This document shows, piece by piece, positions 1 to 64,000 of a DNA stretch of 64,000 bases; positions within the stretch are counted from its first letter, which is position 1, and each line of letters begins with the position of its first letter. The notes beneath the pieces were generated by a model, which was given only the letters and a program-made list of their open reading frames with translations, ran no database searches and was not told the origin of the DNA. The position numbers and the translations under genes are program-made. The stretch comes from Cerasicoccus sp. TK19100 (GTDB lineage Bacteria; Verrucomicrobiota; Verrucomicrobiia; Opitutales; Cerasicoccaceae), in the NCBI RefSeq assembly GCF_027257155.1, contig NZ_JAPWDU010000003.1, forward strand, positions 372,001 to 436,000, given 5' to 3'.

Positions 1-1
1 C

Positions 2-2473
2 CAAACCGCGGAAGCCGCAGCCCCGCTAATCGCGTCTCAAAAGCATGAGCAACTGGTCCTGTTTCGCAACGCAGAAGACGTCAGCCAGATCGAGCGCTTT
101 AGCCCCGAGCGCAGCCTCATGCTCGGTGCCTGGACCACGCTCGCCTGGACGCCTGACAGTGTCTACCCGCTGGACAATGCTTTTCGTTTTATCGCTAAGC
201 GCGGTCGCCAAATGCGCCTCGTCGAGCTGCTCGACAACGGCGTGAATGGACGCGATCTCAGCAGCCTCCCTGTCAATCGCCCCATTGCCGCCATCGCCGC
301 CCCACTCGATGGTGAGCACTGGTATTACTTCTTCCATGGCGGAGAGTATGCTCGCTTCAACCCGAAGTCGGGTGAAGCGCTCGCAGTAAAATCACTCGGC
401 CCGAATCGCTTTAAACACGCTAATGGCTACTCCTACTCGCTTGGCGGTTTCTATGGCAGCTCGGCCTCGGCAGACCAGCGATACATTGCGCTCCATTACA
501 ACACGCAGGCCTTCGTGTTCGACACCGATCAAGGCAGCGTTGTCGACACCATGCAATTTCCCAACAACATCGCGTTTGTGCCGGGCAAGGGTTCAATGGT
601 CGCGCTTTCGCCCAACGGCCAACTGCTCGCTTATGGCTACGGCACATCCCAAGACGGCAAGGCGATCTACCACCTTTGCCTCTATGATCGCGCCACACGC
701 CGCGAGCGATGGCATAAAGAGATGGACCCACACCAAGGCGAATCCTTTTTGTTCAACCTAAACTTTTTCGAGCAAGGCCAACAGCTTTTCGCGACCGATA
801 GCGGCGGGCGGCAATACGTTACCATCGATGCGCAAACCGGCGAATTCACCCGCCAACCGACCTTCGCATACCAAGGCCCGGGGCCTCTCCATTTCTCTGC
901 GCGCGGCAACCAATACTTCACGACAAAGGAGACCAAGCTGCTGCAATATGCTTTACCCGGTGCGTCGCTCAAACAAAGCATCGACCTCGGCTCACAGCCT
1001 GATTTTTACGGCCCCATCGGCAGTGAGCGCTTTATCCTTTCCTATCGAAGCGGCGCTTCTCAGCTACAGCTCACGGACTTGTCCAAGCAAGCGGTCGTGG
1101 CCGACATCTATCTCTTCGACGACGAAAAGCAGTGGCTCATCCGCAATCCGCAGACGGGTTTATTTACCTCCAACAACGACGCGCAGGAACACCTTTTCTA
1201 CGTGCGCAGCGACCACCTCAACCCGCTGGCCGCCTACTTCGATAAATTTTACCGCCCACGCCTGATGGGATCGCTGATTCAAGGACTCAGCCCGAAGCCC
1301 ACGCTCGACGTCGAGCAACTGCGGTTCGCTCCACGCCTCACGGTCCAGATCGACGGTCCACAAAAGCGCGGGCTCACAGTGGAAGACGAGTTCGAAACCG
1401 TCGAGGTCCCCGAGGAAAGTGTCACGCTGAAAGTCACTGCCAGCTGCGAAGGCAGCCCAATCCAGGACATCCGCATTTACCAGAACGGCAAACTCGTAAC
1501 CGGCGGCACACGCGGCTTATTTGTCGAGGACGACGAACCAGAAGAAGCCGACGAGGATCAACTCTATGAGCGCGAGGAGAGCTTCACCTTCACCCTCGCC
1601 GAAGGCCGCAACCGCTTTCGGGCCATCGCAATCAACGACCAAGGCACGGAATCCATGGCCGATGAAATCATCGTCTATTCCGCAGACGCGCCCGAGCCGA
1701 CCAACCAAGGCCTCGCGCTACACCTGTTCGTGGTCGGCATCAATGAATACGCCAATCCGGACCATAACTTGAACTACGCCCAGGCAGATGCCACCGCCGT
1801 GCGCGACCTCTTGCAAAAGCAAAGCGCCAACATCTTTAGCCGCACGCAGGTTTATTCGCTGATCAACGAGGAAGCGACCCGCGAGAACATCATCGCAACG
1901 TTGGAGAACATCAAGGCCGAAGCTTCACCGCGCGATGCTTTCATCTTCTACTTCGCAGGCCATGGCGTGGTGTCTGACGATGCGCTGGCCGCGTTCTACC
2001 TGGCCCCGAGCGACCTCACCCAACTTTACGGCAATGCGCAGTTGCTCAGGCAGCGCGGCATTTCCAGTTATGAGTTGCTGGAATACTCACGCGACATCGC
2101 AGCACAAAAGCAGCTCTTCATTCTCGACGCCTGCCAGTCCGAAGGCGCATTGAAAACCGTCGCCCAGCGCGGGGCCGCCGAAGAAGAAGCCATCGCTCAA
2201 CTCGCCCGCAGCACGGGCACGCACTGGCTAACCGCGACCGCCAGCGATCAGACCGCCACCGAATTCGAGACGCTGGGCCACGGCGCATTCACCTATACTC
2301 TTCTCGAAGCTTTGCAGGGCAAAGCTGACAGTGGTGACGGCATCGTATCCGTCAACGAGCTCAAGGCCTACCTCGAGAGCCAAGTGCCCGAGATCACCGA
2401 AAAGCACAAAGGCCAAGCCCAATACCCCGCCAGTTACGGCTACGGCCAGGACTTCCCCATTGGCACATACTAG
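2..2473 (+). CDS. Caspase-fold (peptidase C14) protein with WD40-like N-terminal part, 5' truncated by window edge
   Basis: The frame is open from base 2 with no stop before it, so the true start lies outside the window; 823 residues are visible. The C-terminal ~230 residues form a caspase-like (C14) domain: LFVVGINEY opens it, the catalytic His is in YFAGHG (codon 1961-1963) and the catalytic Cys in LDACQS (codon 2132-2134), followed by a conserved GAFTYTLLEAL helix. The upstream ~550 residues contain repeated short beta-rich blocks such as ALSPNGQLLAYG, typical of WD40/propeller repeats. Known bacterial relatives are metacaspase/orthocaspase-like cysteine proteases. Substrate and trigger are unknown. 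It is convergent with the sodium channel gene downstream. Confidence 0.85.
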   Translation, partial: QTAEAAAPLIASQKHEQLVLFRNAEDVSQIERFSPERSLMLGAWTTLAWTPDSVYPLDNAFRFIAKRGRQMRLVELLDNGVNGRDLSSLPVNRPIAAIAAPLDGEHWYYFFHGGEYARFNPKSGEALAVKSLGPNRFKHANGYSYSLGGFYGSSASADQRYIALHYNTQAFVFDTDQGSVVDTMQFPNNIAFVPGKGSMVALSPNGQLLAYGYGTSQDGKAIYHLCLYDRATRRERWHKEMDPHQGESFLFNLNFFEQGQQLFATDSGGRQYVTIDAQTGEFTRQPTFAYQGPGPLHFSARGNQYFTTKETKLLQYALPGASLKQSIDLGSQPDFYGPIGSERFILSYRSGASQLQLTDLSKQAVVADIYLFDDEKQWLIRNPQTGLFTSNNDAQEHLFYVRSDHLNPLAAYFDKFYRPRLMGSLIQGLSPKPTLDVEQLRFAPRLTVQIDGPQKRGLTVEDEFETVEVPEESVTLKVTASCEGSPIQDIRIYQNGKLVTGGTRGLFVEDDEPEEADEDQLYEREESFTFTLAEGRNRFRAIAINDQGTESMADEIIVYSADAPEPTNQGLALHLFVVGINEYANPDHNLNYAQADATAVRDLLQKQSANIFSRTQVYSLINEEATRENIIATLENIKAEASPRDAFIFYFAGHGVVSDDALAAFYLAPSDLTQLYGNAQLLRQRGISSYELLEYSRDIAAQKQLFILDACQSEGALKTVAQRGAAEEEAIAQLARSTGTHWLTATASDQTATEFETLGHGAFTYTLLEALQGKADSGDGIVSVNELKAYLESQVPEITEKHKGQAQYPASYGYGQDFPIGTY

Positions 2474-2560
2474 AACCGGTCATTAAAACAATTGCTTCAT
2501 CTTCTGGATTCACGCATCCGAAGTGCTTAACCAGTCCAGACACCACTTCTCCTGAATGCT

Positions 2561-3406
2561 CTAGTTCTTAGCATTCGTTTGCAGCTGCTTTAGGCGATCT
2601 TTGAGTTTTACCAATTCGTCTTCAATCCGAGTGACTGAACTTAATAGCTCAGCATCCTTTGAAGATAAGTCTGGCAGTGTCGACAGCTCCTGCATCGTCG
2701 ATACGATGATGCCGATGAATAAATTCAAAATGGTGAAGGTCGCGATGACGATGAACGGGACAAAGAATGCCCATGCCCACGGATAAACCTCCATCACCGG
2801 ACGCACAATTCCCATGGACCAGCTTTCCAGAGTCATGATCTGAAAGAGCGAGTAAAGGCTCTTACCCAATGATCCAAACCAGTCTGGAAAGGCGGTGCCA
2901 AACAGTGTGGTCGCGAGCACGGCGGTTACATAGAAGAATATCGCCATGACCAGAATAACGCCAGACAGTCCCGGGATCGCATGCAAAAAAGCTGCTACGA
3001 CTTTTCGCAATTGCGGGACCATAGTCATAAGGCGCAGCACACGCAAGATGCGCAGCGACCGCAAAATAGACCAAGGCCCTACATTTGGCACCAAAGCAAT
3101 CGCCACGACTGCAAAATCAAAGACGTTCCACCCACTGCGCCAGAAGTGTCGCCGGTAGGCGAAGAGCTTTATTCCCAATTCGACGGCGAAGACCAGCAGG
3201 CAGAGCTTATCGATTATTTTTAGAGTCCCGCCATATTGAGACCTCAGATCGGCGCTCGTCTCCAAGCCAAGGACAGCGGCATTGATCAGAATAACAGCAA
3301 TTATCAATACCTGAATAGGCTTGGATTCGACCCACTGCGCCAAGCGCAAACGCGTCACTGAGATATCGGGCTGCTGCCGCAGACGCACTAAATCATCTTC
3401 ACTCAT
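2561..3406 (-). CDS. Bacterial voltage-gated sodium channel (NaChBac/BacNav family)
   Basis: The 281 residues carry the complete single-subunit plan of a homotetrameric six-helix channel. S1 lies near residues 30-48, S2 near 64-83 and S3 near 94-107. The S4 voltage sensor has four arginines spaced by three (R116, R119, R122, R125). S5 is near 147-168, the selectivity filter TLESW is at 192-196, and S6 near 212-238. The TLESW filter is the sodium-selective signature of BacNav channels. The tail (about 248-275) is a charged heptad-like coiled coil, as in the family's tetramerising neck. It lies 23 bp downstream of the winged-helix gene in the same direction, so the two are probably co-transcribed, divergent from the Mrp Na+/H+ antiporter operon. 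Confidence 0.93.
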   Translation of the reverse strand: MSEDDLVRLRQQPDISVTRLRLAQWVESKPIQVLIIAVILINAAVLGLETSADLRSQYGGTLKIIDKLCLLVFAVELGIKLFAYRRHFWRSGWNVFDFAVVAIALVPNVGPWSILRSLRILRVLRLMTMVPQLRKVVAAFLHAIPGLSGVILVMAIFFYVTAVLATTLFGTAFPDWFGSLGKSLYSLFQIMTLESWSMGIVRPVMEVYPWAWAFFVPFIVIATFTILNLFIGIIVSTMQELSTLPDLSSKDAELLSSVTRIEDELVKLKDRLKQLQTNAKN

Positions 3407-3429
3407 TGTCGTTAAATAATGGAGCAGCG

Positions 3430-3714
3430 TTACTCAGTCGCCACGACTTCGAGTAGATCGCCAATCGTGCGGTGGGACTCGAGTGGATGCCTCAGCGCAA
3501 TTTCAGGATGGATAACGTAGGTATTACGACGTCCGCATTTTTCTCGCTTGAGATAACCGCTCTGCTCCAAGTCGGAAACAATTCTTTGAACTGCCCGTTC
3601 GGTAATACCAACCTGGATGGCTACCTCTCGCAGCGACTGCTGCGAGTTACGTGCTAAACAGACCAAGACATGGGTGTGATTCGAAAAAAATGTCCAATTG
3701 GTTTCTGAATTCAT
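3430..3714 (-). CDS. Small winged-helix (MarR-like) transcriptional regulator
   Basis: At 94 residues this is little more than one winged helix-turn-helix. The HTH lies about residues 27-55 (REVAIQVGITERAVQRIV is the helix-turn-helix core), followed by a wing with basic residues (KREKCGRRNTYVI). Similar short MarR-like domains occur as stand-alone regulators. No effector domain is visible. An AAGG element sits 8-11 bases before the ATG. It begins a leftward unit with the sodium channel and is divergent from usp-mrpA-G. The two palindromes in the shared promoter region (3753-3766 and 3793-3806) are natural candidates for its operators, which is inference. Confidence 0.8.
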   Translation of the reverse strand: MNSETNWTFFSNHTHVLVCLARNSQQSLREVAIQVGITERAVQRIVSDLEQSGYLKREKCGRRNTYVIHPEIALRHPLESHRTIGDLLEVVATE

Positions 3715-3746
3715 GCTGCTACCTTGTTGAATTTTAGGCGCTTTTC

Positions 3747-3812
3747 AATTCACGAAAAATAATTCGCTAAAAAACTTGCGCAAGCCAAATTGCGAAATAT
3801 ATTTCGTGAATT
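3747..3812. promoter_or_regulatory. Twin palindromic operators in the divergent channel/antiporter promoter region
   Basis: A perfect 14-bp palindrome CGAAATATATTTCG (3793-3806) and a near-perfect copy CGAAAAATAATTCG (3753-3766) start exactly 40 bp apart, about four helical turns. Their outer flanks mirror each other: TTCA precedes the left copy and TGAA follows the right. An 8-bp palindrome TTGCGCAA (3776-3783) lies between them. The right site ends 6 bases before the usp ATG. A repressor bound there would block usp-mrp initiation and might also act on the leftward regulator/channel unit. Confidence 0.65.
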
Positions 3813-4718
3813 ATGAAACGCTACAAAAGAATCGTGATACCCTTATCGTTAACTTCTGGCAGCGAACTCATCGTGCAGTGGGCTGGGAAGGTCGCTCAAT
3901 TGGCGGGGTCGGAACAAGTCATTTTCGTCCACCCCATGGACATTGGAGATATTCCAGAGAAGGCCAAAGAGAAGTACCCCTGGCTCGCCGCCCCCTTGGG
4001 CGAGCAAGCCATCAACGAAATGAAAACTCTCGTGGAAGAGAGTTGGACCGGCCCAGAGAATACTCATGTGGGCTATCGCGCCATCGATCGCTCCAGCCAA
4101 GCCCTTGCCGTTCTAGAAGTCGTCGTCGAAACCGAGGCAGATCTGGTCATCGTCTCGCGGGAAAATTTCGGGCATGATTTGGCTATCCGCCTTGCTCGCA
4201 AAGCCCCTTGCTCCGTCATGGTAATCCCCAAAGACTGGCCCTGCCAACTGCGGAACATCCTTGTCTCAGTAGATTTTTCGAAACATTGCGCGCACGCAAT
4301 GGATATCGCGACCGCATTTGCCCAAGCAGAAGGGTTATCGTCAATCGAGAGTCTACACGTCTATGATGTTGGTCGCTCAGCTCACCGCGTTACGATTCCT
4401 CAGGAAGAGCTTTTGCGCACAACCCAGGAATATGCAGCGCAGCAACACCGTGAATTCGTGGACACCTTGGACACGAAAGGAATCACGGTCAATTGCCAGG
4501 AAGCCTGCAACCTGGTTGCTCCGCACGCCGTATGCTATGAAGCGCAGGAGTTAAACTGTGATCTCATTGTGGTTGGGTGTCGCGGCAAAGACACCGTGAC
4601 CGCTTTACTTCTTGGAAGTAATGCCGAGGACATGCTGCGGCTGTCGCCCGTGCCAGTAATTGCCGCCAAGGCAAAGGGCTCAGGTATGCAGCTTCTGGAA
4701 GCACTACTAGCCGAATAG
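3813..4718 (+). CDS. Tandem universal stress protein (two UspA domains)
   Basis: The 301 residues contain two Usp domains, about 1-145 and 148-290. The second keeps the ATP-binding signature G-x2-G-x9-G-S (GCRGKDTVTALLLGS); the first lacks it (IVSRENFGHD region), so probably only the second binds nucleotide. The mrpA start lies 4 bases after its stop, so it is the first gene of the antiporter operon. That placement suggests a role in sensing stress or energy state linked to Na+/pH homeostasis, which is inference. No clear Shine-Dalgarno sequence precedes the ATG; the palindromic operator occupies that place. Confidence 0.9.
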   Translation: MKRYKRIVIPLSLTSGSELIVQWAGKVAQLAGSEQVIFVHPMDIGDIPEKAKEKYPWLAAPLGEQAINEMKTLVEESWTGPENTHVGYRAIDRSSQALAVLEVVVETEADLVIVSRENFGHDLAIRLARKAPCSVMVIPKDWPCQLRNILVSVDFSKHCAHAMDIATAFAQAEGLSSIESLHVYDVGRSAHRVTIPQEELLRTTQEYAAQQHREFVDTLDTKGITVNCQEACNLVAPHAVCYEAQELNCDLIVVGCRGKDTVTALLLGSNAEDMLRLSPVPVIAAKAKGSGMQLLEALLAE

Positions 4719-4722
4719 CGAG

Positions 4723-7034
<2,312 letters not shown>

Positions 7035-7038
<4 letters not shown>

Positions 7039-7466
7039 CATCGACCCTGCTAATTATCGCCAGTCGTTACATCAGCCCGTTGCTCTTGGTTTTATCTTTC
7101 ATCGTGCTCTACCGCGGACACAACTTACCGGGTGGCGGTTTTATCGGCGGGCTGATTGCGGCCTCATCGGTGCTGCTGATGGCAATCGCCCAAGGTTGGG
7201 ACAAGACAGAGAGTCGTCTGCCTCTCCAGCCAATGACGCTCATGGCCATCGGACTCGCAATGGCCGGAGCCAGTGGATTCTTTGGCATGGCATATGGTGG
7301 TGCCTTCATGCAGGGAGTTTGGTTGCCATTCTTTGAGTTGCCTTTGCTTGGTAAGGTGAAGCTCGGCACACCGCTGCTTTTCGATATCGGTGTGTATCTC
7401 GTAGTGATCGGGTTCACACTCAAGTGCGCACATGCGCTCGCCACCGAAGAGGAGGAGGACGCCTGA
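7035..7466 (+). CDS. mrpB: Mrp/Mnh Na+/H+ antiporter subunit B
   Basis: The 143-residue polytopic protein matches MrpB: an early LYRGHNLPGGGFIGGL motif (residues 28-43) and four predicted membrane helices. MrpB is an essential small membrane subunit of the heteromeric antiporter. The start overlaps the mrpA stop (ATGA) and its own stop overlaps the mrpC start (TGATG), the tight coupling expected of mrp operons. It appears complete. Confidence 0.94.
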
Positions 7467-7819
7467 TGGACCTACTCATTTCCATACTGATCGGAGCGCT
7501 TTTCGCGGCGGGTATTTTCTGCCTCCTGCGCCGCAGCCTCATGAAGCTGATCATCGGCATCATTCTGTTGAGCCAAGCTGCAAACCTATTGGTCTTCGCC
7601 GCTGGAGGCCTCACTCCTGATCGACCAGCCTTTGCGCTCAGCGAGACCGAGCTTCCGCCCGCTGGCTATGCCGATCCATTGCCCCAAGCACTTGTGCTAA
7701 CAGCAATCGTCATCGGCTTTGGCCTGGTAGTCTTTGCCATTTCTCTGCTGCTCAAGGCTTATCGGGCCGTCGGCAGTGATGACGTCAACGCATTTAACGA
7801 AACGGACCGTATATCATGA
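7466..7819 (+). CDS. mrpC: Mrp/Mnh Na+/H+ antiporter subunit C
   Basis: A NuoK-like subunit of 117 residues with three membrane helices. The segment LIIGIILLSQAANLLVFAAG and the ADPLPQALVLTAIVIGF block are typical of MrpC/NuoK. The frame stays open upstream to 7424, but the ATG at 7466 fits best: it overlaps the mrpB stop by one base, follows a GGAGGAGG ribosome-binding sequence, and gives the normal family N-terminus (MDLLISILIG). Confidence 0.94.
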   Translation: MDLLISILIGALFAAGIFCLLRRSLMKLIIGIILLSQAANLLVFAAGGLTPDRPAFALSETELPPAGYADPLPQALVLTAIVIGFGLVVFAISLLLKAYRAVGSDDVNAFNETDRIS

Positions 7820-9327
7820 TTTGGCTTTTGGCATGCATTATCATTCCTGCGCTGAGCGCGCTGTTGTGCCTCTTGACCAGCCAGCGGACGGTCTGGAATC
7901 GCGGCATTGCAGTCGTCGGTGCCGGCGCGCTTTTAGCTGCATCGACCAAGCTCTTTACGGAAGTTTGGGACAATGGCTTTGTCACGTTTCAATCCGGCGG
8001 CTGGCCCTCGCCATTTGGGATTACTTTGATCGCTGATCTGTTCAGCGCATCGATGGTATTGATCACCGGCATCGTTGCCTTGGCAGTCGTTATATACTCC
8101 CTGCGTGATATCGAAGAACGCCTGATCCACTCTCATTACTACGCTCTGTTTCACTTGCTGATAACTGGCGTAAACGGGGCCTTCATTACGGGCGACTTAT
8201 TTAACCTCTACGTTTGGTTCGAGGTGATGCTGCTGGCTTCGTTTGTCTTAATAACCTTGGGCGGTAGTCGCGCCGAGCTGGAAGGCGGTGTCAAATACCT
8301 GATCATCAATCTGGTTAGCTCAATACTGTTCCTCTGCGGCGTCGGGTTGCTTTATGGCAAACTCGGCACGCTGAACATGGCTGACATTGCGGCAAGACTG
8401 GCGGGCTCAAATGACGCGTTTCTAATAAACTCCAGCGCGATGTTCCTGCTGGCAGCCTTCGGAGTGAAGGCGGCGTTGTTTCCCTTCTTCTTCTGGCTAC
8501 CCGCGAGCTATCACACGCCACGTGTGGCGATTTCGGCGCTCTTCGCCGGTCTACTGACCAAGGTTGGCGTCTATGCACTGATCCGCTCTTACACGTTGCT
8601 CTTTCACAGCCAATTTGAAGTAGTCCAGGGGATGCTCATCTTCTTGGCCGGAGCAACGATGGTTACCGGGGTTCTCGGGGCGGCCGCGCAATACGAAATT
8701 AGAAAAATTCTTTCATTCCACATCATCAGCCAGATTGGCTACATGGTGATGGGCCTGGCAATCGGCAGTGCGCTGGCGCTGACAGGAGCCATTTTCTACA
8801 CGCTGCACCACATCATCGTGAAGACGAATTTATTCTTACTCGGAGGCGTCATCATACGGCGTTGCGGAACCGCAAATCTAAAAGAAATTGGCGGCCTCTA
8901 TCGCTGGGCACCAGGGCTATCGCTGCTATTTTTCATCCCTGCATTCTCCTTGGGAGGTATTCCGCCGTTATCCGGTTTCTGGGCGAAGTTCAGCGTGATT
9001 AAAGCTGGCTTGGACGCCGAACTATACGTGCTGGTGACGGTTGCGTTACTAGTCGGCGTGCTGACGCTTTACTCCATGACGAAGATCTGGGCCGAAGCGT
9101 TCTGGAAAGACGCTCCGCAAGGCAATAAGCCGGAAAACCTTGGTCAAGCAGGATGGAGTCTAGTTACACCATGTGTCGCCCTTGCCGTCATGACGGTAAT
9201 CATCGGTCTGTGGAGTCAGCCGCTGTTTGCATTAGCTGAATCTGCCAGTGCTCAGCTCCTCGATCCGCAGGCCTATATCGACGAGGTCCTTAAACCGCAA
9301 ACAACCACCCACTATGGCCCAAATTAA
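7816..9327 (+). CDS. mrpD: Mrp/Mnh Na+/H+ antiporter subunit D
   Basis: The 503-residue subunit is related to NuoM/NuoN and carries the proton-antiporter core. Diagnostic blocks are FNLYVWFEVMLLASFVL near residues 130-147, the FFFWLPASYHTPRVAISALF region near 220-240 and IISQIGYMVMGLAIGSA near 305-320. It overlaps mrpC by 4 bp (ATGA at 7816). About 14 membrane segments are expected. With MrpA it forms the ion-conducting core in the inner membrane. Confidence 0.95.
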   Translation: MIWLLACIIIPALSALLCLLTSQRTVWNRGIAVVGAGALLAASTKLFTEVWDNGFVTFQSGGWPSPFGITLIADLFSASMVLITGIVALAVVIYSLRDIEERLIHSHYYALFHLLITGVNGAFITGDLFNLYVWFEVMLLASFVLITLGGSRAELEGGVKYLIINLVSSILFLCGVGLLYGKLGTLNMADIAARLAGSNDAFLINSSAMFLLAAFGVKAALFPFFFWLPASYHTPRVAISALFAGLLTKVGVYALIRSYTLLFHSQFEVVQGMLIFLAGATMVTGVLGAAAQYEIRKILSFHIISQIGYMVMGLAIGSALALTGAIFYTLHHIIVKTNLFLLGGVIIRRCGTANLKEIGGLYRWAPGLSLLFFIPAFSLGGIPPLSGFWAKFSVIKAGLDAELYVLVTVALLVGVLTLYSMTKIWAEAFWKDAPQGNKPENLGQAGWSLVTPCVALAVMTVIIGLWSQPLFALAESASAQLLDPQAYIDEVLKPQTTTHYGPN

Positions 9328-9646
9328 AAAGTTACTTTGCATTGCAGAGTTTGTGTTGGTGTACTTGCGAGAAGTCATCAAGAGCAACCTATCCGTAGCC
9401 ATGGACGTGCTCACCCCCTCGCATCGAATGAAACCGGCGAAGGTAGAGCTATTTGTTGGCGACCTGAGCGAGCGGCAACTTTTAGCCTACACAAATCTGA
9501 TTACAATGACACCAGGCACGCTAAGCTTAGATGTGTCGCCCGACCGCCAAAAGCTGCTCATCCACGCCATGTATGTGGACTCACCAGAGGCGGTAGTCCG
9601 CGAAATGGAAAGCACGTTGAAGGAAAGGATTGTTCATGTATTCTGA
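9314..9646 (+). CDS. mrpE: Mrp/Mnh Na+/H+ antiporter subunit E
   Basis: MrpE is a small membrane subunit of 110 residues: an N-terminal membrane-associated stretch (FVLVYLREVIKSNLSVAMDVL) and a cytosolic part with TNLITMTPGTLSLDVSPDR, the conserved MrpE core. The frame extends upstream to 9248, but the ATG at 9314 gives the normal family N-terminus and a 14-bp overlap with mrpD. No full Shine-Dalgarno sequence is evident, consistent with coupled translation. Confidence 0.93.
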   Translation: MAQIKKLLCIAEFVLVYLREVIKSNLSVAMDVLTPSHRMKPAKVELFVGDLSERQLLAYTNLITMTPGTLSLDVSPDRQKLLIHAMYVDSPEAVVREMESTLKERIVHVF

Positions 9647-9926
9647 ACTGCCCGTCATTCCTCTTTGGGTAATTGTCTTCGCGCAAACAACCGTAGGAGG
9701 TGCCATGCTCTTGACTCTTTGGCGCATTGCACGGGGACCCACGGTGATGGATCGCATTGTCGCGCTTGATCTGTTTGCTGCGCTCATCATGGCGCAGCTA
9801 GTCACGCTTGTTTTGACTAGTGGCTTTGTTTCTTACCTCAACGCCGCAGCGGCGATCGCGGTGATTAGCTTCATCGCTACAGTCGCGCTAGCTCGCTACT
9901 TGGAAACGCAGGAGGACGCATCGTGA
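9636..9926 (+). CDS. mrpF: Mrp/Mnh Na+/H+ antiporter subunit F
   Basis: A 96-residue, three-helix MrpF with the signature LWRIARGPTVMDRIVALDLFA at about residues 28-48 (given here as its key residues R-GP-DR-ALD). The ATG at 9636 is preferred over the TTG at 9630 because an AAGGAAAGG sequence lies 7 bases before it. It overlaps mrpE by 11 bp. MrpF is usually needed for antiporter assembly. Confidence 0.93.
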   Translation: MYSELPVIPLWVIVFAQTTVGGAMLLTLWRIARGPTVMDRIVALDLFAALIMAQLVTLVLTSGFVSYLNAAAAIAVISFIATVALARYLETQEDAS

Positions 9927-10276
9927 TGACCATTATCGCCAGCATGTTTCTGCTAGTTGGAGCAGCCTTTGCGTTCATCGCAGCACTTGGTGTGGTGCGA
10001 ATGCCAGACCTGTATTGCCGCACCCATGCGGCGACCAAAGCAGGTGCATTCGGTCTAAGTCTCATGTTGATTGGGATAGTCATCACCATGCCTGAGCTAC
10101 GCGTGTTCATCCAAGCGCTTATGATTATTGGTTTCTTCTATCTCACCGCACCGGTCGCCGCACACATGGTGGGACGAGTTGCTTTGCAACGCAAAGTTAA
10201 CTGGTGGCGCCGCGCGGATGCATATGAGCAGCCCAAACAAATTTCCCGTTCTGCAAAAGACGCTCAAAACAAATAG
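9923..10276 (+). CDS. mrpG: Mrp/Mnh Na+/H+ antiporter subunit G
   Basis: The last subunit of the operon, 117 residues with three membrane helices and the MrpG signature ALGVVRMPDLYCRTHAATKA (about residues 23-42). GTG at 9923 is 7-8 bases after GGAGG; ATG at 9926 is the alternative and would shorten it by one residue. It overlaps mrpF by 4 bp (GTGA). The hydrophilic tail after ~90 is lysine- and arginine-rich. The complete A-G set makes this a functional-looking antiporter locus. Confidence 0.93.
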   Translation: MMTIIASMFLLVGAAFAFIAALGVVRMPDLYCRTHAATKAGAFGLSLMLIGIVITMPELRVFIQALMIIGFFYLTAPVAAHMVGRVALQRKVNWWRRADAYEQPKQISRSAKDAQNK

Positions 10277-10597
10277 AGATCCGAGCTCCAGTGAAGAATT
10301 CAACTTCCAAGTAAGTCGGCTAACGACCCATCAACTGGCACAAAAGCACTCCGCATATGACCAATATAAAGCTCAAGAAACGCAAAAACAGGTCGCCCGA
10401 GTAGCCTGGTTCACTAAACGCAAAACTTTACAATAACTGCGTATCTTCAGAGCAAAAATTGCTGAATCAACTTCAAGCCCCGCAATAGCTGGATCTTACA
10501 GTTCTAATCTCGCACTGGCACCCCATGCAGGGTAGAAATTCCGCCCGCACAGAATAGAATTCTGAAGCCATTGTAAACCGTCTACCAACAACCAAAA
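10277..10597. other. Intergenic stretch after mrpG, no gene supported
   Basis: About 320 bases between mrpG and the tRNA. A short open frame overlaps the mrpG end (to 10436), but its composition and lack of a ribosome-binding site do not support a gene. No clear intrinsic terminator is seen after mrpG. Confidence 0.5.
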
Positions 10598-10682
10598 TGG
10601 TGCTCAGGGCGGGAGTCGAACCCGCACGCCCGAAGGCACTGCCACCTGAAGACAGCGTGTCTGCCAATTCCACCACCTGAGC
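10598..10682 (-). tRNA. tRNA-Leu (anticodon CAG)
   Basis: Read on the minus strand, the 7-bp acceptor stem pairs GCTCAGG (5' end at 10682) with CCTGAGC, then A and an encoded CCA (10598-10600). The D-arm begins GGTGGTGGAATTGGCAGAC, typical of class II leucine tRNAs. The anticodon loop TTCAGGT gives CAG, a long variable arm follows (TGCCTTCGGGCGT), and the T-arm contains GGTTCGACTCC. The 85-nt length with CCA fits tRNA-Leu. Confidence 0.95.
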
Positions 10683-11283
10683 AAGGACAGAAGCGCGAAA
10701 GCAAACAGGGTTGCTATGCTGGTGTCAAGCGCTCGTTTTCAAGAAAATTAACCCTTTTTTGGTCGGTCGCAACGCGTGGATGATCACCAGGCTCACTGCC
10801 ATACCTAGCTCCGCATTGCCGTATCGACGGGCGGCGGCGATGCGATTCGTTGCCAGCCGCCTCAAGCTTTGCGCCTAGGATAAAAAATGTCGACCAGACT
10901 CCAGCCGCCGAGGTCGGAGTCTATCCGTTCCGCAGACCCATTTCACGAATCTGAATGATTTCCGCGCTTAAAAACGCAAAGCCGGATAGCGCGAACAAAA
11001 CCGAGTAAAGGGGGAGCATCGAAGCCGCATCATGAATATACCAGGCGATGCCTGGCAATTGCCTTTTGAGGAGAGAGTTTTCCGAGGACCCATTGACATA
11101 GAATGCACAACGGCGGTCATAGCATGCGTTTTTCGCCAGTTAGTGAAGACGAGATGGTCCGACTCGATTAAAAACTTATTCATTTGAATAACAACACCTT
11201 ACAAAAAATTCGAGCATACAAAAACCACAGTTGGCACGGGATGCGATGAAGGTTGGGCCAATCTTCAACACAAGGAATACACG
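10683..11283. other. 600-bp gene-free region between tRNA-Leu and the pspA-like gene
   Basis: Only short, poorly supported open frames occur. A small inverted repeat (GACTCC...GGAGTC) lies near 10899-10923. The stretch 11160-11230 just before the pspA-like gene is AT-rich and may hold its promoter, but no confident -35/-10 pair was assigned. Nothing else recognised. Confidence 0.4.
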
Positions 11284-11940
11284 ATGAAAAAATGGTTCAA
11301 ACGATATCGCATTAGCCTGAGCAGTCATTTCGAGAACGTGCTCGACCGGGTGGAAAATCACGAAGCCGTGGTCAACGCTGCCGTGATCGAAGCCCGCGAA
11401 CACGCGGCGAAAGCCCGGGTGAAACTTAACCGCGTGCGCCGCGATGGCGAGTCCCTGCGGCAGCGTGCCGAGCAGCTATCCACCGATGCAAAACTCTGGG
11501 AAGAACGCGCCGCGAAGTGCATCGAAACCGACCGCGAACGAGCACGCGAATGCCTGCGCCGACGCACTGCAGCACAAGAGGAACAAGCGCGACTGGAGCG
11601 GGAAGCCGCCGAACATGGACGCCTGGAAAAACAACTAACCAGCGATTTGCGCCGCGTCGAAGAACGCGTCCGCGAACTCCAACGCCGACAGCACACTCTC
11701 GCCGCCCGGGAGCAGCGCGCTGAAGCCGCCGCCCTCACCACGCCGGGCGAAGTCGCACTACTTGATGACATCGAGGATGTCTTTGAGCGCTGGGAGGGCA
11801 AGCTGGTCGAAACCGAAATCCGAGCCGATCTCGACGCGGACGCCTTCACCGATGAATTCACCGAGTCGGAGAACAACGCCGAGCTGGACGCCGAGTTAGA
11901 TGCCATGCTGGCAAAACAGCAGCCGCCCGCAGCCCAATAA
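11284..11940 (+). CDS. PspA/IM30-family coiled-coil protein
   Basis: The 218 residues begin MKKWFKRYRISLSSHFENVLDRVENHEAVV, shortened here to its key features: a basic amphipathic start, then a helix with the pattern of PspA/Vipp1 N-termini. Residues ~35-150 are an almost unbroken E/R/A/Q-rich coiled coil. The tail is acidic (NAELDAELDAMLAKQ). PspA proteins bind stressed inner membrane as oligomers. The next gene, 19 bp downstream, is a polytopic membrane protein that could be its membrane partner (inference). Assignment rests on overall helix pattern; a generic coiled-coil protein is the alternative. Confidence 0.7.
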   Translation: MKKWFKRYRISLSSHFENVLDRVENHEAVVNAAVIEAREHAAKARVKLNRVRRDGESLRQRAEQLSTDAKLWEERAAKCIETDRERARECLRRRTAAQEEQARLEREAAEHGRLEKQLTSDLRRVEERVRELQRRQHTLAAREQRAEAAALTTPGEVALLDDIEDVFERWEGKLVETEIRADLDADAFTDEFTESENNAELDAELDAMLAKQQPPAAQ

Positions 11941-11959
11941 CCTTCAACCCACGTAAGCC

Positions 11960-13333
11960 ATGAACACTGACTCCTCGCTCCACGACACGCCCATGTCTCC
12001 GCCCCCACTTCCGCCACAAGCTACTGAAGACACCCCAGCCAAGCCAGCGGCTGGCCCGGCCCGGGAATGGCAGTGGCCGCCCTTGCCCAAGCTGCTTCGT
12101 TGGCTGGGCGCGACCACCCTGCTGGCCTCGGCGCTAGCCTTCCTCGTCAAAGACTGGATGCAGACCGACGAGGTCTTCCGCTACCTGCAATTCCTCGGGC
12201 TCACGGTGCTGCTCAGCGGCTGCGGTTGGTTCTGTATTTCCCGGTGGAAGGACGACAAAGGCGCGCGAACATTTTTTGCCCTCGGGGCCGCGCTACTGCC
12301 GGCAAACTTCGCGCAACTCGGCGCCATGCTCTACGCCAAGCAAATCGGCCAGGAATCCTTTAACGGGTTCCGCGAGGCCTTTGCCTTTACCGATCCGGGG
12401 CCGCTAATGTGGCCAACGTTTGCCGGTGCGCTTTTGCTACTGATCCCGCTCACGTATCTGGGCTTTGCCGCGATGGCGCGTAAGCAGGCGAAGAAACTGA
12501 CGTTGCTCTACATCATCGGCAACAGCCTGCTCCTGCTAACAACGCGCGATCCCAACCTCGTCGCCATGCTTGGGTTTGCGCAGCTGGCCGGTTTGATCTG
12601 GGCCGACCGCCGTTACTTTGCATCACAAAGTTCGATGAAAACCTGGGACGGCGTTGCCATGCGCACGCTGCTCTTTGCGCCGTTCGGCTTACAAATTGGC
12701 CGCAACTTGATGCTCCATGGCAACGACTCCGAGTTGCTAATCAGCCTGTTATTTACGACGCTAACACTCGTCTTCTACACCGGCCTGCCGCGCGTGCTTA
12801 AAAACAGCGCATGCGCCAACGCCTCGCGCCTGATCTCGCTGGCACCGGCCGCCGTAGCCTGGGCAACGGCGATCAATGCCACCGGACTGCACGGCGACCA
12901 GTGGTTTGTTCCCGTAACGCTAATTCCGTTAACCATGATCGCGGCCTTGATGTCGACGAAGATGACCCGCGGCGGTCATGCCGTACGGCGCACCGCCGCA
13001 CTGGTCGCCGTTGGTGGCGCGTTGATTCAACTCATGTTCTTTGAGTCCGCCTACTCGTCGTTACTCATGGTGGGCACGTCGCTATCCGTGATCCTGAGCG
13101 GCTACGCGATGAAGGAGCGCTGGATCTTCCGCATCGGCCTTGGCGGTCTGGGCGTTGGCCTGGTCTACCACCTGCGCTACGCCGCCGATCTCTACCAAAG
13201 CGACTGGATATGGCTGTCACTCGCGGGCACGGGCGTGCTCGTCATTCTCTGCTCGTCCTACCTGGAGCGCTACGGGCGCCAAGGCTGGCAGTCGATCCGA
13301 ACTTTGCATCACAAAGTTTCACAGTGGAAATAG
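11960..13333 (+). CDS. Polytopic inner-membrane protein of unknown function
   Basis: The 457 residues have a proline-rich cytosolic N-terminus (PMSPPPLPPQATEDTPAKP) and about twelve hydrophobic segments from residue ~48 to ~445. A weak resemblance to DUF2157-type membrane proteins is possible but not certain. It follows the PspA-like gene by 19 bp in the same direction and is closed by a strong intrinsic terminator at 13372, so the two probably form a two-gene operon. No catalytic motif was recognised. Confidence 0.65.
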   Translation: MNTDSSLHDTPMSPPPLPPQATEDTPAKPAAGPAREWQWPPLPKLLRWLGATTLLASALAFLVKDWMQTDEVFRYLQFLGLTVLLSGCGWFCISRWKDDKGARTFFALGAALLPANFAQLGAMLYAKQIGQESFNGFREAFAFTDPGPLMWPTFAGALLLLIPLTYLGFAAMARKQAKKLTLLYIIGNSLLLLTTRDPNLVAMLGFAQLAGLIWADRRYFASQSSMKTWDGVAMRTLLFAPFGLQIGRNLMLHGNDSELLISLLFTTLTLVFYTGLPRVLKNSACANASRLISLAPAAVAWATAINATGLHGDQWFVPVTLIPLTMIAALMSTKMTRGGHAVRRTAALVAVGGALIQLMFFESAYSSLLMVGTSLSVILSGYAMKERWIFRIGLGGLGVGLVYHLRYAADLYQSDWIWLSLAGTGVLVILCSSYLERYGRQGWQSIRTLHHKVSQWK

Positions 13334-13371
13334 GAGTCAGTCCACCCAGGCTTCCGTGAAGCCGCTACAAG

Positions 13372-13404
13372 CCGGGAGGTCCGCAATGGCCCTCCCGGTT
13401 TTTC
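13372..13404 (+). terminator. Intrinsic terminator after the pspA-like operon
   Basis: Perfect 8-bp stem CCGGGAGG (13372-13379) / CCTCCCGG (13391-13398), 11-base loop, followed by TTTTTC. It lies 39 bases after the membrane-protein stop. Confidence 0.85.
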
Positions 13405-13469
13405 TTTGTGACAAAGATGAGGGGAATCCGTGGTTGTCATTTATCCTCGCAGTCATATTGTGCACTAGC

Positions 13470-14276
13470 ATGAAATCGCCACTAAGCCGTCCCCGCATTT
13501 GGCTGACCATCTTCACGCTACTCTTCGCTGCAATCGCCCAAGGGCGCACGTTCACCATGAGTGACGGCGCATCAATCGATGGCAAGGTGGTCACGTTTAA
13601 AAACGGCATGATCGTCTTTGCCAAAGACGGTGGCGGCAAATCACTCTACTCGCTGGACGCTTTTTCCGCCGAGGACCAAGCCTACCTCAAGCAGCAGTTT
13701 CCCGATGGGGACACCCGCAGCTCACCGCGAACCACCAAGACAGCGACTCCCGCACCAACCCCGGGGCCCAAGGTGCAAACCGTTCCGCCAACACAGAAAC
13801 AGGCACAGCAAGCCGCACCCGCCGCCGACTCCGGGCACCCGGGTTTGCAAAAGCTGAACATCGGCTCCATGGCTCCGGAGATCAAGGCGCGCCCACAGGG
13901 CCAATCTGACTTCATCTCGATTAAAGACTATCGCGGCAAGTTAGTCGTCGTGCATTTCTGGTCGTCCAGCGTGCCGCAATCGATTGAGGAATTGAAGGGT
14001 CTCGCCTACCTGCACCACAAATATAAGGACCGCGGCTTTGAGCTGATTGGCGTGGCGATGGACACCAGCCGCCGACGCGTAAATTCGATTGAAGAAGCCA
14101 TCGGCGTCAGCTGGCCCATGCGCATGGATGAAGAGCGCGAAACCATTACCGAGTGGGGCGTTACCGCGCTGCCCACCAATGTGCTGATCGACCAAGTCGG
14201 CGTGATCCGCCGCCCGCACATCACTGCGAATGAGCTGCAATACGTTCTGGCCGAACATCTTGGACCAGCAAACTAA
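13470..14276 (+). CDS. Exported SHD1-like plus thioredoxin/redoxin-fold protein lacking the redox cysteines
   Basis: The frame is open from 13140, but ATG 13470 gives a good signal peptide (MKSPLSRPRIWLTIFTLLFA) and avoids overlap with the terminator; 268 residues. Residues ~27-80 resemble an SHD1-type domain (FTMSDGASIDGKVVTFKNG ... EDQAYLKQQF). A Pro/Ala/Thr linker follows, then an AhpC/TlpA-like fold from ~140 (RGKLVVVHFWSSSVPQSIEE ... LPTNVLIDQVGVI). In TlpA/ResA proteins the segment after FW holds CxxC; here it reads SSVPQS, so no redox-active cysteine is present. The cis-Pro loop (ALPTN) is kept. It may be a binding or scaffold protein in the periplasm. Confidence 0.8.
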   Translation: MKSPLSRPRIWLTIFTLLFAAIAQGRTFTMSDGASIDGKVVTFKNGMIVFAKDGGGKSLYSLDAFSAEDQAYLKQQFPDGDTRSSPRTTKTATPAPTPGPKVQTVPPTQKQAQQAAPAADSGHPGLQKLNIGSMAPEIKARPQGQSDFISIKDYRGKLVVVHFWSSSVPQSIEELKGLAYLHHKYKDRGFELIGVAMDTSRRRVNSIEEAIGVSWPMRMDEERETITEWGVTALPTNVLIDQVGVIRRPHITANELQYVLAEHLGPAN

Positions 14277-14349
14277 CCGGATACATGCTCGACAAGACCC
14301 CCATCTCAGGCGAGACTGCTCCCTCAGCAATCGCCTGTGTTGACCAAGT

Positions 14350-14697
14350 ATGAAACCACGCAATTTACGCCATCGCCTGGAGAAAGCCGCCAAACTGCTC
14401 GTGATCGTGCAGAAGCATCACCCCGAGGTGCAATGCCAGTTTGCCGATGACAAAGGCGAAAATGGCCACTTGATGATTCGCCTGCCACTGGGGGGTGACC
14501 CCTCAAAACTCGGGCAAGAACTGGAGAGCCGCGGGTTCGCCTTCACCAAGGCCCGCAGCCCCTGGCTCGGTGCGGAAATCTACCGGGGCGCCAAGTCCGA
14601 CCAGCCGCGCATCATTATCGAAGTGGAGATCCCGGCCAACCGCCTGAGCCGCGGCCCGGAAGTCGCCGAGCTCGCATTCAGTTTCAAAGCGAAGTAA
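14350..14697 (+). CDS. Conserved-looking small protein of unknown function
   Basis: A soluble 115-residue protein, basic at the start (MKPRNLRHRLEKAAKLL), with alternating beta-like stretches (HLMIRLPLGG, IIIEVEIPAN) and no signal peptide or membrane segment. No family recognised. Its stop abuts the stop of the convergent hybrid kinase gene with no intervening base, so the two transcripts must overlap or terminate inside each other. Confidence 0.6.
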   Translation: MKPRNLRHRLEKAAKLLVIVQKHHPEVQCQFADDKGENGHLMIRLPLGGDPSKLGQELESRGFAFTKARSPWLGAEIYRGAKSDQPRIIIEVEIPANRLSRGPEVAELAFSFKAK

Positions 14698-17049
14698 TCA
14701 GCGCAGGCTCCAGTGCGATTCCAGTACTGTCCGCAACGACTCCAGCGTAACTGGCTTGGGCAAAAAATCGACCATGCCCATGGCTGCGCATTTCTGCTTA
14801 ACGTCCTCCGAAGCATGCGCGGTAACGGCAATTACTTTTGGCTCAGTGGAGCAGCCCGCGAAGATTTGCTGCGTCGTTTCAAAGCCGTCCATCTCGGGCA
14901 TGCTGATATCCATTAGCACGACGTGGAAATCATATTGGCGGCAGCGCTCCACTGCAGTCGGCCCATCGGGTGCAGTCATGACATCCGCGCCGATTTTTTG
15001 CAGGAAGCCCACGATGAGTTTGCGGTTGTCGAGGTTGTCCTCCACCACCAGCACGCGAAACTTCGAGAAGAGCTGGGCGTTCATTTCTTCGGCGGTTGCT
15101 TCCCCATTGGTGCCATCCACGCGAACGGCAGGCAGCTCAAACCAAAAGGTCGAGCCTACGCCGATCTCGCTTTGGAAAGCCATCCTGCCATTGAGCACTT
15201 CGATGAGCTTGGAGCAAATGGCCAGGCCAAGCCCCACGCCCTCATAGCGTCGTGTGTAGTTCGATTCGACCTGAGTGAACGGTTGGAAAATCGTATCGTG
15301 CTTGTCGCGGGGAATACCAATACCAGTGTCACTCACCTCATAACGTAACACGCCGCCATCCTCATCGCGCCACCCGACGTGCAGGCATACTTTGCCACGC
15401 AAAGTAAACTTGAATGCATTGGTGATGAGGTTGCTCAATATCTGGCTGGTCAGCTCGCTATCGAGCAGCACAGTGAGCGATTTATCTATCGCCGGTGCCA
15501 GCGAATCGCAGCCATTGACGACACTGAATTCATTACCATTGGACATACTTTCCAGATCGCGGACCACGTTATGGCTATAGGTCCAAACCTGCGTCGGCTT
15601 TAGCTCCACCTTTGTCTTTTGCTTGTCGATGCCGATGAAGTTCAGGATGTCCTCGATCTGGTGAAGCAGCTTGTAGGCGGAGCGCTCGATGATCTCCAGG
15701 CCTTCCCGGGCTTCCTCGTCTTCGCAGTCCTGCAAAAGCATATTGGAAAAGCCCAGTATTGGATTGAGCGGCGTGCGCATCTCGTGACTGATCACGGCGA
15801 GAAATTCATCTTTGGCGCGGTTGGACGCCTCGGCACGCTCCTTGGCCAAGCGTAAGTCGTCCTGCACTTGGAGCTGGTTGGTAATGTCTTCCGCCACCCA
15901 GAGAAAGCCGATGATCTCGCCATCGTCATTGCGCACGGCGGTGACGATCAGATCGACCTTAAACTTCGAGCCGTCCTTGCGGACAAATGTCCACACCCGT
16001 CGATCCGGCAACCCCCGACGCGCATAAGCCACAAAAGTCTCGAAGCCCGAAACGGGTTCACCCAACTCGGCGGTTAGCTCCTCCGCGCAAGTAATTACCT
16101 CTGCCGGCTCGTGAATGGCGATCGGCGTCTCCTTGCCCACCATTTCCTCCGCGCGGTGATGCAGCAGCTTCTCGGCACCACGGTTGAATGTGGTGATGAC
16201 GCCGTCGGTATCCGTCATGATGACCACGGTTTCGGTCGCGGCATTCAGAATGTTGTTCAACTTGGTGTTCGTGATCCGCAGCTCGGACTGCGCCTCCACC
16301 AAAGGTGTCGCATTAGCGATAAAGCCCTCAAGTGCGGTCACTTTTCCCTCAGCATCAAAAATGCCCACTCCGCGCTCCCATATCGTGCGAATCGCCCCAC
16401 TCTTGGTCTTTATTCGGTAATAAAGGACAAACGCTTCTTGTTTGCTCAGTGCTTCCAGAACGGTGTTCCAAGTATAATCGCGATCTTCGGCGATGATCAA
16501 ATCCTCGCCCCAGGAGATTTCTCCGGACTGTAGTTCCTCGCGAGAGTAACCGGTCAATGCCACCACGCCTTCACTGACGTATTCCATCGTCCAGTCCCGA
16601 TCCAAACGACAGCGGTAAACCATGCCCGGCAAATTGCCCATCAGCCGGTCGTGGCGGCGGACTCGTTCAGCGAGCAAATCATAGCTCTTGCTTTGATTGC
16701 TGGCATCTTCGACCACATTGCCCAGCAGGATTACATTGCCTTCCACCAAGTCAATTTCGGCATCCCATAGCACTGTTTTGTCCACTTTGGTATACTCCAC
16801 GACCAGTGGAAAACAGTCGCAATCGACTTCACACGACAGCGGCCACATCTCCCGATGAATGCCGGGTAAAATTTGATCGTAAACCGGATAGCCGATCAGC
16901 TTGTCCGCTTGCAGCCCGAGAATGGCCGCCTTGCTAAGGTCGAAGTGCAAGATTTTGCCATCCAACGCAATCACGGCAAAGAACGCGCCAAAATTTTCAG
17001 AGATCAGACGCGTGAGGCGTTTAAAACGAATGGATTCCCCCTCAGTCAT
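14698..17049 (-). CDS. Hybrid sensor histidine kinase with three PAS domains and a receiver
   Basis: The 783 residues contain PAS-like domains at about 15-115, 135-255 and 262-390, a HisKA dimerisation helix with the phospho-acceptor His422 (VISHEMRTPLNPILGF), an HATPase domain with N box NLITNAFKFT, G1 DTGIGIPRDK and G2 GVGLGLAIC, and a C-terminal receiver (664-783) with acceptor Asp714 (LMDISMPEMDG) and the conserved Lys in LPKPV. No transmembrane segment is seen, so it is probably cytosolic and senses an internal signal through its PAS domains. No partner response regulator is adjacent; phosphorelay to a distant Hpt protein is likely. Confidence 0.94.
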   Translation of the reverse strand: MTEGESIRFKRLTRLISENFGAFFAVIALDGKILHFDLSKAAILGLQADKLIGYPVYDQILPGIHREMWPLSCEVDCDCFPLVVEYTKVDKTVLWDAEIDLVEGNVILLGNVVEDASNQSKSYDLLAERVRRHDRLMGNLPGMVYRCRLDRDWTMEYVSEGVVALTGYSREELQSGEISWGEDLIIAEDRDYTWNTVLEALSKQEAFVLYYRIKTKSGAIRTIWERGVGIFDAEGKVTALEGFIANATPLVEAQSELRITNTKLNNILNAATETVVIMTDTDGVITTFNRGAEKLLHHRAEEMVGKETPIAIHEPAEVITCAEELTAELGEPVSGFETFVAYARRGLPDRRVWTFVRKDGSKFKVDLIVTAVRNDDGEIIGFLWVAEDITNQLQVQDDLRLAKERAEASNRAKDEFLAVISHEMRTPLNPILGFSNMLLQDCEDEEAREGLEIIERSAYKLLHQIEDILNFIGIDKQKTKVELKPTQVWTYSHNVVRDLESMSNGNEFSVVNGCDSLAPAIDKSLTVLLDSELTSQILSNLITNAFKFTLRGKVCLHVGWRDEDGGVLRYEVSDTGIGIPRDKHDTIFQPFTQVESNYTRRYEGVGLGLAICSKLIEVLNGRMAFQSEIGVGSTFWFELPAVRVDGTNGEATAEEMNAQLFSKFRVLVVEDNLDNRKLIVGFLQKIGADVMTAPDGPTAVERCRQYDFHVVLMDISMPEMDGFETTQQIFAGCSTEPKVIAVTAHASEDVKQKCAAMGMVDFLPKPVTLESLRTVLESHWSLR

Positions 17050-17150
17050 TCGAGCAATCAGTAAAGCCAGTTTCCCACAAAATGTCGAGTATTGTGATCG
17101 GAGAGATTTCCGCTGGCGTCACCATGATTTCTGCCTATAGCTTATCACAG

Positions 17151-17735
17151 ATGGCTCTTTTTCGAATCCTTTCCTTTCTTGCACTCGTCGCTCTCGTGGG
17201 ATGTGCGCCACAGCCAAATAACCATGCGACCGACGATGCCTACGGGCTGCTTTACAGCGTCACCAGCCAGCAGCAAAACGTCGACAAGCTACTCTGGATC
17301 AAAGATCCCGGGCCGGACATCACGGCGTGGGTAGAGCAGATTGCCAAGTTTAATACGGAAGTCACCCAACAGCTCGATGCCTGGAAAAAGAGCGGCCATA
17401 TCCAGAGCCTCAAGATTCTCGGCTTACCCAAGGCTGAGCTTGAGGCCCGCGAACGCGCCACCAAGCGCACGACTGGCGAGCTGCTTTTCAGCGAAGACGT
17501 CAGCCTGCGCCTGTCGCTGGTCATCGCACAGCTCAAGGCACTCGGCTACTGCTCCGACCTCTGCTACGCGATCCAACAAGAGACGACGAACGCTGACATC
17601 ACCGCCAAAGCCAAGGACTGGGAGCAGCGCTTCAAGCAACTGAACGCCGACGGCATGAAGCTGCTCGAAACACCAGCCGTCACCACGCCCGAGACGAAAT
17701 CCGCGCCTAAGACCATGTCACCCCCGCACAAGTAA
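17151..17735 (+). CDS. Predicted lipoprotein of unknown function
   Basis: ATG 17151 (rather than the open frame start at 17082) gives a short lipoprotein signal MALFRILSFLALVALVGC with lipobox LVGC, so the mature protein starts at Cys18; 194 residues in all. The mature part is largely helical (QQQNVDKLLWIKDPG, amphipathic repeats, ELEARERATKRTTGELLFSED) and ends in a Pro/Thr/Lys-rich tail. No domain recognised. It is divergent from the hybrid kinase. Confidence 0.75.
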   Translation: MALFRILSFLALVALVGCAPQPNNHATDDAYGLLYSVTSQQQNVDKLLWIKDPGPDITAWVEQIAKFNTEVTQQLDAWKKSGHIQSLKILGLPKAELEARERATKRTTGELLFSEDVSLRLSLVIAQLKALGYCSDLCYAIQQETTNADITAKAKDWEQRFKQLNADGMKLLETPAVTTPETKSAPKTMSPPHK

Positions 17736-17792
17736 GCCGCGCAAAAATGCCCACCAGGGATGACAAGCAGGCGTTCCGCGTTAAGCTCGGTT

Positions 17793-18560
17793 ATGTCGCC
17801 AGTTTTCGATAGCCGCCAGTTCGCGGAAGACACCGCCCAGCTAGCCCCGCAACACGGCTGGCGCACCCATGCGCTCAATGCAGTGGACGGATTTCCGCGC
17901 CCATGGTTTCACCTGCCCGCCGCCGAGGCCCAGCCGCTACGGCTTTACATCTCGGCCGGTATCCATGGGGACGAGCCTGCCAGCAGCTATGCCGCGCGCG
18001 AGCTGCTCCGCCACACCGATCAATTTGTGGGCATCGAGGTCTTTCTGTTCCCCCTGCTCAATCCGGCAGGCATGGCGCGTGGCTCACGGGAAAATGCGCA
18101 CGACATCGACCTGAACCGCGATTACCTCAACCCCGTCTCGGCTGAAGTTTCCGGGCACCTTGCAGTCCTGCGCGAGCTGCCGCCCTGCCACGCCTACCTG
18201 CATTTGCACGAAGACTGGGAAGCCCAAGGTGCGTATCTTTATGCGCTGCGTCGGGACGATATTCCCAACGCGACTGACACCCTCCTCGCCGCCATGGCGG
18301 AGCATTTACCCATCGAGCAAGCCACGCTCATCGATGACTTCGAGGCGGAAGGCGGCGTCATTGCCCGCCCCTACCCACTGCCCCCGCGCGACGACTGGCC
18401 GGAGCCTTACTACTTCGAGGATCAGCATGGTGCCTACCATGGCTACACGCTCGAAACGCCGTCCTCGCTGGAGCTTCCGCAACGCATCGCCGCCCATTTG
18501 TCCGCCGCTCACGCGTTGGCGAATTTCCTCCGCGAGCATCGCGCCGTGTTCCTCCGCTGA
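17793..18560 (+). CDS. M14-family metallo-hydrolase (succinylglutamate desuccinylase/carboxypeptidase-like)
   Basis: The 255 residues carry the M14 zinc and catalytic set: His and Glu of GIHGDEPASSYAARELL, the substrate-binding Asn-Arg of DLNRDY, the third ligand His in the YLHLHEDWE block, and the catalytic Glu in TLETPSSLEL. The family hydrolyses C-terminal or N-acyl amide bonds; relatives cut murein peptides or N-acyl amino acids. No signal peptide is seen, so it is cytosolic. ATG 17793 is preferred because the upstream open frame adds only a poor basic extension. An 85-bp palindrome follows it. Confidence 0.85.
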   Translation: MSPVFDSRQFAEDTAQLAPQHGWRTHALNAVDGFPRPWFHLPAAEAQPLRLYISAGIHGDEPASSYAARELLRHTDQFVGIEVFLFPLLNPAGMARGSRENAHDIDLNRDYLNPVSAEVSGHLAVLRELPPCHAYLHLHEDWEAQGAYLYALRRDDIPNATDTLLAAMAEHLPIEQATLIDDFEAEGGVIARPYPLPPRDDWPEPYYFEDQHGAYHGYTLETPSSLELPQRIAAHLSAAHALANFLREHRAVFLR

Positions 18561-18591
18561 AATTCCCGCTCCAAATTTTTCATGATAAATG

Positions 18592-18676
18592 GGTAGGGAC
18601 GCACCTCCGGGGCGTCCGCGTTTCAGCAAGTTTAGCCAACATAACGTGACGGACGCCCCGGAGGTGCGTCCCTACC
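18592..18676. repeat. Long perfect palindromic (REP-like) element
   Basis: Two 27-bp arms (18592-18618 and 18650-18676) are exact reverse complements around a 31-base loop; key core GGGACGCACCTCCGGGG. There is no T-run, so it is not a typical terminator. It sits between convergently unrelated genes, as REP/BIME-type elements do. Confidence 0.85.
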
Positions 18677-18759
18677 ATAAATGCCTCCGCTCATAATATG
18701 TTACCCGGAACTGACTTACGGTTGCGCTGTCGTTTTAATCCATTAAGTTCCAAGCACGA

Positions 18760-20568
18760 ATGAAACGCGTCGGCATTTTCCCCCTGTTAATCCTCCTTTC
18801 CATGGCATCGATTGCCTGGAGCAAGACGCCCGCGCCGAGCACGCCCACCATGCCGCTGTCGGAGATCAAGCCCGGCATGAAGGCCACTTGGCGCACCGTC
18901 GTGCAGGGTAACGAGATCGTCGAGTTCAACCTCAACATCCTCGGCATTTCCCAGAATTTCGCCGGGCCCAATGAGCCCGTCATCATCGCCGAAGCCCTCG
19001 ACGCCTCGCAGGTGCTCAGCGGCCCTGTCGGCGGTATGAGTGGCAGCCCCTGCTACATCGATGGCAAGCTGATCGGTGCCTACGCCTACGGCTACCTCTG
19101 GCCCAAAGAGCAGGCCATCATCGGCATTACCCCGATCGATAACATGCTCGCCGTTTTTGAAAAAGGTCGCCCCGATACCAAGACCGCCAATGGCAGCGCC
19201 GCCGCCCCGGCCAGCGGCGCGATCCGTATCGAAGACCTGCCCCGCCCCACGCAGCAATTTGCCACGGGCAATGAAATCCAAACCGCGCACACTTCCAGTG
19301 GCGACATCCTAACCGATCTCAAGCCCGCGCCGACGCCACTCACCATGTCTGGCATTTCTGCGCAATCGCTGGAGCCCTTTCGCGCCTATGCCAAGGCCAT
19401 GAACCTCGACCTGATGAGCGCCCCCGGCGGCGTGGCGGATAACCTCACGGCAGACGACATTTCGGCTGGCGCTCCCGTGGCGGGCGTCCTGCTCGATGGC
19501 GATTTTTCCATGGTCGCAACCGGCACCTGCACCTGGCGCGAGGGAGACGACTTCCTGGCTTTTGGTCACCCGTTCCTCTTGGGCGGCCCGACGAATATCC
19601 CTGTCGCTCCGGCCGAGATCATGACCATCGTGCGCGCCGTTCCGCGCTCGTTTAAGCTGGCCAATGCCGGGCCCGTCGTGGGCACGATTTACCAGGACCG
19701 CCTGACCGCCATTGCCGGCGAGATCGGCCTGCCACCACAGCTCACCGATTACTCCGTGCACCTCACCGACCCCTCCGGTGAGACGCATACCTACACGGGT
19801 AACCTTTTTCAGAACGATCAGATGTCGCCCTTCATTGCGGTGCTCGGCGTTTACAGCGCAGTGACCTCCACCCTCGAAACCGCGGACGACCTTACCTACG
19901 CGCTCACCGTCACGGCCGACTACGAGGGCTACGATCCGCTGGTGTGGTCGCGCAGCTCATCGGGTAACATTCTCGGCTCGATCTTCGAAGTCTGGGACCT
20001 CCTCGGCATGCTCGCGCAAAACCCCTTTGAGCCGACGAACCTCAAGTCACTGCGCTTCGATGTCACGCTGACCTCGCCCCGTGAGTCGACCACCATGGAC
20101 CGCCTGCAGATCCTCAGTGGCAACGCCGAGCCGGGCAACGAGGTCGAGCTCGCCATCCGCCTGCGCAGCTACCGCGACGAGCAATCACGCGAGGTCATTA
20201 AAGCACCCGTGCCGACCAATGCCGCCGGCGATACGCTGACGCTGTTCGTGGGCGATGCTTCTGCGGCCGACCGCATCGACGACGGCTACTCGCCCAGCGT
20301 ATCCAGCTTTGGCGAAATCCTCGACTACTTCCGCACCCGCCGCGACAACCAGCGCGTTTACGTGAAGCTGCTCCGCCCCGCCCGCGGCTTCCGCGCCAAC
20401 GGCCAAAACCTCGAAGACCTGCCGCCATCGGCGCGCTCGCTTATGAGCTCCAGCCGCACGATTGAGCCCATTGCGAGCACCCACGAAGTCACCGTTTGGG
20501 AAACCTCTTTTGCCACGCCGGGCGTGTTCTCCGGCTCCTATCGCATCCGCCTGCCCGTCGAAAATTAA
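18760..20568 (+). CDS. Exported SpoIVB-like peptidase S55 domain protein
   Basis: The 602 residues start with a signal peptide (MKRVGIFPLLILLSMASIAW, cleavage near 20-22). The S55 signature GGMSGSP is at 91-97 with the likely nucleophile serine, preceded by GISQNF and followed by IGAYAYGYLW. A second conserved S55-region block FLAFGHPFLLGGPTNIPVAP lies near 267-286. In spore formers SpoIVB is a secreted signalling protease; here the context is non-sporulating. The C-terminal ~300 residues look like beta-sandwich substrate- or surface-binding domains. The next gene starts 10 bases downstream and is very likely co-expressed. Confidence 0.88.
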   Translation: MKRVGIFPLLILLSMASIAWSKTPAPSTPTMPLSEIKPGMKATWRTVVQGNEIVEFNLNILGISQNFAGPNEPVIIAEALDASQVLSGPVGGMSGSPCYIDGKLIGAYAYGYLWPKEQAIIGITPIDNMLAVFEKGRPDTKTANGSAAAPASGAIRIEDLPRPTQQFATGNEIQTAHTSSGDILTDLKPAPTPLTMSGISAQSLEPFRAYAKAMNLDLMSAPGGVADNLTADDISAGAPVAGVLLDGDFSMVATGTCTWREGDDFLAFGHPFLLGGPTNIPVAPAEIMTIVRAVPRSFKLANAGPVVGTIYQDRLTAIAGEIGLPPQLTDYSVHLTDPSGETHTYTGNLFQNDQMSPFIAVLGVYSAVTSTLETADDLTYALTVTADYEGYDPLVWSRSSSGNILGSIFEVWDLLGMLAQNPFEPTNLKSLRFDVTLTSPRESTTMDRLQILSGNAEPGNEVELAIRLRSYRDEQSREVIKAPVPTNAAGDTLTLFVGDASAADRIDDGYSPSVSSFGEILDYFRTRRDNQRVYVKLLRPARGFRANGQNLEDLPPSARSLMSSSRTIEPIASTHEVTVWETSFATPGVFSGSYRIRLPVEN

Positions 20569-20578
20569 TTTGCCAACC

Positions 20579-22765
20579 ATGATCCAATCGCGCCTCACCC
20601 TTGCCGCGCTGTCCACCCTGACCGCTCTGCCGCTACACGCCGTCCGCACCGAATCGCTGACGCAAAATTCCTACGCGGACTTCTTTGGCGGCAAGCTGGA
20701 AAACGTCTCCCTCGACAACCTCGGCGGCCTCTCCGCCAGCCCGACGCTGGAGGAAGTCGCCGTGCTCGACGACACCAATATCTGGACCGCCGTCGCAGGC
20801 CCCGATGGCAAGCTCTACCTCGGCACCGGCACCGAAGGCGTGGTTTACTCGCTCGACCCCAACGTCGAGGAGCCCAAGGCCGAAATCGTCTTTAAGCCCG
20901 ACACCATCATGACGCGCGCACTCGCGCTCGACGCCGAGGGCAACCTGTTCGTCGGCACCTCGCCCGATGGCGCGGTATATCGCATTGCACCCGGTGGCCG
21001 CCCGGAGGTTTTCTTCGACCCGGAGGAGCTCTACATTTGGGACATGACGTTTGACGCCGATGGCAATCTCTACGTCGCCACCGGCGCTCAGGCCCGCATT
21101 TATAAACTCGCGCCCGACCACCAGCTCAACGCCGAGACCGAGCCGTATTTTAAAAGCGACCGCACCCACCTGACCCGCATGGCGTGGGACGACAACGGCG
21201 CGCTGATTGCCGGTGCCGGGCCCAATGCCTACCTCTACCGCATCACCGGTGAGGAAACTGGCGAGGTGCTCTACAGCGCGGGCACGGACGAAATCGCCAA
21301 CATCATGGTCGACGGCGAGGACATCTATTTCACCACCTGGCACAAGGGTGGCGGCAGCGACAAACCACCGCAGAATCTCGCCACGCTCCTGGCCAAGTTT
21401 CAGATGAACTCTGGCGACAGCGACGCCGACAACGGCGACAGCAGCAAGGACAAGGAAGATAAACCCGCCGCCGCCGGTGCGCCGAGCTTCCTGCTCAAGC
21501 TCGACGCCGAGGGCTTTGTCTCGCCGGTGTGGTCCCCGGGCGGCGCGAACATGCAGTTTACGACCCGCGCGGACGATGGCGCATTCCTCGTCGGCTCGGA
21601 TATCGACGGCCGCCTCTACTCGGTGACCAACGCCGACGACTGGCGCATGCTCAACGAGGCCCAGCGCGGCGGCGAGGTCTCCGTGATTTTAACCGACGTC
21701 GGCGCAGACAAGGAAACCTTCGTCTTCACGAGCAACCCGTCCGCCGTTTACCGGCTCACCGATAAGTCCGGCGATTCCATCTTCACCGCGGATCCGATTG
21801 ACGCCGGTGCCGTGGCCCGTTGGGGCCGCCTGCGCACCCTCGGCGCACCCGGCCAGTCCGCGGGCCTCACCATCGAAACTCGCACGGGCAACGCTGCCGA
21901 GCCCGACGACACCTGGAGCCCATGGACCGAGCTCGACGAAGGTGCCGTCGCCAGCCCATCCGCACGTTACCTGCAGTATCAAGTCAAGTTTGCCGACGAC
22001 GCGACCCTGCGCGGCCTCACCGCCTACTACGGCACGCGAAACCTCGCTCCGCTCGTGGGTGTGATCAATGTCATGCCGATCGGCCTGAGCATTTTCACGG
22101 CGGAAAATTCCTCGCCCACCACGCTCAACCCCAAGGAGCTCGCCTACGCCTCGAAGACCACGGCTGCGCTCAACAAGCCCAAGCCCGACAACCAGAAGGT
22201 GCTCGTATCCGACGAAACCGGCCATGTTTCCGTGGCCTGGAAAGCCTTCGACCCCAACGGCGACGAGCTGCGCTACACCGTGCAGATCCAGCAGGACGGC
22301 GAGAGCGACTGGATCACACTCGCCGAGGGCCAGGCCGACGCCGCATTTTCCACGACCACGCGTGGCTATGCCGACGGCTACTATAGCTTTAAAATCACCG
22401 CCAACGACGCCCCCAGCAACCTACCCGGCGAAGTGCGCAGCGGCTCGATGGTCAGCCAGCCTTTCCTGATCGACAACACCAGCCCGACCGTCACCTTGCA
22501 CAATCAGACCAAGGACGACGACGGCGCAACCGTGCTCGTCTTCGTCGCCAACGATGAGTGGGGCAACATCGTGGAGGCCAGCTACCGCCTCGACGGCCAA
22601 CCCGTCACCGAAGCCATTCCGACGGACCTCCTTTTCGACTCCAACGACGAAGTCTTCCGCCTCACCCTGCCCGACCTCAAGCCCGGCACCCACAGCATCG
22701 TCTTCGAAGCCCTCGACGAAAACAACAACCGCGGCCTCGCCAAGGCAGTGTTTACGGTGGAGTAG
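20579..22765 (+). CDS. Large exported beta-propeller protein with C-terminal Ig/FN3-like domains
   Basis: The open frame extends back into the S55 gene, but ATG 20579 gives a signal peptide (MIQSRLTLAALSTLTALPLH) and a 10-base gap; 728 residues. Residues ~55-400 contain repeated propeller blades with the pattern DGKLYLGTGTEGVVYSLD, NLFVGTSPDGAVYRI, NLYVATGAQARIYKL. A D/S/G/K-rich insert lies near 280-300. The C-terminal third has FN3/Ig-like patterns (DPNGDELRYTVQIQ). Probably a periplasmic or outer-surface partner of the S55 peptidase, as the two are tightly linked. Function beyond binding is unknown. Confidence 0.82.
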   Translation: MIQSRLTLAALSTLTALPLHAVRTESLTQNSYADFFGGKLENVSLDNLGGLSASPTLEEVAVLDDTNIWTAVAGPDGKLYLGTGTEGVVYSLDPNVEEPKAEIVFKPDTIMTRALALDAEGNLFVGTSPDGAVYRIAPGGRPEVFFDPEELYIWDMTFDADGNLYVATGAQARIYKLAPDHQLNAETEPYFKSDRTHLTRMAWDDNGALIAGAGPNAYLYRITGEETGEVLYSAGTDEIANIMVDGEDIYFTTWHKGGGSDKPPQNLATLLAKFQMNSGDSDADNGDSSKDKEDKPAAAGAPSFLLKLDAEGFVSPVWSPGGANMQFTTRADDGAFLVGSDIDGRLYSVTNADDWRMLNEAQRGGEVSVILTDVGADKETFVFTSNPSAVYRLTDKSGDSIFTADPIDAGAVARWGRLRTLGAPGQSAGLTIETRTGNAAEPDDTWSPWTELDEGAVASPSARYLQYQVKFADDATLRGLTAYYGTRNLAPLVGVINVMPIGLSIFTAENSSPTTLNPKELAYASKTTAALNKPKPDNQKVLVSDETGHVSVAWKAFDPNGDELRYTVQIQQDGESDWITLAEGQADAAFSTTTRGYADGYYSFKITANDAPSNLPGEVRSGSMVSQPFLIDNTSPTVTLHNQTKDDDGATVLVFVANDEWGNIVEASYRLDGQPVTEAIPTDLLFDSNDEVFRLTLPDLKPGTHSIVFEALDENNNRGLAKAVFTVE

Positions 22766-22833
22766 GGGCTAGCTAATGCGCGTGCTCCTGCCCGGCCTCG
22801 ACGGCCTGAGCCGTCGGATCACACGGCGATAGA

Positions 22834-23775
22834 TTAATTTTCTTCGGGCTGGTTAACCTCGCGGCGGCGCGGGATGTGCATCATCGCCTCCTCGATCTCG
22901 CCTGCTGGCACCTTGAGCAGCCGTGCGATGCGGTAGCACTCGTCGATCTCTTCCTTGAGAATGCGGCCATCGGCAGCGGAGATCGCGAGCAGCGTCTTGA
23001 GCATCAAGCTGCGGTCGGCCTCACTAGTGGCCTCGTAAAGACGGCGCACGATGATGGCCAAGTCCAGATCACGCGCGGGGTCAGACTCCATGATCGCGCA
23101 AATGTAGTTAGCCACGTCAGCGCTAAACTTCCAGCGGCGCAGCATGTACTCACGCGCGACTTGCTTTTCCGATGGGTCCAGCGACCCGTCGGCATTCGCC
23201 ACGACCGCCAGAAGACAGCCGATCAGGCAAATCCGGTCACGATCCATGTCCGACACTTCAATTTCGAGCCCGCGATTCGCGAAAAATACGCTGACGGATT
23301 CCGGGAAACCGGCGGCTTTTTCTTCCGCTAATTTACCAAATGGCGAAGCGCTGTAGTTAGACTTCAACCGGGCAAGATGAGCCTTGATCACGTTGCTCAT
23401 TTCCGCATCGGAATCTTCCTCCGTACCTTGCAGAATTCGGGTGATCTGGCGCGCAGCCTTAACCTCCTCGGGCAGCACGCGGCCGTCGGCAAGAAACACC
23501 TGACGCACCGACTTGGTCACGAGGTGCAGCTGCGTATCGCGGGTCAACAGGCGGCGCAGCTCCTGCAGCAAAAACACGCGCTCGGCATCGTCGACAGGAC
23601 TTTCAAAGTAAGTTTGCAGACTACTCCAGGTCGATTCATCCATGTGAGGCAGGCTGAAAACGAAATCCTTGAGGTAATCACGCTCGGCGGGTTGGATTTC
23701 ACCATCCACCCATGCGGCGGAAATCAGCATCTTTGCCAGTGCGAGCGAGAATTCAGGTGAGTCGGGAGAGTCCAT
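22834..23775 (-). CDS. Tandem TerB-like domain protein
   Basis: The 313 residues show four acidic loops of the TerB pattern: WVDGEIQPAE, LADGRVLPEE, NADGSLDPSE and AADGRILKEE, two per domain, giving two TerB domains at about 5-130 and 180-300. TerB/DjlA-N folds are helical metal-binding modules tied to membrane-stress and tellurite phenotypes. ATG 23775 gives a soluble protein. An alternative ATG at 23862, 1 base after the rsmE stop, would add a hydrophobic N-terminus (LGAILIITLLITKPSVAA) and make it exported or anchored; neither start has a good Shine-Dalgarno, so this is unresolved. Confidence 0.75.
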   Translation of the reverse strand: MDSPDSPEFSLALAKMLISAAWVDGEIQPAERDYLKDFVFSLPHMDESTWSSLQTYFESPVDDAERVFLLQELRRLLTRDTQLHLVTKSVRQVFLADGRVLPEEVKAARQITRILQGTEEDSDAEMSNVIKAHLARLKSNYSASPFGKLAEEKAAGFPESVSVFFANRGLEIEVSDMDRDRICLIGCLLAVVANADGSLDPSEKQVAREYMLRRWKFSADVANYICAIMESDPARDLDLAIIVRRLYEATSEADRSLMLKTLLAISAADGRILKEEIDECYRIARLLKVPAGEIEEAMMHIPRRREVNQPEEN

Positions 23776-23863
23776 ATGGGCGGCTACAGATGGTTTCGTT
23801 ATTAACAGGGTGATTATCAGTATGGCGCCTAGTTGTAAACCTTCATTACCGAATAGCGGCATT

Positions 23864-24598
23864 TTATATCGCGTGCAAATGGGCCTGCAAGGCCGATGCG
23901 ACATACGTGCATGCCGTCTCCGCCCTAAGCACATGAGGCCCTAAGTCAACCGGCGTAAAGCCCGTAGCCCGGATGCGCGCATACTCTTCGGCGGAGAAAT
24001 CGCCTTCGGGCCCGATCAGCACAAGGATTGGTCGCGACGGCTCGCGCACGGCGGCCAGGATAGGCACCGCGCCGGGCTCCAGGCTGGCCACGAGCTTGGT
24101 GGCGTTACTCAAATCGCCCTTCAGCCAATCCTCCAGGGTAACGGGTGTAGCGACTGAAAAGGCGGCCAAATTTCCACTTTGCTTGGCAGCTTCGATCGCG
24201 GTCGTGCGCCAGTGGGCGGCTTTGGACTCCGCCCGGTCGGCGTCGAGCCGCACCTCGCTGTGTCGGGTGAACAAAGGGACAATGCCTGCCGCGCCAAGCT
24301 CGACCGCACACTTGATGACGGCATCCAACGCCTTGCCTTTGAGCAGTCCCACCGCGAGCGTCAGCTGGGCGGCAGGCTTGGCGGGCGCGAGCTCTGTTTC
24401 CACGCGAACCACGGCGTCGCGACCGGTCTCCGTGAGGACGCAATCCCAGGCGGTCCCCCGGCCGTCGAACAGCGTCACCGCGTCCCCCGGTCGGGCGCGC
24501 AGAGCCTTGGTCAGGTGCCGGCTCTCGGCGACGTCGAGCTTGGCCGTCTGCCCGGCGCTCAGGGCTCCCTGCGGGAAAAAACTGCGAAATCCAGCCAC
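23864..24598 (-). CDS. rsmE: 16S rRNA m3U1498 methyltransferase RsmE
   Basis: RsmE methylates N3 of U1498 in 16S rRNA using S-adenosylmethionine. The 244 residues match in length and order: an N-terminal PUA-like domain (ESRHLTKALRARPGDAVTLF) and a SPOUT domain with IGPEGDFSAEEYARI and the C-terminal knot LGPHVLRAETA. The TerB gene follows directly. A terminator of the upstream MCE gene lies between that gene and rsmE, so rsmE probably has its own promoter near 24600-24660. Confidence 0.95.
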   Translation of the reverse strand: MAGFRSFFPQGALSAGQTAKLDVAESRHLTKALRARPGDAVTLFDGRGTAWDCVLTETGRDAVVRVETELAPAKPAAQLTLAVGLLKGKALDAVIKCAVELGAAGIVPLFTRHSEVRLDADRAESKAAHWRTTAIEAAKQSGNLAAFSVATPVTLEDWLKGDLSNATKLVASLEPGAVPILAAVREPSRPILVLIGPEGDFSAEEYARIRATGFTPVDLGPHVLRAETACTYVASALQAHLHAI

Positions 24599-24665
24599 GC
24601 GATGAATCTAGCCTTCGCCCGCCGCGTGTAAAGTCCGCTTCACAGACGGCACGCTCGAAATCCGG

Positions 24666-24700
24666 GCAAAGAAAAAGACCGCCCCTTGGGACGGCCTTTC
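24666..24700 (-). terminator. Intrinsic terminator after the MCE gene
   Basis: On the minus strand AAAGGCCGTCCC pairs with GGGGCGGTCTTT around a short AA-rich loop, followed by a T-rich run (TTTTTCTTT). It lies ~170 bases after the MCE gene stop. Confidence 0.75.
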
Positions 24701-24872
24701 TCTAACCTAAATGCAAACTACAAACTAGACTGAAACTAACGCTGAACTAACTGGTGTTAGCTTACATGAAGTAAGACGACCCCTGGGCGGAATTCGTTCA
24801 AAAAAATCGAAGAAAAATTCAGCTTTTTTCTGATAATTCCTTATCGCGTTGATATTCAGCCGCTTGCGTTTC

Positions 24873-25895
24873 TTAAAAAAGTGCGCTTGCGAGGATGCCC
24901 ACGGCGGTAATTGGGCCGCTGTCGTCAAATCGGCTCACGGCACCGTTGACCTTACTCAGCGTATCCTGGGCCTGGACGTAGAGATCGTCGTCGTTCAGGA
25001 AGCGGCCCAGCGAGCTCTCCTGAGAGTTCAGCTTGCTGGAGAAATCCTTCACGTTAGCGATGGTCACCTTGATATCCTCGCCCGTTTGCTGGTCGTAAAT
25101 GATTGTGCCGAGCGCGCCCTTGCCCTGCTTGACCTCGTCCATGATGGACTGGGCCTCGGTCATGAGCGCGGAGGCGTTGTTGGCGGCGATTTTGATGTCG
25201 TCCGCGGTCGACATGATTTTCTCGTAGGCGGCGGGGTCCTGGATCAACTTACCAATGGTGCCCTTGCCGCTGGCGATATCCGCGCTGATCTGGTCGAAGT
25301 TCGCCAGCGTGCTTTTAATCGTCTCGCGGTTTTCGATGACGATCTGGTTGAGGTTGGAGAACAAGTCGCCCTCGCCTTCCTCGTCGCCGGAGCCACCACC
25401 GGTCAGGCCGCCCAGGCCGTCGAGTGAGCTTTCCACTTTGGCAAATACCTGGTCGAGCCGCTCGCCGAGCTGGCCGACCTCGGCCACCACGTCGTTAAAG
25501 CCCGGTGTCTTAAAGGTCGCAATCGGCTGGTTCGCGGCAAGCATCTCCAGCGAGGTGCCCGGGACGATGGCCACGTAGTTCGTGCCGAGCAGGCCGGCGG
25601 TGGTAATCGTCGCCTCGGAGTCGGCAGGGATGCGGATGTTGTCATCGATCAGGAGCACGGCGACGGCCTGCGTGCCGTCGAGCCGAGTCTCGGCAACATT
25701 ACCAATACGGACGCCCGCCATGCGGACTTCGTCACTGGCTTTGAGCTGTTGGATGTTTTCAAAAGACGCGTCGAGCCGGTATCCACTAGCCCGCTCAAGG
25801 CGCGCGCCGGACAAGGTTTCATACGCAATCCAGATCAGGGCGACCCCCAAAACGAAGAACAAACCTACGCGAATAGATTGACTAGCGGTATTCAT
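24873..25895 (-). CDS. MCE (MlaD-family) phospholipid transport protein
   Basis: The 340 residues have one N-terminal membrane anchor (VGLFFVLGVALIWIAYETL, ~9-27) and one MCE domain (~36-115; key block ATITTAGLLGTNYVAIVPG). A long helical, D/E/K-rich tail follows with a glycine-rich acidic insert (GGLTGGGSGDEEGEG). MlaD hexamers bind lipid between the inner and outer membrane and work with an MlaE permease and MlaF ATPase; candidates for those are at 43470 and 42693, ~17 kb away. The tail is longer than that of E. coli MlaD, so it may reach into the periplasm. Confidence 0.88.
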   Translation of the reverse strand: MNTASQSIRVGLFFVLGVALIWIAYETLSGARLERASGYRLDASFENIQQLKASDEVRMAGVRIGNVAETRLDGTQAVAVLLIDDNIRIPADSEATITTAGLLGTNYVAIVPGTSLEMLAANQPIATFKTPGFNDVVAEVGQLGERLDQVFAKVESSLDGLGGLTGGGSGDEEGEGDLFSNLNQIVIENRETIKSTLANFDQISADIASGKGTIGKLIQDPAAYEKIMSTADDIKIAANNASALMTEAQSIMDEVKQGKGALGTIIYDQQTGEDIKVTIANVKDFSSKLNSQESSLGRFLNDDDLYVQAQDTLSKVNGAVSRFDDSGPITAVGILASALF

Positions 25896-25956
25896 ATTTC
25901 GGCGAATTTAAACGAAATGTAATTTTTAGCAAGCGAGAGATAGCTTGCGCGGTTGC

Positions 25957-26379
25957 ATGATTGCCATATCAAATCTAGTTAGCAATATTTCTGATATGGA
26001 TCGGGAATTCGAAGTAGAAGCCGGCAACACAATCATCGAACAAGGTGAGCAAGGACAGGGGTTTTATATCCTCAAATCCGGCGCCGTTGAAATTTACAAA
26101 GATGGCTTGTTGCTCAATGTACTGATGTTTCCCGGTACCATCTTTGGCGAAATGGGTGACATCCTCGGAAAGCCCCGAACCGCCACCGTTCGCGCCAAAA
26201 CGGACTGCCGTCTCGTCCACTGTGGAGATTCCGACGTGGAGCACCTCATCCAGGAGCGCCCACAAATCGCGGTGAAGATCATTAAGACCCTTGCCGCCCG
26301 CCTTGAGCGGACCACGCAAAAACTCGCCGACCAGTTTAAAGAGCCGCCTGTCTGGTCGGTCGAGCCCGGACCCAAATAA
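25957..26379 (+). CDS. Single cyclic-nucleotide-binding (Crp-type) domain protein
   Basis: The 140 residues are one cNMP-binding barrel with phosphate-binding cassette FGEMGDILGKPRTATVRA (about residues 63-80), including the conserved Glu and Arg. The C-terminal helix (KIIKTLAARLERTTQKLADQ) is an oligomerisation or output helix; there is no HTH, so it is not a Crp-type transcription factor on its own. ATG 25957 is chosen over the upstream TTG 25945; ATG 25996 is possible. Divergent from the MCE gene. Ligand unknown. Confidence 0.85.
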   Translation: MIAISNLVSNISDMDREFEVEAGNTIIEQGEQGQGFYILKSGAVEIYKDGLLLNVLMFPGTIFGEMGDILGKPRTATVRAKTDCRLVHCGDSDVEHLIQERPQIAVKIIKTLAARLERTTQKLADQFKEPPVWSVEPGPK

Positions 26380-26416
26380 CCAGGCGCGCGTTTCCACCCC
26401 CTTCCCCCTACTCACG

Positions 26417-27604
26417 TTGCCAGACCTTATCAAAAAAATCACCCGGTCGATCCCATTCGCCCGGTCGTTCGCTGGGCTCCTTATCCTGGCCCTCGCGCCA
26501 CTGAGCGCTGACCCCAACGCTTCACTCAGCCTGCTTCAGGCCGTGAAAACCCAAGACGCACCCGCGATCGCGCCCACCGCGACGCTGGACATGCTGGCCC
26601 TGCTCTACTACGGGGCCGACGGGCGCACCGCCACCCAGCTTGGCGCGCTCTTTGGCGGAGCCAGCCAACAGCAAGTCACCGAGACCGCCGCCAAGGCCCA
26701 GCGCCAGCTACCCGGCTATCAGCGCATCGGCTCGGTGTGGTTCAGCGAGCGCGTCGCCGTGACCCCGGAATTCCTGCAAGCCGTCGACGGCCAGTGGAAA
26801 TTCTACACCGGTGCCGCCCCCCTGCGCACCGACCCCGCCAAGGCCGCCAGCCAGATTAATTTCTACTACGAACAGCAGACAAACGGCCACATTAAGAACG
26901 TGGTCAGCGCTCGCGAGCTTGTCAACCAGCCCGACATGCTGGCCGTAATCGTCTCGGCCTTTGTGTCCAATTGGGCAACGCCGTTCGACGCCGGCAAGAC
27001 CCGCGATGACGTTTTCTACCGCTCTGGCGACGAGAAATTCTCCGTCAAAATGATGTCCGACGTGCGCGATGTTCCTTATTTCGCAGATGACACGTTTCAG
27101 GTCGCCGCGCTTGATGTGCAGGCCAAGGACTTTAGCGTGCTGTTCTTCCTCCCGAAAAATGCCCGACAGTTCGATGCCGCCCTTTCCGCGCTGAATGGTG
27201 CCTACCTACTCGACGTGCAGGGCAAGCTCAAGAAGCAGACGGTCAAGCTCAGCCTACCCCGGGTTAATTTTTCCAACACTACCAACTGGCGCGACGTCTT
27301 CGCCAAGTCCAAGCTCGCCGACCCCTTCACTCCGGGCAAGGCCAACTTCTCCCGCATCAATGCGAACCAGCCCGAGCCGCTCTATATCTCGCACCTAATC
27401 GAGGAAACGCAGATCAAATGGAACGAAGTCGGCATCGAGGCGCGTTCGGCAGGCACAGCGATAGCCGGCCCGTTTGGCGAGATCCCCAGCGAAATCGAGT
27501 TCAAGGCCAACCACCCCTTCGTCTTCGTCATCTATAATAAGCAGGAGCAAGACGTCGCCTTCGCCGGTATCATCCAGTCCAAGACGCAGATGGTCGGGCA
27601 GTGA
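26417..27604 (+). CDS. Serpin-family protease inhibitor, exported
   Basis: No ATG fits; TTG 26417 gives 395 residues with a signal-like start (ARSFAGLLILALAPLSADPN). Serpin hallmarks follow in order: TNGHIKNVV near 155, the SAFVSNWATPFDAGKTRDDVF block near 175-195, YISHLIEETQIKWNEVGIEA near 325-345, then hinge residues (ARSAGTAIAG), a short reactive loop (PFGEIP) and the closing FKANHPFVFVIYNK strand. The hinge keeps small residues as inhibitory serpins need. Serpins trap serine or cysteine proteases. Start choice is uncertain; the gene body is not. Confidence 0.85.
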   Translation: MPDLIKKITRSIPFARSFAGLLILALAPLSADPNASLSLLQAVKTQDAPAIAPTATLDMLALLYYGADGRTATQLGALFGGASQQQVTETAAKAQRQLPGYQRIGSVWFSERVAVTPEFLQAVDGQWKFYTGAAPLRTDPAKAASQINFYYEQQTNGHIKNVVSARELVNQPDMLAVIVSAFVSNWATPFDAGKTRDDVFYRSGDEKFSVKMMSDVRDVPYFADDTFQVAALDVQAKDFSVLFFLPKNARQFDAALSALNGAYLLDVQGKLKKQTVKLSLPRVNFSNTTNWRDVFAKSKLADPFTPGKANFSRINANQPEPLYISHLIEETQIKWNEVGIEARSAGTAIAGPFGEIPSEIEFKANHPFVFVIYNKQEQDVAFAGIIQSKTQMVGQ

Positions 27605-27684
27605 GTGTTGGCTCCGAGACAACCAATGACACCCCAAAATCAAAAAACTTTACTTAAGGCCGTATCTCGTCTATATAACGCGCT

Positions 27685-28779
27685 ATGAATTACCCCTATC
27701 TACCCTCATTCATAATTCTTAGCGTTGCTGCTAGCCTATCGGCCAATACTTGGGACGGGGACGGCGTCGACAGTTTTTGGAACACCGGCGGCAACTGGGT
27801 CGAAGGTGGACGCCCGGGCTTTGCCGGCACGGCCACCTTCACTGGCGATCCGACGCTAATTACCAACCCTGACCTCAATGGAAACAGCCAGACTGGCATT
27901 GGCCTCGATTTCCAAACCTCGGGTTGGACTATTTTCGACGGCGTGGGCGGTGCCAACTTCCGCACTGACGGCGGCCAAGTGATCAACTCCCTGGGTACGG
28001 GCGAAAACCGGTTGATGTCCAACGCCATCAGTAGCGGCGGCAATGCCATCTTCACGGTCGATCCCAATAGCGTATTGCGCTTTTCCGGCGGGGTAAACCA
28101 TGCCTTTTCGACGGCCACCGGCGGCGGCCTGATCGTCGTCGACACCGTGGCCAACACAGGCGGCAGCGGCACGCACAATATCTCCGGCGACATCAATATC
28201 CTGATCAATACGGAATACACTTTTTTCCAGTTCAACGCTACCAGTGGCGTCATCGGCGGCACCGGCACATTCCGTGGATTCGGATTCCAAACGAGTAATT
28301 TTGGCGGCACCGCGGTGCTTTCCCCCGGCGGTAACGGCGTCTATGGCTCCGAGATCGGCACCATGACTTGGCAGGCTCAGTCTGCCACCGACCGGCACAA
28401 TCTGTCCTTCAACAGCGGTTCGTCGCTCGACATCCAGATCGGTGCCACCCTCGGCGAGAACGACCTGCTCCAATTTGAGTCCTATGGCAACGGCGCGATT
28501 TCCATCGGAGCCGGCACCACGCTGAACCTCTACGGCGAGGCCATTGAGGACGGCTCATACACCATCGTCAGCAATGTCGACCCCGGCCAAGCCAACATCA
28601 GCGGGGCCTTTGAAACGGTCAACTTCAACGGCCAGCCAATTAACCCGGCCAACTTCACCGTGAACTACAATGGCGACAATATCACGGTCGACATCACCGG
28701 CGTTGTCCCCGAGCCCAGCCACTACGCGCTGTTGGCCGGCACCCTTGGCCTCGTGGCGATGCTCTGGCGTCGCCGCTAG
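27685..28779 (+). CDS. PEP-CTERM exported autotransporter-repeat-like protein
   Basis: A 364-residue protein with signal peptide (FIILSVAASLSANTW), a body rich in G/N/T/D typical of right-handed beta-helix or autotransporter-repeat surface proteins (WNTGGNWVEGGRPGFAG opens it), and a C-terminal PEP-CTERM sorting tail: motif VPEPSHYA at ~341, a hydrophobic helix and the terminal RRR. The exosortase that would process it is not in the window. Probably anchored or released at the outer surface. It has an AT-rich upstream region with a TATATAA element near 27675. Confidence 0.85.
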   Translation: MNYPYLPSFIILSVAASLSANTWDGDGVDSFWNTGGNWVEGGRPGFAGTATFTGDPTLITNPDLNGNSQTGIGLDFQTSGWTIFDGVGGANFRTDGGQVINSLGTGENRLMSNAISSGGNAIFTVDPNSVLRFSGGVNHAFSTATGGGLIVVDTVANTGGSGTHNISGDINILINTEYTFFQFNATSGVIGGTGTFRGFGFQTSNFGGTAVLSPGGNGVYGSEIGTMTWQAQSATDRHNLSFNSGSSLDIQIGATLGENDLLQFESYGNGAISIGAGTTLNLYGEAIEDGSYTIVSNVDPGQANISGAFETVNFNGQPINPANFTVNYNGDNITVDITGVVPEPSHYALLAGTLGLVAMLWRRR

Positions 28780-28940
28780 AAGCAGTCCAAAAGCTGAGCC
28801 AAGATACCGCGGGTTGAGAAAATTTTCCTGCCGCCTGCAACTTTGGTCGGGCGCGCGGGTTACAGGCAGTTGTGAAAGCTGCTCACGCCCAGATGGTTCC
28901 CGCTTGGCAATCCGCATCGGGTTCTCCTAGAATTTCCAAC

Positions 28941-29525
28941 ATGTCCGATGCCCCCGCCACCCCAACCGACGCCCCGGCAGAGCCAGACGTCGATGCCGAG
29001 CGCATGCTGCGCGTGGCCAAGGGGGATCAGCAAGCGTTGCGCGAGATCATCGAGCACTGGCAGGGGCCGTTGATCAATTTCTTCTACCGTTCATTACGTT
29101 CGGTCGAGGCCTCGGAGGACCTCGCGCAGACGGTCTTCATCCGCATCTACCGCGCTGCCGACCGCTATCAGCCGACCGCAAAATTTTCCACGTATCTCTT
29201 CCACATCGCGCGGCGAATTTTGATCAACGAGTTCCGCCGCCAGAGCCGTAAACCGCTCGATGCCGTAGACCCCGCGGATCTCCACGCCAGCACCCCCGGC
29301 ATCGACAAAATACGTATGCTGGAGCTGGAAGAAGCCTTTGCCCTGGCCTTGGAAACTCTCCCCGAAAACCAGCGCACCGCGATCCTTTTGCTCAAGCAGC
29401 AGCAGCTCAGCTATGAGGAGATCGCCGCCGCCATGGACGCCTCGGAGTCCGCCGTAAAGAGCTGGATTCACCGCGCCCGTCAAAAACTAAAGGAAGAACT
29501 GGCCGACTTCTACCAACCCGAGTAA
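28941..29525 (+). CDS. ECF RNA polymerase sigma factor
   Basis: The 194 residues have region 2 (FFYRSLRSVEASEDLAQTVF, then FSTYLFHIARRILINEFRR) and region 4 (LPENQRTAILLLKQQQLSYE ... ASESAVKSWIHRARQKLKEE). ATG 28941 is preferred over the open frame at 28872 because it follows clean sequence and gives the usual N-terminal length with a disordered P/D/A-rich lead. It starts a four-gene rightward operon whose third product is a single-pass membrane protein, the likely anti-sigma factor. Confidence 0.93.
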   Translation: MSDAPATPTDAPAEPDVDAERMLRVAKGDQQALREIIEHWQGPLINFFYRSLRSVEASEDLAQTVFIRIYRAADRYQPTAKFSTYLFHIARRILINEFRRQSRKPLDAVDPADLHASTPGIDKIRMLELEEAFALALETLPENQRTAILLLKQQQLSYEEIAAAMDASESAVKSWIHRARQKLKEELADFYQPE

Positions 29526-29538
29526 GCTACCAGCCGCC

Positions 29539-29958
29539 ATGAAATTTTTACGCATCCTCGCCGTTCTTATAGTAAGCCTCGCCGGACTCCACGCCGGGGT
29601 CATCGCCCCACCGGTGCGCCCGCAGCATCTTTCGCGCATTGTCCACTACAATGGCCCGGCGGGCTCCGAGAGCTTTTGCGCAAAAAATTATATTTACCGT
29701 CACGGCGTTCCGGCGAACCCAAGCACCCTCGGCTGCGGCTATGAGGGGCAAGAGGCCGAAATCCGCTGGCAGGTGATTCGCACCAGCGCAGAAGGCGACG
29801 TTTACCTTTTTGATATTGATATCCCCGTGGCGGCAGGCCAGCCCGCCGTCCAACCACAGGAAGTGGTGTTTCGAGGAAAACCCGTGGTGGTTTACCAGGA
29901 CAGAGAGCGCACCATCGTCATCGAACCGCTAAAAACCAAAGATTCCGCCGATTCCTGA
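29539..29958 (+). CDS. Small exported protein of unknown function in the sigma-factor operon
   Basis: The 139 residues start with a signal peptide (MKFLRILAVLIVSLAGLHAG). Two cysteines (SFCAKN and LGCGYE) could form a disulfide. The rest is beta-rich (EIRWQVIRTSAEGDVYLFDI). No family recognised. It lies 13 bases after the sigma gene and 43 bases before the likely anti-sigma gene, so it may be part of the signal input. Confidence 0.7.
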   Translation: MKFLRILAVLIVSLAGLHAGVIAPPVRPQHLSRIVHYNGPAGSESFCAKNYIYRHGVPANPSTLGCGYEGQEAEIRWQVIRTSAEGDVYLFDIDIPVAAGQPAVQPQEVVFRGKPVVVYQDRERTIVIEPLKTKDSADS

Positions 29959-30001
29959 AACTTTTTGCGCCCGCGAGCGTTTGCGTATTTAAAGAACCAA
30001 C

Positions 30002-30643
30002 ATGAAACCAGACGACCAACCCACGGATCCCCTCGACGCGCTGCTCAGCCGTCAGCCCGTGAAGCCCAAGGCGGACTTCGCGGAGCGGACCCTTGCGCGT
30101 CTGGATAAGGAGCTCGCCGAACGCCCCGAAGCTGCGGCCTTCGATGCCGAGCTGGACGCGTTGCTCGCCGCCCAGCCACTCAAGCCCAGTGCCGAGCTGA
30201 CGGACAAAGTCTTGGCCGAAATTTCGGCTGATCAAACTGCGCAGCCAGAGGAAAACAAAATCATCGGCTTCCCCTCATGGGTGGTCGCGCTGGGCTCGAT
30301 CGCCGCGCTGATGGTGCTCGGCATGTTCAGCTTTATCACGCTTTTCGACTACGCCAAGAGCCAGAAACAACCCACCGGCCCGGCCATCGTCCAGAACGAC
30401 GCGTCCGCGCAAACGACTTCTGACCAAACGCCGGAAACCACAACCACACAGCCAGACACCGAGACCGAGGTTTACGTGGCCAGCGTCGAGTCCAGCGACA
30501 TCCCGCTGCCGGGCAACGCCATGGACGAGTCGACCGAAATCGTGGAATTTGAAAACGTCCTGACCCTCGACGAAACGTTGGACGATATCCTGTTGCTCGC
30601 CGATCTGGAAACCCTGGACAGCCTTCAAGCCTTTCTTAACTAG
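30002..30643 (+). CDS. Probable membrane-anchored anti-sigma factor
   Basis: The 213 residues have a cytosolic N-terminus, one membrane helix (~residues 100-122, VVALGSIAALMVLGMFSFI) and a T/E/D-rich periplasmic tail. The N-terminus contains two copies of a ~30-residue unit: DALLSRQPVKPKADFAERTL and DALLAAQPLKPSAELTDKVL. That topology and position right after an ECF sigma gene are those of anti-sigma factors, although no ZAS zinc motif is seen. The call is by context; the duplicated unit could be the sigma-binding surface (inference). Confidence 0.65.
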   Translation: MKPDDQPTDPLDALLSRQPVKPKADFAERTLARLDKELAERPEAAAFDAELDALLAAQPLKPSAELTDKVLAEISADQTAQPEENKIIGFPSWVVALGSIAALMVLGMFSFITLFDYAKSQKQPTGPAIVQNDASAQTTSDQTPETTTTQPDTETEVYVASVESSDIPLPGNAMDESTEIVEFENVLTLDETLDDILLLADLETLDSLQAFLN

Positions 30644-30645
30644 CC

Positions 30646-31437
30646 ATGTTCGCCGTAAAATACAGTCGCCCTCGCATCCTGATCGCCACGCTTTCGCTGA
30701 GCGCGCTGACGCTGGGCGGATTGTTCGCGCAAAACCAGCGCTACCCGGGCCTGGCCGCACCGTTCGCACCACCTCCGCCACCTCCGCCCGCCGATGCGGT
30801 TGATGCGCCGCCACCACCCGACAATCGCCCATCCATGGAGCAACGGCAGGAGGCCAAGCGCCTCATCAATGAATTTAACGACTCCAGCGCCACCTACGAC
30901 GAAGAGCAAAGCGACCGCGTAACCATGGAGCAGCTTCACGCGCTGGAGCGCTTCCTCGAAATGCCCCCCGAGCAACTCGCCCGCATTCGCCAGACCATTG
31001 AGCGCGTCGAGGCCATGAGCCCGGAGGAGAAAGACGCCATTCGCGCCCGTATCGCCGCCTTCCGCAACCTGGAGGAAGAAAAGATCAACCGCATCCGGAA
31101 ATTTCACCAGGTGTGGAGCAATCTGGATCCGCAGGAGCGCCGCCTCGTCCACCGTTATATCATGACTCTCCCTCGCGATGAGGCGGAGCAAATCCGGCAA
31201 CAGACCGCCTCCATGTCCGCACAAGAGCAACTGGCACATTTTAATGAGCTGCTAGCCCGCGCCGAGGCCGCAGATGCCGCTGGAGAGCTGCCCTCGATGG
31301 CGGACAACATCCGCCGCTGGCGTCGTGACCGTCGTGACAATAGCGACAACGGCCGCGACCAGAATGGCTACATGAACACCCGCCGCCAGCAGGAGGAGCC
31401 TCTTCCCGGCCCCCCGCCAAGCCAACCAGCGGAGTAA
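30646..31437 (+). CDS. Exported DUF3106-like helical protein
   Basis: The 263 residues begin with a signal peptide (ILIATLSLSALTLGGLFAQ) and a proline-rich stretch (APPPPPPPADAVDAPPPPD). The body repeats helical units resembling DUF3106: QLARIRQTIERVEAMSPEEK, DAIRARIAAFRNLEEEK, WSNLDPQERRLVHRYIMTL. A Gly/Pro tail ends it. Start is 2 bases after the preceding stop, so it is surely in the operon. CpxP-like periplasmic repression of the sigma system is one possible role (inference). Confidence 0.75.
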   Translation: MFAVKYSRPRILIATLSLSALTLGGLFAQNQRYPGLAAPFAPPPPPPPADAVDAPPPPDNRPSMEQRQEAKRLINEFNDSSATYDEEQSDRVTMEQLHALERFLEMPPEQLARIRQTIERVEAMSPEEKDAIRARIAAFRNLEEEKINRIRKFHQVWSNLDPQERRLVHRYIMTLPRDEAEQIRQQTASMSAQEQLAHFNELLARAEAADAAGELPSMADNIRRWRRDRRDNSDNGRDQNGYMNTRRQQEEPLPGPPPSQPAE

Positions 31438-31532
31438 TTTGCGCGACCAAATCAAGCCACCGTTGCGGGCAGCGATAAACGCACTACACGATGTGCCGGT
31501 AAGAAAAGCTGTCATATAAAATCTCGCCGAGT

Positions 31533-32120
31533 CTAGCTAGCGGTCGATCCGGTGTTCGTGCTCGCTGCAGACTTTTTGGCGGCTCTTTTTCTAGCCGTCT
31601 TTTTGGTGGCAGCTTTTTTCGTCACTTTTTTCACGGCTTTTTTAGTGGCCTTCTTAGCGACGGCCTTCTTAGCGGCTTTTTTCACCGACGCTTTTTTAGC
31701 TGCCTTTTTGGCGGTCGCCTTTTTGGCTGTTTTCTTCGCGGCGACTTTCTTGCTAGCTGCCTTCTTGACCGCTTTCTTGGAAACTTTTTTAGCCGCCTTT
31801 TTGGTCGTCACCTTCTTGGCCGCGGACTTTTTCGCGCCGGCTTTCTTTTTACCGGACTTCTTCGACTTCTTAGGCGTGGCCTTGGCATCGGCCTCAGCCG
31901 CGGCCTGCTCGGAATAGACGGTCTCGTGGATCTTGCTTAAGTTGTCCTCGATCTTGGCAATGACCGGCGAGGTCAGCTCGTAAGTGGAGTTGTAGATATT
32001 CGTGAGGGTATCACAGGTCTTATCCAGGAGGTCCTCGTGATAGTCGCGGGACTTCACTTTCTGCGTGCGCAGAAACTTCTTCATCTTCTTCGCGAGCTGG
32101 CCTTTTTTTAATTTTTTCAT
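31533..32120 (-). CDS. Histone H1-like Lys/Ala-rich DNA-binding protein
   Basis: The 195 residues have a short structured head (SRDYHEDLLDKTCDTLTNIY, ~20-70) and a tail of ~125 residues made of KKA/AKK repeats (for example KKAAKKASVKKAAKKAVAKK), like eukaryotic H1 tails and bacterial AlgP/Hc1-type proteins. It should compact or bridge DNA electrostatically. The ATG at 32120 has an AAAGGC ribosome-binding sequence before it; the longer frame starts with TTG at 32147. Repeat-driven length variation between strains is expected. Confidence 0.85.
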   Translation of the reverse strand: MKKLKKGQLAKKMKKFLRTQKVKSRDYHEDLLDKTCDTLTNIYNSTYELTSPVIAKIEDNLSKIHETVYSEQAAAEADAKATPKKSKKSGKKKAGAKKSAAKKVTTKKAAKKVSKKAVKKAASKKVAAKKTAKKATAKKAAKKASVKKAAKKAVAKKATKKAVKKVTKKAATKKTARKRAAKKSAASTNTGSTAS

Positions 32121-32231
32121 AGTCTTGCCTTTCAGTCGTTTAGGCAATGTTAGGAACCATATCAGCGTTTGGCAAGAAAACGTTACGAAGCTTGGGCTTT
32201 CTGCATAAACCTTCCTATCGAAGTGTGCAGC

Positions 32232-32831
32232 CTAAAGAATCTTTGGGCTGCGGCGTATAAAAACACATATGAAGATCGCTGAACCAGCCAAAGCGCAAAA
32301 GCTTGCTGGCTCAGGTATACTGGAGCTGGTAATTTTAACCGGCTGAAAACCTTCACCCGATAATCGAACGCCAAGCAAAAGGTTTTGCCCAATCAAGCCC
32401 TCGAGTTTGGCTCGTCCTTCTGCTCCAAGACCTGAGTAGGACTGGTAATAGCCATTGCCGGTAATCGTCTGATAAACTGCATCAGTAACATTGAGTTGGA
32501 AAATGATATCGCCTCCAGACCAGATTTGAGAGGCCAAAACTGTATCAGAGTAATAGCCTCCAGGATGACCAACATTCGTATCGAAAGCTTTTTCGTTCCA
32601 GTAATCTACGACGCTGTTTGTCGTGCCGCCAAGGTCTCGAAGACTCCAAGAAATAAGTCCCGCTCCCCCAATATCATGTGGAGTTCCACTATCTGAGCCA
32701 AAAATCGCGAATTCTTTGGTATTGGTGTTGAGTCTGAGTTCTAGAACCGCTGAAGCATTGCACGCCAATATCAGGAATAGTGAAAGACAGAAGAATTGAC
32801 GAATTAGAGTCTTGTTCGGTTTGCGCAGCAT
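32232..32831 (-). CDS. Second PEP-CTERM exported protein
   Basis: The 199 residues start with a signal peptide (FFCLSLFLILACNASAV) after a basic N-terminus and end with a PEP-CTERM tail: SIPEPASFCAL, a hydrophobic helix and RRSPKIL. The body is short and beta-rich (AVLELRLNTNTKEFAIFGSD). ATG 32831 is chosen over an upstream open frame that lacks a signal. The gene and its flanks are AT-richer than the surrounding genes, which hints at separate acquisition. Confidence 0.78.
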   Translation of the reverse strand: MLRKPNKTLIRQFFCLSLFLILACNASAVLELRLNTNTKEFAIFGSDSGTPHDIGGAGLISWSLRDLGGTTNSVVDYWNEKAFDTNVGHPGGYYSDTVLASQIWSGGDIIFQLNVTDAVYQTITGNGYYQSYSGLGAEGRAKLEGLIGQNLLLGVRLSGEGFQPVKITSSSIPEPASFCALAGSAIFICVFIRRSPKIL

Positions 32832-33059
32832 AATGTGAACACTCGAACTATTAACAAACACACGCACAAGAAAAAGCATGTAGCAATATGGTTAATTATT
32901 ACACCATAAAGCCACATAACTTTTATATATGCTGCAAAACTCAACAATAAAAGCGGGCAGAAAACACGAGTAAAACAGCTATTGCAAAATAAAAATGGTT
33001 ACAAACTAGCAATACCATGTCGCATCATTTTGGAATCTATCGGTCCAGCCGGACGTTGC

Positions 33060-33941
33060 CTAGTAGCCGACGGTGCGGCCGAGATAATTGATCATCCAGT
33101 GCTCTTTCCAGAGGCGGTAGCGGCCCTCGAAGGACAGGCGACCGTGCTCTTCCTGAAACTCGTGCGGGAGCAGGTAACCGGACTGCAAATTCGCAATTTC
33201 CAGGCTGGTTTGCTGGCGATTCATGTCGTCCAGCGAATCGTCGTCTTCCCACATCTCGACGTTGACGCCCTCACGAAGCAAGCGGCGGCGATGGTAACGC
33301 AGGAGCTTGTCGAGCTTGCGCATGAGCGGCTTGCGGACGATGAACCATTTCTCCGGATAAAATCCACCAAAGGGCATGGTGAGGTTCGACGTGATGACTC
33401 GCTCGCCCTCACGCGTCTTGGTGGTGAGCACGTAGCACACTTGGTGCGAGTTAACGCCGTTGGGGAAAAACATGACCTGTAGCCGTACGAGGCCCTGCTC
33501 ATCCTGATAAATGCTGGAGCGGATCACGAAGTCCTTAATCAGCTCGGCCTTCAGGGAATCCATCTTCTTAAAGCCCGTGCTGCGGAGCCAGTCGCGCAGC
33601 AGAATAAAGCGCTTGTCAGCCGGCCACTCGTCACCCTCGGAGTTCTTGCGAAAGCGCGGAAACAGCGGGATCGGCCCTTTGCTCACCGCACACACCTCCA
33701 GCCAATTGTAGAGCGTTTCGAGCAAAAACCAGCCCAGAAACGAGACCGCCGCGAGCACCCAAAATGGACGCTCCGACCAGCCAAATTCACGCGCCGCCGC
33801 CGCCACTGTAAAGGCGAACAGCAACCAGCGAAGCCAACGATTGAGTATCGACAGAACCGGGCTTTGCCAGTGATTGTTCGCCAAACTGATCCCCAGCGAG
33901 AGGATCAACAGGCCGAATACAATCTGTGTGCAAACTGACAT
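33060..33941 (-). CDS. Membrane-anchored protein of unknown function next to dnaN
   Basis: The 293 residues have three hydrophobic segments (about 5-20, 35-50 and 60-82) and a cytosolic C-terminus rich in aromatic and basic residues (KLDKLLRYHRRRLLREG, YRLWKEHWMINYLGRTVGY). No known domain recognised. It lies 78 bases downstream of dnaN on the same strand and may be co-transcribed, though no functional link is evident. Confidence 0.65.
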   Translation of the reverse strand: MSVCTQIVFGLLILSLGISLANNHWQSPVLSILNRWLRWLLFAFTVAAAAREFGWSERPFWVLAAVSFLGWFLLETLYNWLEVCAVSKGPIPLFPRFRKNSEGDEWPADKRFILLRDWLRSTGFKKMDSLKAELIKDFVIRSSIYQDEQGLVRLQVMFFPNGVNSHQVCYVLTTKTREGERVITSNLTMPFGGFYPEKWFIVRKPLMRKLDKLLRYHRRRLLREGVNVEMWEDDDSLDDMNRQQTSLEIANLQSGYLLPHEFQEEHGRLSFEGRYRLWKEHWMINYLGRTVGY

Positions 33942-34019
33942 TTAGCGGTTTAGACGGCGAAATAGGGGGTTGGGTTCCATATTTCACCAGGGGCCGAAAC
34001 CCGGGCGGGAGACGCTCCC

Positions 34020-35147
34020 TTAGTTCAAGCGCAACGGCATGATGACGCACAGGAAACTATCCAGGGTCTTAAACACGCCAGGGCTGAGCTCGTCCTTAAA
34101 TTCAAAGTAAACCTCGTCTTGGGCGAGGGCCTTGAGCGGATCCAGCAGGAACTGCGGATTGAAGGCCACGGTGACCTCGCCGCCTTCGTAGCTGATGGCC
34201 ATGGACTCGTGGGACTCGCCGTATTCGGGCGACGAACCGGTGATCTCGAGCAGATTGTCCGACAGCTTCAACTTCACGGAGTTGTTTTTGTCGCTCGTCA
34301 CGAGTGCTGCGCGCTGCACGCATTCAGCCAACAACTCACGTTCGATTTTGATCCGGTTTTCGGTCTCCTTGGGGATGACCTGCTTGTAGTCCGGATACTT
34401 GCCCTCGACGATCTTGGAGACGAGGTAAATGGAGTCCACCAGGCCACTGTCGTCATCGGTTGCGATCTGGATCTCGAAAGCCACCTGACGGTCGCTAAAG
34501 GTAATTTTCACGTCCTCGCCCTGGCCGAGCAAGCGCTGCAGCTCGTCCACCGTCTTCGCTGGCAGGATGAGGTCACCGGCGTTGTCTTCGACAACTTCCA
34601 CTTCGTTGCTGCACAGGGCCAGGCGGCGGCCATCGGTGGCGACGAGGGTCATCGAATTATCGCGGAACTGGAAGAACACGCCGTTGAGGATGTAGCGGTT
34701 CTCGTCCTTGGACTGAGCGTAGGAGACGTTCTTGAGCATGCCCACGACGTCGTCCTGCTTGAGATTGAAAATGTGCTGGTCGGCAAAGCTCGGCAGTGGC
34801 GGGAACTCGTCCTCGCTGATGCCCATGATGCGGAACAGGGAGCCGCCGGAAGTGATCTTGGCCTGATTGCCGGAAGAGGCGTCCACTTCGACCTCGCTGT
34901 TGGGCAGGGCGCGGACGATGGTGGCCAGCTTGCGGACCGGAAGCGTAATGCCGCCGGGCTGGGAGACTTCGGCCTTGATGCGGCAACGGATGCCGAGGTC
35001 GAGATTCGTAGTTGTCAGGGATAGCTGGTTACCTTCGGCCTGGATGAGCACGTTGCTGAGGATGGGCATCGTGGCGCGGGAGCCCACCACGTTCAGCACC
35101 TGTTGCAGGCCGGTAGCGAAATGATCACGGTGAATCTTGAACTTCAT
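34020..35147 (-). CDS. dnaN: DNA polymerase III sliding clamp (beta subunit)
   Basis: DnaN dimerises into the ring that tethers polymerase III to DNA. The 375 residues match in length and carry the family's three repeated domains; landmarks are [30 protein letters not shown] and [11 protein letters not shown] near 150-180, and the C-terminal [10 protein letters not shown] that closes clamp proteins. No dnaA or recF is adjacent here, unlike the classic dnaA-dnaN order. A candidate promoter is at 35229-35255. Confidence 0.97.
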
Positions 35148-35228
35148 TGGAACAAAAAGTGGGTGTTTTCGGACTTACTGGCAACGTTAGATTATTAGGA
35201 AAATATTTTATAAAATTCTCTATTCCCT

Positions 35229-35255
35229 ATTATAGGCGGAGCATGAGTGTAACAA
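35229..35255 (-). promoter_or_regulatory. dnaN: Candidate dnaN promoter
   Basis: On the minus strand a perfect TATAAT (35229-35234) is preceded by TTGTTA (35250-35255) with a 15-base spacer. The -35 is imperfect and the spacing short. The rest of the 371-base gap 35148-35518 shows no gene and no DnaA-box cluster. Confidence 0.35.
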
Positions 35256-35518
35256 GCCTGTAACTGCCTGTTTTCAAACAGCTTGCGCCAGAGATTGAAG
35301 GGGAATAACTTTGAGGGCAAGCCCGAACAAAGAATAACATGTCAGTAAGTTGCCGCTTATTCGCAACTATCCCCTGAGTTACCCCCACGTTGTTCCGAAT
35401 GAGTTTCGGCCGCGTTTCGAAGGTGTTTCCTTGAAGATGTTTCGCTGCGTTTGCTGGGAGGATGTTGAGAAATATGGTGAGGCGAATTTGAAAATTGGCA
35501 CCCAGAAACCACATGGAA

Positions 35519-35866
35519 TTATGACTGTTCGCGCTGGACATTGATGGTGTGCTGTCGATCGGCCGATGTGGATATAAAAGTATCCTCATACTGCTCAGCG
35601 TTGAATCGGCTGCCGCGCATCGTCGACCAAACTTCACTGCCCTCACTGACTAATTCATCGAACAAGTGAAATGCATCCGTTGCCCGGATGAAAATACAAT
35701 TCGCTTCGGTGGCGTATTTTGCGGCTTCAGTCTCGGCTTTGAGATACGCTTCGTTTTCCGAGGCGCATTTCCACAGGGTGATCCTCTCTTCAAATAACGT
35801 TTCTCCTTTCCTGGCTCGCGTGGGATGCGAGAACAGGCAGCGGACGGCATACCAGGGCTCTTTCAT
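35519..35866 (-). CDS. DUF4288-like small protein
   Basis: Starting at ATG 35866, 115 residues: KEPWYAVRCLFSHPTRARKG, then YEER-like FEERITLWKCASENEAYLKA and EAAKYATEANCIFIRATDAF. That pattern (WYAVRC ... ERITLW ... AEAEA..YA) is typical of DUF4288 proteins, whose function is unknown. The start is 1 base after the stop of the upstream membrane-protein gene, so they form a translationally coupled pair. Composition is more AT-rich than dnaN. Confidence 0.72.
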   Translation of the reverse strand: MKEPWYAVRCLFSHPTRARKGETLFEERITLWKCASENEAYLKAETEAAKYATEANCIFIRATDAFHLFDELVSEGSEVWSTMRGSRFNAEQYEDTFISTSADRQHTINVQREQS

Positions 35867-35867
35867 A

Positions 35868-36158
35868 TCAAAGCTGTTGAGTGGCGTGAAATGCCTGACG
35901 GTCCAAGGCAATAAGTGGAGAGAAAAGATAACCGAGGAAATTTCCCGAATACTCAATCTGGCCGTCGATCGTTTGGCGCTTGTGGAATTCCATTCCTTTG
36001 GGCTGCCATACCATTTCATTCGTAATTGAGAGGCCCACGGCGTAGCGCGTTTCACCATTCTGCCAAGGCTGATACTTTCCCAGTAAGCTTGCGGTCAGGT
36101 ATAAACCAAAATACGCGGCGGCAACGATTGCACATCCGTATCTCAGCTGTTTCTTCAT
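35868..36158 (-). CDS. Small single-pass membrane or exported protein
   Basis: The 96 residues begin with a basic stretch and a hydrophobic helix (YGCAIVAAAYFGLYLTASLL) that could be a signal anchor, followed by a polar domain (MVWQPKGMEFHKRQTIDGQI). No family recognised. It is coupled to the DUF4288-like gene, separated by 1 base. Confidence 0.65.
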   Translation of the reverse strand: MKKQLRYGCAIVAAAYFGLYLTASLLGKYQPWQNGETRYAVGLSITNEMVWQPKGMEFHKRQTIDGQIEYSGNFLGYLFSPLIALDRQAFHATQQL

Positions 36159-36311
36159 GTCTTAATAGGTTAATCATTGTCTGTTAGATGTCCAAGCGAA
36201 AGCGCCAATCAACTTGATCGCAGGCATAGCCGCGCCATTCTGTTGACACCCGGCATGGCGCTGTCATGACTTAACGTGTAAGGGTTTCTCCCAATCTTAA
36301 CCATTTGCCGC

Positions 36312-36995
36312 ATGTTGCGAACTTTGCTGAGTGCTCTCCTATTAATGACGTTGGTTCCCGCCAGCGCCGATTTGCCGCCGCCACCAGGTTACTCATCCGA
36401 GGTGAAAGAACGCCCGAACCCGCGTCAGCGTTCGCGAAGCAGCATCCCGGAATCAGGCGAGCGTGGTTCAGCCCCCATCGTGCAGTCCGGCATGATCGTG
36501 ATCAATGACGCGGTGGGCGATATCTCCAAAGCAACGGCTAAGGAACACCTGGACTTTGTCCGCGTAACCTTGGCACCCTTAAGCGAGAGCGACATTCTCG
36601 TAACGGTGGAGTTCGCTGAGCCGATGCCCAGCGATGCGGCGGAGGACGAGTATTGCGATATCTTTTTCAGCCTCGATCTGGATCGCGATTCCGGCACGGG
36701 CACCGAGTTTGGGCAGTTGGGCATCGATTGCGCCATCAAATTTAAGGGCTACGATGCGGTCCAGCCCTGGGAAGGCCGGGTAAAGGCCCATAGTGACGTT
36801 GCCAATGACTACGGCCTGAAAGTGCAAGATGTCCAATACGGCGATCAGGCTTTGTCATTTCTCCTGCGCGCCACTGGCCCGAAGAAATTGCAGAACTTCG
36901 GCCTGCATATGGGCGCAATGGCGAACTACCGCTCCGTGGACACGATACCGAATGCCTCGCCGCTCTACATCGATCTCAGCCAAGTGGGCTATTAG
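36312..36995 (+). CDS. Exported protein of unknown function
   Basis: The 227 residues start with a signal peptide (MLRTLLSALLLMTLVPASAD), then a low-complexity P/R/S stretch (~25-55) and a compact beta-rich domain (IFFSLDLDRDSGTGTEFGQL has an acidic Asp/Gly loop that might bind calcium). No family recognised. It stands alone and is followed 6 bases later by a 222-bp inverted-repeat element. Confidence 0.7.
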   Translation: MLRTLLSALLLMTLVPASADLPPPPGYSSEVKERPNPRQRSRSSIPESGERGSAPIVQSGMIVINDAVGDISKATAKEHLDFVRVTLAPLSESDILVTVEFAEPMPSDAAEDEYCDIFFSLDLDRDSGTGTEFGQLGIDCAIKFKGYDAVQPWEGRVKAHSDVANDYGLKVQDVQYGDQALSFLLRATGPKKLQNFGLHMGAMANYRSVDTIPNASPLYIDLSQVGY

Positions 36996-37000
36996 AGTGC

Positions 37001-37222
37001 AGGGCGAACGGACATTCAACTTTCAGCAAATTTGCCCCAACGGGGCTACGCAACTATAGCCCAGGGTTGGCTTGAGGCCGCAGAGCGGCTGAACGCCTAC
37101 CCTGGGAATGCGAATACGTAAATTGCCTATCCCAACGGGATTGCGCAAAACGACAGCTTGCGCAGCCCCGTTGGGGCAGTGTTTGTAGCAATCAAGATAT
37201 AAAATGAATGTCCGTTGGCCCT
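37001..37222. repeat. 222-bp nested inverted-repeat (MITE-like) element
   Basis: Outer arms 37001-37018 and 37205-37222 match 17 of 18 as reverse complements (core AACGGACATTCA). Inner arms 37033-37053 and 37158-37178 match 20 of 21 (core CCCCAACGGGGC). A third related unit CCCAACGGGATTGCGCAA is near 37131. CCCAGGG/CCCTGGG lie between. No open frame inside. Confidence 0.8.
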
Positions 37223-37291
37223 AGCCTTTGAAAATCGGCTGCGATCGCGGTGATCCTTTTGTTAACCGATCCGGCACGGCTCCCAAGTGCA

Positions 37292-37323
37292 TAGAAAAGG
37301 AGGCGCATTGCGGCACCTCCTTT
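37292..37323 (-). terminator. Intrinsic terminator after the small membrane protein gene
   Basis: Perfect 8-bp stem AAAGGAGG (37296-37303... on plus) with CCTCCTTT (ending 37323) and a 12-base loop; on the minus strand the stem is followed by TTTTCTAT. Confidence 0.7.
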
Positions 37324-37368
37324 GGGGAATCTACGATCCCTATCGAGAAAATTGGTATGCTGGATGGT

Positions 37369-37614
37369 TCAGGCTGCCGGCTCGTCCTGCCGACTATCGT
37401 CCAGATATTGGTGCAGGCGCCAGGTTCCGATAACGAGGCCGAGCAGACCGGAGGCGAGCATCAGGCGCTGGCCGGCGTGCCAATAGATGACGGCGAACAC
37501 CAGCAGGGCAAAGCCCAGCGAGAGAAAGATGAGTGATTGAGCGAAAGTTGAGCTGTTTTCATCTGGCGTGGCAACGCTCGCCAGGGTGGTCAGATGTTTT
37601 TCGATGTCCCTCAT
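37369..37614 (-). CDS. Small two-helix membrane protein
   Basis: The 81 residues have a polar N-terminus (MRDIEKHLTTLASVATPDEN) and two hydrophobic segments (SLIFLSLGFALLVFAVIYW and LMLASGLLGLVIGTW) ending in an acidic tail. No family recognised. A terminator follows at 37292-37323, which supports expression. Confidence 0.6.
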   Translation of the reverse strand: MRDIEKHLTTLASVATPDENSSTFAQSLIFLSLGFALLVFAVIYWHAGQRLMLASGLLGLVIGTWRLHQYLDDSRQDEPAA

Positions 37615-37835
37615 GATGGGACTTAAGATACTGGATTATGCATACAGGCTGCAAGAAATCAGGTGGTCATTTATCCTTCACCAGCTGAATTTTGAAATGC
37701 GTATCTTTCGTTGGTAGAACACCTTAGCCGATTCTCATTTCTGAAGAAATGCAGCGCTGCCGATACAGTCGCGACAAAAAGAAAAAGGGGTATAGGCCCT
37801 ATTTGCGACTTTTCGCCATTGGGCTATTTACCTTA

Positions 37836-38693
37836 CTAGCGGAAGAGCATCACCGGGATGAGGCAGCGGCGGATGAGGTCCGTGGTGGTGCTACCGATGA
37901 GCAGCTCACGGATGCGGCTGTGGCCATAGGCACCCATGATGAGCAGGTCGATACCGCTGCGCTCGACATAGTTCACGATCTCGTCTTCGACGTCGCCGGT
38001 GAGCAGTTGGCAATTGGCGTTGATGCCGGCTTCTTCCAGGCGGCCTTCTGCGACACGCAGGGAGCGGGCCAGCTCGTCATCGCCGTGGCCGTTGCTCACG
38101 GTGACCACGCTTAGCTCGATTCCGCGCAGGGCCGGCTCGGCAATGAGCCAGTCGATGGCCTTCTGAGCGCTGGCGCTGCCATCGAAGGCGATGACCGCCT
38201 TTTGGATGTCGCGGAATTCGCGGTTGCAGATGAAGCAGGGTTGGCGCGATGCGCGGACCACACGCTCCAGGTTGCCGCCCAGGTGGTCCTTGGCCTGGCT
38301 GGCACCTTCGCCGCGTTTGCCGAGTAGGATCAGGTTGGCGGCGTCTTCACCGCTTTCGTAGGTATCGAGTGCGTCGACCAGCAGGCCGGTCTCGTGGCTA
38401 AAGACGATATTCTCCGCCGACACACCGGCTTCCATCAGCTCGCGGTGAGCGGCTTGCTCGACGAGTTTGGCCTTGTTGCTTTCCATCTCTTCGAGGGCGC
38501 CGGTCATCCCTTGATAAGGCGAAGCACCGAGGCTCCCGCCGAGATCAAGCAGGAAGGGCAGTTCAAATTCCCAGAGGCTGGAGACGTAAAGCGCCTCAAT
38601 ACGGGCCCCGGTTAGGCCCGACAGCCAAGCGGCGTAACGACATACGACGCGCGCGTAATCCGAGGCGTCTGTGCAAGCGAGTATCTTATTCAT
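37836..38693 (-). CDS. Second tandem universal stress protein
   Basis: The 285 residues hold two Usp domains (about 1-148 and 150-285). The second has the full ATP-binding signature G-x2-G-x9-G-S (GAYGHSRIRELLIGS); the first has a variant (GKRGEGASQAKDHLGG). It is only distantly similar to the Usp at 3813. It stands alone with a hairpin covering its ribosome-binding site (38696-38720). Expected role: stress-responsive nucleotide-binding regulator. Confidence 0.9.
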   Translation of the reverse strand: MNKILACTDASDYARVVCRYAAWLSGLTGARIEALYVSSLWEFELPFLLDLGGSLGASPYQGMTGALEEMESNKAKLVEQAAHRELMEAGVSAENIVFSHETGLLVDALDTYESGEDAANLILLGKRGEGASQAKDHLGGNLERVVRASRQPCFICNREFRDIQKAVIAFDGSASAQKAIDWLIAEPALRGIELSVVTVSNGHGDDELARSLRVAEGRLEEAGINANCQLLTGDVEDEIVNYVERSGIDLLIMGAYGHSRIRELLIGSTTTDLIRRCLIPVMLFR

Positions 38694-38695
38694 GG

Positions 38696-38720
38696 GGTTG
38701 TCCTTTGGTTAACGACAACC
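38696..38720 (-). promoter_or_regulatory. Inverted repeat overlapping the usp ribosome-binding site
   Basis: GGTTGTC (38696-38702) and GACAACC (38714-38720) are perfect 7-bp arms around an 11-base loop in the leader, 2 bases before the ATG at 38693. The AAAGGA ribosome-binding sequence spans the loop and stem, so the hairpin could hide it; an operator is the other reading. Confidence 0.4.
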
Positions 38721-38811
38721 TATGCACGAATGACACTAATCACAAGCCGAACCCACCGGAAATCAGTTATTTATGACTGTCGATTGGGCGCAAAGCCAAC
38801 GTGGAGCAGCT

Positions 38812-38979
38812 AAGGTGGCGGCCGGTGCCTGTCCCGCTGAGCGGCGATCCCCACCGGCCAGAGCTTGAAACTAAAAGCTTGAATCGGTCCGCGATTAAAC
38901 ATTGTCCGCGAAACACGCTGGTTGATAAGCATCAAGTCCCCGCCTACATTGTTGCCGGTGAGACACCGGCCGCTACCTT
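38812..38979. repeat. Dispersed ~170-bp inverted-repeat element, copy 1
   Basis: Left arm 38812-38827 and right arm 38964-38979 are reverse complements at 15 of 16 positions (arm AAGGTGGCGGCCGGTG). The first 39 bases match copy 2 (minus strand, 56038-56076) at 36 of 39 positions. No open frame inside. Confidence 0.8.
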
Positions 38980-38993
38980 CCTAGGGGCAAATT

Positions 38994-39542
38994 TTAAGGC
39001 TCCTTGCGCGGCACGTCCGACGTCGATTTTTCCTCGGCTGCTTCCTCTTCTTCGGGAATGTCCACTTTGGGGAAAGGCGCGGACTCGGCCTGCCAGAGGT
39101 TATCTTCCTCCTCGGAATGCTCAATTTTGCCCGGCTTGGGGAAAGGAGCGTTTTCGGCCTGCCACAGGTCGGCGTTGTCCTCTTTGGGCGCGGGTGGCTT
39201 GAGCGGTGAAGGGGGTGACTCAGGCTGAGGCGGTGTTGCGGCCAAGTTGGTATGGGCGGGTAGCGGCGGCGGGGTGCGCGTTACGGGCGCGGGTTGTGGC
39301 TCCGGTTGCGGTTTGCTGCGCTTCAGATCCGACGCGGCAACGCCCAGACCGGCAAACAAAACGCCGACGCCAAAAAAGAAAATGTGCCCCAGCCAGCACA
39401 GATTTGCCAAGCTCATGAAGGGCTCTGCCCAGTCAATCTCCGGCAGGATCAAGATCTGCAGTATCCACTCGGTAATGCCGAAGACCAGGCCCAGAAAGCC
39501 ACTGATCGCCGCCAGCACGCCGAAGATGGATCGCGAAGTCAT
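38994..39542 (-). CDS. Membrane protein with proline-rich tail and WQAE repeat
   Basis: The 182 residues have two membrane segments (~4-32 and 45-68), then a P-rich linker (RTPPPLPAHTNLAATPPQPE) and two near-identical units DLWQAENAPFPKPGK and NLWQAESAPFPKVDI before an acidic end. No family recognised. It lies 18 bases after the 47-residue membrane protein gene, in the same direction, so they are probably one operon. Confidence 0.7.
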   Translation of the reverse strand: MTSRSIFGVLAAISGFLGLVFGITEWILQILILPEIDWAEPFMSLANLCWLGHIFFFGVGVLFAGLGVAASDLKRSKPQPEPQPAPVTRTPPPLPAHTNLAATPPQPESPPSPLKPPAPKEDNADLWQAENAPFPKPGKIEHSEEEDNLWQAESAPFPKVDIPEEEEAAEEKSTSDVPRKEP

Positions 39543-39560
39543 GGCGCGGGAAATATCCGC

Positions 39561-39704
39561 TTAGGACTTGGCCCAGGAATCTTCCTGACGCTTGAGGAAC
39601 TCGTTGTAGATCGCGAGCACGACGAGCAGCTTTACCGCAACGCCCAGAATACCCAGCACCATCAGCGGTCCCAGCAGGTTATTGAATTCAAATGGTGGAT
39701 ACAT
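39561..39704 (-). CDS. 47-residue single-pass membrane protein
   Basis: ATG at 39704, stop at 39561-39563. The product begins MYPPFEFNNLLGPLMVLGIL, has one membrane helix (LMVLGILGVAVKLLVVLAIY) and a charged end (NEFLKRQEDSWAKS). It sits 18 bases upstream of the proline-rich membrane protein on the same strand. Short but with consistent membrane-protein composition; function unknown. Confidence 0.65.
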   Translation of the reverse strand: MYPPFEFNNLLGPLMVLGILGVAVKLLVVLAIYNEFLKRQEDSWAKS

Positions 39705-39757
39705 GGCGGCGATTAAAAGGATTAATGGACAAAGATTAAAGGAAAAAGAAAGGCCGT

Positions 39758-40540
39758 TTAAAGGTGGATTTGGCCCTCCAGATAGAGCACGGCGCGCCCG
39801 GAGATGAACACACGCTCGCCGCGGAGCTCACACGACAGGCTACCGCCACGGGGCGAGAGCTGGCGTGCGGTCAGCGTAGTTTTGCCGAGCTTTTTGGCCC
39901 AGTAGGGAGTGAGCGCGCAGTGAGCCGAACCCGTCACGGGGTCTTCATTGATGCCGTAGTTGGGCGCGAAAAAGCGGGAAACGAAGTCCACCTCCGTGCC
40001 CTTGGCAGTGATGATCACGCCGCGCTTTTTCAGCGGACGCAATTGGTCAAAATCCGGCTGCACGGCGCGGAGGGTCGCCTCATCCGGGAGCACGGCCAGG
40101 TAGTCCATGCCGCGGCGACACTCGATCGGCATGACGCCTAGCGCCTCGGCCAGGTGATGTGGCGGGTAGCACTTCTTGGTCGGGATGGCGGGAAAATCCA
40201 GCGTAATGTCGTCACCCGCGGCCGTGACTCTTAGCGGGCCGCTCTGGGACTGAAACGTGACCCCGGCCCGCAGCTCCGGCTGTTGTCGAAAGAGCACAAA
40301 CGCCGTCGCCAAGGTGGCGTGCCCACAGAGATCCACCTCTTTCGTGGGCGTGAACCAGCGCAGCCGGTAGCCATCGCCCTCGGGGACGTAAAACGCCGTT
40401 TCCGCCAAGTTATTCTCAGCGGCGATGGACTGCATGACGTCGTCATCCAGCCACTCATCCAGTGGGCAAACTGCAGCGGGGTTCCCCTGAAACAGCGCGT
40501 CCGCAAAGGCGTCCACCTGAAACAGAGGAATCGCAGCCAT
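39758..40540 (-). CDS. PhzF-family isomerase-like protein
   Basis: The 260 residues follow the PhzF diaminopimelate-epimerase-like fold: FQVDAFADALFQGNPAAVCP at the N-terminus (typical VDAFT..F.GNPAAV), ENNLAETAFYVPEG with the catalytic Glu, RWFTPTKEVDLCGHATLATA, and GINEDPVTGSAHCALTPYW. PhzF homologues isomerise small metabolites; the true substrate here is unknown, and phenazine synthesis is not implied. It starts 3 bases after the glgC stop and is likely its operon partner. Confidence 0.9.
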   Translation of the reverse strand: MAAIPLFQVDAFADALFQGNPAAVCPLDEWLDDDVMQSIAAENNLAETAFYVPEGDGYRLRWFTPTKEVDLCGHATLATAFVLFRQQPELRAGVTFQSQSGPLRVTAAGDDITLDFPAIPTKKCYPPHHLAEALGVMPIECRRGMDYLAVLPDEATLRAVQPDFDQLRPLKKRGVIITAKGTEVDFVSRFFAPNYGINEDPVTGSAHCALTPYWAKKLGKTTLTARQLSPRGGSLSCELRGERVFISGRAVLYLEGQIHL

Positions 40541-40543
40541 AGC

Positions 40544-41827
40544 TTAAGCGCGGACTTTGGTGCCGGATGGCACGATGCCATTCTTCATCACCATGATGAT
40601 GCCGTCGCGCACGTAGAGATCGCCTTCGGACCAGCCGTCGGGCTTGCCCGCGGGGGAGAGCTCCACGTCGTCGCCGATACGGGCGTTTTTATCGATGATG
40701 GCGCTGTTGATCTTGCAATTCTTGCCTACGCCGAAGTTGGGGCGCTGGAGCTCGGCATTTTCCTGGCGGTCCTCGTCGGTCTCATACCAGTCGGCACCCA
40801 TCATGACAACGTCTTGCAGCTCAGTGCCGGTGCCGATCATTGAGCGAACACCGATGACGCAGTGCGTTACCTTGGACTGCGAGATGATGCTGCCGCCGCC
40901 AAAGAGGGTGCGGCTTACCTCGGCACCGTTGACCTTGGTGGCCGGCAGGTAGCGGGCACGGGTGTAGATCGGTGCTTTGTCGTCAAAGAAGTTAAACGGC
41001 GGAAGCTCGTCGGTGAGGGCCAAATTGGCGTCAAAGAACGCGGCGACCGTTCCGATGTCTTCCCAGTAGTCGTCGTAAATGTAGCTGTTGAGCGATACCT
41101 TGCCGAGGAGGCCGGGGATGATTTCCTTGCCGAAGTCGGTCTCGTCACCCGAGAGGGCGTCGCGCATGACGCGGGCCGAGAACACGTAAATACCCATCGA
41201 GGCCAGGACGACGTCATCGGGGTTGCCGTCGAGCGTGGAGCGCAGCTTGTCACCGATGATGAGGCTCTCGATCACGGCCGGGTCGGTGGGCTTTTCGACG
41301 AATTCCTGGATGGAGTAGTCATCATCGACGCGCATGACGCCGAGGCCGGTCACTTCGGACTTGTGCATAGCCTTGGCGGCGATGGTCAGATCGGACCCGA
41401 GCCTGTTGTGGTGCTCGATGATCTTGCGGAAGTCCATGCGGTAAAGCTGGTCTCCGGAGAGGATCAGGAAGAGGTCGTTTTTGCCGTCGTTAAAGTGGTG
41501 CAGGTTTTGGCGAACGGCGTCCGCCGTGCCTTGGTACCAGGTCTCGCCGGAGTCGGTCTGCTCGGCCGACATGATGTCCACATAACCGCCGCCAAACGGG
41601 TCGAACTGATACGTCGACTGGATGTGGTTGTGCAGCGAGGCGGTGTTGAACTGGGAAAGCAGGTGGATGCGGTTGATCCCCGAATTGAGACAGTTACTAA
41701 TTGGGATATCGACCAGGCGATATTTGCCGGCGAGCGGCACAGCTGGCTTACAACGTTCCTTAGTCAGCGGGTAAAGCCGGGTTCCGCGGCCGCCGCCCAT
41801 GATGACGCTTATGACATTTTGATCCAT
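40544..41827 (-). CDS. glgC: Glucose-1-phosphate adenylyltransferase
   Basis: GlgC makes ADP-glucose for glycogen from ATP and glucose-1-phosphate. The 427 residues start with MGGGRGTRLYPLTKERCKPA (nucleotide loop), VDIPISNCLNSGI, SGDQLYRMDF with the catalytic Asp, and a C-terminal left-handed beta-helix (SVVxxGV-type repeats, GVRSMIGTGTELQDVVMMGA). Length and order are normal for the bacterial enzyme. phzF-like follows immediately. Other glycogen genes are not in the window. Confidence 0.95.
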   Translation of the reverse strand: MDQNVISVIMGGGRGTRLYPLTKERCKPAVPLAGKYRLVDIPISNCLNSGINRIHLLSQFNTASLHNHIQSTYQFDPFGGGYVDIMSAEQTDSGETWYQGTADAVRQNLHHFNDGKNDLFLILSGDQLYRMDFRKIIEHHNRLGSDLTIAAKAMHKSEVTGLGVMRVDDDYSIQEFVEKPTDPAVIESLIIGDKLRSTLDGNPDDVVLASMGIYVFSARVMRDALSGDETDFGKEIIPGLLGKVSLNSYIYDDYWEDIGTVAAFFDANLALTDELPPFNFFDDKAPIYTRARYLPATKVNGAEVSRTLFGGGSIISQSKVTHCVIGVRSMIGTGTELQDVVMMGADWYETDEDRQENAELQRPNFGVGKNCKINSAIIDKNARIGDDVELSPAGKPDGWSEGDLYVRDGIIMVMKNGIVPSGTKVRA

Positions 41828-41981
41828 GGCAATTCAGGGTATAAGTGAGTTTATTCTCACCGTTGGCCATAGGGGAAAAAAAATCCAGACTCTTTTGTTA
41901 CAAAGGCAGATATTAACGTGACTGTCATTTTCTAAAACCCTTGCTTGCGAAACCATCGGCCAATGCCCAGCATCGGCGCTC

Positions 41982-42323
41982 ATGGAATTGAAAGTAATTC
42001 TTGCCGACGAAAAAATCTCCCACATTGCCCTGATCGGTCGGATGGATCACGCCGGCGTTTCCGCCGTTGAACTAAAGTTTCTCGCCGCTACCGCCAGCCG
42101 GCAGAAGCCGACCCTCGTCGACATGAGCGAGGTTACCTTTGTCGTCTCCCTGGGCATTCGTATGCTCTTGGGTGCCGCCAAGAGCCTCGAAGCCAACGGC
42201 AACAAATTGGCCCTGGTTAACACCCAGCCCCTCGTCGCCGAAACCCTCCGCCTGGCCAAGCTGGACGAAGTGTTCATCCTGGCCGATTCCGAAGAAGACG
42301 CCCGGGCGAAGCTGGGTGTGTAA
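41982..42323 (+). CDS. STAS-domain anti-sigma-factor antagonist-like protein
   Basis: The 113 residues form one STAS domain: VDMSEVTFVVSLGIRMLLGA is the conserved loop, with the phospho-acceptor Ser just before LGIR, as in SpoIIAA-type proteins. No partner kinase or sigma factor lies next to it. Divergent from glgC. Function as a partner-switching regulator is by family. Confidence 0.88.
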   Translation: MELKVILADEKISHIALIGRMDHAGVSAVELKFLAATASRQKPTLVDMSEVTFVVSLGIRMLLGAAKSLEANGNKLALVNTQPLVAETLRLAKLDEVFILADSEEDARAKLGV

Positions 42324-42369
42324 GGATCTATTTACTGCGCGTCAGCGAATAAAATTTTAGAACGCGATC

Positions 42370-42610
42370 GCTGGCGGAACGCGAACCTCTGTGTTCGCCA
42401 TTTATTCCATCATTCTTCAGGTAGCGCTGGCGCGTCTCGCGTCGCAAGCAGTGCCGTTATACGCAATCAGTTCGTGAAGACGCGTTGGCGATATCCGCTT
42501 TCAACGAACATTCCATTTCGTTTCTCCAATCCTTGCGGAGCGGGGACGCTCCGCGCTACCTTTTGAAGTCATGGGATGTCGGCGAACACAGAGGTTCGCG
42601 TTCCGCCAGC
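42370..42610. repeat. 241-bp nested inverted-repeat (MITE-like) element
   Basis: Outer 30-bp arms 42370-42399 and 42581-42610 are perfect reverse complements (core CGAACCTCTGTGTTCG). Imperfect inner arms at 42419-42448 and 42532-42561 share AGGTAGCGC and CGCAAG ends. It fills most of the 369-base gap 42324-42692. No open frame inside. Confidence 0.85.
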
Positions 42611-42692
42611 AATTGCCCTTCTAGTCAGACAAGCCATTTGCCCAATGGGCAAATCCGGATGCGAGGCATCCGAAGGTGCAGCGGCACGCTGC

Positions 42693-43466
42693 CTAGCCGA
42701 TCTTGCGGAAGCGCGGGTCCTGCATGTCGATCTTCGGGTGCATGAAGTCGGCGACTTGCGGGTCGGTGCTGGCTTGGAGCTCATCAGGGGTTGCGAGGGC
42801 GACGAGTTTGCCGCCCATCAGCAGGCCCACGCGGTCGGCGATGCCGAGGGCCAAGTCGCGGTCGTGAGAGACGACGATGCTGGTCACCGAAAATTCTTCT
42901 TTGAGCGTGCCGATGATCTCGGAAATGTTGGCCGCGGTCACGGGGTCGAGCTCCGAGGTGGGCTCATCGTAGAGCAAGAGCTGCGGTTCCATGACGAGGG
43001 CACGGGCGATGGCCACGCGCTTGCGCATGCCGCCAGAGAGCTCGGCGGGGAGCTTTTTCGCGGCGTCCTGGATGTGGAGGATTTTCAGGACGCGGTCCAC
43101 CTTGTCGCGGAGGGTGGACTTGTCGTAGAGGCGGTGCTCGCGCGGGTAAAAGGCGAGGTTGTCAAAGACGCTCATCGAGTTGAAGAGCGCGCCGGCCTGG
43201 AAGACGAGCGCGGTGCGGATCTCGCGGTGCGTTGCGGGTTGTTCGGCGTCTTTGCCGTCGATGAGCACTTGGCCGCTGTCGGGCTTTTCCAGATTCACGA
43301 GGTGGCGCAGCAGGACGGATTTGCCCGCGCCGCTGGGGCCCATGAGCACAAAGATTTCGCCCGGCTCGACGCTAAAGGAAACGTCGTCCAGCACGACTTG
43401 GTCGCCAAAGCGCTTGCTGAGCTGTTTGACTTCGACGCCGACGGGTGTGGTGGATGGTTCGGCCAT
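42693..43466 (-). CDS. mlaF: MlaF-type ABC transporter ATPase
   Basis: The 257 residues have Walker A GPSGAGKSVLLRHL, signature LSGGMRKRVAIARAL, Walker B LLLYDEPTSELDP and the switch His (VVSHDRDLALG). The insertion pattern and partner (MlaE-like permease, 3 bases upstream) identify the phospholipid-trafficking subclass. It powers lipid movement between inner-membrane permease and MCE protein. Confidence 0.92.
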   Translation of the reverse strand: MAEPSTTPVGVEVKQLSKRFGDQVVLDDVSFSVEPGEIFVLMGPSGAGKSVLLRHLVNLEKPDSGQVLIDGKDAEQPATHREIRTALVFQAGALFNSMSVFDNLAFYPREHRLYDKSTLRDKVDRVLKILHIQDAAKKLPAELSGGMRKRVAIARALVMEPQLLLYDEPTSELDPVTAANISEIIGTLKEEFSVTSIVVSHDRDLALGIADRVGLLMGGKLVALATPDELQASTDPQVADFMHPKIDMQDPRFRKIG

Positions 43467-43469
43467 GGC

Positions 43470-44225
43470 TTACAGGAAAAGGCGGGTTAACACGTAGTCC
43501 AGCAGCAGCACCAGGAACATGCTGGTGACGACTGACCGGGTGACCGAGAAGCCGATCTCGCGCGGGCCGCCGCGGGTGATGAGCCCTTGGTTGCAGGCGA
43601 TGAGCACCACGACGAAGCCGAAGACCTCGGCCTTGATCAGGCCGTTCATGACGTCGGTGAACTGGGTGACGCTTTTCAGGTTGGCCCAGTAAACGGTGGG
43701 GTCCAGCCCGATGAAATCCACGTGCTGGCCAACGACCGCGCCGCCGAACCATCCCATCAGCACGGCAACAATCGTCAGCACCGGCATCATGAAGAGGATC
43801 GCGACCAGCCGGGGCATCACCAGGATGCGCTCGGGCGGCGTCTGCATCGTGCGCAGGGCGTCGACTTCCTGGTAAACCTTCATCGAGGCGATCTCGGCCG
43901 TGATCGAGGAGCCCACGCGGCCGGCCAGCAGGAAGGCGGTGATCAGCGGTGCCAGCTCACGGGCAACGGCCAGGCCGACGATGCGGCCGATCAGCTCCTG
44001 TGCGCCAGACATGCTGTTGAGGCTGTAGCCGGTTTGCAGGGCCAGCACTGCGCCGAGGAAAAAGCTCAGGATCGCGACGATGGGAAACGTCAGGTAGCCG
44101 ATGTGGAAGCAGTTGTCGAACACCCGCCCCAGCTGTCGCGGCAGTGACGGCAAATAGGCAATCGAGCGCAGCAGCAGGATCAGGCTGCTGCCGATGACTT
44201 CGAGTATGTTGCGCGCGGTGTTCAT
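43470..44225 (-). CDS. mlaE: MlaE-type ABC permease
   Basis: The 251 residues match the MlaE (DUF140) permease: about five membrane helices, the coupling-helix region REIGFSVTRSVVTSMFLVLL and the conserved AEIASMKVYQEVDALRTM block near 130-147. It pairs with the MlaF-type ATPase whose gene starts 3 bases later. The MCE partner is at 24873. Confidence 0.93.
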   Translation of the reverse strand: MNTARNILEVIGSSLILLLRSIAYLPSLPRQLGRVFDNCFHIGYLTFPIVAILSFFLGAVLALQTGYSLNSMSGAQELIGRIVGLAVARELAPLITAFLLAGRVGSSITAEIASMKVYQEVDALRTMQTPPERILVMPRLVAILFMMPVLTIVAVLMGWFGGAVVGQHVDFIGLDPTVYWANLKSVTQFTDVMNGLIKAEVFGFVVVLIACNQGLITRGGPREIGFSVTRSVVTSMFLVLLLDYVLTRLFL

Positions 44226-44288
44226 GGTCGAACGGATGTTTTAATTATAAGATTCCTGTGATCAGCCAAGAACCAAAAAGATAAGTTA

Positions 44289-44777
44289 TTATCCAGTTGG
44301 TTCGGGATGGTTAATAATATTTATGTAAGTGTGTCCATCGAGGCCAACGAGTGCTTCAGCTTGAACCAGTGAATTACCTGTTTGAAAGGTGTATCGTGCG
44401 AACGGCTGATCCGGATTATAAGGGATATCCTGAAAGCCTTCCAGAACGTCTCCCATCACGTTTCTTTGATCCCAATCCATTTGATGTGGAGGAAGTTCGC
44501 TGACTACATGCGAACTATTTTTCTGAATAAACGAGGGAGTGTCAAAATGTAGAATATACGAGGTGTAGCGATAGTAGTCTGTTTGGTAACAATCAAACCC
44601 ATCACCGCAGTAAGATAAGTCACCTAGCTCCATACCCTGGACTTCAACAACATTCATTCGCGTTGCTTTTGCATGGGTCGATGTCTCCCAAAACATCCAA
44701 CCAGCAAGTATCATCAGAAATCCGATCAGACCAATTCCTAACCATGTTTTCAATGTGCTTTGGTTGGTCGCGTTCAT
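44289..44777 (-). CDS. Single-pass membrane protein of unknown function
   Basis: The 162 residues have one N-terminal membrane anchor (LGIGLIGFLMILAGWMFWET) and a soluble domain with aromatic residues (YCGDGFDCYQTDYYRYTSYI), including two cysteines likely paired. No family recognised. The start overlaps the stop of the 495-residue gene (ATGA, 44774-44777), showing coupling, yet it is clearly AT-richer than its neighbours. Confidence 0.68.
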   Translation of the reverse strand: MNATNQSTLKTWLGIGLIGFLMILAGWMFWETSTHAKATRMNVVEVQGMELGDLSYCGDGFDCYQTDYYRYTSYILHFDTPSFIQKNSSHVVSELPPHQMDWDQRNVMGDVLEGFQDIPYNPDQPFARYTFQTGNSLVQAEALVGLDGHTYINIINHPEPTG

Positions 44778-46261
44778 AGCTCAATGTCGAACCACAGGAG
44801 TTGCAGGGTTTCTTTGCCGTCTTCGTAGGTGCCCTCGCGCTTGTAGCCGAGGAGGCCGCCGCCGAGCTGGAACTGGGCACGGTCTTCGCCGACGTCGTGG
44901 ACGAAGATGTAGGGGTTGATCTCGAAGCGGGTGTTGTCGGGCGTTTTCTCCTCGACCATGAAGTCCCACAGGAAGCTTTGCTTGGACTCGCCGGTGTTGG
45001 TGTTCCACTGGCAGCGCCAGAAGGCGAGCATGGGCGTGTAGAGATCGCGCACGGTTTGGCTGTGAGGATAGAAAACCTCGAATATGCTGAGCAGCTGGGC
45101 CTGCTTGAGCCCGGCACCGTTGTCGTATTCGCTGATCCAGGGCCACACGTGGGTTTCGTAGGCCTCGGCGAGGTTGGGGTTGGTGGCACTGCGTTGGGTC
45201 TCGTTCCAATAGACGAAGTAAAAGAACTGCGTGCGGTCGATGATCAGGTCTTTCTCGCGTTGGGTGCGAAACTTGTAGGCGGGCCACATATACCAGGTCT
45301 TGTCGACGCCGGTTTTGATCGAGTGCGTGTAAAACGGTGCCCAGCGGTTGGTGTATTCGTTGTCGCCGCGGCCCTGCATGAAGAACGGGTAAAAGTAGCG
45401 CTCCTCGGTGTAGCCCTTGGTGCGGTCTTCCTTCCAGCCGAAGAACGGCCAGATGATGGTCACGTCGTCCACGAACTCGCCGTGTTCGGTGGCCCAAAAT
45501 GGCAGGAAGCCCTCGCGCACGCGGGGGATGGGCCGGTCCAGCTGGTCGACCTTGCGATAGATGAACGGCCAAAAAAGGAACTGGTAGTCCATCTTGCCCT
45601 CCTGCCACCAGTGGCCCATGATCGGCCAGACGAGTGCGCCGCCCGTGCCCGGCCCGTGGAGGGTCTGGATGAACGGCCAGGGCGTGCCCATGCGGGTGGT
45701 GTCGCCAGTGGTAATCGTCCAGTAGAGCGGCCAGAGTGCCCAGGTGGTCTTGTCGAACATGAACTCCTGGAACTCACCATAGATGGGAAACAGGCCGTAG
45801 TAGGATTTGTCCGGGCGACCGGGCTCGTAGTGAAACCACACGAAGGGCACGATGAGAAACGTCTCGATGACGTTCTCGTGCAAGAGGCCGGTGCGTCGGC
45901 GCTGGATAAAGGTGTAAATTTCCCACCGCACGAGGTTGGGGTCGCGGTAGTGGACAAAGAACGGTGGGACGAAATCGTATTGGTAGGTCTGCTTTTCGTA
46001 GTTGTGCTTTTCGATCCAGAACGGGCGCATGGTGGCCATGTCGTTGACGCCGTCGTAGGTTTCCTCGAAAATGGGGCCCAGCGCCTTCCAGTGGGTGACG
46101 GCCTCGCGCTCGACTTTTTCGCCCTCTTCGTTCTCCTCGACGACGGTTCCGGTCTCTTTAAACCAGAGGGGCGACCAGTCCACGGCGTCCCCCAGCGCCG
46201 CTGTGCTCAACCACAGCAGGCACAGCAGAATTTTCGTCAGAAAAGTCCCAGCGCATCGCAT
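44774..46261 (-). CDS. Large exported aromatic/proline repeat protein
   Basis: Starting at ATG 46261 (an open frame extends to 46423), 495 residues with a signal peptide (MRCAGTFLTKILLCLLWLST). The body repeats an aromatic-proline unit about every 20-25 residues: GLFPIYG, WALWPLYW, GTPWPFIQ, LVWPIMGHW, FLFWPFIYRK, GFLPFWATE, IIWPFFGW, YFYPFFMQG, RWAPFYTH, YMWPAYKF, HVWPWISEY. This suggests a beta-strand repeat, perhaps an outer-membrane barrel or a propeller. Function unknown. It is divergent from rsmD. Confidence 0.75.
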   Translation of the reverse strand: MRCAGTFLTKILLCLLWLSTAALGDAVDWSPLWFKETGTVVEENEEGEKVEREAVTHWKALGPIFEETYDGVNDMATMRPFWIEKHNYEKQTYQYDFVPPFFVHYRDPNLVRWEIYTFIQRRRTGLLHENVIETFLIVPFVWFHYEPGRPDKSYYGLFPIYGEFQEFMFDKTTWALWPLYWTITTGDTTRMGTPWPFIQTLHGPGTGGALVWPIMGHWWQEGKMDYQFLFWPFIYRKVDQLDRPIPRVREGFLPFWATEHGEFVDDVTIIWPFFGWKEDRTKGYTEERYFYPFFMQGRGDNEYTNRWAPFYTHSIKTGVDKTWYMWPAYKFRTQREKDLIIDRTQFFYFVYWNETQRSATNPNLAEAYETHVWPWISEYDNGAGLKQAQLLSIFEVFYPHSQTVRDLYTPMLAFWRCQWNTNTGESKQSFLWDFMVEEKTPDNTRFEINPYIFVHDVGEDRAQFQLGGGLLGYKREGTYEDGKETLQLLWFDIEL

Positions 46262-46431
46262 CCGAAGCGCGCAACAAAGCATAACCGCTGCCAGAGTGCA
46301 ACTGCGAGTTGCGGCAAAGGTGATTGGACGGGCAACCTTGAGCGACTGTGCCCAGCTTTGCCGCAAAATCTGTTGCCACTCGGCGCGACTTGCGTTGATG
46401 CTCGCGGGATGAAGGCAAACCACAGCAGCGC

Positions 46432-46998
46432 ATGCGCATAACCGGCGGACAGGCGCGGGGTATTCCGATCAAGGCCCCGGATCGCGGGGTGCGCCCGGCG
46501 ACGGATTACCTGCGTGAGGCGGTGTTTTCCTCGCTCGGGCCCGATCGCGTGCGTGATGCGCGGGTGCTGGACTGCTTTGCGGGCACGGGTGCCTATGGCC
46601 TGGAGGCGCTGAGCCGTGGTGCCCAGCTGGCGGTGTTTGTTGAGCAGGACCGCGGCGCGCTCAAATGCTGGGAGCATAACCGCGCCGCCGTGGCGAAATC
46701 CCTCCAACAAAGCCCGGGCGCAATCAGCGATTTATGGCGCGGGGACGTCTTCCGCGTGCTCGCCAAGGGCAGCGAAACCTTCGACCTGATTTTTGCCGAC
46801 CCACCCTACGAACTGTGGAACGAGCGCGGCGGCGAGCTGCTGGAGCTGCTGTTTGCGCGCCTGAGCGAGCAGAGCGAGGCGCGTGTCATTTGCGAAGCGC
46901 CGGGTGCCTGGCAGCCGGAGTTGCCCGCGGGCTGGGAGCTTTATCGCCGCCTCGCGAAAGGTCCACGGCAGCCGAGTGCGCTGATCATTGGCCGGTAA
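46432..46998 (+). CDS. rsmD: 16S rRNA m2G966 methyltransferase RsmD
   Basis: RsmD methylates N2 of G966 in 16S rRNA. The 188 residues have MRITGGQARGIPIKAP (normal start), PATDYLREAVFSSL, SAM motif I DCFAGTGAYGLEALSRGA and the catalytic FADPPYELW. Length fits. It is convergent with the TPR membrane protein gene. Confidence 0.95.
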   Translation: MRITGGQARGIPIKAPDRGVRPATDYLREAVFSSLGPDRVRDARVLDCFAGTGAYGLEALSRGAQLAVFVEQDRGALKCWEHNRAAVAKSLQQSPGAISDLWRGDVFRVLAKGSETFDLIFADPPYELWNERGGELLELLFARLSEQSEARVICEAPGAWQPELPAGWELYRRLAKGPRQPSALIIGR

Positions 46999-47032
46999 CC
47001 TTTAAAAGAATCCACGGAACCCGGTGGGCGTT

Positions 47033-48733
47033 TTACTTCGCCGAGTTGCGCATGTCTTCTTCGGTAATTTCGATGCCCTTCAGCTTCTCGTCGTTGACGA
47101 GGCTTTCCACGCCGGAACCGGTCATGCTGGATTGGCTGCCGGTGCCGACAATACGCTTTTCCAGCTGATCGCTATTGAGCTTCTGGTTGCTGTAGCCTTC
47201 CTCGCGCACGGATGCCACGGTTTGCGATGAGAGGAACTCGGCCTCCTTTTGCTCATTGAGCACCTGCTTGCGCAGGCTCGAAAGCATGCGGCTAAAGGGA
47301 TAGGCGGCCATGCCGGCATTGAGGATGCGTTCCGAGGTCTCGTAGGCGCGCACTTTGCGCATTGCCTCGGCGGCTTCCCAGTAAATTTCTGGCACCATGC
47401 GGTGGGTCTGCATGTATTTGACCAAGTCGTTGTATTCCCCGGCAGACTTCTGCGTGGCGGCCTCCAGTATTTGCTTATACGCGCCCAGGATTGGGGCGGC
47501 ACTGGGGTCTTTGGGGGCTGCCGGTTTCACGGCCAAGTATTCTTGATAAGCTTCCTCAAACTTACCCTCGGTCACGAGGGCTTGGATGTAGTAAAACCAC
47601 AGGGCACCGAAAAGATCGGGGCTTTCCAGGCCGACAATGCGCATGAGGCGCTTGACCTTCTGGGAATCGGGCTGGTCGGTAAATTGGGCCGCGATACTGG
47701 TAATCGCTTGCATGTTACGGCGGTGGACCGCGAGGTAAAGGTCGAGCAAGGCGTCGGCCGCAGCGGTGTCGCCATTGGCATACATCAGGATGATGGCGTC
47801 CATCTGCGCGTTCCAGGCCTGGGGATGGTCGCGGAAGAGGCTGTGGTAAATTTTTCGCGCCTTGGCTTCGTCTTCCTGAGATTGGGCGAGGTAGCCCTGC
47901 ATGAGCGTCAGCTGAGGCTCGCTGAGGGTCTCCGCATCGAGCGTGTTCAGGTATTGTCTCGCATCTTCATAGGCCCCCATCTTGAGGTAGGCAAAGGTGA
48001 TGGTGTCGTGGTAATGCGCATTGGGGTCGACCTCGTTCAGGTGGTCGGCGGTGGTGATGGCGTTGGCGTAGTCCTGCTCGATGATCTGGGCGCGCAGCAG
48101 GAGCTTGAGCAAGGCCAGCTTGAGCGGCTGGTTGTCCTCGATTTCCGGATAGTTAAGGATTTTAGGGGCCGCGCGCATGATGGCCGGATTATTTTCCGTG
48201 TATTGGCACAGCTGGATGAGGCTGGTCAGGTAAACCGACTTTTCGGGGTATTTGTAATCCAGGCCTTCGATCAGCAGGTCCACCGCTTCCACGTAAAGCC
48301 CGGCGGCGATGTAAAACTGCGCCAGCTCCAGCCGGGCGTCGAAGTCTTCCGGCACACGGCGGACGCCGGAGCGGTATTTATAAAAGGCCTGCATAACCTG
48401 GCCATTGGCCAGATCGTCCCGAGCCTGGAGGATTTGAGTTTCCCCTTGTTTTTGCACGAGGCCCTTGGCGTTGATCGGGGCCATGAGCACATCGGCGTAG
48501 CTGATCTGGTTGTACGGCTGCCGGGCGCGCAGCAGATAAGCCCCGAAACCAATGCCCAAATACAACAGAATCGACATGAACATGCCGAACCACACGAGAC
48601 GCTTTAACTCCAGCTCGATGGAGATCGCTTTATTGTGCTTGCGGCGACCCGGCTTAATCCGAATGCAGCTCCAACACCGGCGAAGACTTTTCAGCCAGGT
48701 GTCGGAACCTACTAGGACGATCTGAACGTTCAT
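47033..48733 (-). CDS. Membrane-anchored TPR-like repeat protein
   Basis: The frame stays open to 48853, but those 40 extra codons are antisense to nothing and lie inside the SRP RNA gene, so ATG 48733 is the likely start (566 residues). One membrane helix (WFGMFMSILLYLGIGFGAYL) is near residues 48-68. The rest is helical TPR-like repeats (for example ARLELAQFYIAAGLYVEAVD and YAKLGAYEDARQYL-type units). The C-terminus is rich in K/Q/E. Probably a periplasmic-facing or cytosolic protein scaffold; function unknown. Confidence 0.8.
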   Translation of the reverse strand: MNVQIVLVGSDTWLKSLRRCWSCIRIKPGRRKHNKAISIELELKRLVWFGMFMSILLYLGIGFGAYLLRARQPYNQISYADVLMAPINAKGLVQKQGETQILQARDDLANGQVMQAFYKYRSGVRRVPEDFDARLELAQFYIAAGLYVEAVDLLIEGLDYKYPEKSVYLTSLIQLCQYTENNPAIMRAAPKILNYPEIEDNQPLKLALLKLLLRAQIIEQDYANAITTADHLNEVDPNAHYHDTITFAYLKMGAYEDARQYLNTLDAETLSEPQLTLMQGYLAQSQEDEAKARKIYHSLFRDHPQAWNAQMDAIILMYANGDTAAADALLDLYLAVHRRNMQAITSIAAQFTDQPDSQKVKRLMRIVGLESPDLFGALWFYYIQALVTEGKFEEAYQEYLAVKPAAPKDPSAAPILGAYKQILEAATQKSAGEYNDLVKYMQTHRMVPEIYWEAAEAMRKVRAYETSERILNAGMAAYPFSRMLSSLRKQVLNEQKEAEFLSSQTVASVREEGYSNQKLNSDQLEKRIVGTGSQSSMTGSGVESLVNDEKLKGIEITEEDMRNSAK

Positions 48734-48783
48734 GGTCTGCGGCGCCGCCGGCTGGGGCGCGGGGTTGATTGAATAAAAAATAG

Positions 48784-48884
48784 TGGCCAGGCACCCTGCG
48801 GCACACGTGAATCCTGGTTGCCCTTGCTTCCTTCCGGACCTGGGGGAGTTCACCGGTTCGACGTTGCACAGGACCCGGCCAGTG
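48784..48884 (-). ncRNA. ffs: Signal recognition particle RNA (small, 4.5S type)
   Basis: On the minus strand the conserved apical domain reads CAGGTCCGGAAGGAAGCAAG then GGCAACCAGG, the hallmark of bacterial SRP RNA. The ends pair (TGGCC near 48884 with GGCCA near 48786) and inner segments CCTGTGC / GCAGGG follow. With Ffh it forms the particle that targets membrane proteins. Confidence 0.95.
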
Positions 48885-48894
48885 GGGAAAGCAG

Positions 48895-48900
48895 ATTATA
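48895..48900 (-). promoter_or_regulatory. ffs: -10 element of the SRP RNA promoter
   Basis: A perfect TATAAT on the minus strand lies ~11 bases before the 5' end of the SRP RNA, the expected distance. No good -35 (TTGAAA is only 10 bases upstream) is seen. Confidence 0.55.
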
Positions 48901-49004
48901 AGCAGCTGCTTTTCAATGTTTTTCTTTCACGGGAATTAGGGGCTATTTAGGCCAGAGAATTTACCTTGCGCTTGCAGATACATTTGTTTGTAGTTTACTG
49001 CACT

Positions 49005-49346
49005 ATGCGGGCTACAAAGAAAATCCTCCTCACACTTCCAATTGTTGCGCTTCTGGGCGCTGGTTGTTCGATGAACGATAAGTCGACCATTACGCCGATG
49101 GAATACGTGCGTGACGACTGGAACGACAATGTTCCGATGTCCGTCACTGCCCAGCAATCGGCTTACAGTGCCAACCAGAACCTGGTTGAATCCGGTATCG
49201 TCTTTCACGACTATGTTCAAAAGGACATGGGCCTGAGCCCAAGCGGCGTCTGGTACCCAACCTATGACATGGCCGAAGGCAAAGTGCCAGTCGATGGACC
49301 GGCTCCGCAGTATTGCCCGATCACGGGCCATTCCGTGGAAGAGTAA
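49005..49346 (+). CDS. Small lipoprotein of unknown function
   Basis: ATG 49005 gives a clean lipoprotein signal (MRATKKILLTLPIVALLGAG then Cys, lipobox LGAGC); 113 residues. The mature part ends in QYCPITGHSVEE, with a CPITG motif that could bind metal or form a disulfide. No family recognised. A strong terminator follows 15 bases after the stop. Confidence 0.78.
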   Translation: MRATKKILLTLPIVALLGAGCSMNDKSTITPMEYVRDDWNDNVPMSVTAQQSAYSANQNLVESGIVFHDYVQKDMGLSPSGVWYPTYDMAEGKVPVDGPAPQYCPITGHSVEE

Positions 49347-49360
49347 AACATTTCCTGAAA

Positions 49361-49389
49361 CGCCGTCCCTTACCGGACGGCGTTTTTTT
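49361..49389 (+). terminator. Intrinsic terminator after the lipoprotein gene
   Basis: Perfect 8-bp stem CGCCGTCC / GGACGGCG (49361-49368 and 49375-49382), 6-base loop, followed by seven T. Confidence 0.9.
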
Positions 49390-49449
49390 GGCACTTTTCA
49401 GGCGTAATAAGCGCTTGAACCGCTTGGCGTTCTCGCTTCCAATCGGCGA

Positions 49450-49593
49450 ATGAAATTTTTGGCCGCATTTTTACTCTTCGCCGCATTCGGCTTGGCGGGT
49501 TGCGAAACCCAACGCACGGAGACCGTTAACGACGGCTTCGGCATGGAGTTCACCGAGAGCTCCGACGCCGACCAAGCCAAGGTGATTGATTAA
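49450..49593 (+). CDS. 47-residue lipoprotein
   Basis: ATG at 49450 to TAA at 49591-49593. Lipobox signal [18 protein letters not shown], then a short polar tail ([20 protein letters not shown]). It ends 1 base before the aroC ATG, so translation is coupled to aroC. Small lipoproteins of this size are easily missed. Confidence 0.72.
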
Positions 49594-49594
49594 T

Positions 49595-50716
49595 ATGGGC
49601 AACGTATTCGGCTCCCTCTTCCGTATCTCCACCTGGGGCGAAAGCCATGGTGGTGGCATCGGCGTCGTCGTGGACGGCTGCCCGCCGCGGCTCCCTCTCA
49701 GCGAGGCGGACATCCAGCTAGAGCTCGACCGCCGGCGCCCCGGCCAGAGCGACATCACCACGCCGCGTAAGGAGACCGATACCGCAATGATCGTCTCCGG
49801 TGTCTTCGAGGGGCAGACCCTGGGCACCCCGATCGCCGTGACAGTGCCCAATGCCGACCACCGTCCCGAGGCCTACTCGGAGATGAAGGCCAAGTTCCGC
49901 CCATCGCACGCGGACTACACCTACCAGACCAAGTTTGGCATTCGCAACCACGAGGGCGGCGGCCGCTCTTCGGCCCGCGAGACCATTGGCCGTGTGGCCG
50001 CTGGCGCGATCGCCAAGAAAATCCTTCGCCTCGGCCCGGACAGCCCGGTCGAGATCAGCGCCTACATTGAGCGCGTTCACAATATTTCCATCCCCGGCCA
50101 AGACGGCCCGGATGGTCCGACACTCCCCTTCCCCACGCTGGAAGAAGTCGAGGCCAACGCCGTGCGCTGCCCGGACCCCGAGACCGCCGAAAAGATGATT
50201 GCCCGCATCAAGGAAGCCCGCAGCGAGGGCGACAGCGTGGGCGGCGTCATCGTCTGCCGCGTCCGCGGTCTGCCAGTCGGGCTCGGTGTGCCGGTGTTCG
50301 ACCGCCTGGAGGCCGATTTGGCCAAAGCCATGCTCTCCCTGCCCGCGACGAAGGGCTTCGAGGTCGGCAGCGGATTTGGTGCCGTGGGCCTGACGGGCCG
50401 CGAGCACAACGATCGCTTCGTCAACCGCGATGGCAAGGTCCACACCGAGACGAACCGCTCCGGCGGCGTCCAGGGCGGCATCAGCAACGGCGAGGAGCTT
50501 TACTTCCGCATCGCGTTTAAGCCAACGGCGACAATCCTGCAAAGCCAGGCCACGGTTGATCTGGCCGGCCAGGAAACCGAGCTCATGGGCCGTGGCCGCC
50601 ACGACCCGTGCGTGGTCCCACGCGCCGTGCCGATTGTGGAGTCGATGACGGCCCTGGTGATCGTCGACCACTGGATGCGCCATCAGGCCCAGTGCGGGAC
50701 GTTTTCCTTCGCCTAA
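49595..50716 (+). CDS. aroC: Chorismate synthase
   Basis: AroC converts EPSP to chorismate with reduced FMN, the last common step to aromatic amino acids. The 373 residues show [20 protein letters not shown] near 16-35, [20 protein letters not shown] near 115-135 and the C-terminal [20 protein letters not shown] 49595 is right for the family; TTG 49586 would overlap the lipoprotein gene. Confidence 0.97.
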
Positions 50717-50810
50717 ATTGGCCGAAAAAATTTCCGGAATAATCCGCCTACCGTGTTCTCTTATTATCGAATGCAACAATGCATTCACAATAGAATAGCA
50801 GGTTCAGGTA

Positions 50811-50848
50811 GGCGGCGGCTCCAAGGGATTGGGGCCGTCGTCGTTTTT
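50811..50848 (+). terminator. Bidirectional-looking terminator between aroC and the phosphatase gene
   Basis: GGCGGCGGCTCC pairs with GGGGCCGTCGTC (12 bp with G-U pairs) and is followed by GTTTTTAG. It overlaps the last codon region of the convergent phosphatase gene (stop at 50847-50849). Confidence 0.6.
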
Positions 50849-51302
50849 AGGCCGATTGCAGCTCTTCTATCAGGCTATGGACGTGGCCTTCGATCTCCGC
50901 CAGGGCTTTCTCCGGCGTAGCGAGATCCACGTCGTGCACGGCCCAGTATTCCACGCGGTCTTCCCAGCCGGGAAACTGATGCGCCAGCATGGGAAAATGC
51001 TCCTCCCGCTTGAGGGCGATAACACGATCCGAGCTATGTAAGTCCATGCCCGACAATGGCATGCGCCGCATTCCGGTGTGCTCTAGGCCGATTTTTCGCG
51101 TGCGCAGAGCCTGCTCGGTGAATGGCGAGATTTGCGAATTATCGATGATCCAGTTAATGTTCAGCCCGCGTGAGTAGGCCCACCACGGCAGCCCCAGCTG
51201 GCTGGCCAAGTGGTTGAATAAGCCCTCGGCAAAGCGGCTGCGATAGTAGTTGCCCGTGCAGATAAACAGCAGGCGTTGAGTCTCGTGCTCCAGCGTGCTC
51301 AT
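50847..51302 (-). CDS. Low-molecular-weight protein tyrosine phosphatase-like protein
   Basis: The 151 residues begin with the PTP loop LLFICTGNYYRSRFAEGLF (CX5RS: Cys and Arg in place), then helices typical of the LMW-PTP/arsenate reductase fold. A possible general-acid Asp is in the VHDVDLATPEKALAE region. It could act on phosphotyrosine or arsenate; no partner gene is adjacent. Confidence 0.85.
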   Translation of the reverse strand: MSTLEHETQRLLFICTGNYYRSRFAEGLFNHLASQLGLPWWAYSRGLNINWIIDNSQISPFTEQALRTRKIGLEHTGMRRMPLSGMDLHSSDRVIALKREEHFPMLAHQFPGWEDRVEYWAVHDVDLATPEKALAEIEGHVHSLIEELQSA

Positions 51303-51487
51303 AGTGAAGTGGTTAATATAACTTCATGCATAAACCGCGCCAGAGCCAGGCACTGTTGTCACAGGAATTTTAGAGATTAAAGTGAGCCAATTAAAAATTA
51401 AAGAGATCCAGAAGCACCTGCCGCCGAACCGGCGAGATCGCGTAATGAATACTTAGCGAATCATGGCTTTCTTCGCGGGCCCTAATC

Positions 51488-51530
51488 TCCAAAAAAACTG
51501 AGCCGCCTTCCCGGGCAGGAAGGCGGCTCT
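51488..51530 (-). terminator. Strong minus-strand intrinsic terminator
   Basis: A 12-bp perfect stem GAGCCGCCTTCC / GGAAGGCGGCTC (51500-51511, 51518-51529) with a 6-base loop, followed on the minus strand by AGTTTTTTT. There is no convincing minus-strand gene upstream of it, so the transcript it ends is unknown. Confidence 0.8.
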
Positions 51531-51919
51531 ACACAGACGACAGATACCTAAAAATTGAGGTCCTGCCTGATACTTCGGTTGCTATGCTACGCTACTTTGA
51601 TTGCCACACTCCACTGGGGAGCATGTAATATATTGGGTGTAACGATTATATAGACGCAGGGCCGTGGATTTCGTTCAAAAGATTCCGCGAGTTTCACTCC
51701 CCAAATACGCAAGCCCTTCACTGCCAGCAGGTTTTACTGATATCGATTTTGTCGACGCGCTGAAAACTTCTATGAAGGCACGCTTCACCTGTAATTGGTC
51801 ACAGAGGGCAGTGTTTTGAGCGAGGGCGGTTTTCCTTCCGCCTCCGGGTTTTCCGAACTCAACTGGCACGTGGGTAAAACGTCGCTCTGAGGACGGTCCG
51901 CCTTTTGCCAATGGTACAA

Positions 51920-52060
51920 AGCAAAAGCGCCTTCCCGAAGGAAAGCGCTTTTTGAAATTGAAGGCGGGCGGCCTACCCCTAAACCGCCCGCCATTGTTTT
52001 CTACTTTATCTCGTTGCTTGTTACCCCATCTCCCGTAGGAGAAAGTTGATTATGCTGCTA
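51920..52060 (-). ncRNA. Candidate structured small RNA
   Basis: Read on minus: a -35-like TTGACA (52082-52087) and TACTGT (52060-52065) with a 16-base spacer, then hairpins TCTCC-TACG-GGAGA (52029-52042), GGCGGGCGG-12-CCGCCCGCC (51963-51992) and a 13-bp stem with a TTCG loop (51923-51952) whose arms are AAAA/TTTT-flanked like a terminator. Together this predicts a ~130-nt RNA. Direction is not certain since the hairpins are symmetric. Confidence 0.4.
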
Positions 52061-52257
52061 CAGTAGCTTCGATTGTGCCAATGTCAACGGCTTTTTTAAG
52101 AAATTTTCGATTAGCAAAGATTTATTGATTAATCAGTTATTATTGTGGGACTTTACCCAGGCAGGAAAGTTCCCTAATTTTTCTCTGCGGTCTATTTTTT
52201 CTCACTACCGGCGCAGATTCATTGAAATATTTTCGGTTTACTGACATATATATACCT

Positions 52258-52755
52258 GTGAGTGCTAAAAATAAGTGTATGATCTGTGGCGAAACCGCCA
52301 CGGTGTTTGTCAATCTGGTCAAAACCGGCCACACGGCTCACAGTGCTTATTGCGCAGCGCATGCTGAGGAGTTGGGCATTCTTTCTCCCGGGGCGTATGC
52401 GTTGCTCGATGCGAGCGACAGCGGGCATGAGTCCGATAACCATTTGCACGCTACGAAGTGCTCGAGCTGCGGCTTTAGCCTGCGCGACTGGAAGCGGACC
52501 GGCCGTTTTGGCTGTGCCGACTGCTACAAGGCGTTTGCGGAAAAAATCGAGCCTGCGCTCAAGCGCCTGCACACCGATACGGTCCACCGTGGCAAGATTC
52601 CGCGTAACGCATTTACCCCTGGGCTGATCGCCAACCGCATTCAGGATTTGCAGCGTCAGTTGGATTCCGCCGTCCAAGAGGAGCGTTTTGAAGACGCCGC
52701 GCTGACGCGCGATATGATGACCGAGTTGCTTTCGTGGAAGGATGATGAGGAATAA
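52258..52755 (+). CDS. McsA-like zinc-finger protein with UVR motif
   Basis: The 165 residues begin at GTG 52258, chosen because the first zinc pair KCMICGE needs residues upstream of the ATG at 52279. A second CxxC pair is C-SSC (KCSSCGFSLRDWKRTGRFGC), then ADCYKAF, and a C-terminal UVR motif RIQDLQRQLDSAVQEERFED. This is the layout of McsA, the activator of arginine kinase McsB, but no McsB or ClpC gene is adjacent here. It may activate a distant partner. Confidence 0.85.
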   Translation: MSAKNKCMICGETATVFVNLVKTGHTAHSAYCAAHAEELGILSPGAYALLDASDSGHESDNHLHATKCSSCGFSLRDWKRTGRFGCADCYKAFAEKIEPALKRLHTDTVHRGKIPRNAFTPGLIANRIQDLQRQLDSAVQEERFEDAALTRDMMTELLSWKDDEE

Positions 52756-52905
52756 ATAGCGATTTTCACTATCGCATATTAGTTAGTATTCCTTATCTCG
52801 TTCGTTTGCAATGTGCTAAAACGGTGCACATGACTGGTTTTTGTTGTATTTATTTGCTAACTTCTGCTTACTAATCGCTCGAAAATTTCAACTCACTCAC
52901 TTATC

Positions 52906-53163
52906 ATGATTGAAGGTGTATTTTGGCTAACTTTCTCTGTCCTCGCAATCGGCTCGGCCGCGCTGGGGTGCTATTTGGTGTTCGCGCCGCGTGACGCATT
53001 GGCCGTTCGCTATCAAAATTACATGTTGGCCAAGACCATGCGCCCGCTTAAGGACGAAGATTTTGGCCACTTGCCCAAGATTGTTTGGGGCCTCAAGGGT
53101 GCCGGGCTGCTTTGTCTGACCCTGAGTGCCGGCATGATCGTGGGCGTATCACTGATCCGCTAA
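52906..53163 (+). CDS. Small two-helix membrane protein
   Basis: The 85 residues have two membrane segments (FWLTFSVLAIGSAALGCYLV and GAGLLCLTLSAGMIVGVSLI) joined by a polar loop (LAKTMRPLKDEDFGHLPKIV). No family recognised. A strong terminator lies ~30 bases downstream. Confidence 0.65.
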   Translation: MIEGVFWLTFSVLAIGSAALGCYLVFAPRDALAVRYQNYMLAKTMRPLKDEDFGHLPKIVWGLKGAGLLCLTLSAGMIVGVSLIR

Positions 53164-53191
53164 ATCGGCAGCGATAGTTTCAATCCCCGGA

Positions 53192-53217
53192 GGCGATGTT
53201 GAGAGACATCGCCTTTT
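53192..53217 (+). terminator. Intrinsic terminator
   Basis: Perfect 8-bp stem GGCGATGT / ACATCGCC with a TGAGAG loop, then TTTTT. Confidence 0.85.
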
Positions 53218-53320
53218 TACTGTGCGGATTCTCGGAGAAACGGCACACTACGCCTAACCGCAGCGTGACGCTCAGCTGTCGTCACCCTGCGGAACATCGA
53301 GTGTTAGCGCGCGAGTGAGC

Positions 53321-53347
53321 GGCAACAACGGGGCTTTGCCCTCCGGA
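53321..53347. repeat. Short dispersed hairpin element, copy 1
   Basis: A ~27-bp unit beginning GGCAACAACGGGG and ending TTGCCCTCCGG; it matches the copies at 60299 and 61580. The stem GGCAA/TTGCC is kept while loop bases differ. Confidence 0.6.
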
Positions 53348-53398
53348 TTCGAGCGGGCGGCTGCGAAAGCGGCACCCAACTAAAAAACTTGAGACGGC

Positions 53399-53917
53399 TT
53401 AGCCTAGCTCGCCAATGGCGGCTTTGACGTCGTCGGCTTGCTTGGCGGTGGAGGCCTTTTTGTCCACCCAGACCAGCTTGCCATCTTTAAAGAGATAGGC
53501 CTGACGGGCGGTCAGCTTGCCGTTGGCAATCATGGGGACGCCAAAGGCCTCGGCCACGGCGTGGTCCTGATCGGCGACGAGGGTAAACGGAAAACGATAC
53601 TTGTTTTTAAACGCCAACTGATCCGCCGCGTTGTCAGTGCTGACGCCGATCACGGTCACACCCATATCGGTCAACTCCGCATAGGCATCACGCAGGCTAC
53701 AGCCTTGTTGGGTGCAGCCGCCGGTGTCGGCCTTGGGGTAAAAGTAAACGAGTAAAAACGGCTTGTCCGCGTAGTCCTCGAGCTTGAGCTCTTTGCCGTC
53801 CTGGTCGACGGTGGTTACGTCCGGAAGTTGCGAGCCGAGTTGGAGCTCTTCAGCGGAGCAATTAACGGCGGCAACAAACAGCAGGGAGGCTGCGAGAGAG
53901 AAGAATGATCGAAGCAT
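53399..53917 (-). CDS. Exported PrxQ/Bcp-type peroxiredoxin
   Basis: The 172 residues start with a signal peptide (MLRSFFSLAASLLFVAAVNC) and carry the peroxidatic centre FYPKADTGGCTQQGCSLRD, with the second Cys five residues later as in atypical 2-Cys Bcp. It reduces peroxides. The export signal is unusual for Bcp and places it in the periplasm. Confidence 0.88.
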   Translation of the reverse strand: MLRSFFSLAASLLFVAAVNCSAEELQLGSQLPDVTTVDQDGKELKLEDYADKPFLLVYFYPKADTGGCTQQGCSLRDAYAELTDMGVTVIGVSTDNAADQLAFKNKYRFPFTLVADQDHAVAEAFGVPMIANGKLTARQAYLFKDGKLVWVDKKASTAKQADDVKAAIGELG

Positions 53918-53966
53918 GCCCTAATGTGTATGGGCTTTCTTCGCGTTGGCAAGTGCAGTGCGCGGA

Positions 53967-54155
53967 TTAAGCGCTCTTGCGGCCAAGAATTCGGCGGAAG
54001 AATGACGGGCGCTCAGCGACTTCGTGCTTGCCGATTTGCTCGCTGCAGAGCTTCATCAAGCCAGAGCCCTGCTCCGGTCGCGTCTTGTATGCGGTAACCG
54101 ATGTGTGAAGGGGCATGTGGTTGAGTGCTGATAGGTCTGCTTTGGTCCGTTTCAT
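53967..54155 (-). CDS. Small basic protein of unknown function
   Basis: The 62 residues are polar and basic (AERPSFFRRILGRKSA at the end) without signal or membrane segment. No family recognised; existence is supported only by an ATG-to-stop frame on the same strand as the neighbour. Confidence 0.45.
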   Translation of the reverse strand: MKRTKADLSALNHMPLHTSVTAYKTRPEQGSGLMKLCSEQIGKHEVAERPSFFRRILGRKSA

Positions 54156-54449
54156 ATTTTTGTATGTTGGATTAAACGGACGGATTTGCCAAAAGTTAAA
54201 TGAATCGGGTATTCCCTATGTCATTGGTTTACAACCATCTAGGCAGTTGTTAAAGCCAGGTAAAAGCACGGCCTACACTGAGTGCCCGCCCCCGCCGATG
54301 GGGCTCGGGTGTAGCCAGTAGATTGCTGTACAAAAAGCCCTCGGCACGGAATATTTCCCTTGCTCAAGGCTCATTAATGCAGGCTTTTTACTGGCTTTTA
54401 CATTCACAATCTCTCACACTGCATTTTTCCACGAACCACTTGAGTAACG

Positions 54450-55037
54450 ATGAAATACCTTACCACACTTCTGATACTTTCTTTCGCCGCGACAGCGGCA
54501 CACGCGGACTTTTTCGGCAAGCTGAAGGAATCCGCCAGCGAGCAGGCTGATAGCGCGCAATCGAGTGCCTTGGACGCCGCCACCAACGCCATGGGTGAAG
54601 ACAACGCTGCCAAGGTCAAGCAGGCTGCTGACATGCAGAGCATGGTCTCCAGTGCCGTCGATACCTCCAAACAGCTCGGGGCTCTGCTGGGCAATAATCC
54701 GGAGCTCAAGTCGCTCCTGACCAATTCCATGACGTCGCTGGCGCAAGGGCAGGATTTCATTGCCTTGCAGGACATCAACAAGCTGATGGACGCCAAGCTG
54801 ACGCCCGATCAAATGGGCTTGGCCAAGGATTTGCGCAGCGATGTCGAGGTGCTCGCCTTGAAGCGCCAACTCCCGCAAAGCGGCCCCGTGACCGCCGCTA
54901 CACAGGCGATTCAGGGTGGGGATTATCAGAGTGCGGTTAGCCAGCTGAACACGGTGATGAAGAGCGGCACGCTGACAGACCCGCAGAAACAGTTGGTTTC
55001 GTCCATCATCAGCTCCTATCCGTCCGCGGCCAAGTAG
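54450..55037 (+). CDS. Exported helical protein of unknown function
   Basis: The 195 residues start with a signal peptide (MKYLTTLLILSFAATAAHAD) followed by Ala/Ser/Asp-rich amphipathic helices (KLKESASEQADSAQSSALDA). No family recognised. The next gene encodes a lipoprotein 9 bases later, so both may act in the envelope. Confidence 0.7.
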   Translation: MKYLTTLLILSFAATAAHADFFGKLKESASEQADSAQSSALDAATNAMGEDNAAKVKQAADMQSMVSSAVDTSKQLGALLGNNPELKSLLTNSMTSLAQGQDFIALQDINKLMDAKLTPDQMGLAKDLRSDVEVLALKRQLPQSGPVTAATQAIQGGDYQSAVSQLNTVMKSGTLTDPQKQLVSSIISSYPSAAK

Positions 55038-55046
55038 CTGGCTTCC

Positions 55047-55283
55047 ATGCGCCAATTACGTAAAGTATCGATGGCTGGCTTGATTTTGCCGGCCATCGGC
55101 ATGCTAACGGGTTGCCAAAGCGCCAACAATACTCAAGCTGAGCCTGTAGCTGCGCACGTGCCGCTGCCCGACTTCTCACCGGAGCGGGCTGCGCAAGAGG
55201 CGGCTGCTTTCGAATCGTATAAATCCAAACCAGATTTCACCCAGATCGACGTCGTGGCGATCGTCCCGGCCGAAGATCAATAA
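55047..55283 (+). CDS. Small lipoprotein
   Basis: The 78 residues have a lipobox signal (MAGLILPAIGMLTGC, LTGC) and a short acidic mature part (FSPERAAQEAAAFESYKSKP). It is 9 bases after the exported protein gene and 10 bases before mobA. Function unknown. Confidence 0.7.
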   Translation: MRQLRKVSMAGLILPAIGMLTGCQSANNTQAEPVAAHVPLPDFSPERAAQEAAAFESYKSKPDFTQIDVVAIVPAEDQ

Positions 55284-55293
55284 GTGCACCGCC

Positions 55294-55893
55294 ATGTCAT
55301 TTGTTCAGGAAAATCTCTACGGCCTCGTTCTCGCCGGTGGCCGCAGCCGTCGACTCGGCCGCGATAAAGCCACTCTCGTTTTCAAAGGACAGCTGCAGCT
55401 CGACCGCAGCATTGGCGTGCTCAAGCGCTATTGCGAAAAGGTGTTTATCTCCGTTCGCGAAGATCAGGCATACACCGTCGGGGCCGACCCGATCATCGAC
55501 CGCATGGGCGAGATTGGCCCGCTGGGCGGCATTCTCTCGGCATTTTTCTACCACCGCGACAAAGACTGGCTCGTGCTCGGCGTCGACATGCCGTTTATCA
55601 ACGTGTTTACGGTGAAGGAGCTCATTGCCGCCCGCGATCCTGACAAGCTGGCCACCTGCTTCCGCGCCGCCGATGGCCAGCCCGAGCCCCTGTGCTCAAT
55701 CTATGAAAACAAGTTTAAGGACAAGCTCCTCAATGCGGCCAAGTCCGGCGAGCGTTCGCCCAAGCGTATTCTCCAGGAGCAGGCGGACTCAGTGAAGCTG
55801 ATCGACCCGAAGGACCCAACCCACCTCGAGTGCATTATCACGGCCGAGGATTACCTGGCCGCGCAAACACGCCTGCTGGGCGGAGGCCGTTAA
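55294..55893 (+). CDS. mobA: Molybdenum cofactor guanylyltransferase
   Basis: MobA joins GMP to molybdopterin to make the MGD cofactor. The 199 residues have the nucleotide loop LVLAGGRSRRLGRDKATL, a Mg2+-binding GVDMPF motif and an intact middle (IDRMGEIGPLGGILSA). Length fits. The upstream lipoprotein genes may share its operon. Confidence 0.92.
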   Translation: MSFVQENLYGLVLAGGRSRRLGRDKATLVFKGQLQLDRSIGVLKRYCEKVFISVREDQAYTVGADPIIDRMGEIGPLGGILSAFFYHRDKDWLVLGVDMPFINVFTVKELIAARDPDKLATCFRAADGQPEPLCSIYENKFKDKLLNAAKSGERSPKRILQEQADSVKLIDPKDPTHLECIITAEDYLAAQTRLLGGGR

Positions 55894-55905
55894 GGGGCGG
55901 TAATT

Positions 55906-56076
55906 AAGGTGGCGGCCGATGTCCCCATCGGCCAGAATCTAGGCTGTAAGTGTGTGGCGAAAGTGGGTGTGCTTTCCGCGATATTGGCCAGTCGCGGACA
56001 GATTCTATCTGATGCATCTCGCCTCTGGCCGATGTGAGGATCACCGCTCAGCGGGACAGGCATCGACCGCCACCTT
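55906..56076. repeat. Dispersed ~170-bp inverted-repeat element, copy 2
   Basis: Left arm 55906-55921 (AAGGTGGCGGCCGATG) and right arm 56061-56076 are reverse complements at 15 of 16. The right 39 bases, on the minus strand, match 38812-38850 at 36 of 39, the differences being transitions. No open frame inside. Confidence 0.8.
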
Positions 56077-56112
56077 GGCCATGGCAGTGGTGCGTTTCGG
56101 CGATGTGGAGAA

Positions 56113-56904
56113 TTATTCCTCCGTCGCTTCTTCGACGTTTTCCTGCATGCGTTCCTTGAGGGAGTGGGAGAGCATCCAGTCGTAGAGGGCGTCGTTGTTG
56201 TAGGCGGGGTCCCAGGAGTTGTGGCCGACGCCTTCGTAAACGGTAAACTCCGGGTTGCCGCCGGATTCAGACACGGCGGTGATGGCCTTTTGGCCACGCT
56301 CGAGCTTAACCGCCTGGTCTTCGCTGCCGTGGAAGGCCCAGATCGGCATGTCGCTGAGCACTTGGTAATCCACGTCCGGGCCCCATCCGCAGACGGGCGC
56401 AATGGCGGCAAATCGTTCCGGGTTGTTGGCCGCCCAAGTCCACGTGCCGTGCCCGCCGAGGCTGAGGCCGGTCAGGTAAACGCGGTTGGGATCGACGCGG
56501 TATTTCTCTATCATGTCGTCGTAAAACGCATTGAGTGTCTCGACCTCCCAGCTATGGCCGTGGGGGCACTGGGGAGCCACGATGATCATGGGAAACTCTT
56601 TTCCGTCGCGCACATGCTTGAGCGGGCCGTGCCGGGCGACTTTGGCCAAATCGTTGCCACGCTCGCCGGAGCCGTGGAGGAAGATCATCATCGGCCATTC
56701 CTTGGCCTTGTCGTCCTCGTAGCCCTCGGGCAGATAAAGAAGATAGCTGGCGCTGACGGTCTTGGTGATTTCCCGCTCAAACGACTCGTTGGACAAGCGG
56801 TCTTGCTCGGTCTCAGCTTGGGCGACAGGTGCGCACAAGCCAACGATTAGCGCGAAAAGACCGAGCAGGCGCTTGGTGAGATCGATTTTGCCGGGGGGCT
56901 GCAT
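56113..56904 (-). CDS. Exported alpha/beta-hydrolase (esterase-like)
   Basis: The 263 residues carry a signal peptide (KRLLGLFALIVGLCAPVAQA), an oxyanion strand MIFLHGSGERGND, the nucleophile elbow GLSLGGHGTW, an acid Asp in HGSEDQAV and a His in GVGHNSWDPAYNNDALYDWM. The triad is complete. Family-level function: periplasmic esterase or acyl-hydrolase; substrate unknown. Confidence 0.88.
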   Translation of the reverse strand: MQPPGKIDLTKRLLGLFALIVGLCAPVAQAETEQDRLSNESFEREITKTVSASYLLYLPEGYEDDKAKEWPMMIFLHGSGERGNDLAKVARHGPLKHVRDGKEFPMIIVAPQCPHGHSWEVETLNAFYDDMIEKYRVDPNRVYLTGLSLGGHGTWTWAANNPERFAAIAPVCGWGPDVDYQVLSDMPIWAFHGSEDQAVKLERGQKAITAVSESGGNPEFTVYEGVGHNSWDPAYNNDALYDWMLSHSLKERMQENVEEATEE

Positions 56905-56985
56905 GGTCTGGAAATGTTGCCTGGAAAAAATGAGGCCCGCAAGGGAGAAAATAAACCCGGCTGGCGGGCCAATTTCCCGTGGTGC

Positions 56986-57627
56986 CTAGTCCTCTTCGCG
57001 GATATCGGCTGCTTTGGCGAGGGCTTCAGCGATGCCCTGGCCGATGAAGTCCATCTTGGCGAACTGGTGGATTTTCTTACGGCAGTGGCGAAGCTCATCG
57101 CCGATGAAGATCACGCGGTAAAGCTTGGTGGCCTCCATGAGGGCGATGATGACTACGTCCTTCGGGTCCGGGATGACGTCTTCAGCGAGAATGGTCATGC
57201 GGATGCGGGTGCGCACTTCCGTTTCTTCCTTGCCGTTGATCATCGGGTAGGTGCGCTCGCCCTTCATCCACAGGAAGCGCTTTTCGCGCTCTTCGAGGAT
57301 GCCTTTGTGGACGAGGCCAGCGAAGATACGGGGCTCGAAGTGCTCGGCCTTGGCCGCTAGGGCTTCGATGGTCGCGACAATGCTGGGCTGCGCGCCCAGG
57401 CCGCTGACGATCAATAGCGCTTCGTCGAGCAGGGGATCATTGGTTGGCTTGGTGTCGAGCATGATCACGTTATCCGCATCGGTGTCGAGCTGGTTGAGGA
57501 AGGCCAGTTCCATCATCAGCGCACCGGCGATGGCGTAGTCAAAGGCGCGGCGGGGGACGTTGCGGTGCATGACACCGGTTTCGTCGTTGAGGGCAAGTAG
57601 AGTTATTTCTTCGGCAAATCGGAGCAT
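56986..57627 (-). CDS. GPP34 (Golgi phosphoprotein 3)-domain protein
   Basis: ATG 57627 (not the open-frame start at 57876) yields 213 residues with the GPP34 fold: MLRFAEEITLLALNDETGVM at the start, then ALMMELAFLNQLDTDADNVI and GILEEREKRFLWMKGERTYP. The domain binds phosphoinositides in eukaryotes; bacterial members are of unknown role, often with membrane or secretion genes. It is followed by plus-strand PAP2 and deacetylase genes. Confidence 0.82.
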   Translation of the reverse strand: MLRFAEEITLLALNDETGVMHRNVPRRAFDYAIAGALMMELAFLNQLDTDADNVIMLDTKPTNDPLLDEALLIVSGLGAQPSIVATIEALAAKAEHFEPRIFAGLVHKGILEEREKRFLWMKGERTYPMINGKEETEVRTRIRMTILAEDVIPDPKDVVIIALMEATKLYRVIFIGDELRHCRKKIHQFAKMDFIGQGIAEALAKAADIREED

Positions 57628-57733
57628 GGCAGGGTTTATTACGACCACATAGCCCGGCGGCAAGCGCAAAGCGGGTGCCGGTTTTGTGGCATTGCGTGTT
57701 GTCTCCCGGCGAAAATTCGTCCCTGCTGCCCGC

Positions 57734-58381
57734 ATGCCCATGAGCTGGAAGGAACGGATGTTTGCGCTGCCCTGGTGGAAATCCATTGGGGAGACGCTCG
57801 CCATTACCACGTTTATGGTGGTGTATATTTGGGTGATGCGTAATCCGCTGTTCCCCGTCCGCGTGGTGCCCGTCACGATGCCGGATTTATGGACGCCCCT
57901 TCTGCCCTGGACGGCATGGATTTACTTTTCCCTGTGGGTTTACATCTGCCTGCCAACCACGCTGATGGGGACCAAGGCCGTGCTGAGGCACTATTTTCTG
58001 GGCGCGTTGCTGATGGCCATCGTTGGCTTGGGCGTGTTTGTGGGCTACCCGACGGCGGCACCGCTGTGGGACGTGGATTGGAGCCAATATCCAGGCTGGT
58101 TTTCGTTTTTGAAAACGGAAGAGCTCTCCGGTAACGCCTGCCCGTCCATGCACGTGAGCTACACGGTATTTGCCTGTTTGTGGAGTGCGACGCTGCTGCG
58201 GGTGGTGAAGGCGGCCAGCTGGGTGCACGTGGTCAATGTCTTGTGGGCACTGGCGATTTTGGTCTCCACCATGACGACGCGCCAGCACGTGTTTATCGAC
58301 GTGGCTTTTGGCACGCTGTTGGGCTCGCTCATATTCGCGATAAATATGTATTGTGTGCGCCGTGAGCGGGTGGCACTTTGA
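57734..58381 (+). CDS. PAP2-like membrane phosphatase/phosphotransferase
   Basis: The 215 residues are a multi-pass membrane protein with the C2 motif ACPSMHVSYTVF and the C3 motif RQHVFIDVAFG. The classic C1 KxxxxxxRP motif is not seen, as in Aur1/inositol-phosphotransferase-like members. It may act on lipid phosphates or link lipid to head groups. ATG 57740 is an alternative. The deacetylase starts 10 bases later. Confidence 0.8.
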   Translation: MPMSWKERMFALPWWKSIGETLAITTFMVVYIWVMRNPLFPVRVVPVTMPDLWTPLLPWTAWIYFSLWVYICLPTTLMGTKAVLRHYFLGALLMAIVGLGVFVGYPTAAPLWDVDWSQYPGWFSFLKTEELSGNACPSMHVSYTVFACLWSATLLRVVKAASWVHVVNVLWALAILVSTMTTRQHVFIDVAFGTLLGSLIFAINMYCVRRERVAL

Positions 58382-58391
58382 CGTAGCTCCT

Positions 58392-59216
58392 ATGAAGTGG
58401 CAGTTAACGGTAACTTGCGTAATCCTTAAGCTGGCTGGATTGACGATGGTCTTTGCTGCGGATTGGGTATTGCTGGGTTGGGCCACATTTTTTGCGGGCG
58501 GGTTGCTGGTCACGGCGCACATGCTGGTGCCACAATGGCAAGGCCTCTGCGATGTCGATTCCGCCTTCGAGCCCGACTCGAAATCCGTCTGGCTGACGAT
58601 CGACGACGGGCCCGACCCGGAAGACACTCCGCAGCTCCTCAAGCTGCTGGCCCGGCACGACGCCCGGGCGACATTTTTCCTCGTCGGTGAGCGCGCCGCT
58701 GCCCACCCCGAGCTGGTGGAGCAAATCCGCGCCGCCGGACACGAGATCGCCTGCCACACGCATACCCACCCGCGCTTTTCCTTTTGGGCAATGGGGCCCC
58801 GGCGGTTAGCGGCCGAGATCGACCGCGCCCTCCCCCACTTGCAGAGCGAGCCGGGCGAGGTCCTGTTTTTCCGCCCACCGGTGGGCATTAAAAACCTTTG
58901 GCTGGGCCGCATCCTGAGAGCACGTAACCTGCGCTGCGTGGCGTGGACGGTTCGCAGTGGTGACGGCGTTGGCACCAGCGCGCAAGCAGTCATTGCCCGA
59001 GTGAGGCGCGAGGTCCGCCCCGGTGCGATTATCCTGATGCACGAGGGGCCCTCGATGGCGTCCGGCGTTCGGGTCCATGCAATGGACGGCGTGCTGTCCG
59101 CACTGAGCGACGAGGGCTACACATGTATTTTACCGACGGCGGATCAATTGCGCACAATGCCGGTCAAATTTTCCCTACCACCACAAACCTCAACGAAGGA
59201 ACTACTATGCAATTAG
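58392..59216 (+). CDS. Membrane-anchored polysaccharide deacetylase (NodB domain)
   Basis: The 274 residues begin with two hydrophobic segments ([35 protein letters not shown]) and hold a NodB domain: [12 protein letters not shown] with the metal Asp, [10 protein letters not shown] with the two His, FFRPPVGI and a C-terminal HEGPS. ATG 58392 is chosen over the frame start 58353, which adds only a poor extension overlapping the PAP2 gene. It overlaps gnd by 10 bp. Confidence 0.9.
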
Positions 59217-60214
59217 GAATGATCGGCCTCGGCCGTATGGGTGCCAACATCGTGCGCCGCCTCATGAAAAATGGACACACCTGCGTCGTCTTCGACACGA
59301 ATGCAGACGCCATCAAAGAGCTTGAAAACGAAGGTGCCGTCGGTGCCACCACGCTGGAAGAATTCGTGGCCAAGCTCGAAAAGCCCCGCGCCGCCTGGGT
59401 CATGATCCCCGCCGCGATCACCGAAAAAGTCGTTTTCCAGCTCGCCGATCTCCTCGACGAGGGAGACATCATCATCGACGGCGGCAACTCGTATTTTCGC
59501 GACGACCGCGCCCGCGCCGCCAAGCTCGAGCCCCGCGGCATCCATTACATCGACTGCGGCACCAGCGGCGGCGTCTTTGGCCTGGAGCGCGGCTACTGCC
59601 TGATGATTGGCGGCCAAAAAGAGCCCGTGCAACACCTGGACCCGATTTTCGCCACCATCGCCCCCGGCGAGGGCGATGTGGAAAAGACCCCCAACCGCCC
59701 CGAAGGCGGCACCGCCCACAAGGGCTACCTGCACTGCGGCCCCGCCGGTGCCGGCCACTTCGTGAAGATGGTCCACAACGGCATCGAATACGGCATCATG
59801 GCCGCCTACGCCGAGGGACTCGACATCCTCTCCAACGCCAATTGCGACAAACAAGCCAAGGAGGTCGACGCCGAGACCGCGCCCTCCATGCATGGCGACC
59901 TCGACTACGATCTCGACCTCGGCGAAGTCAGCGAAGTCTGGCGCCGCGGCTCCGTGATCTCCTCCTGGCTGCTGGACTTGACCGCTGCGTCCTTTGTGGG
60001 CGATCCGAAGCTGGAAAAGTTCTCGGGCAAGGTGTCCGACTCTGGCGAAGGTCGTTGGACGATTGAAGCCGCGATCGAGTCCGCCACCCCGGCACCCGTC
60101 CTGACCAGCGCGCTTTACGAGCGCTTCCGCTCGCGCGAAGACCACGCCTTCGCCGACAAGGTCTGCTCCGCGATGCGCTACCAGTTCGGCGGCCACCTGG
60201 AAAAGAAGGATTAG
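59207..60214 (+). CDS. gnd: 6-phosphogluconate dehydrogenase (decarboxylating, short form)
   Basis: The 335 residues match the short bacterial GndA/YqeC-type: [19 protein letters not shown] at the N-terminus with the dinucleotide motif, [11 protein letters not shown] near 85-96, [11 protein letters not shown] near 118-128 and [19 protein letters not shown]. It makes ribulose-5-phosphate and NADH or NADPH. A GAAGGA ribosome-binding sequence precedes ATG 59207. Confidence 0.93.
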
Positions 60215-60298
60215 CACCCCCTTTTTTTAGACCAGAAGGCAATCCTGCTGAGCGGGATTGCCACCACTGGCCCGCTAACGCTGATCGTTCCAAGGGTT

Positions 60299-60325
60299 GG
60301 CAACAATAGAGTGTTGCCCTCCGGT
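60299..60325. repeat. Short dispersed hairpin element, copy 2
   Basis: GGCAACAATAGAGTGTTGCC followed by CTCCGGT. The same unit is at 61580-61606 with four substitutions, all transitions and two compensatory in the stem, and at 53321. Confidence 0.6.
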
Positions 60326-60445
60326 GGAATCGCATCCGCATATTCGATTGTGCGATAAACGTGCGCTTCTGGGTATTTATCTTTACCAATCTGGGCCTGC
60401 CACGTTATGCTTTGCGGACTTATCACCCGGACACACATCTAAGAA

Positions 60446-60811
60446 ATGCCCAAAGTTACCATGATCGGCCTGCGCTCATCCGCGGCCAATTTTGACATGT
60501 GGCCCGAGCTTTCGGAAGAAAAGCTCGAGGCCGCCTTCAAGCAAGTCGTGCTCGAAATGGATGAAGCCGGCTACGAAGCGACCTGGTGCCTCCTGGCCCC
60601 TGGTGACACCGCCATCGAACAGGCAATCAAGACCCTGCTCGCTGAGCGGCCCGACGTGGTGCTGGTCGGCGCGGGAATCCGTAGCGACGCCGACCATTTC
60701 TCCCTGTTCGAAAAGCTGGTCAACGTCATCCACAGCTACGCCCCACAGGCCTACATCTGCTTTAACAGCAACCCCTTTGACTCCGTCGAGGCGGTGAAGC
60801 GCTGGGTTTAA
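60446..60811 (+). CDS. Conserved hypothetical soluble protein
   Basis: The 121 residues form an alpha/beta pattern (MPKVTMIGLRSSAANFDMWP, DVVLVGAGIRSDADHFSLFE, VNVIHSYAPQAYICFNSNPF) with no signal. It looks like a small Rossmann-like protein; no family recognised. Confidence 0.6.
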   Translation: MPKVTMIGLRSSAANFDMWPELSEEKLEAAFKQVVLEMDEAGYEATWCLLAPGDTAIEQAIKTLLAERPDVVLVGAGIRSDADHFSLFEKLVNVIHSYAPQAYICFNSNPFDSVEAVKRWV

Positions 60812-60848
60812 TCGAGTGCGATTTGAACGTTTGAGCTAGGCGTCGGCG

Positions 60849-61250
60849 TTAGCCGTCGCCTACGCCGACTGGTTGTGATTTAATAACTCGATTTATGAAG
60901 ACAATGGCCAACGCGCTGAATGCGAATACTACCCATTCAATAGGGCTAACTGAACGCGCTCCATAGAAATGAATAATTCCGAGCGTACCGAAGATGATGA
61001 AAATCGAGGTAGTGTATGCGATGCCCAAGGCCAAGAGGCGAAGTCGAAATCCTCTTTTGTCTTTCTTCCACAAAACAAACCCAGCTCCAGACGCTAATGC
61101 AATGCCGCATATTAGCACTATCCGTCCAAACTGGAAGTCCCTTTTTACCATACCAAGAAAGGTAAGGGATATTGGAACCGCGAACGGGATCGATACTATG
61201 AAAGCGAAGATTAGCTCACTGATTGATTTCTGAATTTTCTTATCTTTCAC
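60849..61250 (-). CDS. Small polytopic membrane protein, AT-rich gene
   Basis: The 133 residues have four membrane segments (about 10-30, 41-58, 70-92 and 100-120). No family recognised. The gene is clearly AT-richer than its neighbours, which suggests an acquired gene. Confidence 0.6.
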   Translation of the reverse strand: MKDKKIQKSISELIFAFIVSIPFAVPISLTFLGMVKRDFQFGRIVLICGIALASGAGFVLWKKDKRGFRLRLLALGIAYTTSIFIIFGTLGIIHFYGARSVSPIEWVVFAFSALAIVFINRVIKSQPVGVGDG

Positions 61251-61614
61251 AACGGTTAGGTGTCTCTAGACTGAAGCGCGTAGCGCGAAAGGAATTGATG
61301 CCAGCTGTTTGTTCGGATCCTTTTTACTCTTTTAATAGTATTCTATGTGATGCTAACGTTCACCTAACAGCTTGCAGTGTGGCACACGGAGCGCCGGGTA
61401 ATTTCTTGGTGGTTGGTTAAGCGATGATCGGGGATTCGACGGAACTTAGGAGTATTGGTTAGGCGGCAGGCAGTAAAGTACTATTAATCGGAACCTGGCA
61501 AACGTGCAAACATTCAAGTGCTAGAACTTGCTAAGGCGCAGTGAGCGGATCACTATGTGCTTATTCGACCAAACGTGGCGGCAACGACAGAGCGTTGCCC
61601 TCCAGTCGTAAACA
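61251..61614. other. Intergenic stretch before the sensor kinase stop
   Basis: About 360 bases without a supported gene. It holds the hairpin copy 3 (61580-61606) and otherwise no clear signal. Confidence 0.5.
61580..61606. repeat. Short dispersed hairpin element, copy 3
   Basis: GGCAACGACAGAGCGTTGCC followed by CTCCAGT; compare copy 2 at 60299. Confidence 0.6.
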
Positions 61615-62703
61615 CTACGCCGCTGGCAGATCCACAAAGAAGGTGCTGCCTTTGCCGGGGGTAGACTCGACTTGTATCTGGGTGCCCATCAGGCGGGCGC
61701 AGTCGTGGCAAATTTGCAGGCCCAGGCCGATACCGGTCTCGCCGCGTAGCCCCTCAGAGGGGGTAAGGCCGATGCCGCTTTGAATGCGTTTAACCCGCTC
61801 TTCGTCCAGGCCGATGCCGTCGTCGCTGACCTTCAGCCGCACCTTGCCCTCAATCGATTCGGCGGAGATGATCACCTTGCCGTTCGCGTCGGTGTGCTTG
61901 ATGCTATTCGAGACAAAATTGTTGATGATCTGGGAGAGCAAACGCTGGTCGCCAAGCACTTGTAGGGCGGAGGCCTTCGGCGGCTGCACCACCAGCTTCA
62001 CCTCGCGAATCGCGGCTGCAGCCGCAGATTGGTGGGCCGCGCGGTTGAGCAGCTGATTGACATCGACTGGCTCCTTGGCGGCGGCTTCACTGCTGCCCTC
62101 GGCGATGGCCAGGCGGAGCAGGCCCTGGATCAGCTCCAGTTGTTCCCGGGCGGTCGCGTCAATGTCGGACAGCAGGCCGTTGCGCTCTTCTTCGGACATG
62201 TTGTCGCCCTCGAGTTTGAGTAGCATGCAGGCATCGTTGATGCTCGCCAGCGGGGAGCGCAGATCGTGCGAAAGTGTGCGGAAAAAGCGGTTCTTGAGCC
62301 CCAGCAGTTCGGCCTGGGCCGTGAGGCAGCGTTGGGTCTCGGCCATGAGCACGCCCACCTCGTCCTCGTAATTTACGGGCAGGTGCGGGGCTTTGCGGCT
62401 GGAGTTGAAGTCCTTGAGCGCTTCGGAGGTGCGGCGGACGGGGGCCAGCATCTTAGACTGCACCAGCAGCGTGAGCCCGGTGCCAACCAGCGTCGCCAGC
62501 AGGCAGGTGATCACGATCATCACCGGAAACGGATTATCGCGCATGCTAATGACCGCAAAGCCGACGGTGGCGATGAGTGGGATGTGCACCCCGACAAACG
62601 CCACCACCATCAGCTTCCCGGTGAAGCTTTTGGGCCAGGGAAGCCGGCTGATGATTGCGTATAACTTGAAGGCCGGCGAATGCGCGTTGGGGGAAGTTGC
62701 CAT
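61615..62703 (-). CDS. Membrane sensor histidine kinase
   Basis: The 362 residues have two membrane segments (LMVVAFVGVHIPLIATVGF and MIVITCLLATLVGTGLTLL), a HAMP-like linker, the HisKA phospho-site His146 (FRTLSHDLRSPLASI) and an HATPase with NNFVSNSIKHTD, DDGIGLDEERVKRI and GETGIGLGLQICHD. The periplasmic loop between the two helices is only a few residues, so it senses through the membrane or cytosol. No response regulator is adjacent. Confidence 0.92.
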   Translation of the reverse strand: MATSPNAHSPAFKLYAIISRLPWPKSFTGKLMVVAFVGVHIPLIATVGFAVISMRDNPFPVMIVITCLLATLVGTGLTLLVQSKMLAPVRRTSEALKDFNSSRKAPHLPVNYEDEVGVLMAETQRCLTAQAELLGLKNRFFRTLSHDLRSPLASINDACMLLKLEGDNMSEEERNGLLSDIDATAREQLELIQGLLRLAIAEGSSEAAAKEPVDVNQLLNRAAHQSAAAAAIREVKLVVQPPKASALQVLGDQRLLSQIINNFVSNSIKHTDANGKVIISAESIEGKVRLKVSDDGIGLDEERVKRIQSGIGLTPSEGLRGETGIGLGLQICHDCARLMGTQIQVESTPGKGSTFFVDLPAA

Positions 62704-62777
62704 TTGGGGACATGATGCAGACTTGATACATGAATAATCAAGCGCATAGGGACCAGTTGATCCACTGATACGGCTAT

Positions 62778-62813
62778 AAAACAGCCCCCAGCGCCAGGTG
62801 ACGCGGGGGGCTG
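62778..62813 (-). terminator. Minus-strand intrinsic terminator
   Basis: CAGCCCCC (62782-62789) pairs with GGGGGCTG (62806-62813); on the minus strand the stem is followed by TTTTA. It lies 26 bases after the methyltransferase stop. Confidence 0.75.
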
Positions 62814-62838
62814 ATATTCGCGCAACGACGTTCTGCGC

Positions 62839-63921
62839 TTACACCTGCATGAGGAAGTAGGCGTTTTGGATGTCGTGCTCGAAGCGGTGGATGTCCACCT
62901 GGTCAAAGCCGGCTTCGGTGAGCATGCTCTGGGCCTTCTGCACGCCCCAGGCCGCGCCCAGGCCCATGCCGCCCTGCGCGAGGGAAACCGTCATGCAGTG
63001 CATGCAGGAGATCGCGTAAAACAACGGGCCGAGCGGGTGGCCGATGTTGTCATTGGGCTCGGAGGAGGCGTCGATATCCTGCATGAGGAAACGGCCACCG
63101 GGCTTGAGCGCTTCGCGGATGTTGGCCAGCACCATGTCGGGCCGACCCTGGTCATGGATGGCGTCCAGCGCGGTAATCCAGTCGAAAGTCTTGGGCTCGC
63201 GCCAGTGCGTGAGGTCCTTCACTTCGAAGTGGACGTTGCCCAGCCCCTTTTCCATGGCGCGGTTGCGGGCGAAGTCGAGCGCCTCAAGGCTCAGGTCGTA
63301 GCCGCGGAAATGGCTCTGGGGGAAGGCTTCGGCGAGCTGGATCAGCGCCATGCCACGGCCGCACCCGATGTCGAGCACCTCAATGCCGGCCTCGAGATCC
63401 GCGCGCAAGCCGGGAAAGAGGTCCACCACCTGATCGGCGATGATCGGCACAATGGACTGCCCGCTGTCTTCCGCCATCACGGCGTGGAAGCGTGGATACT
63501 TCGAGTAAGGCACGCCGCCGCCGTTGCGGAAGCAGTCGATCACGTCGTCTTCCACGCCCGCGAGCACCGGCAGAAACTGCGCGAAGATGGCCAGGTTGTC
63601 CTTGGCCGACTGGCGGCTGAGCCAGTGCGCGTGCTCCGGCGGCAGGCGATGGGTGGAGAGCTCGGCGTTGCGCTCGACGATCTCCGCCGCGATCAGGCAG
63701 CCTAGCCATTCGCGCACGTAGCGTTCGTTGAGGCCGGCGTCGTCGGCCAGCTGTTGGCTGGTGCGCCACTCACCGTCGGCCATGGCGTCAAACAGCCCCG
63801 TGCGGTGGCCGATGGAGATCATCAGCATGGTCATGCCGCCATTGAGCATGCCCAGGTATTTCTCCGCGAAGGCCTCCTGCTTGGGGAGATCGCGGCTTAT
63901 CGTATTGCAGACTTTACACAT
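62839..63921 (-). CDS. SAM-dependent methyltransferase with N-terminal winged-helix domain
   Basis: The 360 residues have an N-terminal winged-helix part (ADDAGLNERYVREWLGCLIA, about 60-80) and a class-I methyltransferase core with VLDIGCGRGMALIQLAEAFP near 185-205, then FDWITALDAIHDQGRP and GGRFLMQDIDASSEP. Similar proteins are Rv2258c-like. The start lies 25 bases from a TetR-type palindrome, so its expression is probably repressed by a TetR protein coded just outside the window. Substrate unknown. Confidence 0.85.
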   Translation of the reverse strand: MCKVCNTISRDLPKQEAFAEKYLGMLNGGMTMLMISIGHRTGLFDAMADGEWRTSQQLADDAGLNERYVREWLGCLIAAEIVERNAELSTHRLPPEHAHWLSRQSAKDNLAIFAQFLPVLAGVEDDVIDCFRNGGGVPYSKYPRFHAVMAEDSGQSIVPIIADQVVDLFPGLRADLEAGIEVLDIGCGRGMALIQLAEAFPQSHFRGYDLSLEALDFARNRAMEKGLGNVHFEVKDLTHWREPKTFDWITALDAIHDQGRPDMVLANIREALKPGGRFLMQDIDASSEPNDNIGHPLGPLFYAISCMHCMTVSLAQGGMGLGAAWGVQKAQSMLTEAGFDQVDIHRFEHDIQNAYFLMQV

Positions 63922-63945
63922 GTTGTTTTCGTAGTTGAGAGATAG

Positions 63946-63963
63946 ACAGACAGGTCTGTCTGT
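63946..63963. promoter_or_regulatory. TetR-type operator palindrome
   Basis: ACAGACAG-GT-CTGTCTGT is an 18-bp perfect inverted repeat (2-base centre) of the kind bound by TetR-family repressors. It lies in the promoter of the methyltransferase gene, 25 bases from its start. Confidence 0.65.
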
Positions 63964-64000
63964 TGTGGGAGAATGAAAAAGACAGGCAGTGGAGTGGTGC

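Follow-up and report, generated by a model that had tools for sequence, protein, structure and literature searches.

Two similar palindromes lie between divergent operons in the genome of Cerasicoccus sp. TK19100. Which protein binds them, what does it control and does the distance between the two sites matter? We consider these questions for a stretch of 64,000 nucleotides, here called the window (assembly GCF_027257155.1, contig NZ_JAPWDU010000003.1, positions 372,001-436,000, forward strand). Comparative evidence makes it very probable that the palindromes serve as operators for the 94-residue winged-helix protein encoded beside them. We hold with good confidence the fuller reading that the dyad is an operator pair, one for each divergent operon, and that the bound protein most likely blocks both promoters until a signal is received.

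The gap of 98 bp at 3715-3812 separates two divergent transcription units (Table 1), and the preliminary description was right to place the palindromes between two operons. It had reported two similar palindromes 40 bp apart, one perfect over 14 bp, and the centres, at 3759.5 and 3799.5, are indeed exactly 40 bp apart; the right-hand palindrome is perfect and its partner pairs at five of seven positions. The mirrored outer flanks that it mentioned belong to a single 66-bp dyad, the 21-bp arms of which are inverted copies matching at 19 of 21 positions. None of 300 dinucleotide shuffles of the gap equals this match, the best reaching 16. Perfect 14-bp palindromes occur five times in the whole window, so a single one is not rare, and it is the pairing and the conservation that carry significance. 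A perfect 10-bp palindrome that the preliminary description did not include is centred on the dyad axis, at 3779.5.

In the leftward unit the regulator gene is followed by that of a voltage-gated sodium-channel-like protein, for which the best solved relative is 5hvx (E 6.5e-79) and the matches include NavAb constructs and 4bgn, a voltage-gated sodium channel. The rightward operon combines usp with Mrp genes. Mrp D scores above the NCBIfam curated cut-off, A and B are strong yet below theirs, and C, E, F and G would be assigned from the order and size of the open reading frames. Next after the channel gene, at 119-2473, is a gene for a 784-residue protein with a caspase-type domain (Peptidase_C14, with CHAT weaker).

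Table 1. Features of the divergent locus, in window coordinates
Feature	Position	Strand	Remarks
Voltage-gated sodium-channel-like protein	2561..3406	-	Downstream of the HTH gene; Pfam Ion_trans
94-residue winged-helix regulator, proposed binder	3430..3714	-	Pfam HTH_24/MarR
Operator 1 (putative)	3747..3767	-	Would serve the HTH/channel operon; palindrome CGAAAAATAATTCG at 3753-3766; 21.2 bits with the window-free motif
Operator 1 extension TTTCGTGAATT		-	Points to the HTH gene
Candidate -10 TATTTT	3756..3761	-	Inside operator 1; 16 bp after TTGCGC 3783-3778; read from sequence
Perfect 10-bp palindrome CTTGCGCAAG	3775..3784	.	On the dyad axis; TTGCGC on each strand
Operator 2 (putative)	3792..3812	+	Would serve the usp-mrp operon; palindrome CGAAATATATTTCG at 3793-3806; 30.1 bits with the window-free motif, best in the window
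Operator 2 extension TTTCGTGAATTA		+	Reaches into the usp start codon
Candidate -10 TATATT	3798..3803	+	Inside operator 2; 16 bp after TTGCGC 3776-3781; read from sequence
CG of third half-site	3819..3820	+	14 bp past operator 2; mirror at 3739-3740 on the minus strand
Universal stress protein (usp)	3813..4718	+	First gene of the rightward operon; Usp, two stretches
Mrp-type Na+/H+ antiporter genes	4723..10276	+	A 4723-7038, B 7035-7466, D 7816-9327

Orthologues of the 94-residue protein were taken from named genomes (26 loci, 24 used, with the distant L047 and the fragment L048 dropped), from the same order, where 47 of 372 genomes including that of Cerasicoccus sp. TK19100 carry the protein and all 47 other places were taken in, and from the same class, where it occurs in 26 further genomes and 20 were used, the six weakest-scoring being left out. 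Weak matches within the Cerasicoccus genome itself (L002, L003, L006-L009) were left aside, and two loci with too little upstream DNA (L104 and L114) were excluded. The protein was absent from all nine other genus and family members at E ≤ 1e-10. Expectation-maximisation on the upstream regions of 69 relatives, with the window excluded, produced a 24-base motif of consensus ATACGAAATAAATTTCGTGAATTA with a log-likelihood of 575, where three shuffled sets gave 174-182. The learned motif is the palindrome of the window plus an extension, TTCGTGnWTTA. When this window-free motif was scanned over the window, the best place was 3790-3813 on the plus strand, followed by 3746-3769 on the minus strand (scores in Table 1), and the best place overlapping neither site reached only 10.9 bits.

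Of 89 relatives, 79 carry the palindromic core, at 9 bits or above, within 450 bp upstream of the regulator gene, with 6.45 in shuffles, and it also stands upstream in 15 of 20 held-out loci on which the model was never trained, with 1.36 in shuffles; both sets include close kin and are not independent samples. The palindrome is therefore conserved in orthologous gaps, the comparison by which the preliminary description had proposed to judge it. The core is missing at 9 bits from ten of the 89 relatives, including L027, L030 and L076, which lack it despite 57-63% identity to the window protein and count against the operator reading. The survey of plasmid relatives covered four of 44 plasmid records. 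On GC-rich plasmids of Deinococcus, Nocardia and Arthrobacter a site of 11.8-18.4 bits precedes the regulator gene. In Rhodococcus opacus pR1CP1 (L249) the only strong site, at about 1958, is 1.5 kb upstream of the regulator and before a CBS-domain gene; its 14-bp core, on a GC-rich plasmid, is identical to the perfect palindrome of the window.

Alignment of 51 non-redundant sites confirms the extension as an asymmetric element beside the core and reveals a weaker third half-site 14 bp further on, where 65% of the sites have C at +19 and 41% have G at +20. Both window sites have CG at these two positions, and at several loci there are overlapping palindromes with an offset of 14 bp. The 14-bp repeat of half-sites and palindromes suggests that dimers may bind side by side, and cooperation between neighbouring dimers within one site is possible. 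Arrays of overlapping palindromes in steps of 14 bp (or 28 bp) were seen before the regulator gene at L073, L084, L112, L150 and other loci.

How might such sites work? One dimer of the 94-residue protein would bind each palindrome, operator 1 being centred 45 bp before the regulator and sodium-channel operon and operator 2 13 bp before the usp-mrp operon. The bound dimers would shut both divergent promoters, combining autorepression, by which the regulator would limit its own level, with repression of the transporter operon, and a signal that frees the sites would allow the Na+ channel, the stress protein and the Mrp antiporter to be made together. We infer that the protein acts locally as a repressor of itself and of a block of Na+ transport genes, that it represses rather than activates and that the signal has to do with Na+, pH or inorganic carbon; the exact promoter positions are likewise putative. 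TTGCGC within CTTGCGCAAG, read on either strand, is a possible weak -35 element shared by the two operons, and a candidate -10 element follows within each operator. This symmetric TTGCGC/TATATT promoter is hypothetical and gains no support from a strict sigma-70 scan of 3650-3900, which returned zero sites; as no consensus promoter was found in the gap, repression by promoter overlap is a proposal only.

The same protein could bind both palindromes as an activator, or repress one promoter and activate the other, an arrangement that we consider unlikely. In its favour are the position of the site relative to the aligned protein start, which varies among relatives from about 20 to 410 bp upstream, and the TTTAC extension at metK-linked loci, which resembles a -35 element and may place the site just upstream of a promoter. 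However, the centre of operator 2 is 13 bp from the usp ATG, where activation is hardly workable, and single-domain MarR/ArsR-type proteins are mostly repressors. Repression of both operons is the reading that we retain.

The preliminary description took 40 bp as four helical turns, which would set two dimers on the same face of the DNA and let them form a loop or cooperate. At 10.5 bp per turn the distance amounts to 3.8 turns, leaving the sites about 70 degrees off. A functional role for the spacing itself, in a dimer pair on one face or a small loop, is improbable. The sites are exactly 40 bp apart and mirrored, and spacings of 40 and 41 bp recur at L074 and L107, but at L074 both sites have the same orientation and paired sites among the relatives are separated by 28, 37, 40, 41, 51, 82, 92, 101, 130 or 144 bp with no common helical phase. 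Looping by helical phase as a conserved feature was rejected for this reason. At 52 loci with a divergent neighbouring open reading frame, window included, a single site (32 loci) is commoner than two (15), three (one) or none (four). The relative G036, with the closest full-length usp found in the order (45% identity), has one site 14 bp ahead of usp and another 46 bp ahead of the HTH gene, against 13 bp and 45 bp in the window, and these sites are 51 bp apart rather than 40. Site-to-gene distances were used here in place of an alignment of four usp-HTH gaps, which was too gappy. The distances are kept and the spacing is not, which indicates that each site follows its own gene; on this comparison the 40-bp spacing is what the length of the gap leaves.

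Many regulators bind palindromic AT-rich sites, and these could be the targets of a different regulator, perhaps a global one, whose presence merely coincides with that of the gene for the 94-residue protein. We judge this very unlikely, in the first place from the distribution of sites in the Cerasicoccus genome. A second sequence model was built from 46 of 61 sites, 15 having been left out by hand, again with the window excluded. With 150 of 674 first-look candidates scored, it gave five matches at E ≤ 10 in the 5.07-Mb genome, four of which are the two window sites on both strands, and the top three all lie at the window dyad. Operator 2 is the best site in the genome at 23.7 bits; operator 1 (3743-3768, minus strand) scores 15.2 bits. 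A search for the 19-bp pattern with up to two mismatches found no further copy in this genome. On the pattern search and the model scans, with the same share of candidates scored, the operators are confined to the intergenic region of the regulator itself, and strong sites at one locus only are a poor fit to a global regulator. The fifth, marginal match (13.8 bits; C2:684106-684125, L159) is near a small open reading frame with a PEP-CTERM-like end and probably due to chance.

Comparison across genomes bears on the same issue. At E ≤ 0.02 the second model matched none of 27 chosen genomes where no copy of the protein was found and 19 of 46 genomes with the protein, most of the 19 being donors of training sites; 27 of the 46 gave no match. 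The gene sbtA, which a search found in 58 of the 344 genomes from the order, allows a direct contrast (68 places, ten incomplete pieces dropped, 58 copies tested). The core, at 9 bits, stands upstream of 11 of 18 copies with the regulator in the genome, against 2 of 40 copies from genomes in which no regulator was found (Fisher p 8e-6), with 1.4 and 1.7 expected from shuffles, and both exceptions among the 40 lie at a distance of more than 340 bp. Where the protein was not found, the motif thus occurs before sbtA at chance level only, which speaks against another binder. With five regulator-adjacent copies removed (the HTH-intergenic L202, L205, L207 and L225, and L231, which precedes an sbtA with the regulator as its next gene) the figures are 6 of 13 and 2 of 40 (p 0.0016). 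Of the full 18 copies accompanied by the protein, seven lack an upstream core.

Strong sbtA sites in G251 and G312 are on a contig other than that of the regulator. Additional matches to the second model precede a biotin carboxylase gene on another contig of G036 and Proton_antipo_M genes on another contig of G088 and about 1 kb from the regulator gene of G666; matches also precede genes without obvious link, for dehydrogenases (G071) and a TIM-barrel protein (G235). The neighbours of these extra matches were scanned in part (ten proteins). A usp comparison, limited to seven genomes, found a site in five, all with the regulator next to or near usp, and none before usp in G312, with the regulator on another contig, or in G308, where the regulator was not found. 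We regard the pairing of motif and protein, the restriction to this locus and the assignment of one site to each gene as strongly supported by these sequence comparisons. The suggestion made at the outset, that the palindromes are regulator sites with the 94-residue HTH protein as likely binder, gains from the window-free motif and its conservation. An origin as a chance palindrome, a mobile-repeat remnant or an RNA hairpin or terminator deserves hardly any credence, for although five perfect palindromes in the window and two terminator-like stems in 3650-3900 (0.2 expected) would suit it, no shuffle reproduced the inverted repeat, the 19-bp pattern has no other copy in the genome, a terminator would have little purpose between divergent genes and conservation in held-out relatives contradicts all of these readings.

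The neighbours of the regulator gene in other genomes offer some guidance on its signal. The nearest upstream gene at 84 loci encodes Sbt_1 (11), Proton_antipo_M (9), Usp (6), isocitrate dehydrogenase (5), PEP carboxylase (3), carbonic anhydrase (2) or Na_H_antiport_1 (1). Downstream, at 90 loci, it is metK (21), Sbt_1 (3), P-II (2), PEPcase_2 (1) or Na_H_antiport_1 (1). Other families or none account for the remaining 47 upstream and 62 downstream neighbours. In one representative of a 15-member cluster DabA was confirmed beside a Proton_antipo_M gene, which is on that account taken as DabB-like. On one contig of G036 the order is regulator, usp-mrp and, further along, sbtA, which is preceded by a site, so that the window block looks like the G036 cluster minus sbtA. 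A search of the Cerasicoccus genome for sbtA found none, and the bicarbonate reading is thus not directly applicable here. In G242 a broken sbtA-like copy (contig 5, 36829-37494) lies about 6 kb from the regulator-usp-mrp block.

These neighbours point to inorganic carbon and to the Na+ gradient that drives its uptake, with which metK in 21 relatives fits poorly. To our knowledge, little is known of how bacteria other than cyanobacteria sense inorganic carbon and regulate their response. We advance only tentatively the wider proposal of a phylum-spanning regulator family that would sense inorganic-carbon (or coupled Na+/pH) status outside cyanobacteria through the operator WTACGAAAnnnWTTTCGTGnWTTA. 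Its targets would be genes for the supply and use of bicarbonate (sbtA, sbtB-like P-II, dabAB, carbonic anhydrase, PEP carboxylase and biotin carboxylase) and, for the Na+ cycle, Mrp and sodium channels, and the window would represent a reduced regulon.

The device itself, a small winged-helix protein with palindromic operators between divergent operons, is ordinary. Titles and the opening parts of abstracts among the top-listed open-licence papers contain no description of the protein, the motif or the bicarbonate link, which may be in print elsewhere, and the exact strings TTTCGTGAATTA and GITERAVQRI have no match in that literature. The protein-site pair recurs in metagenome-assembled genomes and in isolates; their labels are Planctomycetota, Armatimonadetes, Gammaproteobacteria, Deinococcota and Actinomycetota. 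Sequence alone suffices to trace this one protein-operator pair across phyla, in many members of which the neighbours are bicarbonate pumps or bicarbonate-using enzymes, and a defined protein with a defined DNA site is now available for testing inorganic-carbon regulation outside cyanobacteria.

The alignment of 67 regulator sequences has six invariant positions. Gly36, Thr38 and Arg40 (within GITERAVQR) occur at the start of the DNA-recognition helix, and Gly61, Asn64 and Tyr66 in the wing. Near-invariant residues outside the recognition helix are Asn12, His13, His15, Leu74-Arg75-His76 and Glu79, of which the three histidines 13, 15 and 76 are a candidate ligand or metal site; the cysteines, 19 and 60, are outside the near-invariant positions. 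The AF2 model (mean pLDDT 89) is a monomer with helices 12-22, 28-35 and 39-51, two strands and one C-terminal helix, 84-91. In the metK-linked relatives L079, L098, L103 and L115 a C-terminal tail carries WT(V/I)GEHGSE, absent from the window protein, which is perhaps a separate effector or docking element.

Assignment to known families gives a mixed picture. The Pfam MarR model (PF01047) scores 26.4 bits against a cut-off of 24.6 and HTH_24 is higher, 30.1 against 21.9; no NCBIfam model reaches its cut-off, and the list of Pfam families at E 0.001 has no ArsR model. Structural comparison of the monomer model places CzrA, SmtB and SqrR level with MarR-type chains (Z 9-10), and a profile search matches SmtB and AdcR. 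As with MarR and ArsR/SmtB repressors, the fold is a winged helix and the gene is beside a palindromic operator in a divergent gap. MarR proteins, of about 140 residues, flank the winged helix with dimerisation helices at both termini. The present protein differs from both families in having 94 residues only, near-invariant residues of its own outside the recognition helix and the motif CGAA-N6-TTCG with a half-site repeated at 14 bp.

The best Foldseek match (E 5.7e-4) is AspA of the archaeal plasmid pNOB8, also a small winged-helix DNA-binding protein, with a near full-length profile match (residues 3-91) at only 19% identity. AspA spreads on DNA and belongs to a partition cassette with partner proteins. 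It is a plasmid centromere-binding protein, whereas the scanned neighbours here (channel, Usp, Mrp and caspase-domain protein) include no partition genes.

A resemblance to SahR/SamR arises from the 21 of 90 relatives encoded just upstream of metK; the gene after metK in 19 of these 21 is one that we take, on reading the sequence, to be ahcY. There are no SAM-cycle genes at the window locus, with its usp-mrp and channel genes, and many neighbours of other relatives are transporters. SahR, an ArsR-type protein, controls SAM-cycle genes, and the common SahR/SamR consensus is ATC-10 nt-GAT according to PMC4239095, unlike the CGAA-N6-TTCG of the present operator.

CcmR/NdhR, which regulates bicarbonate uptake in cyanobacteria, has Mrp-like targets too and a LysR fold with its own effector domain. 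The protein described here is unrelated to that LysR-type regulator, yet its proposed targets are comparable with those of CcmR/NdhR, which include genes for bicarbonate transport.
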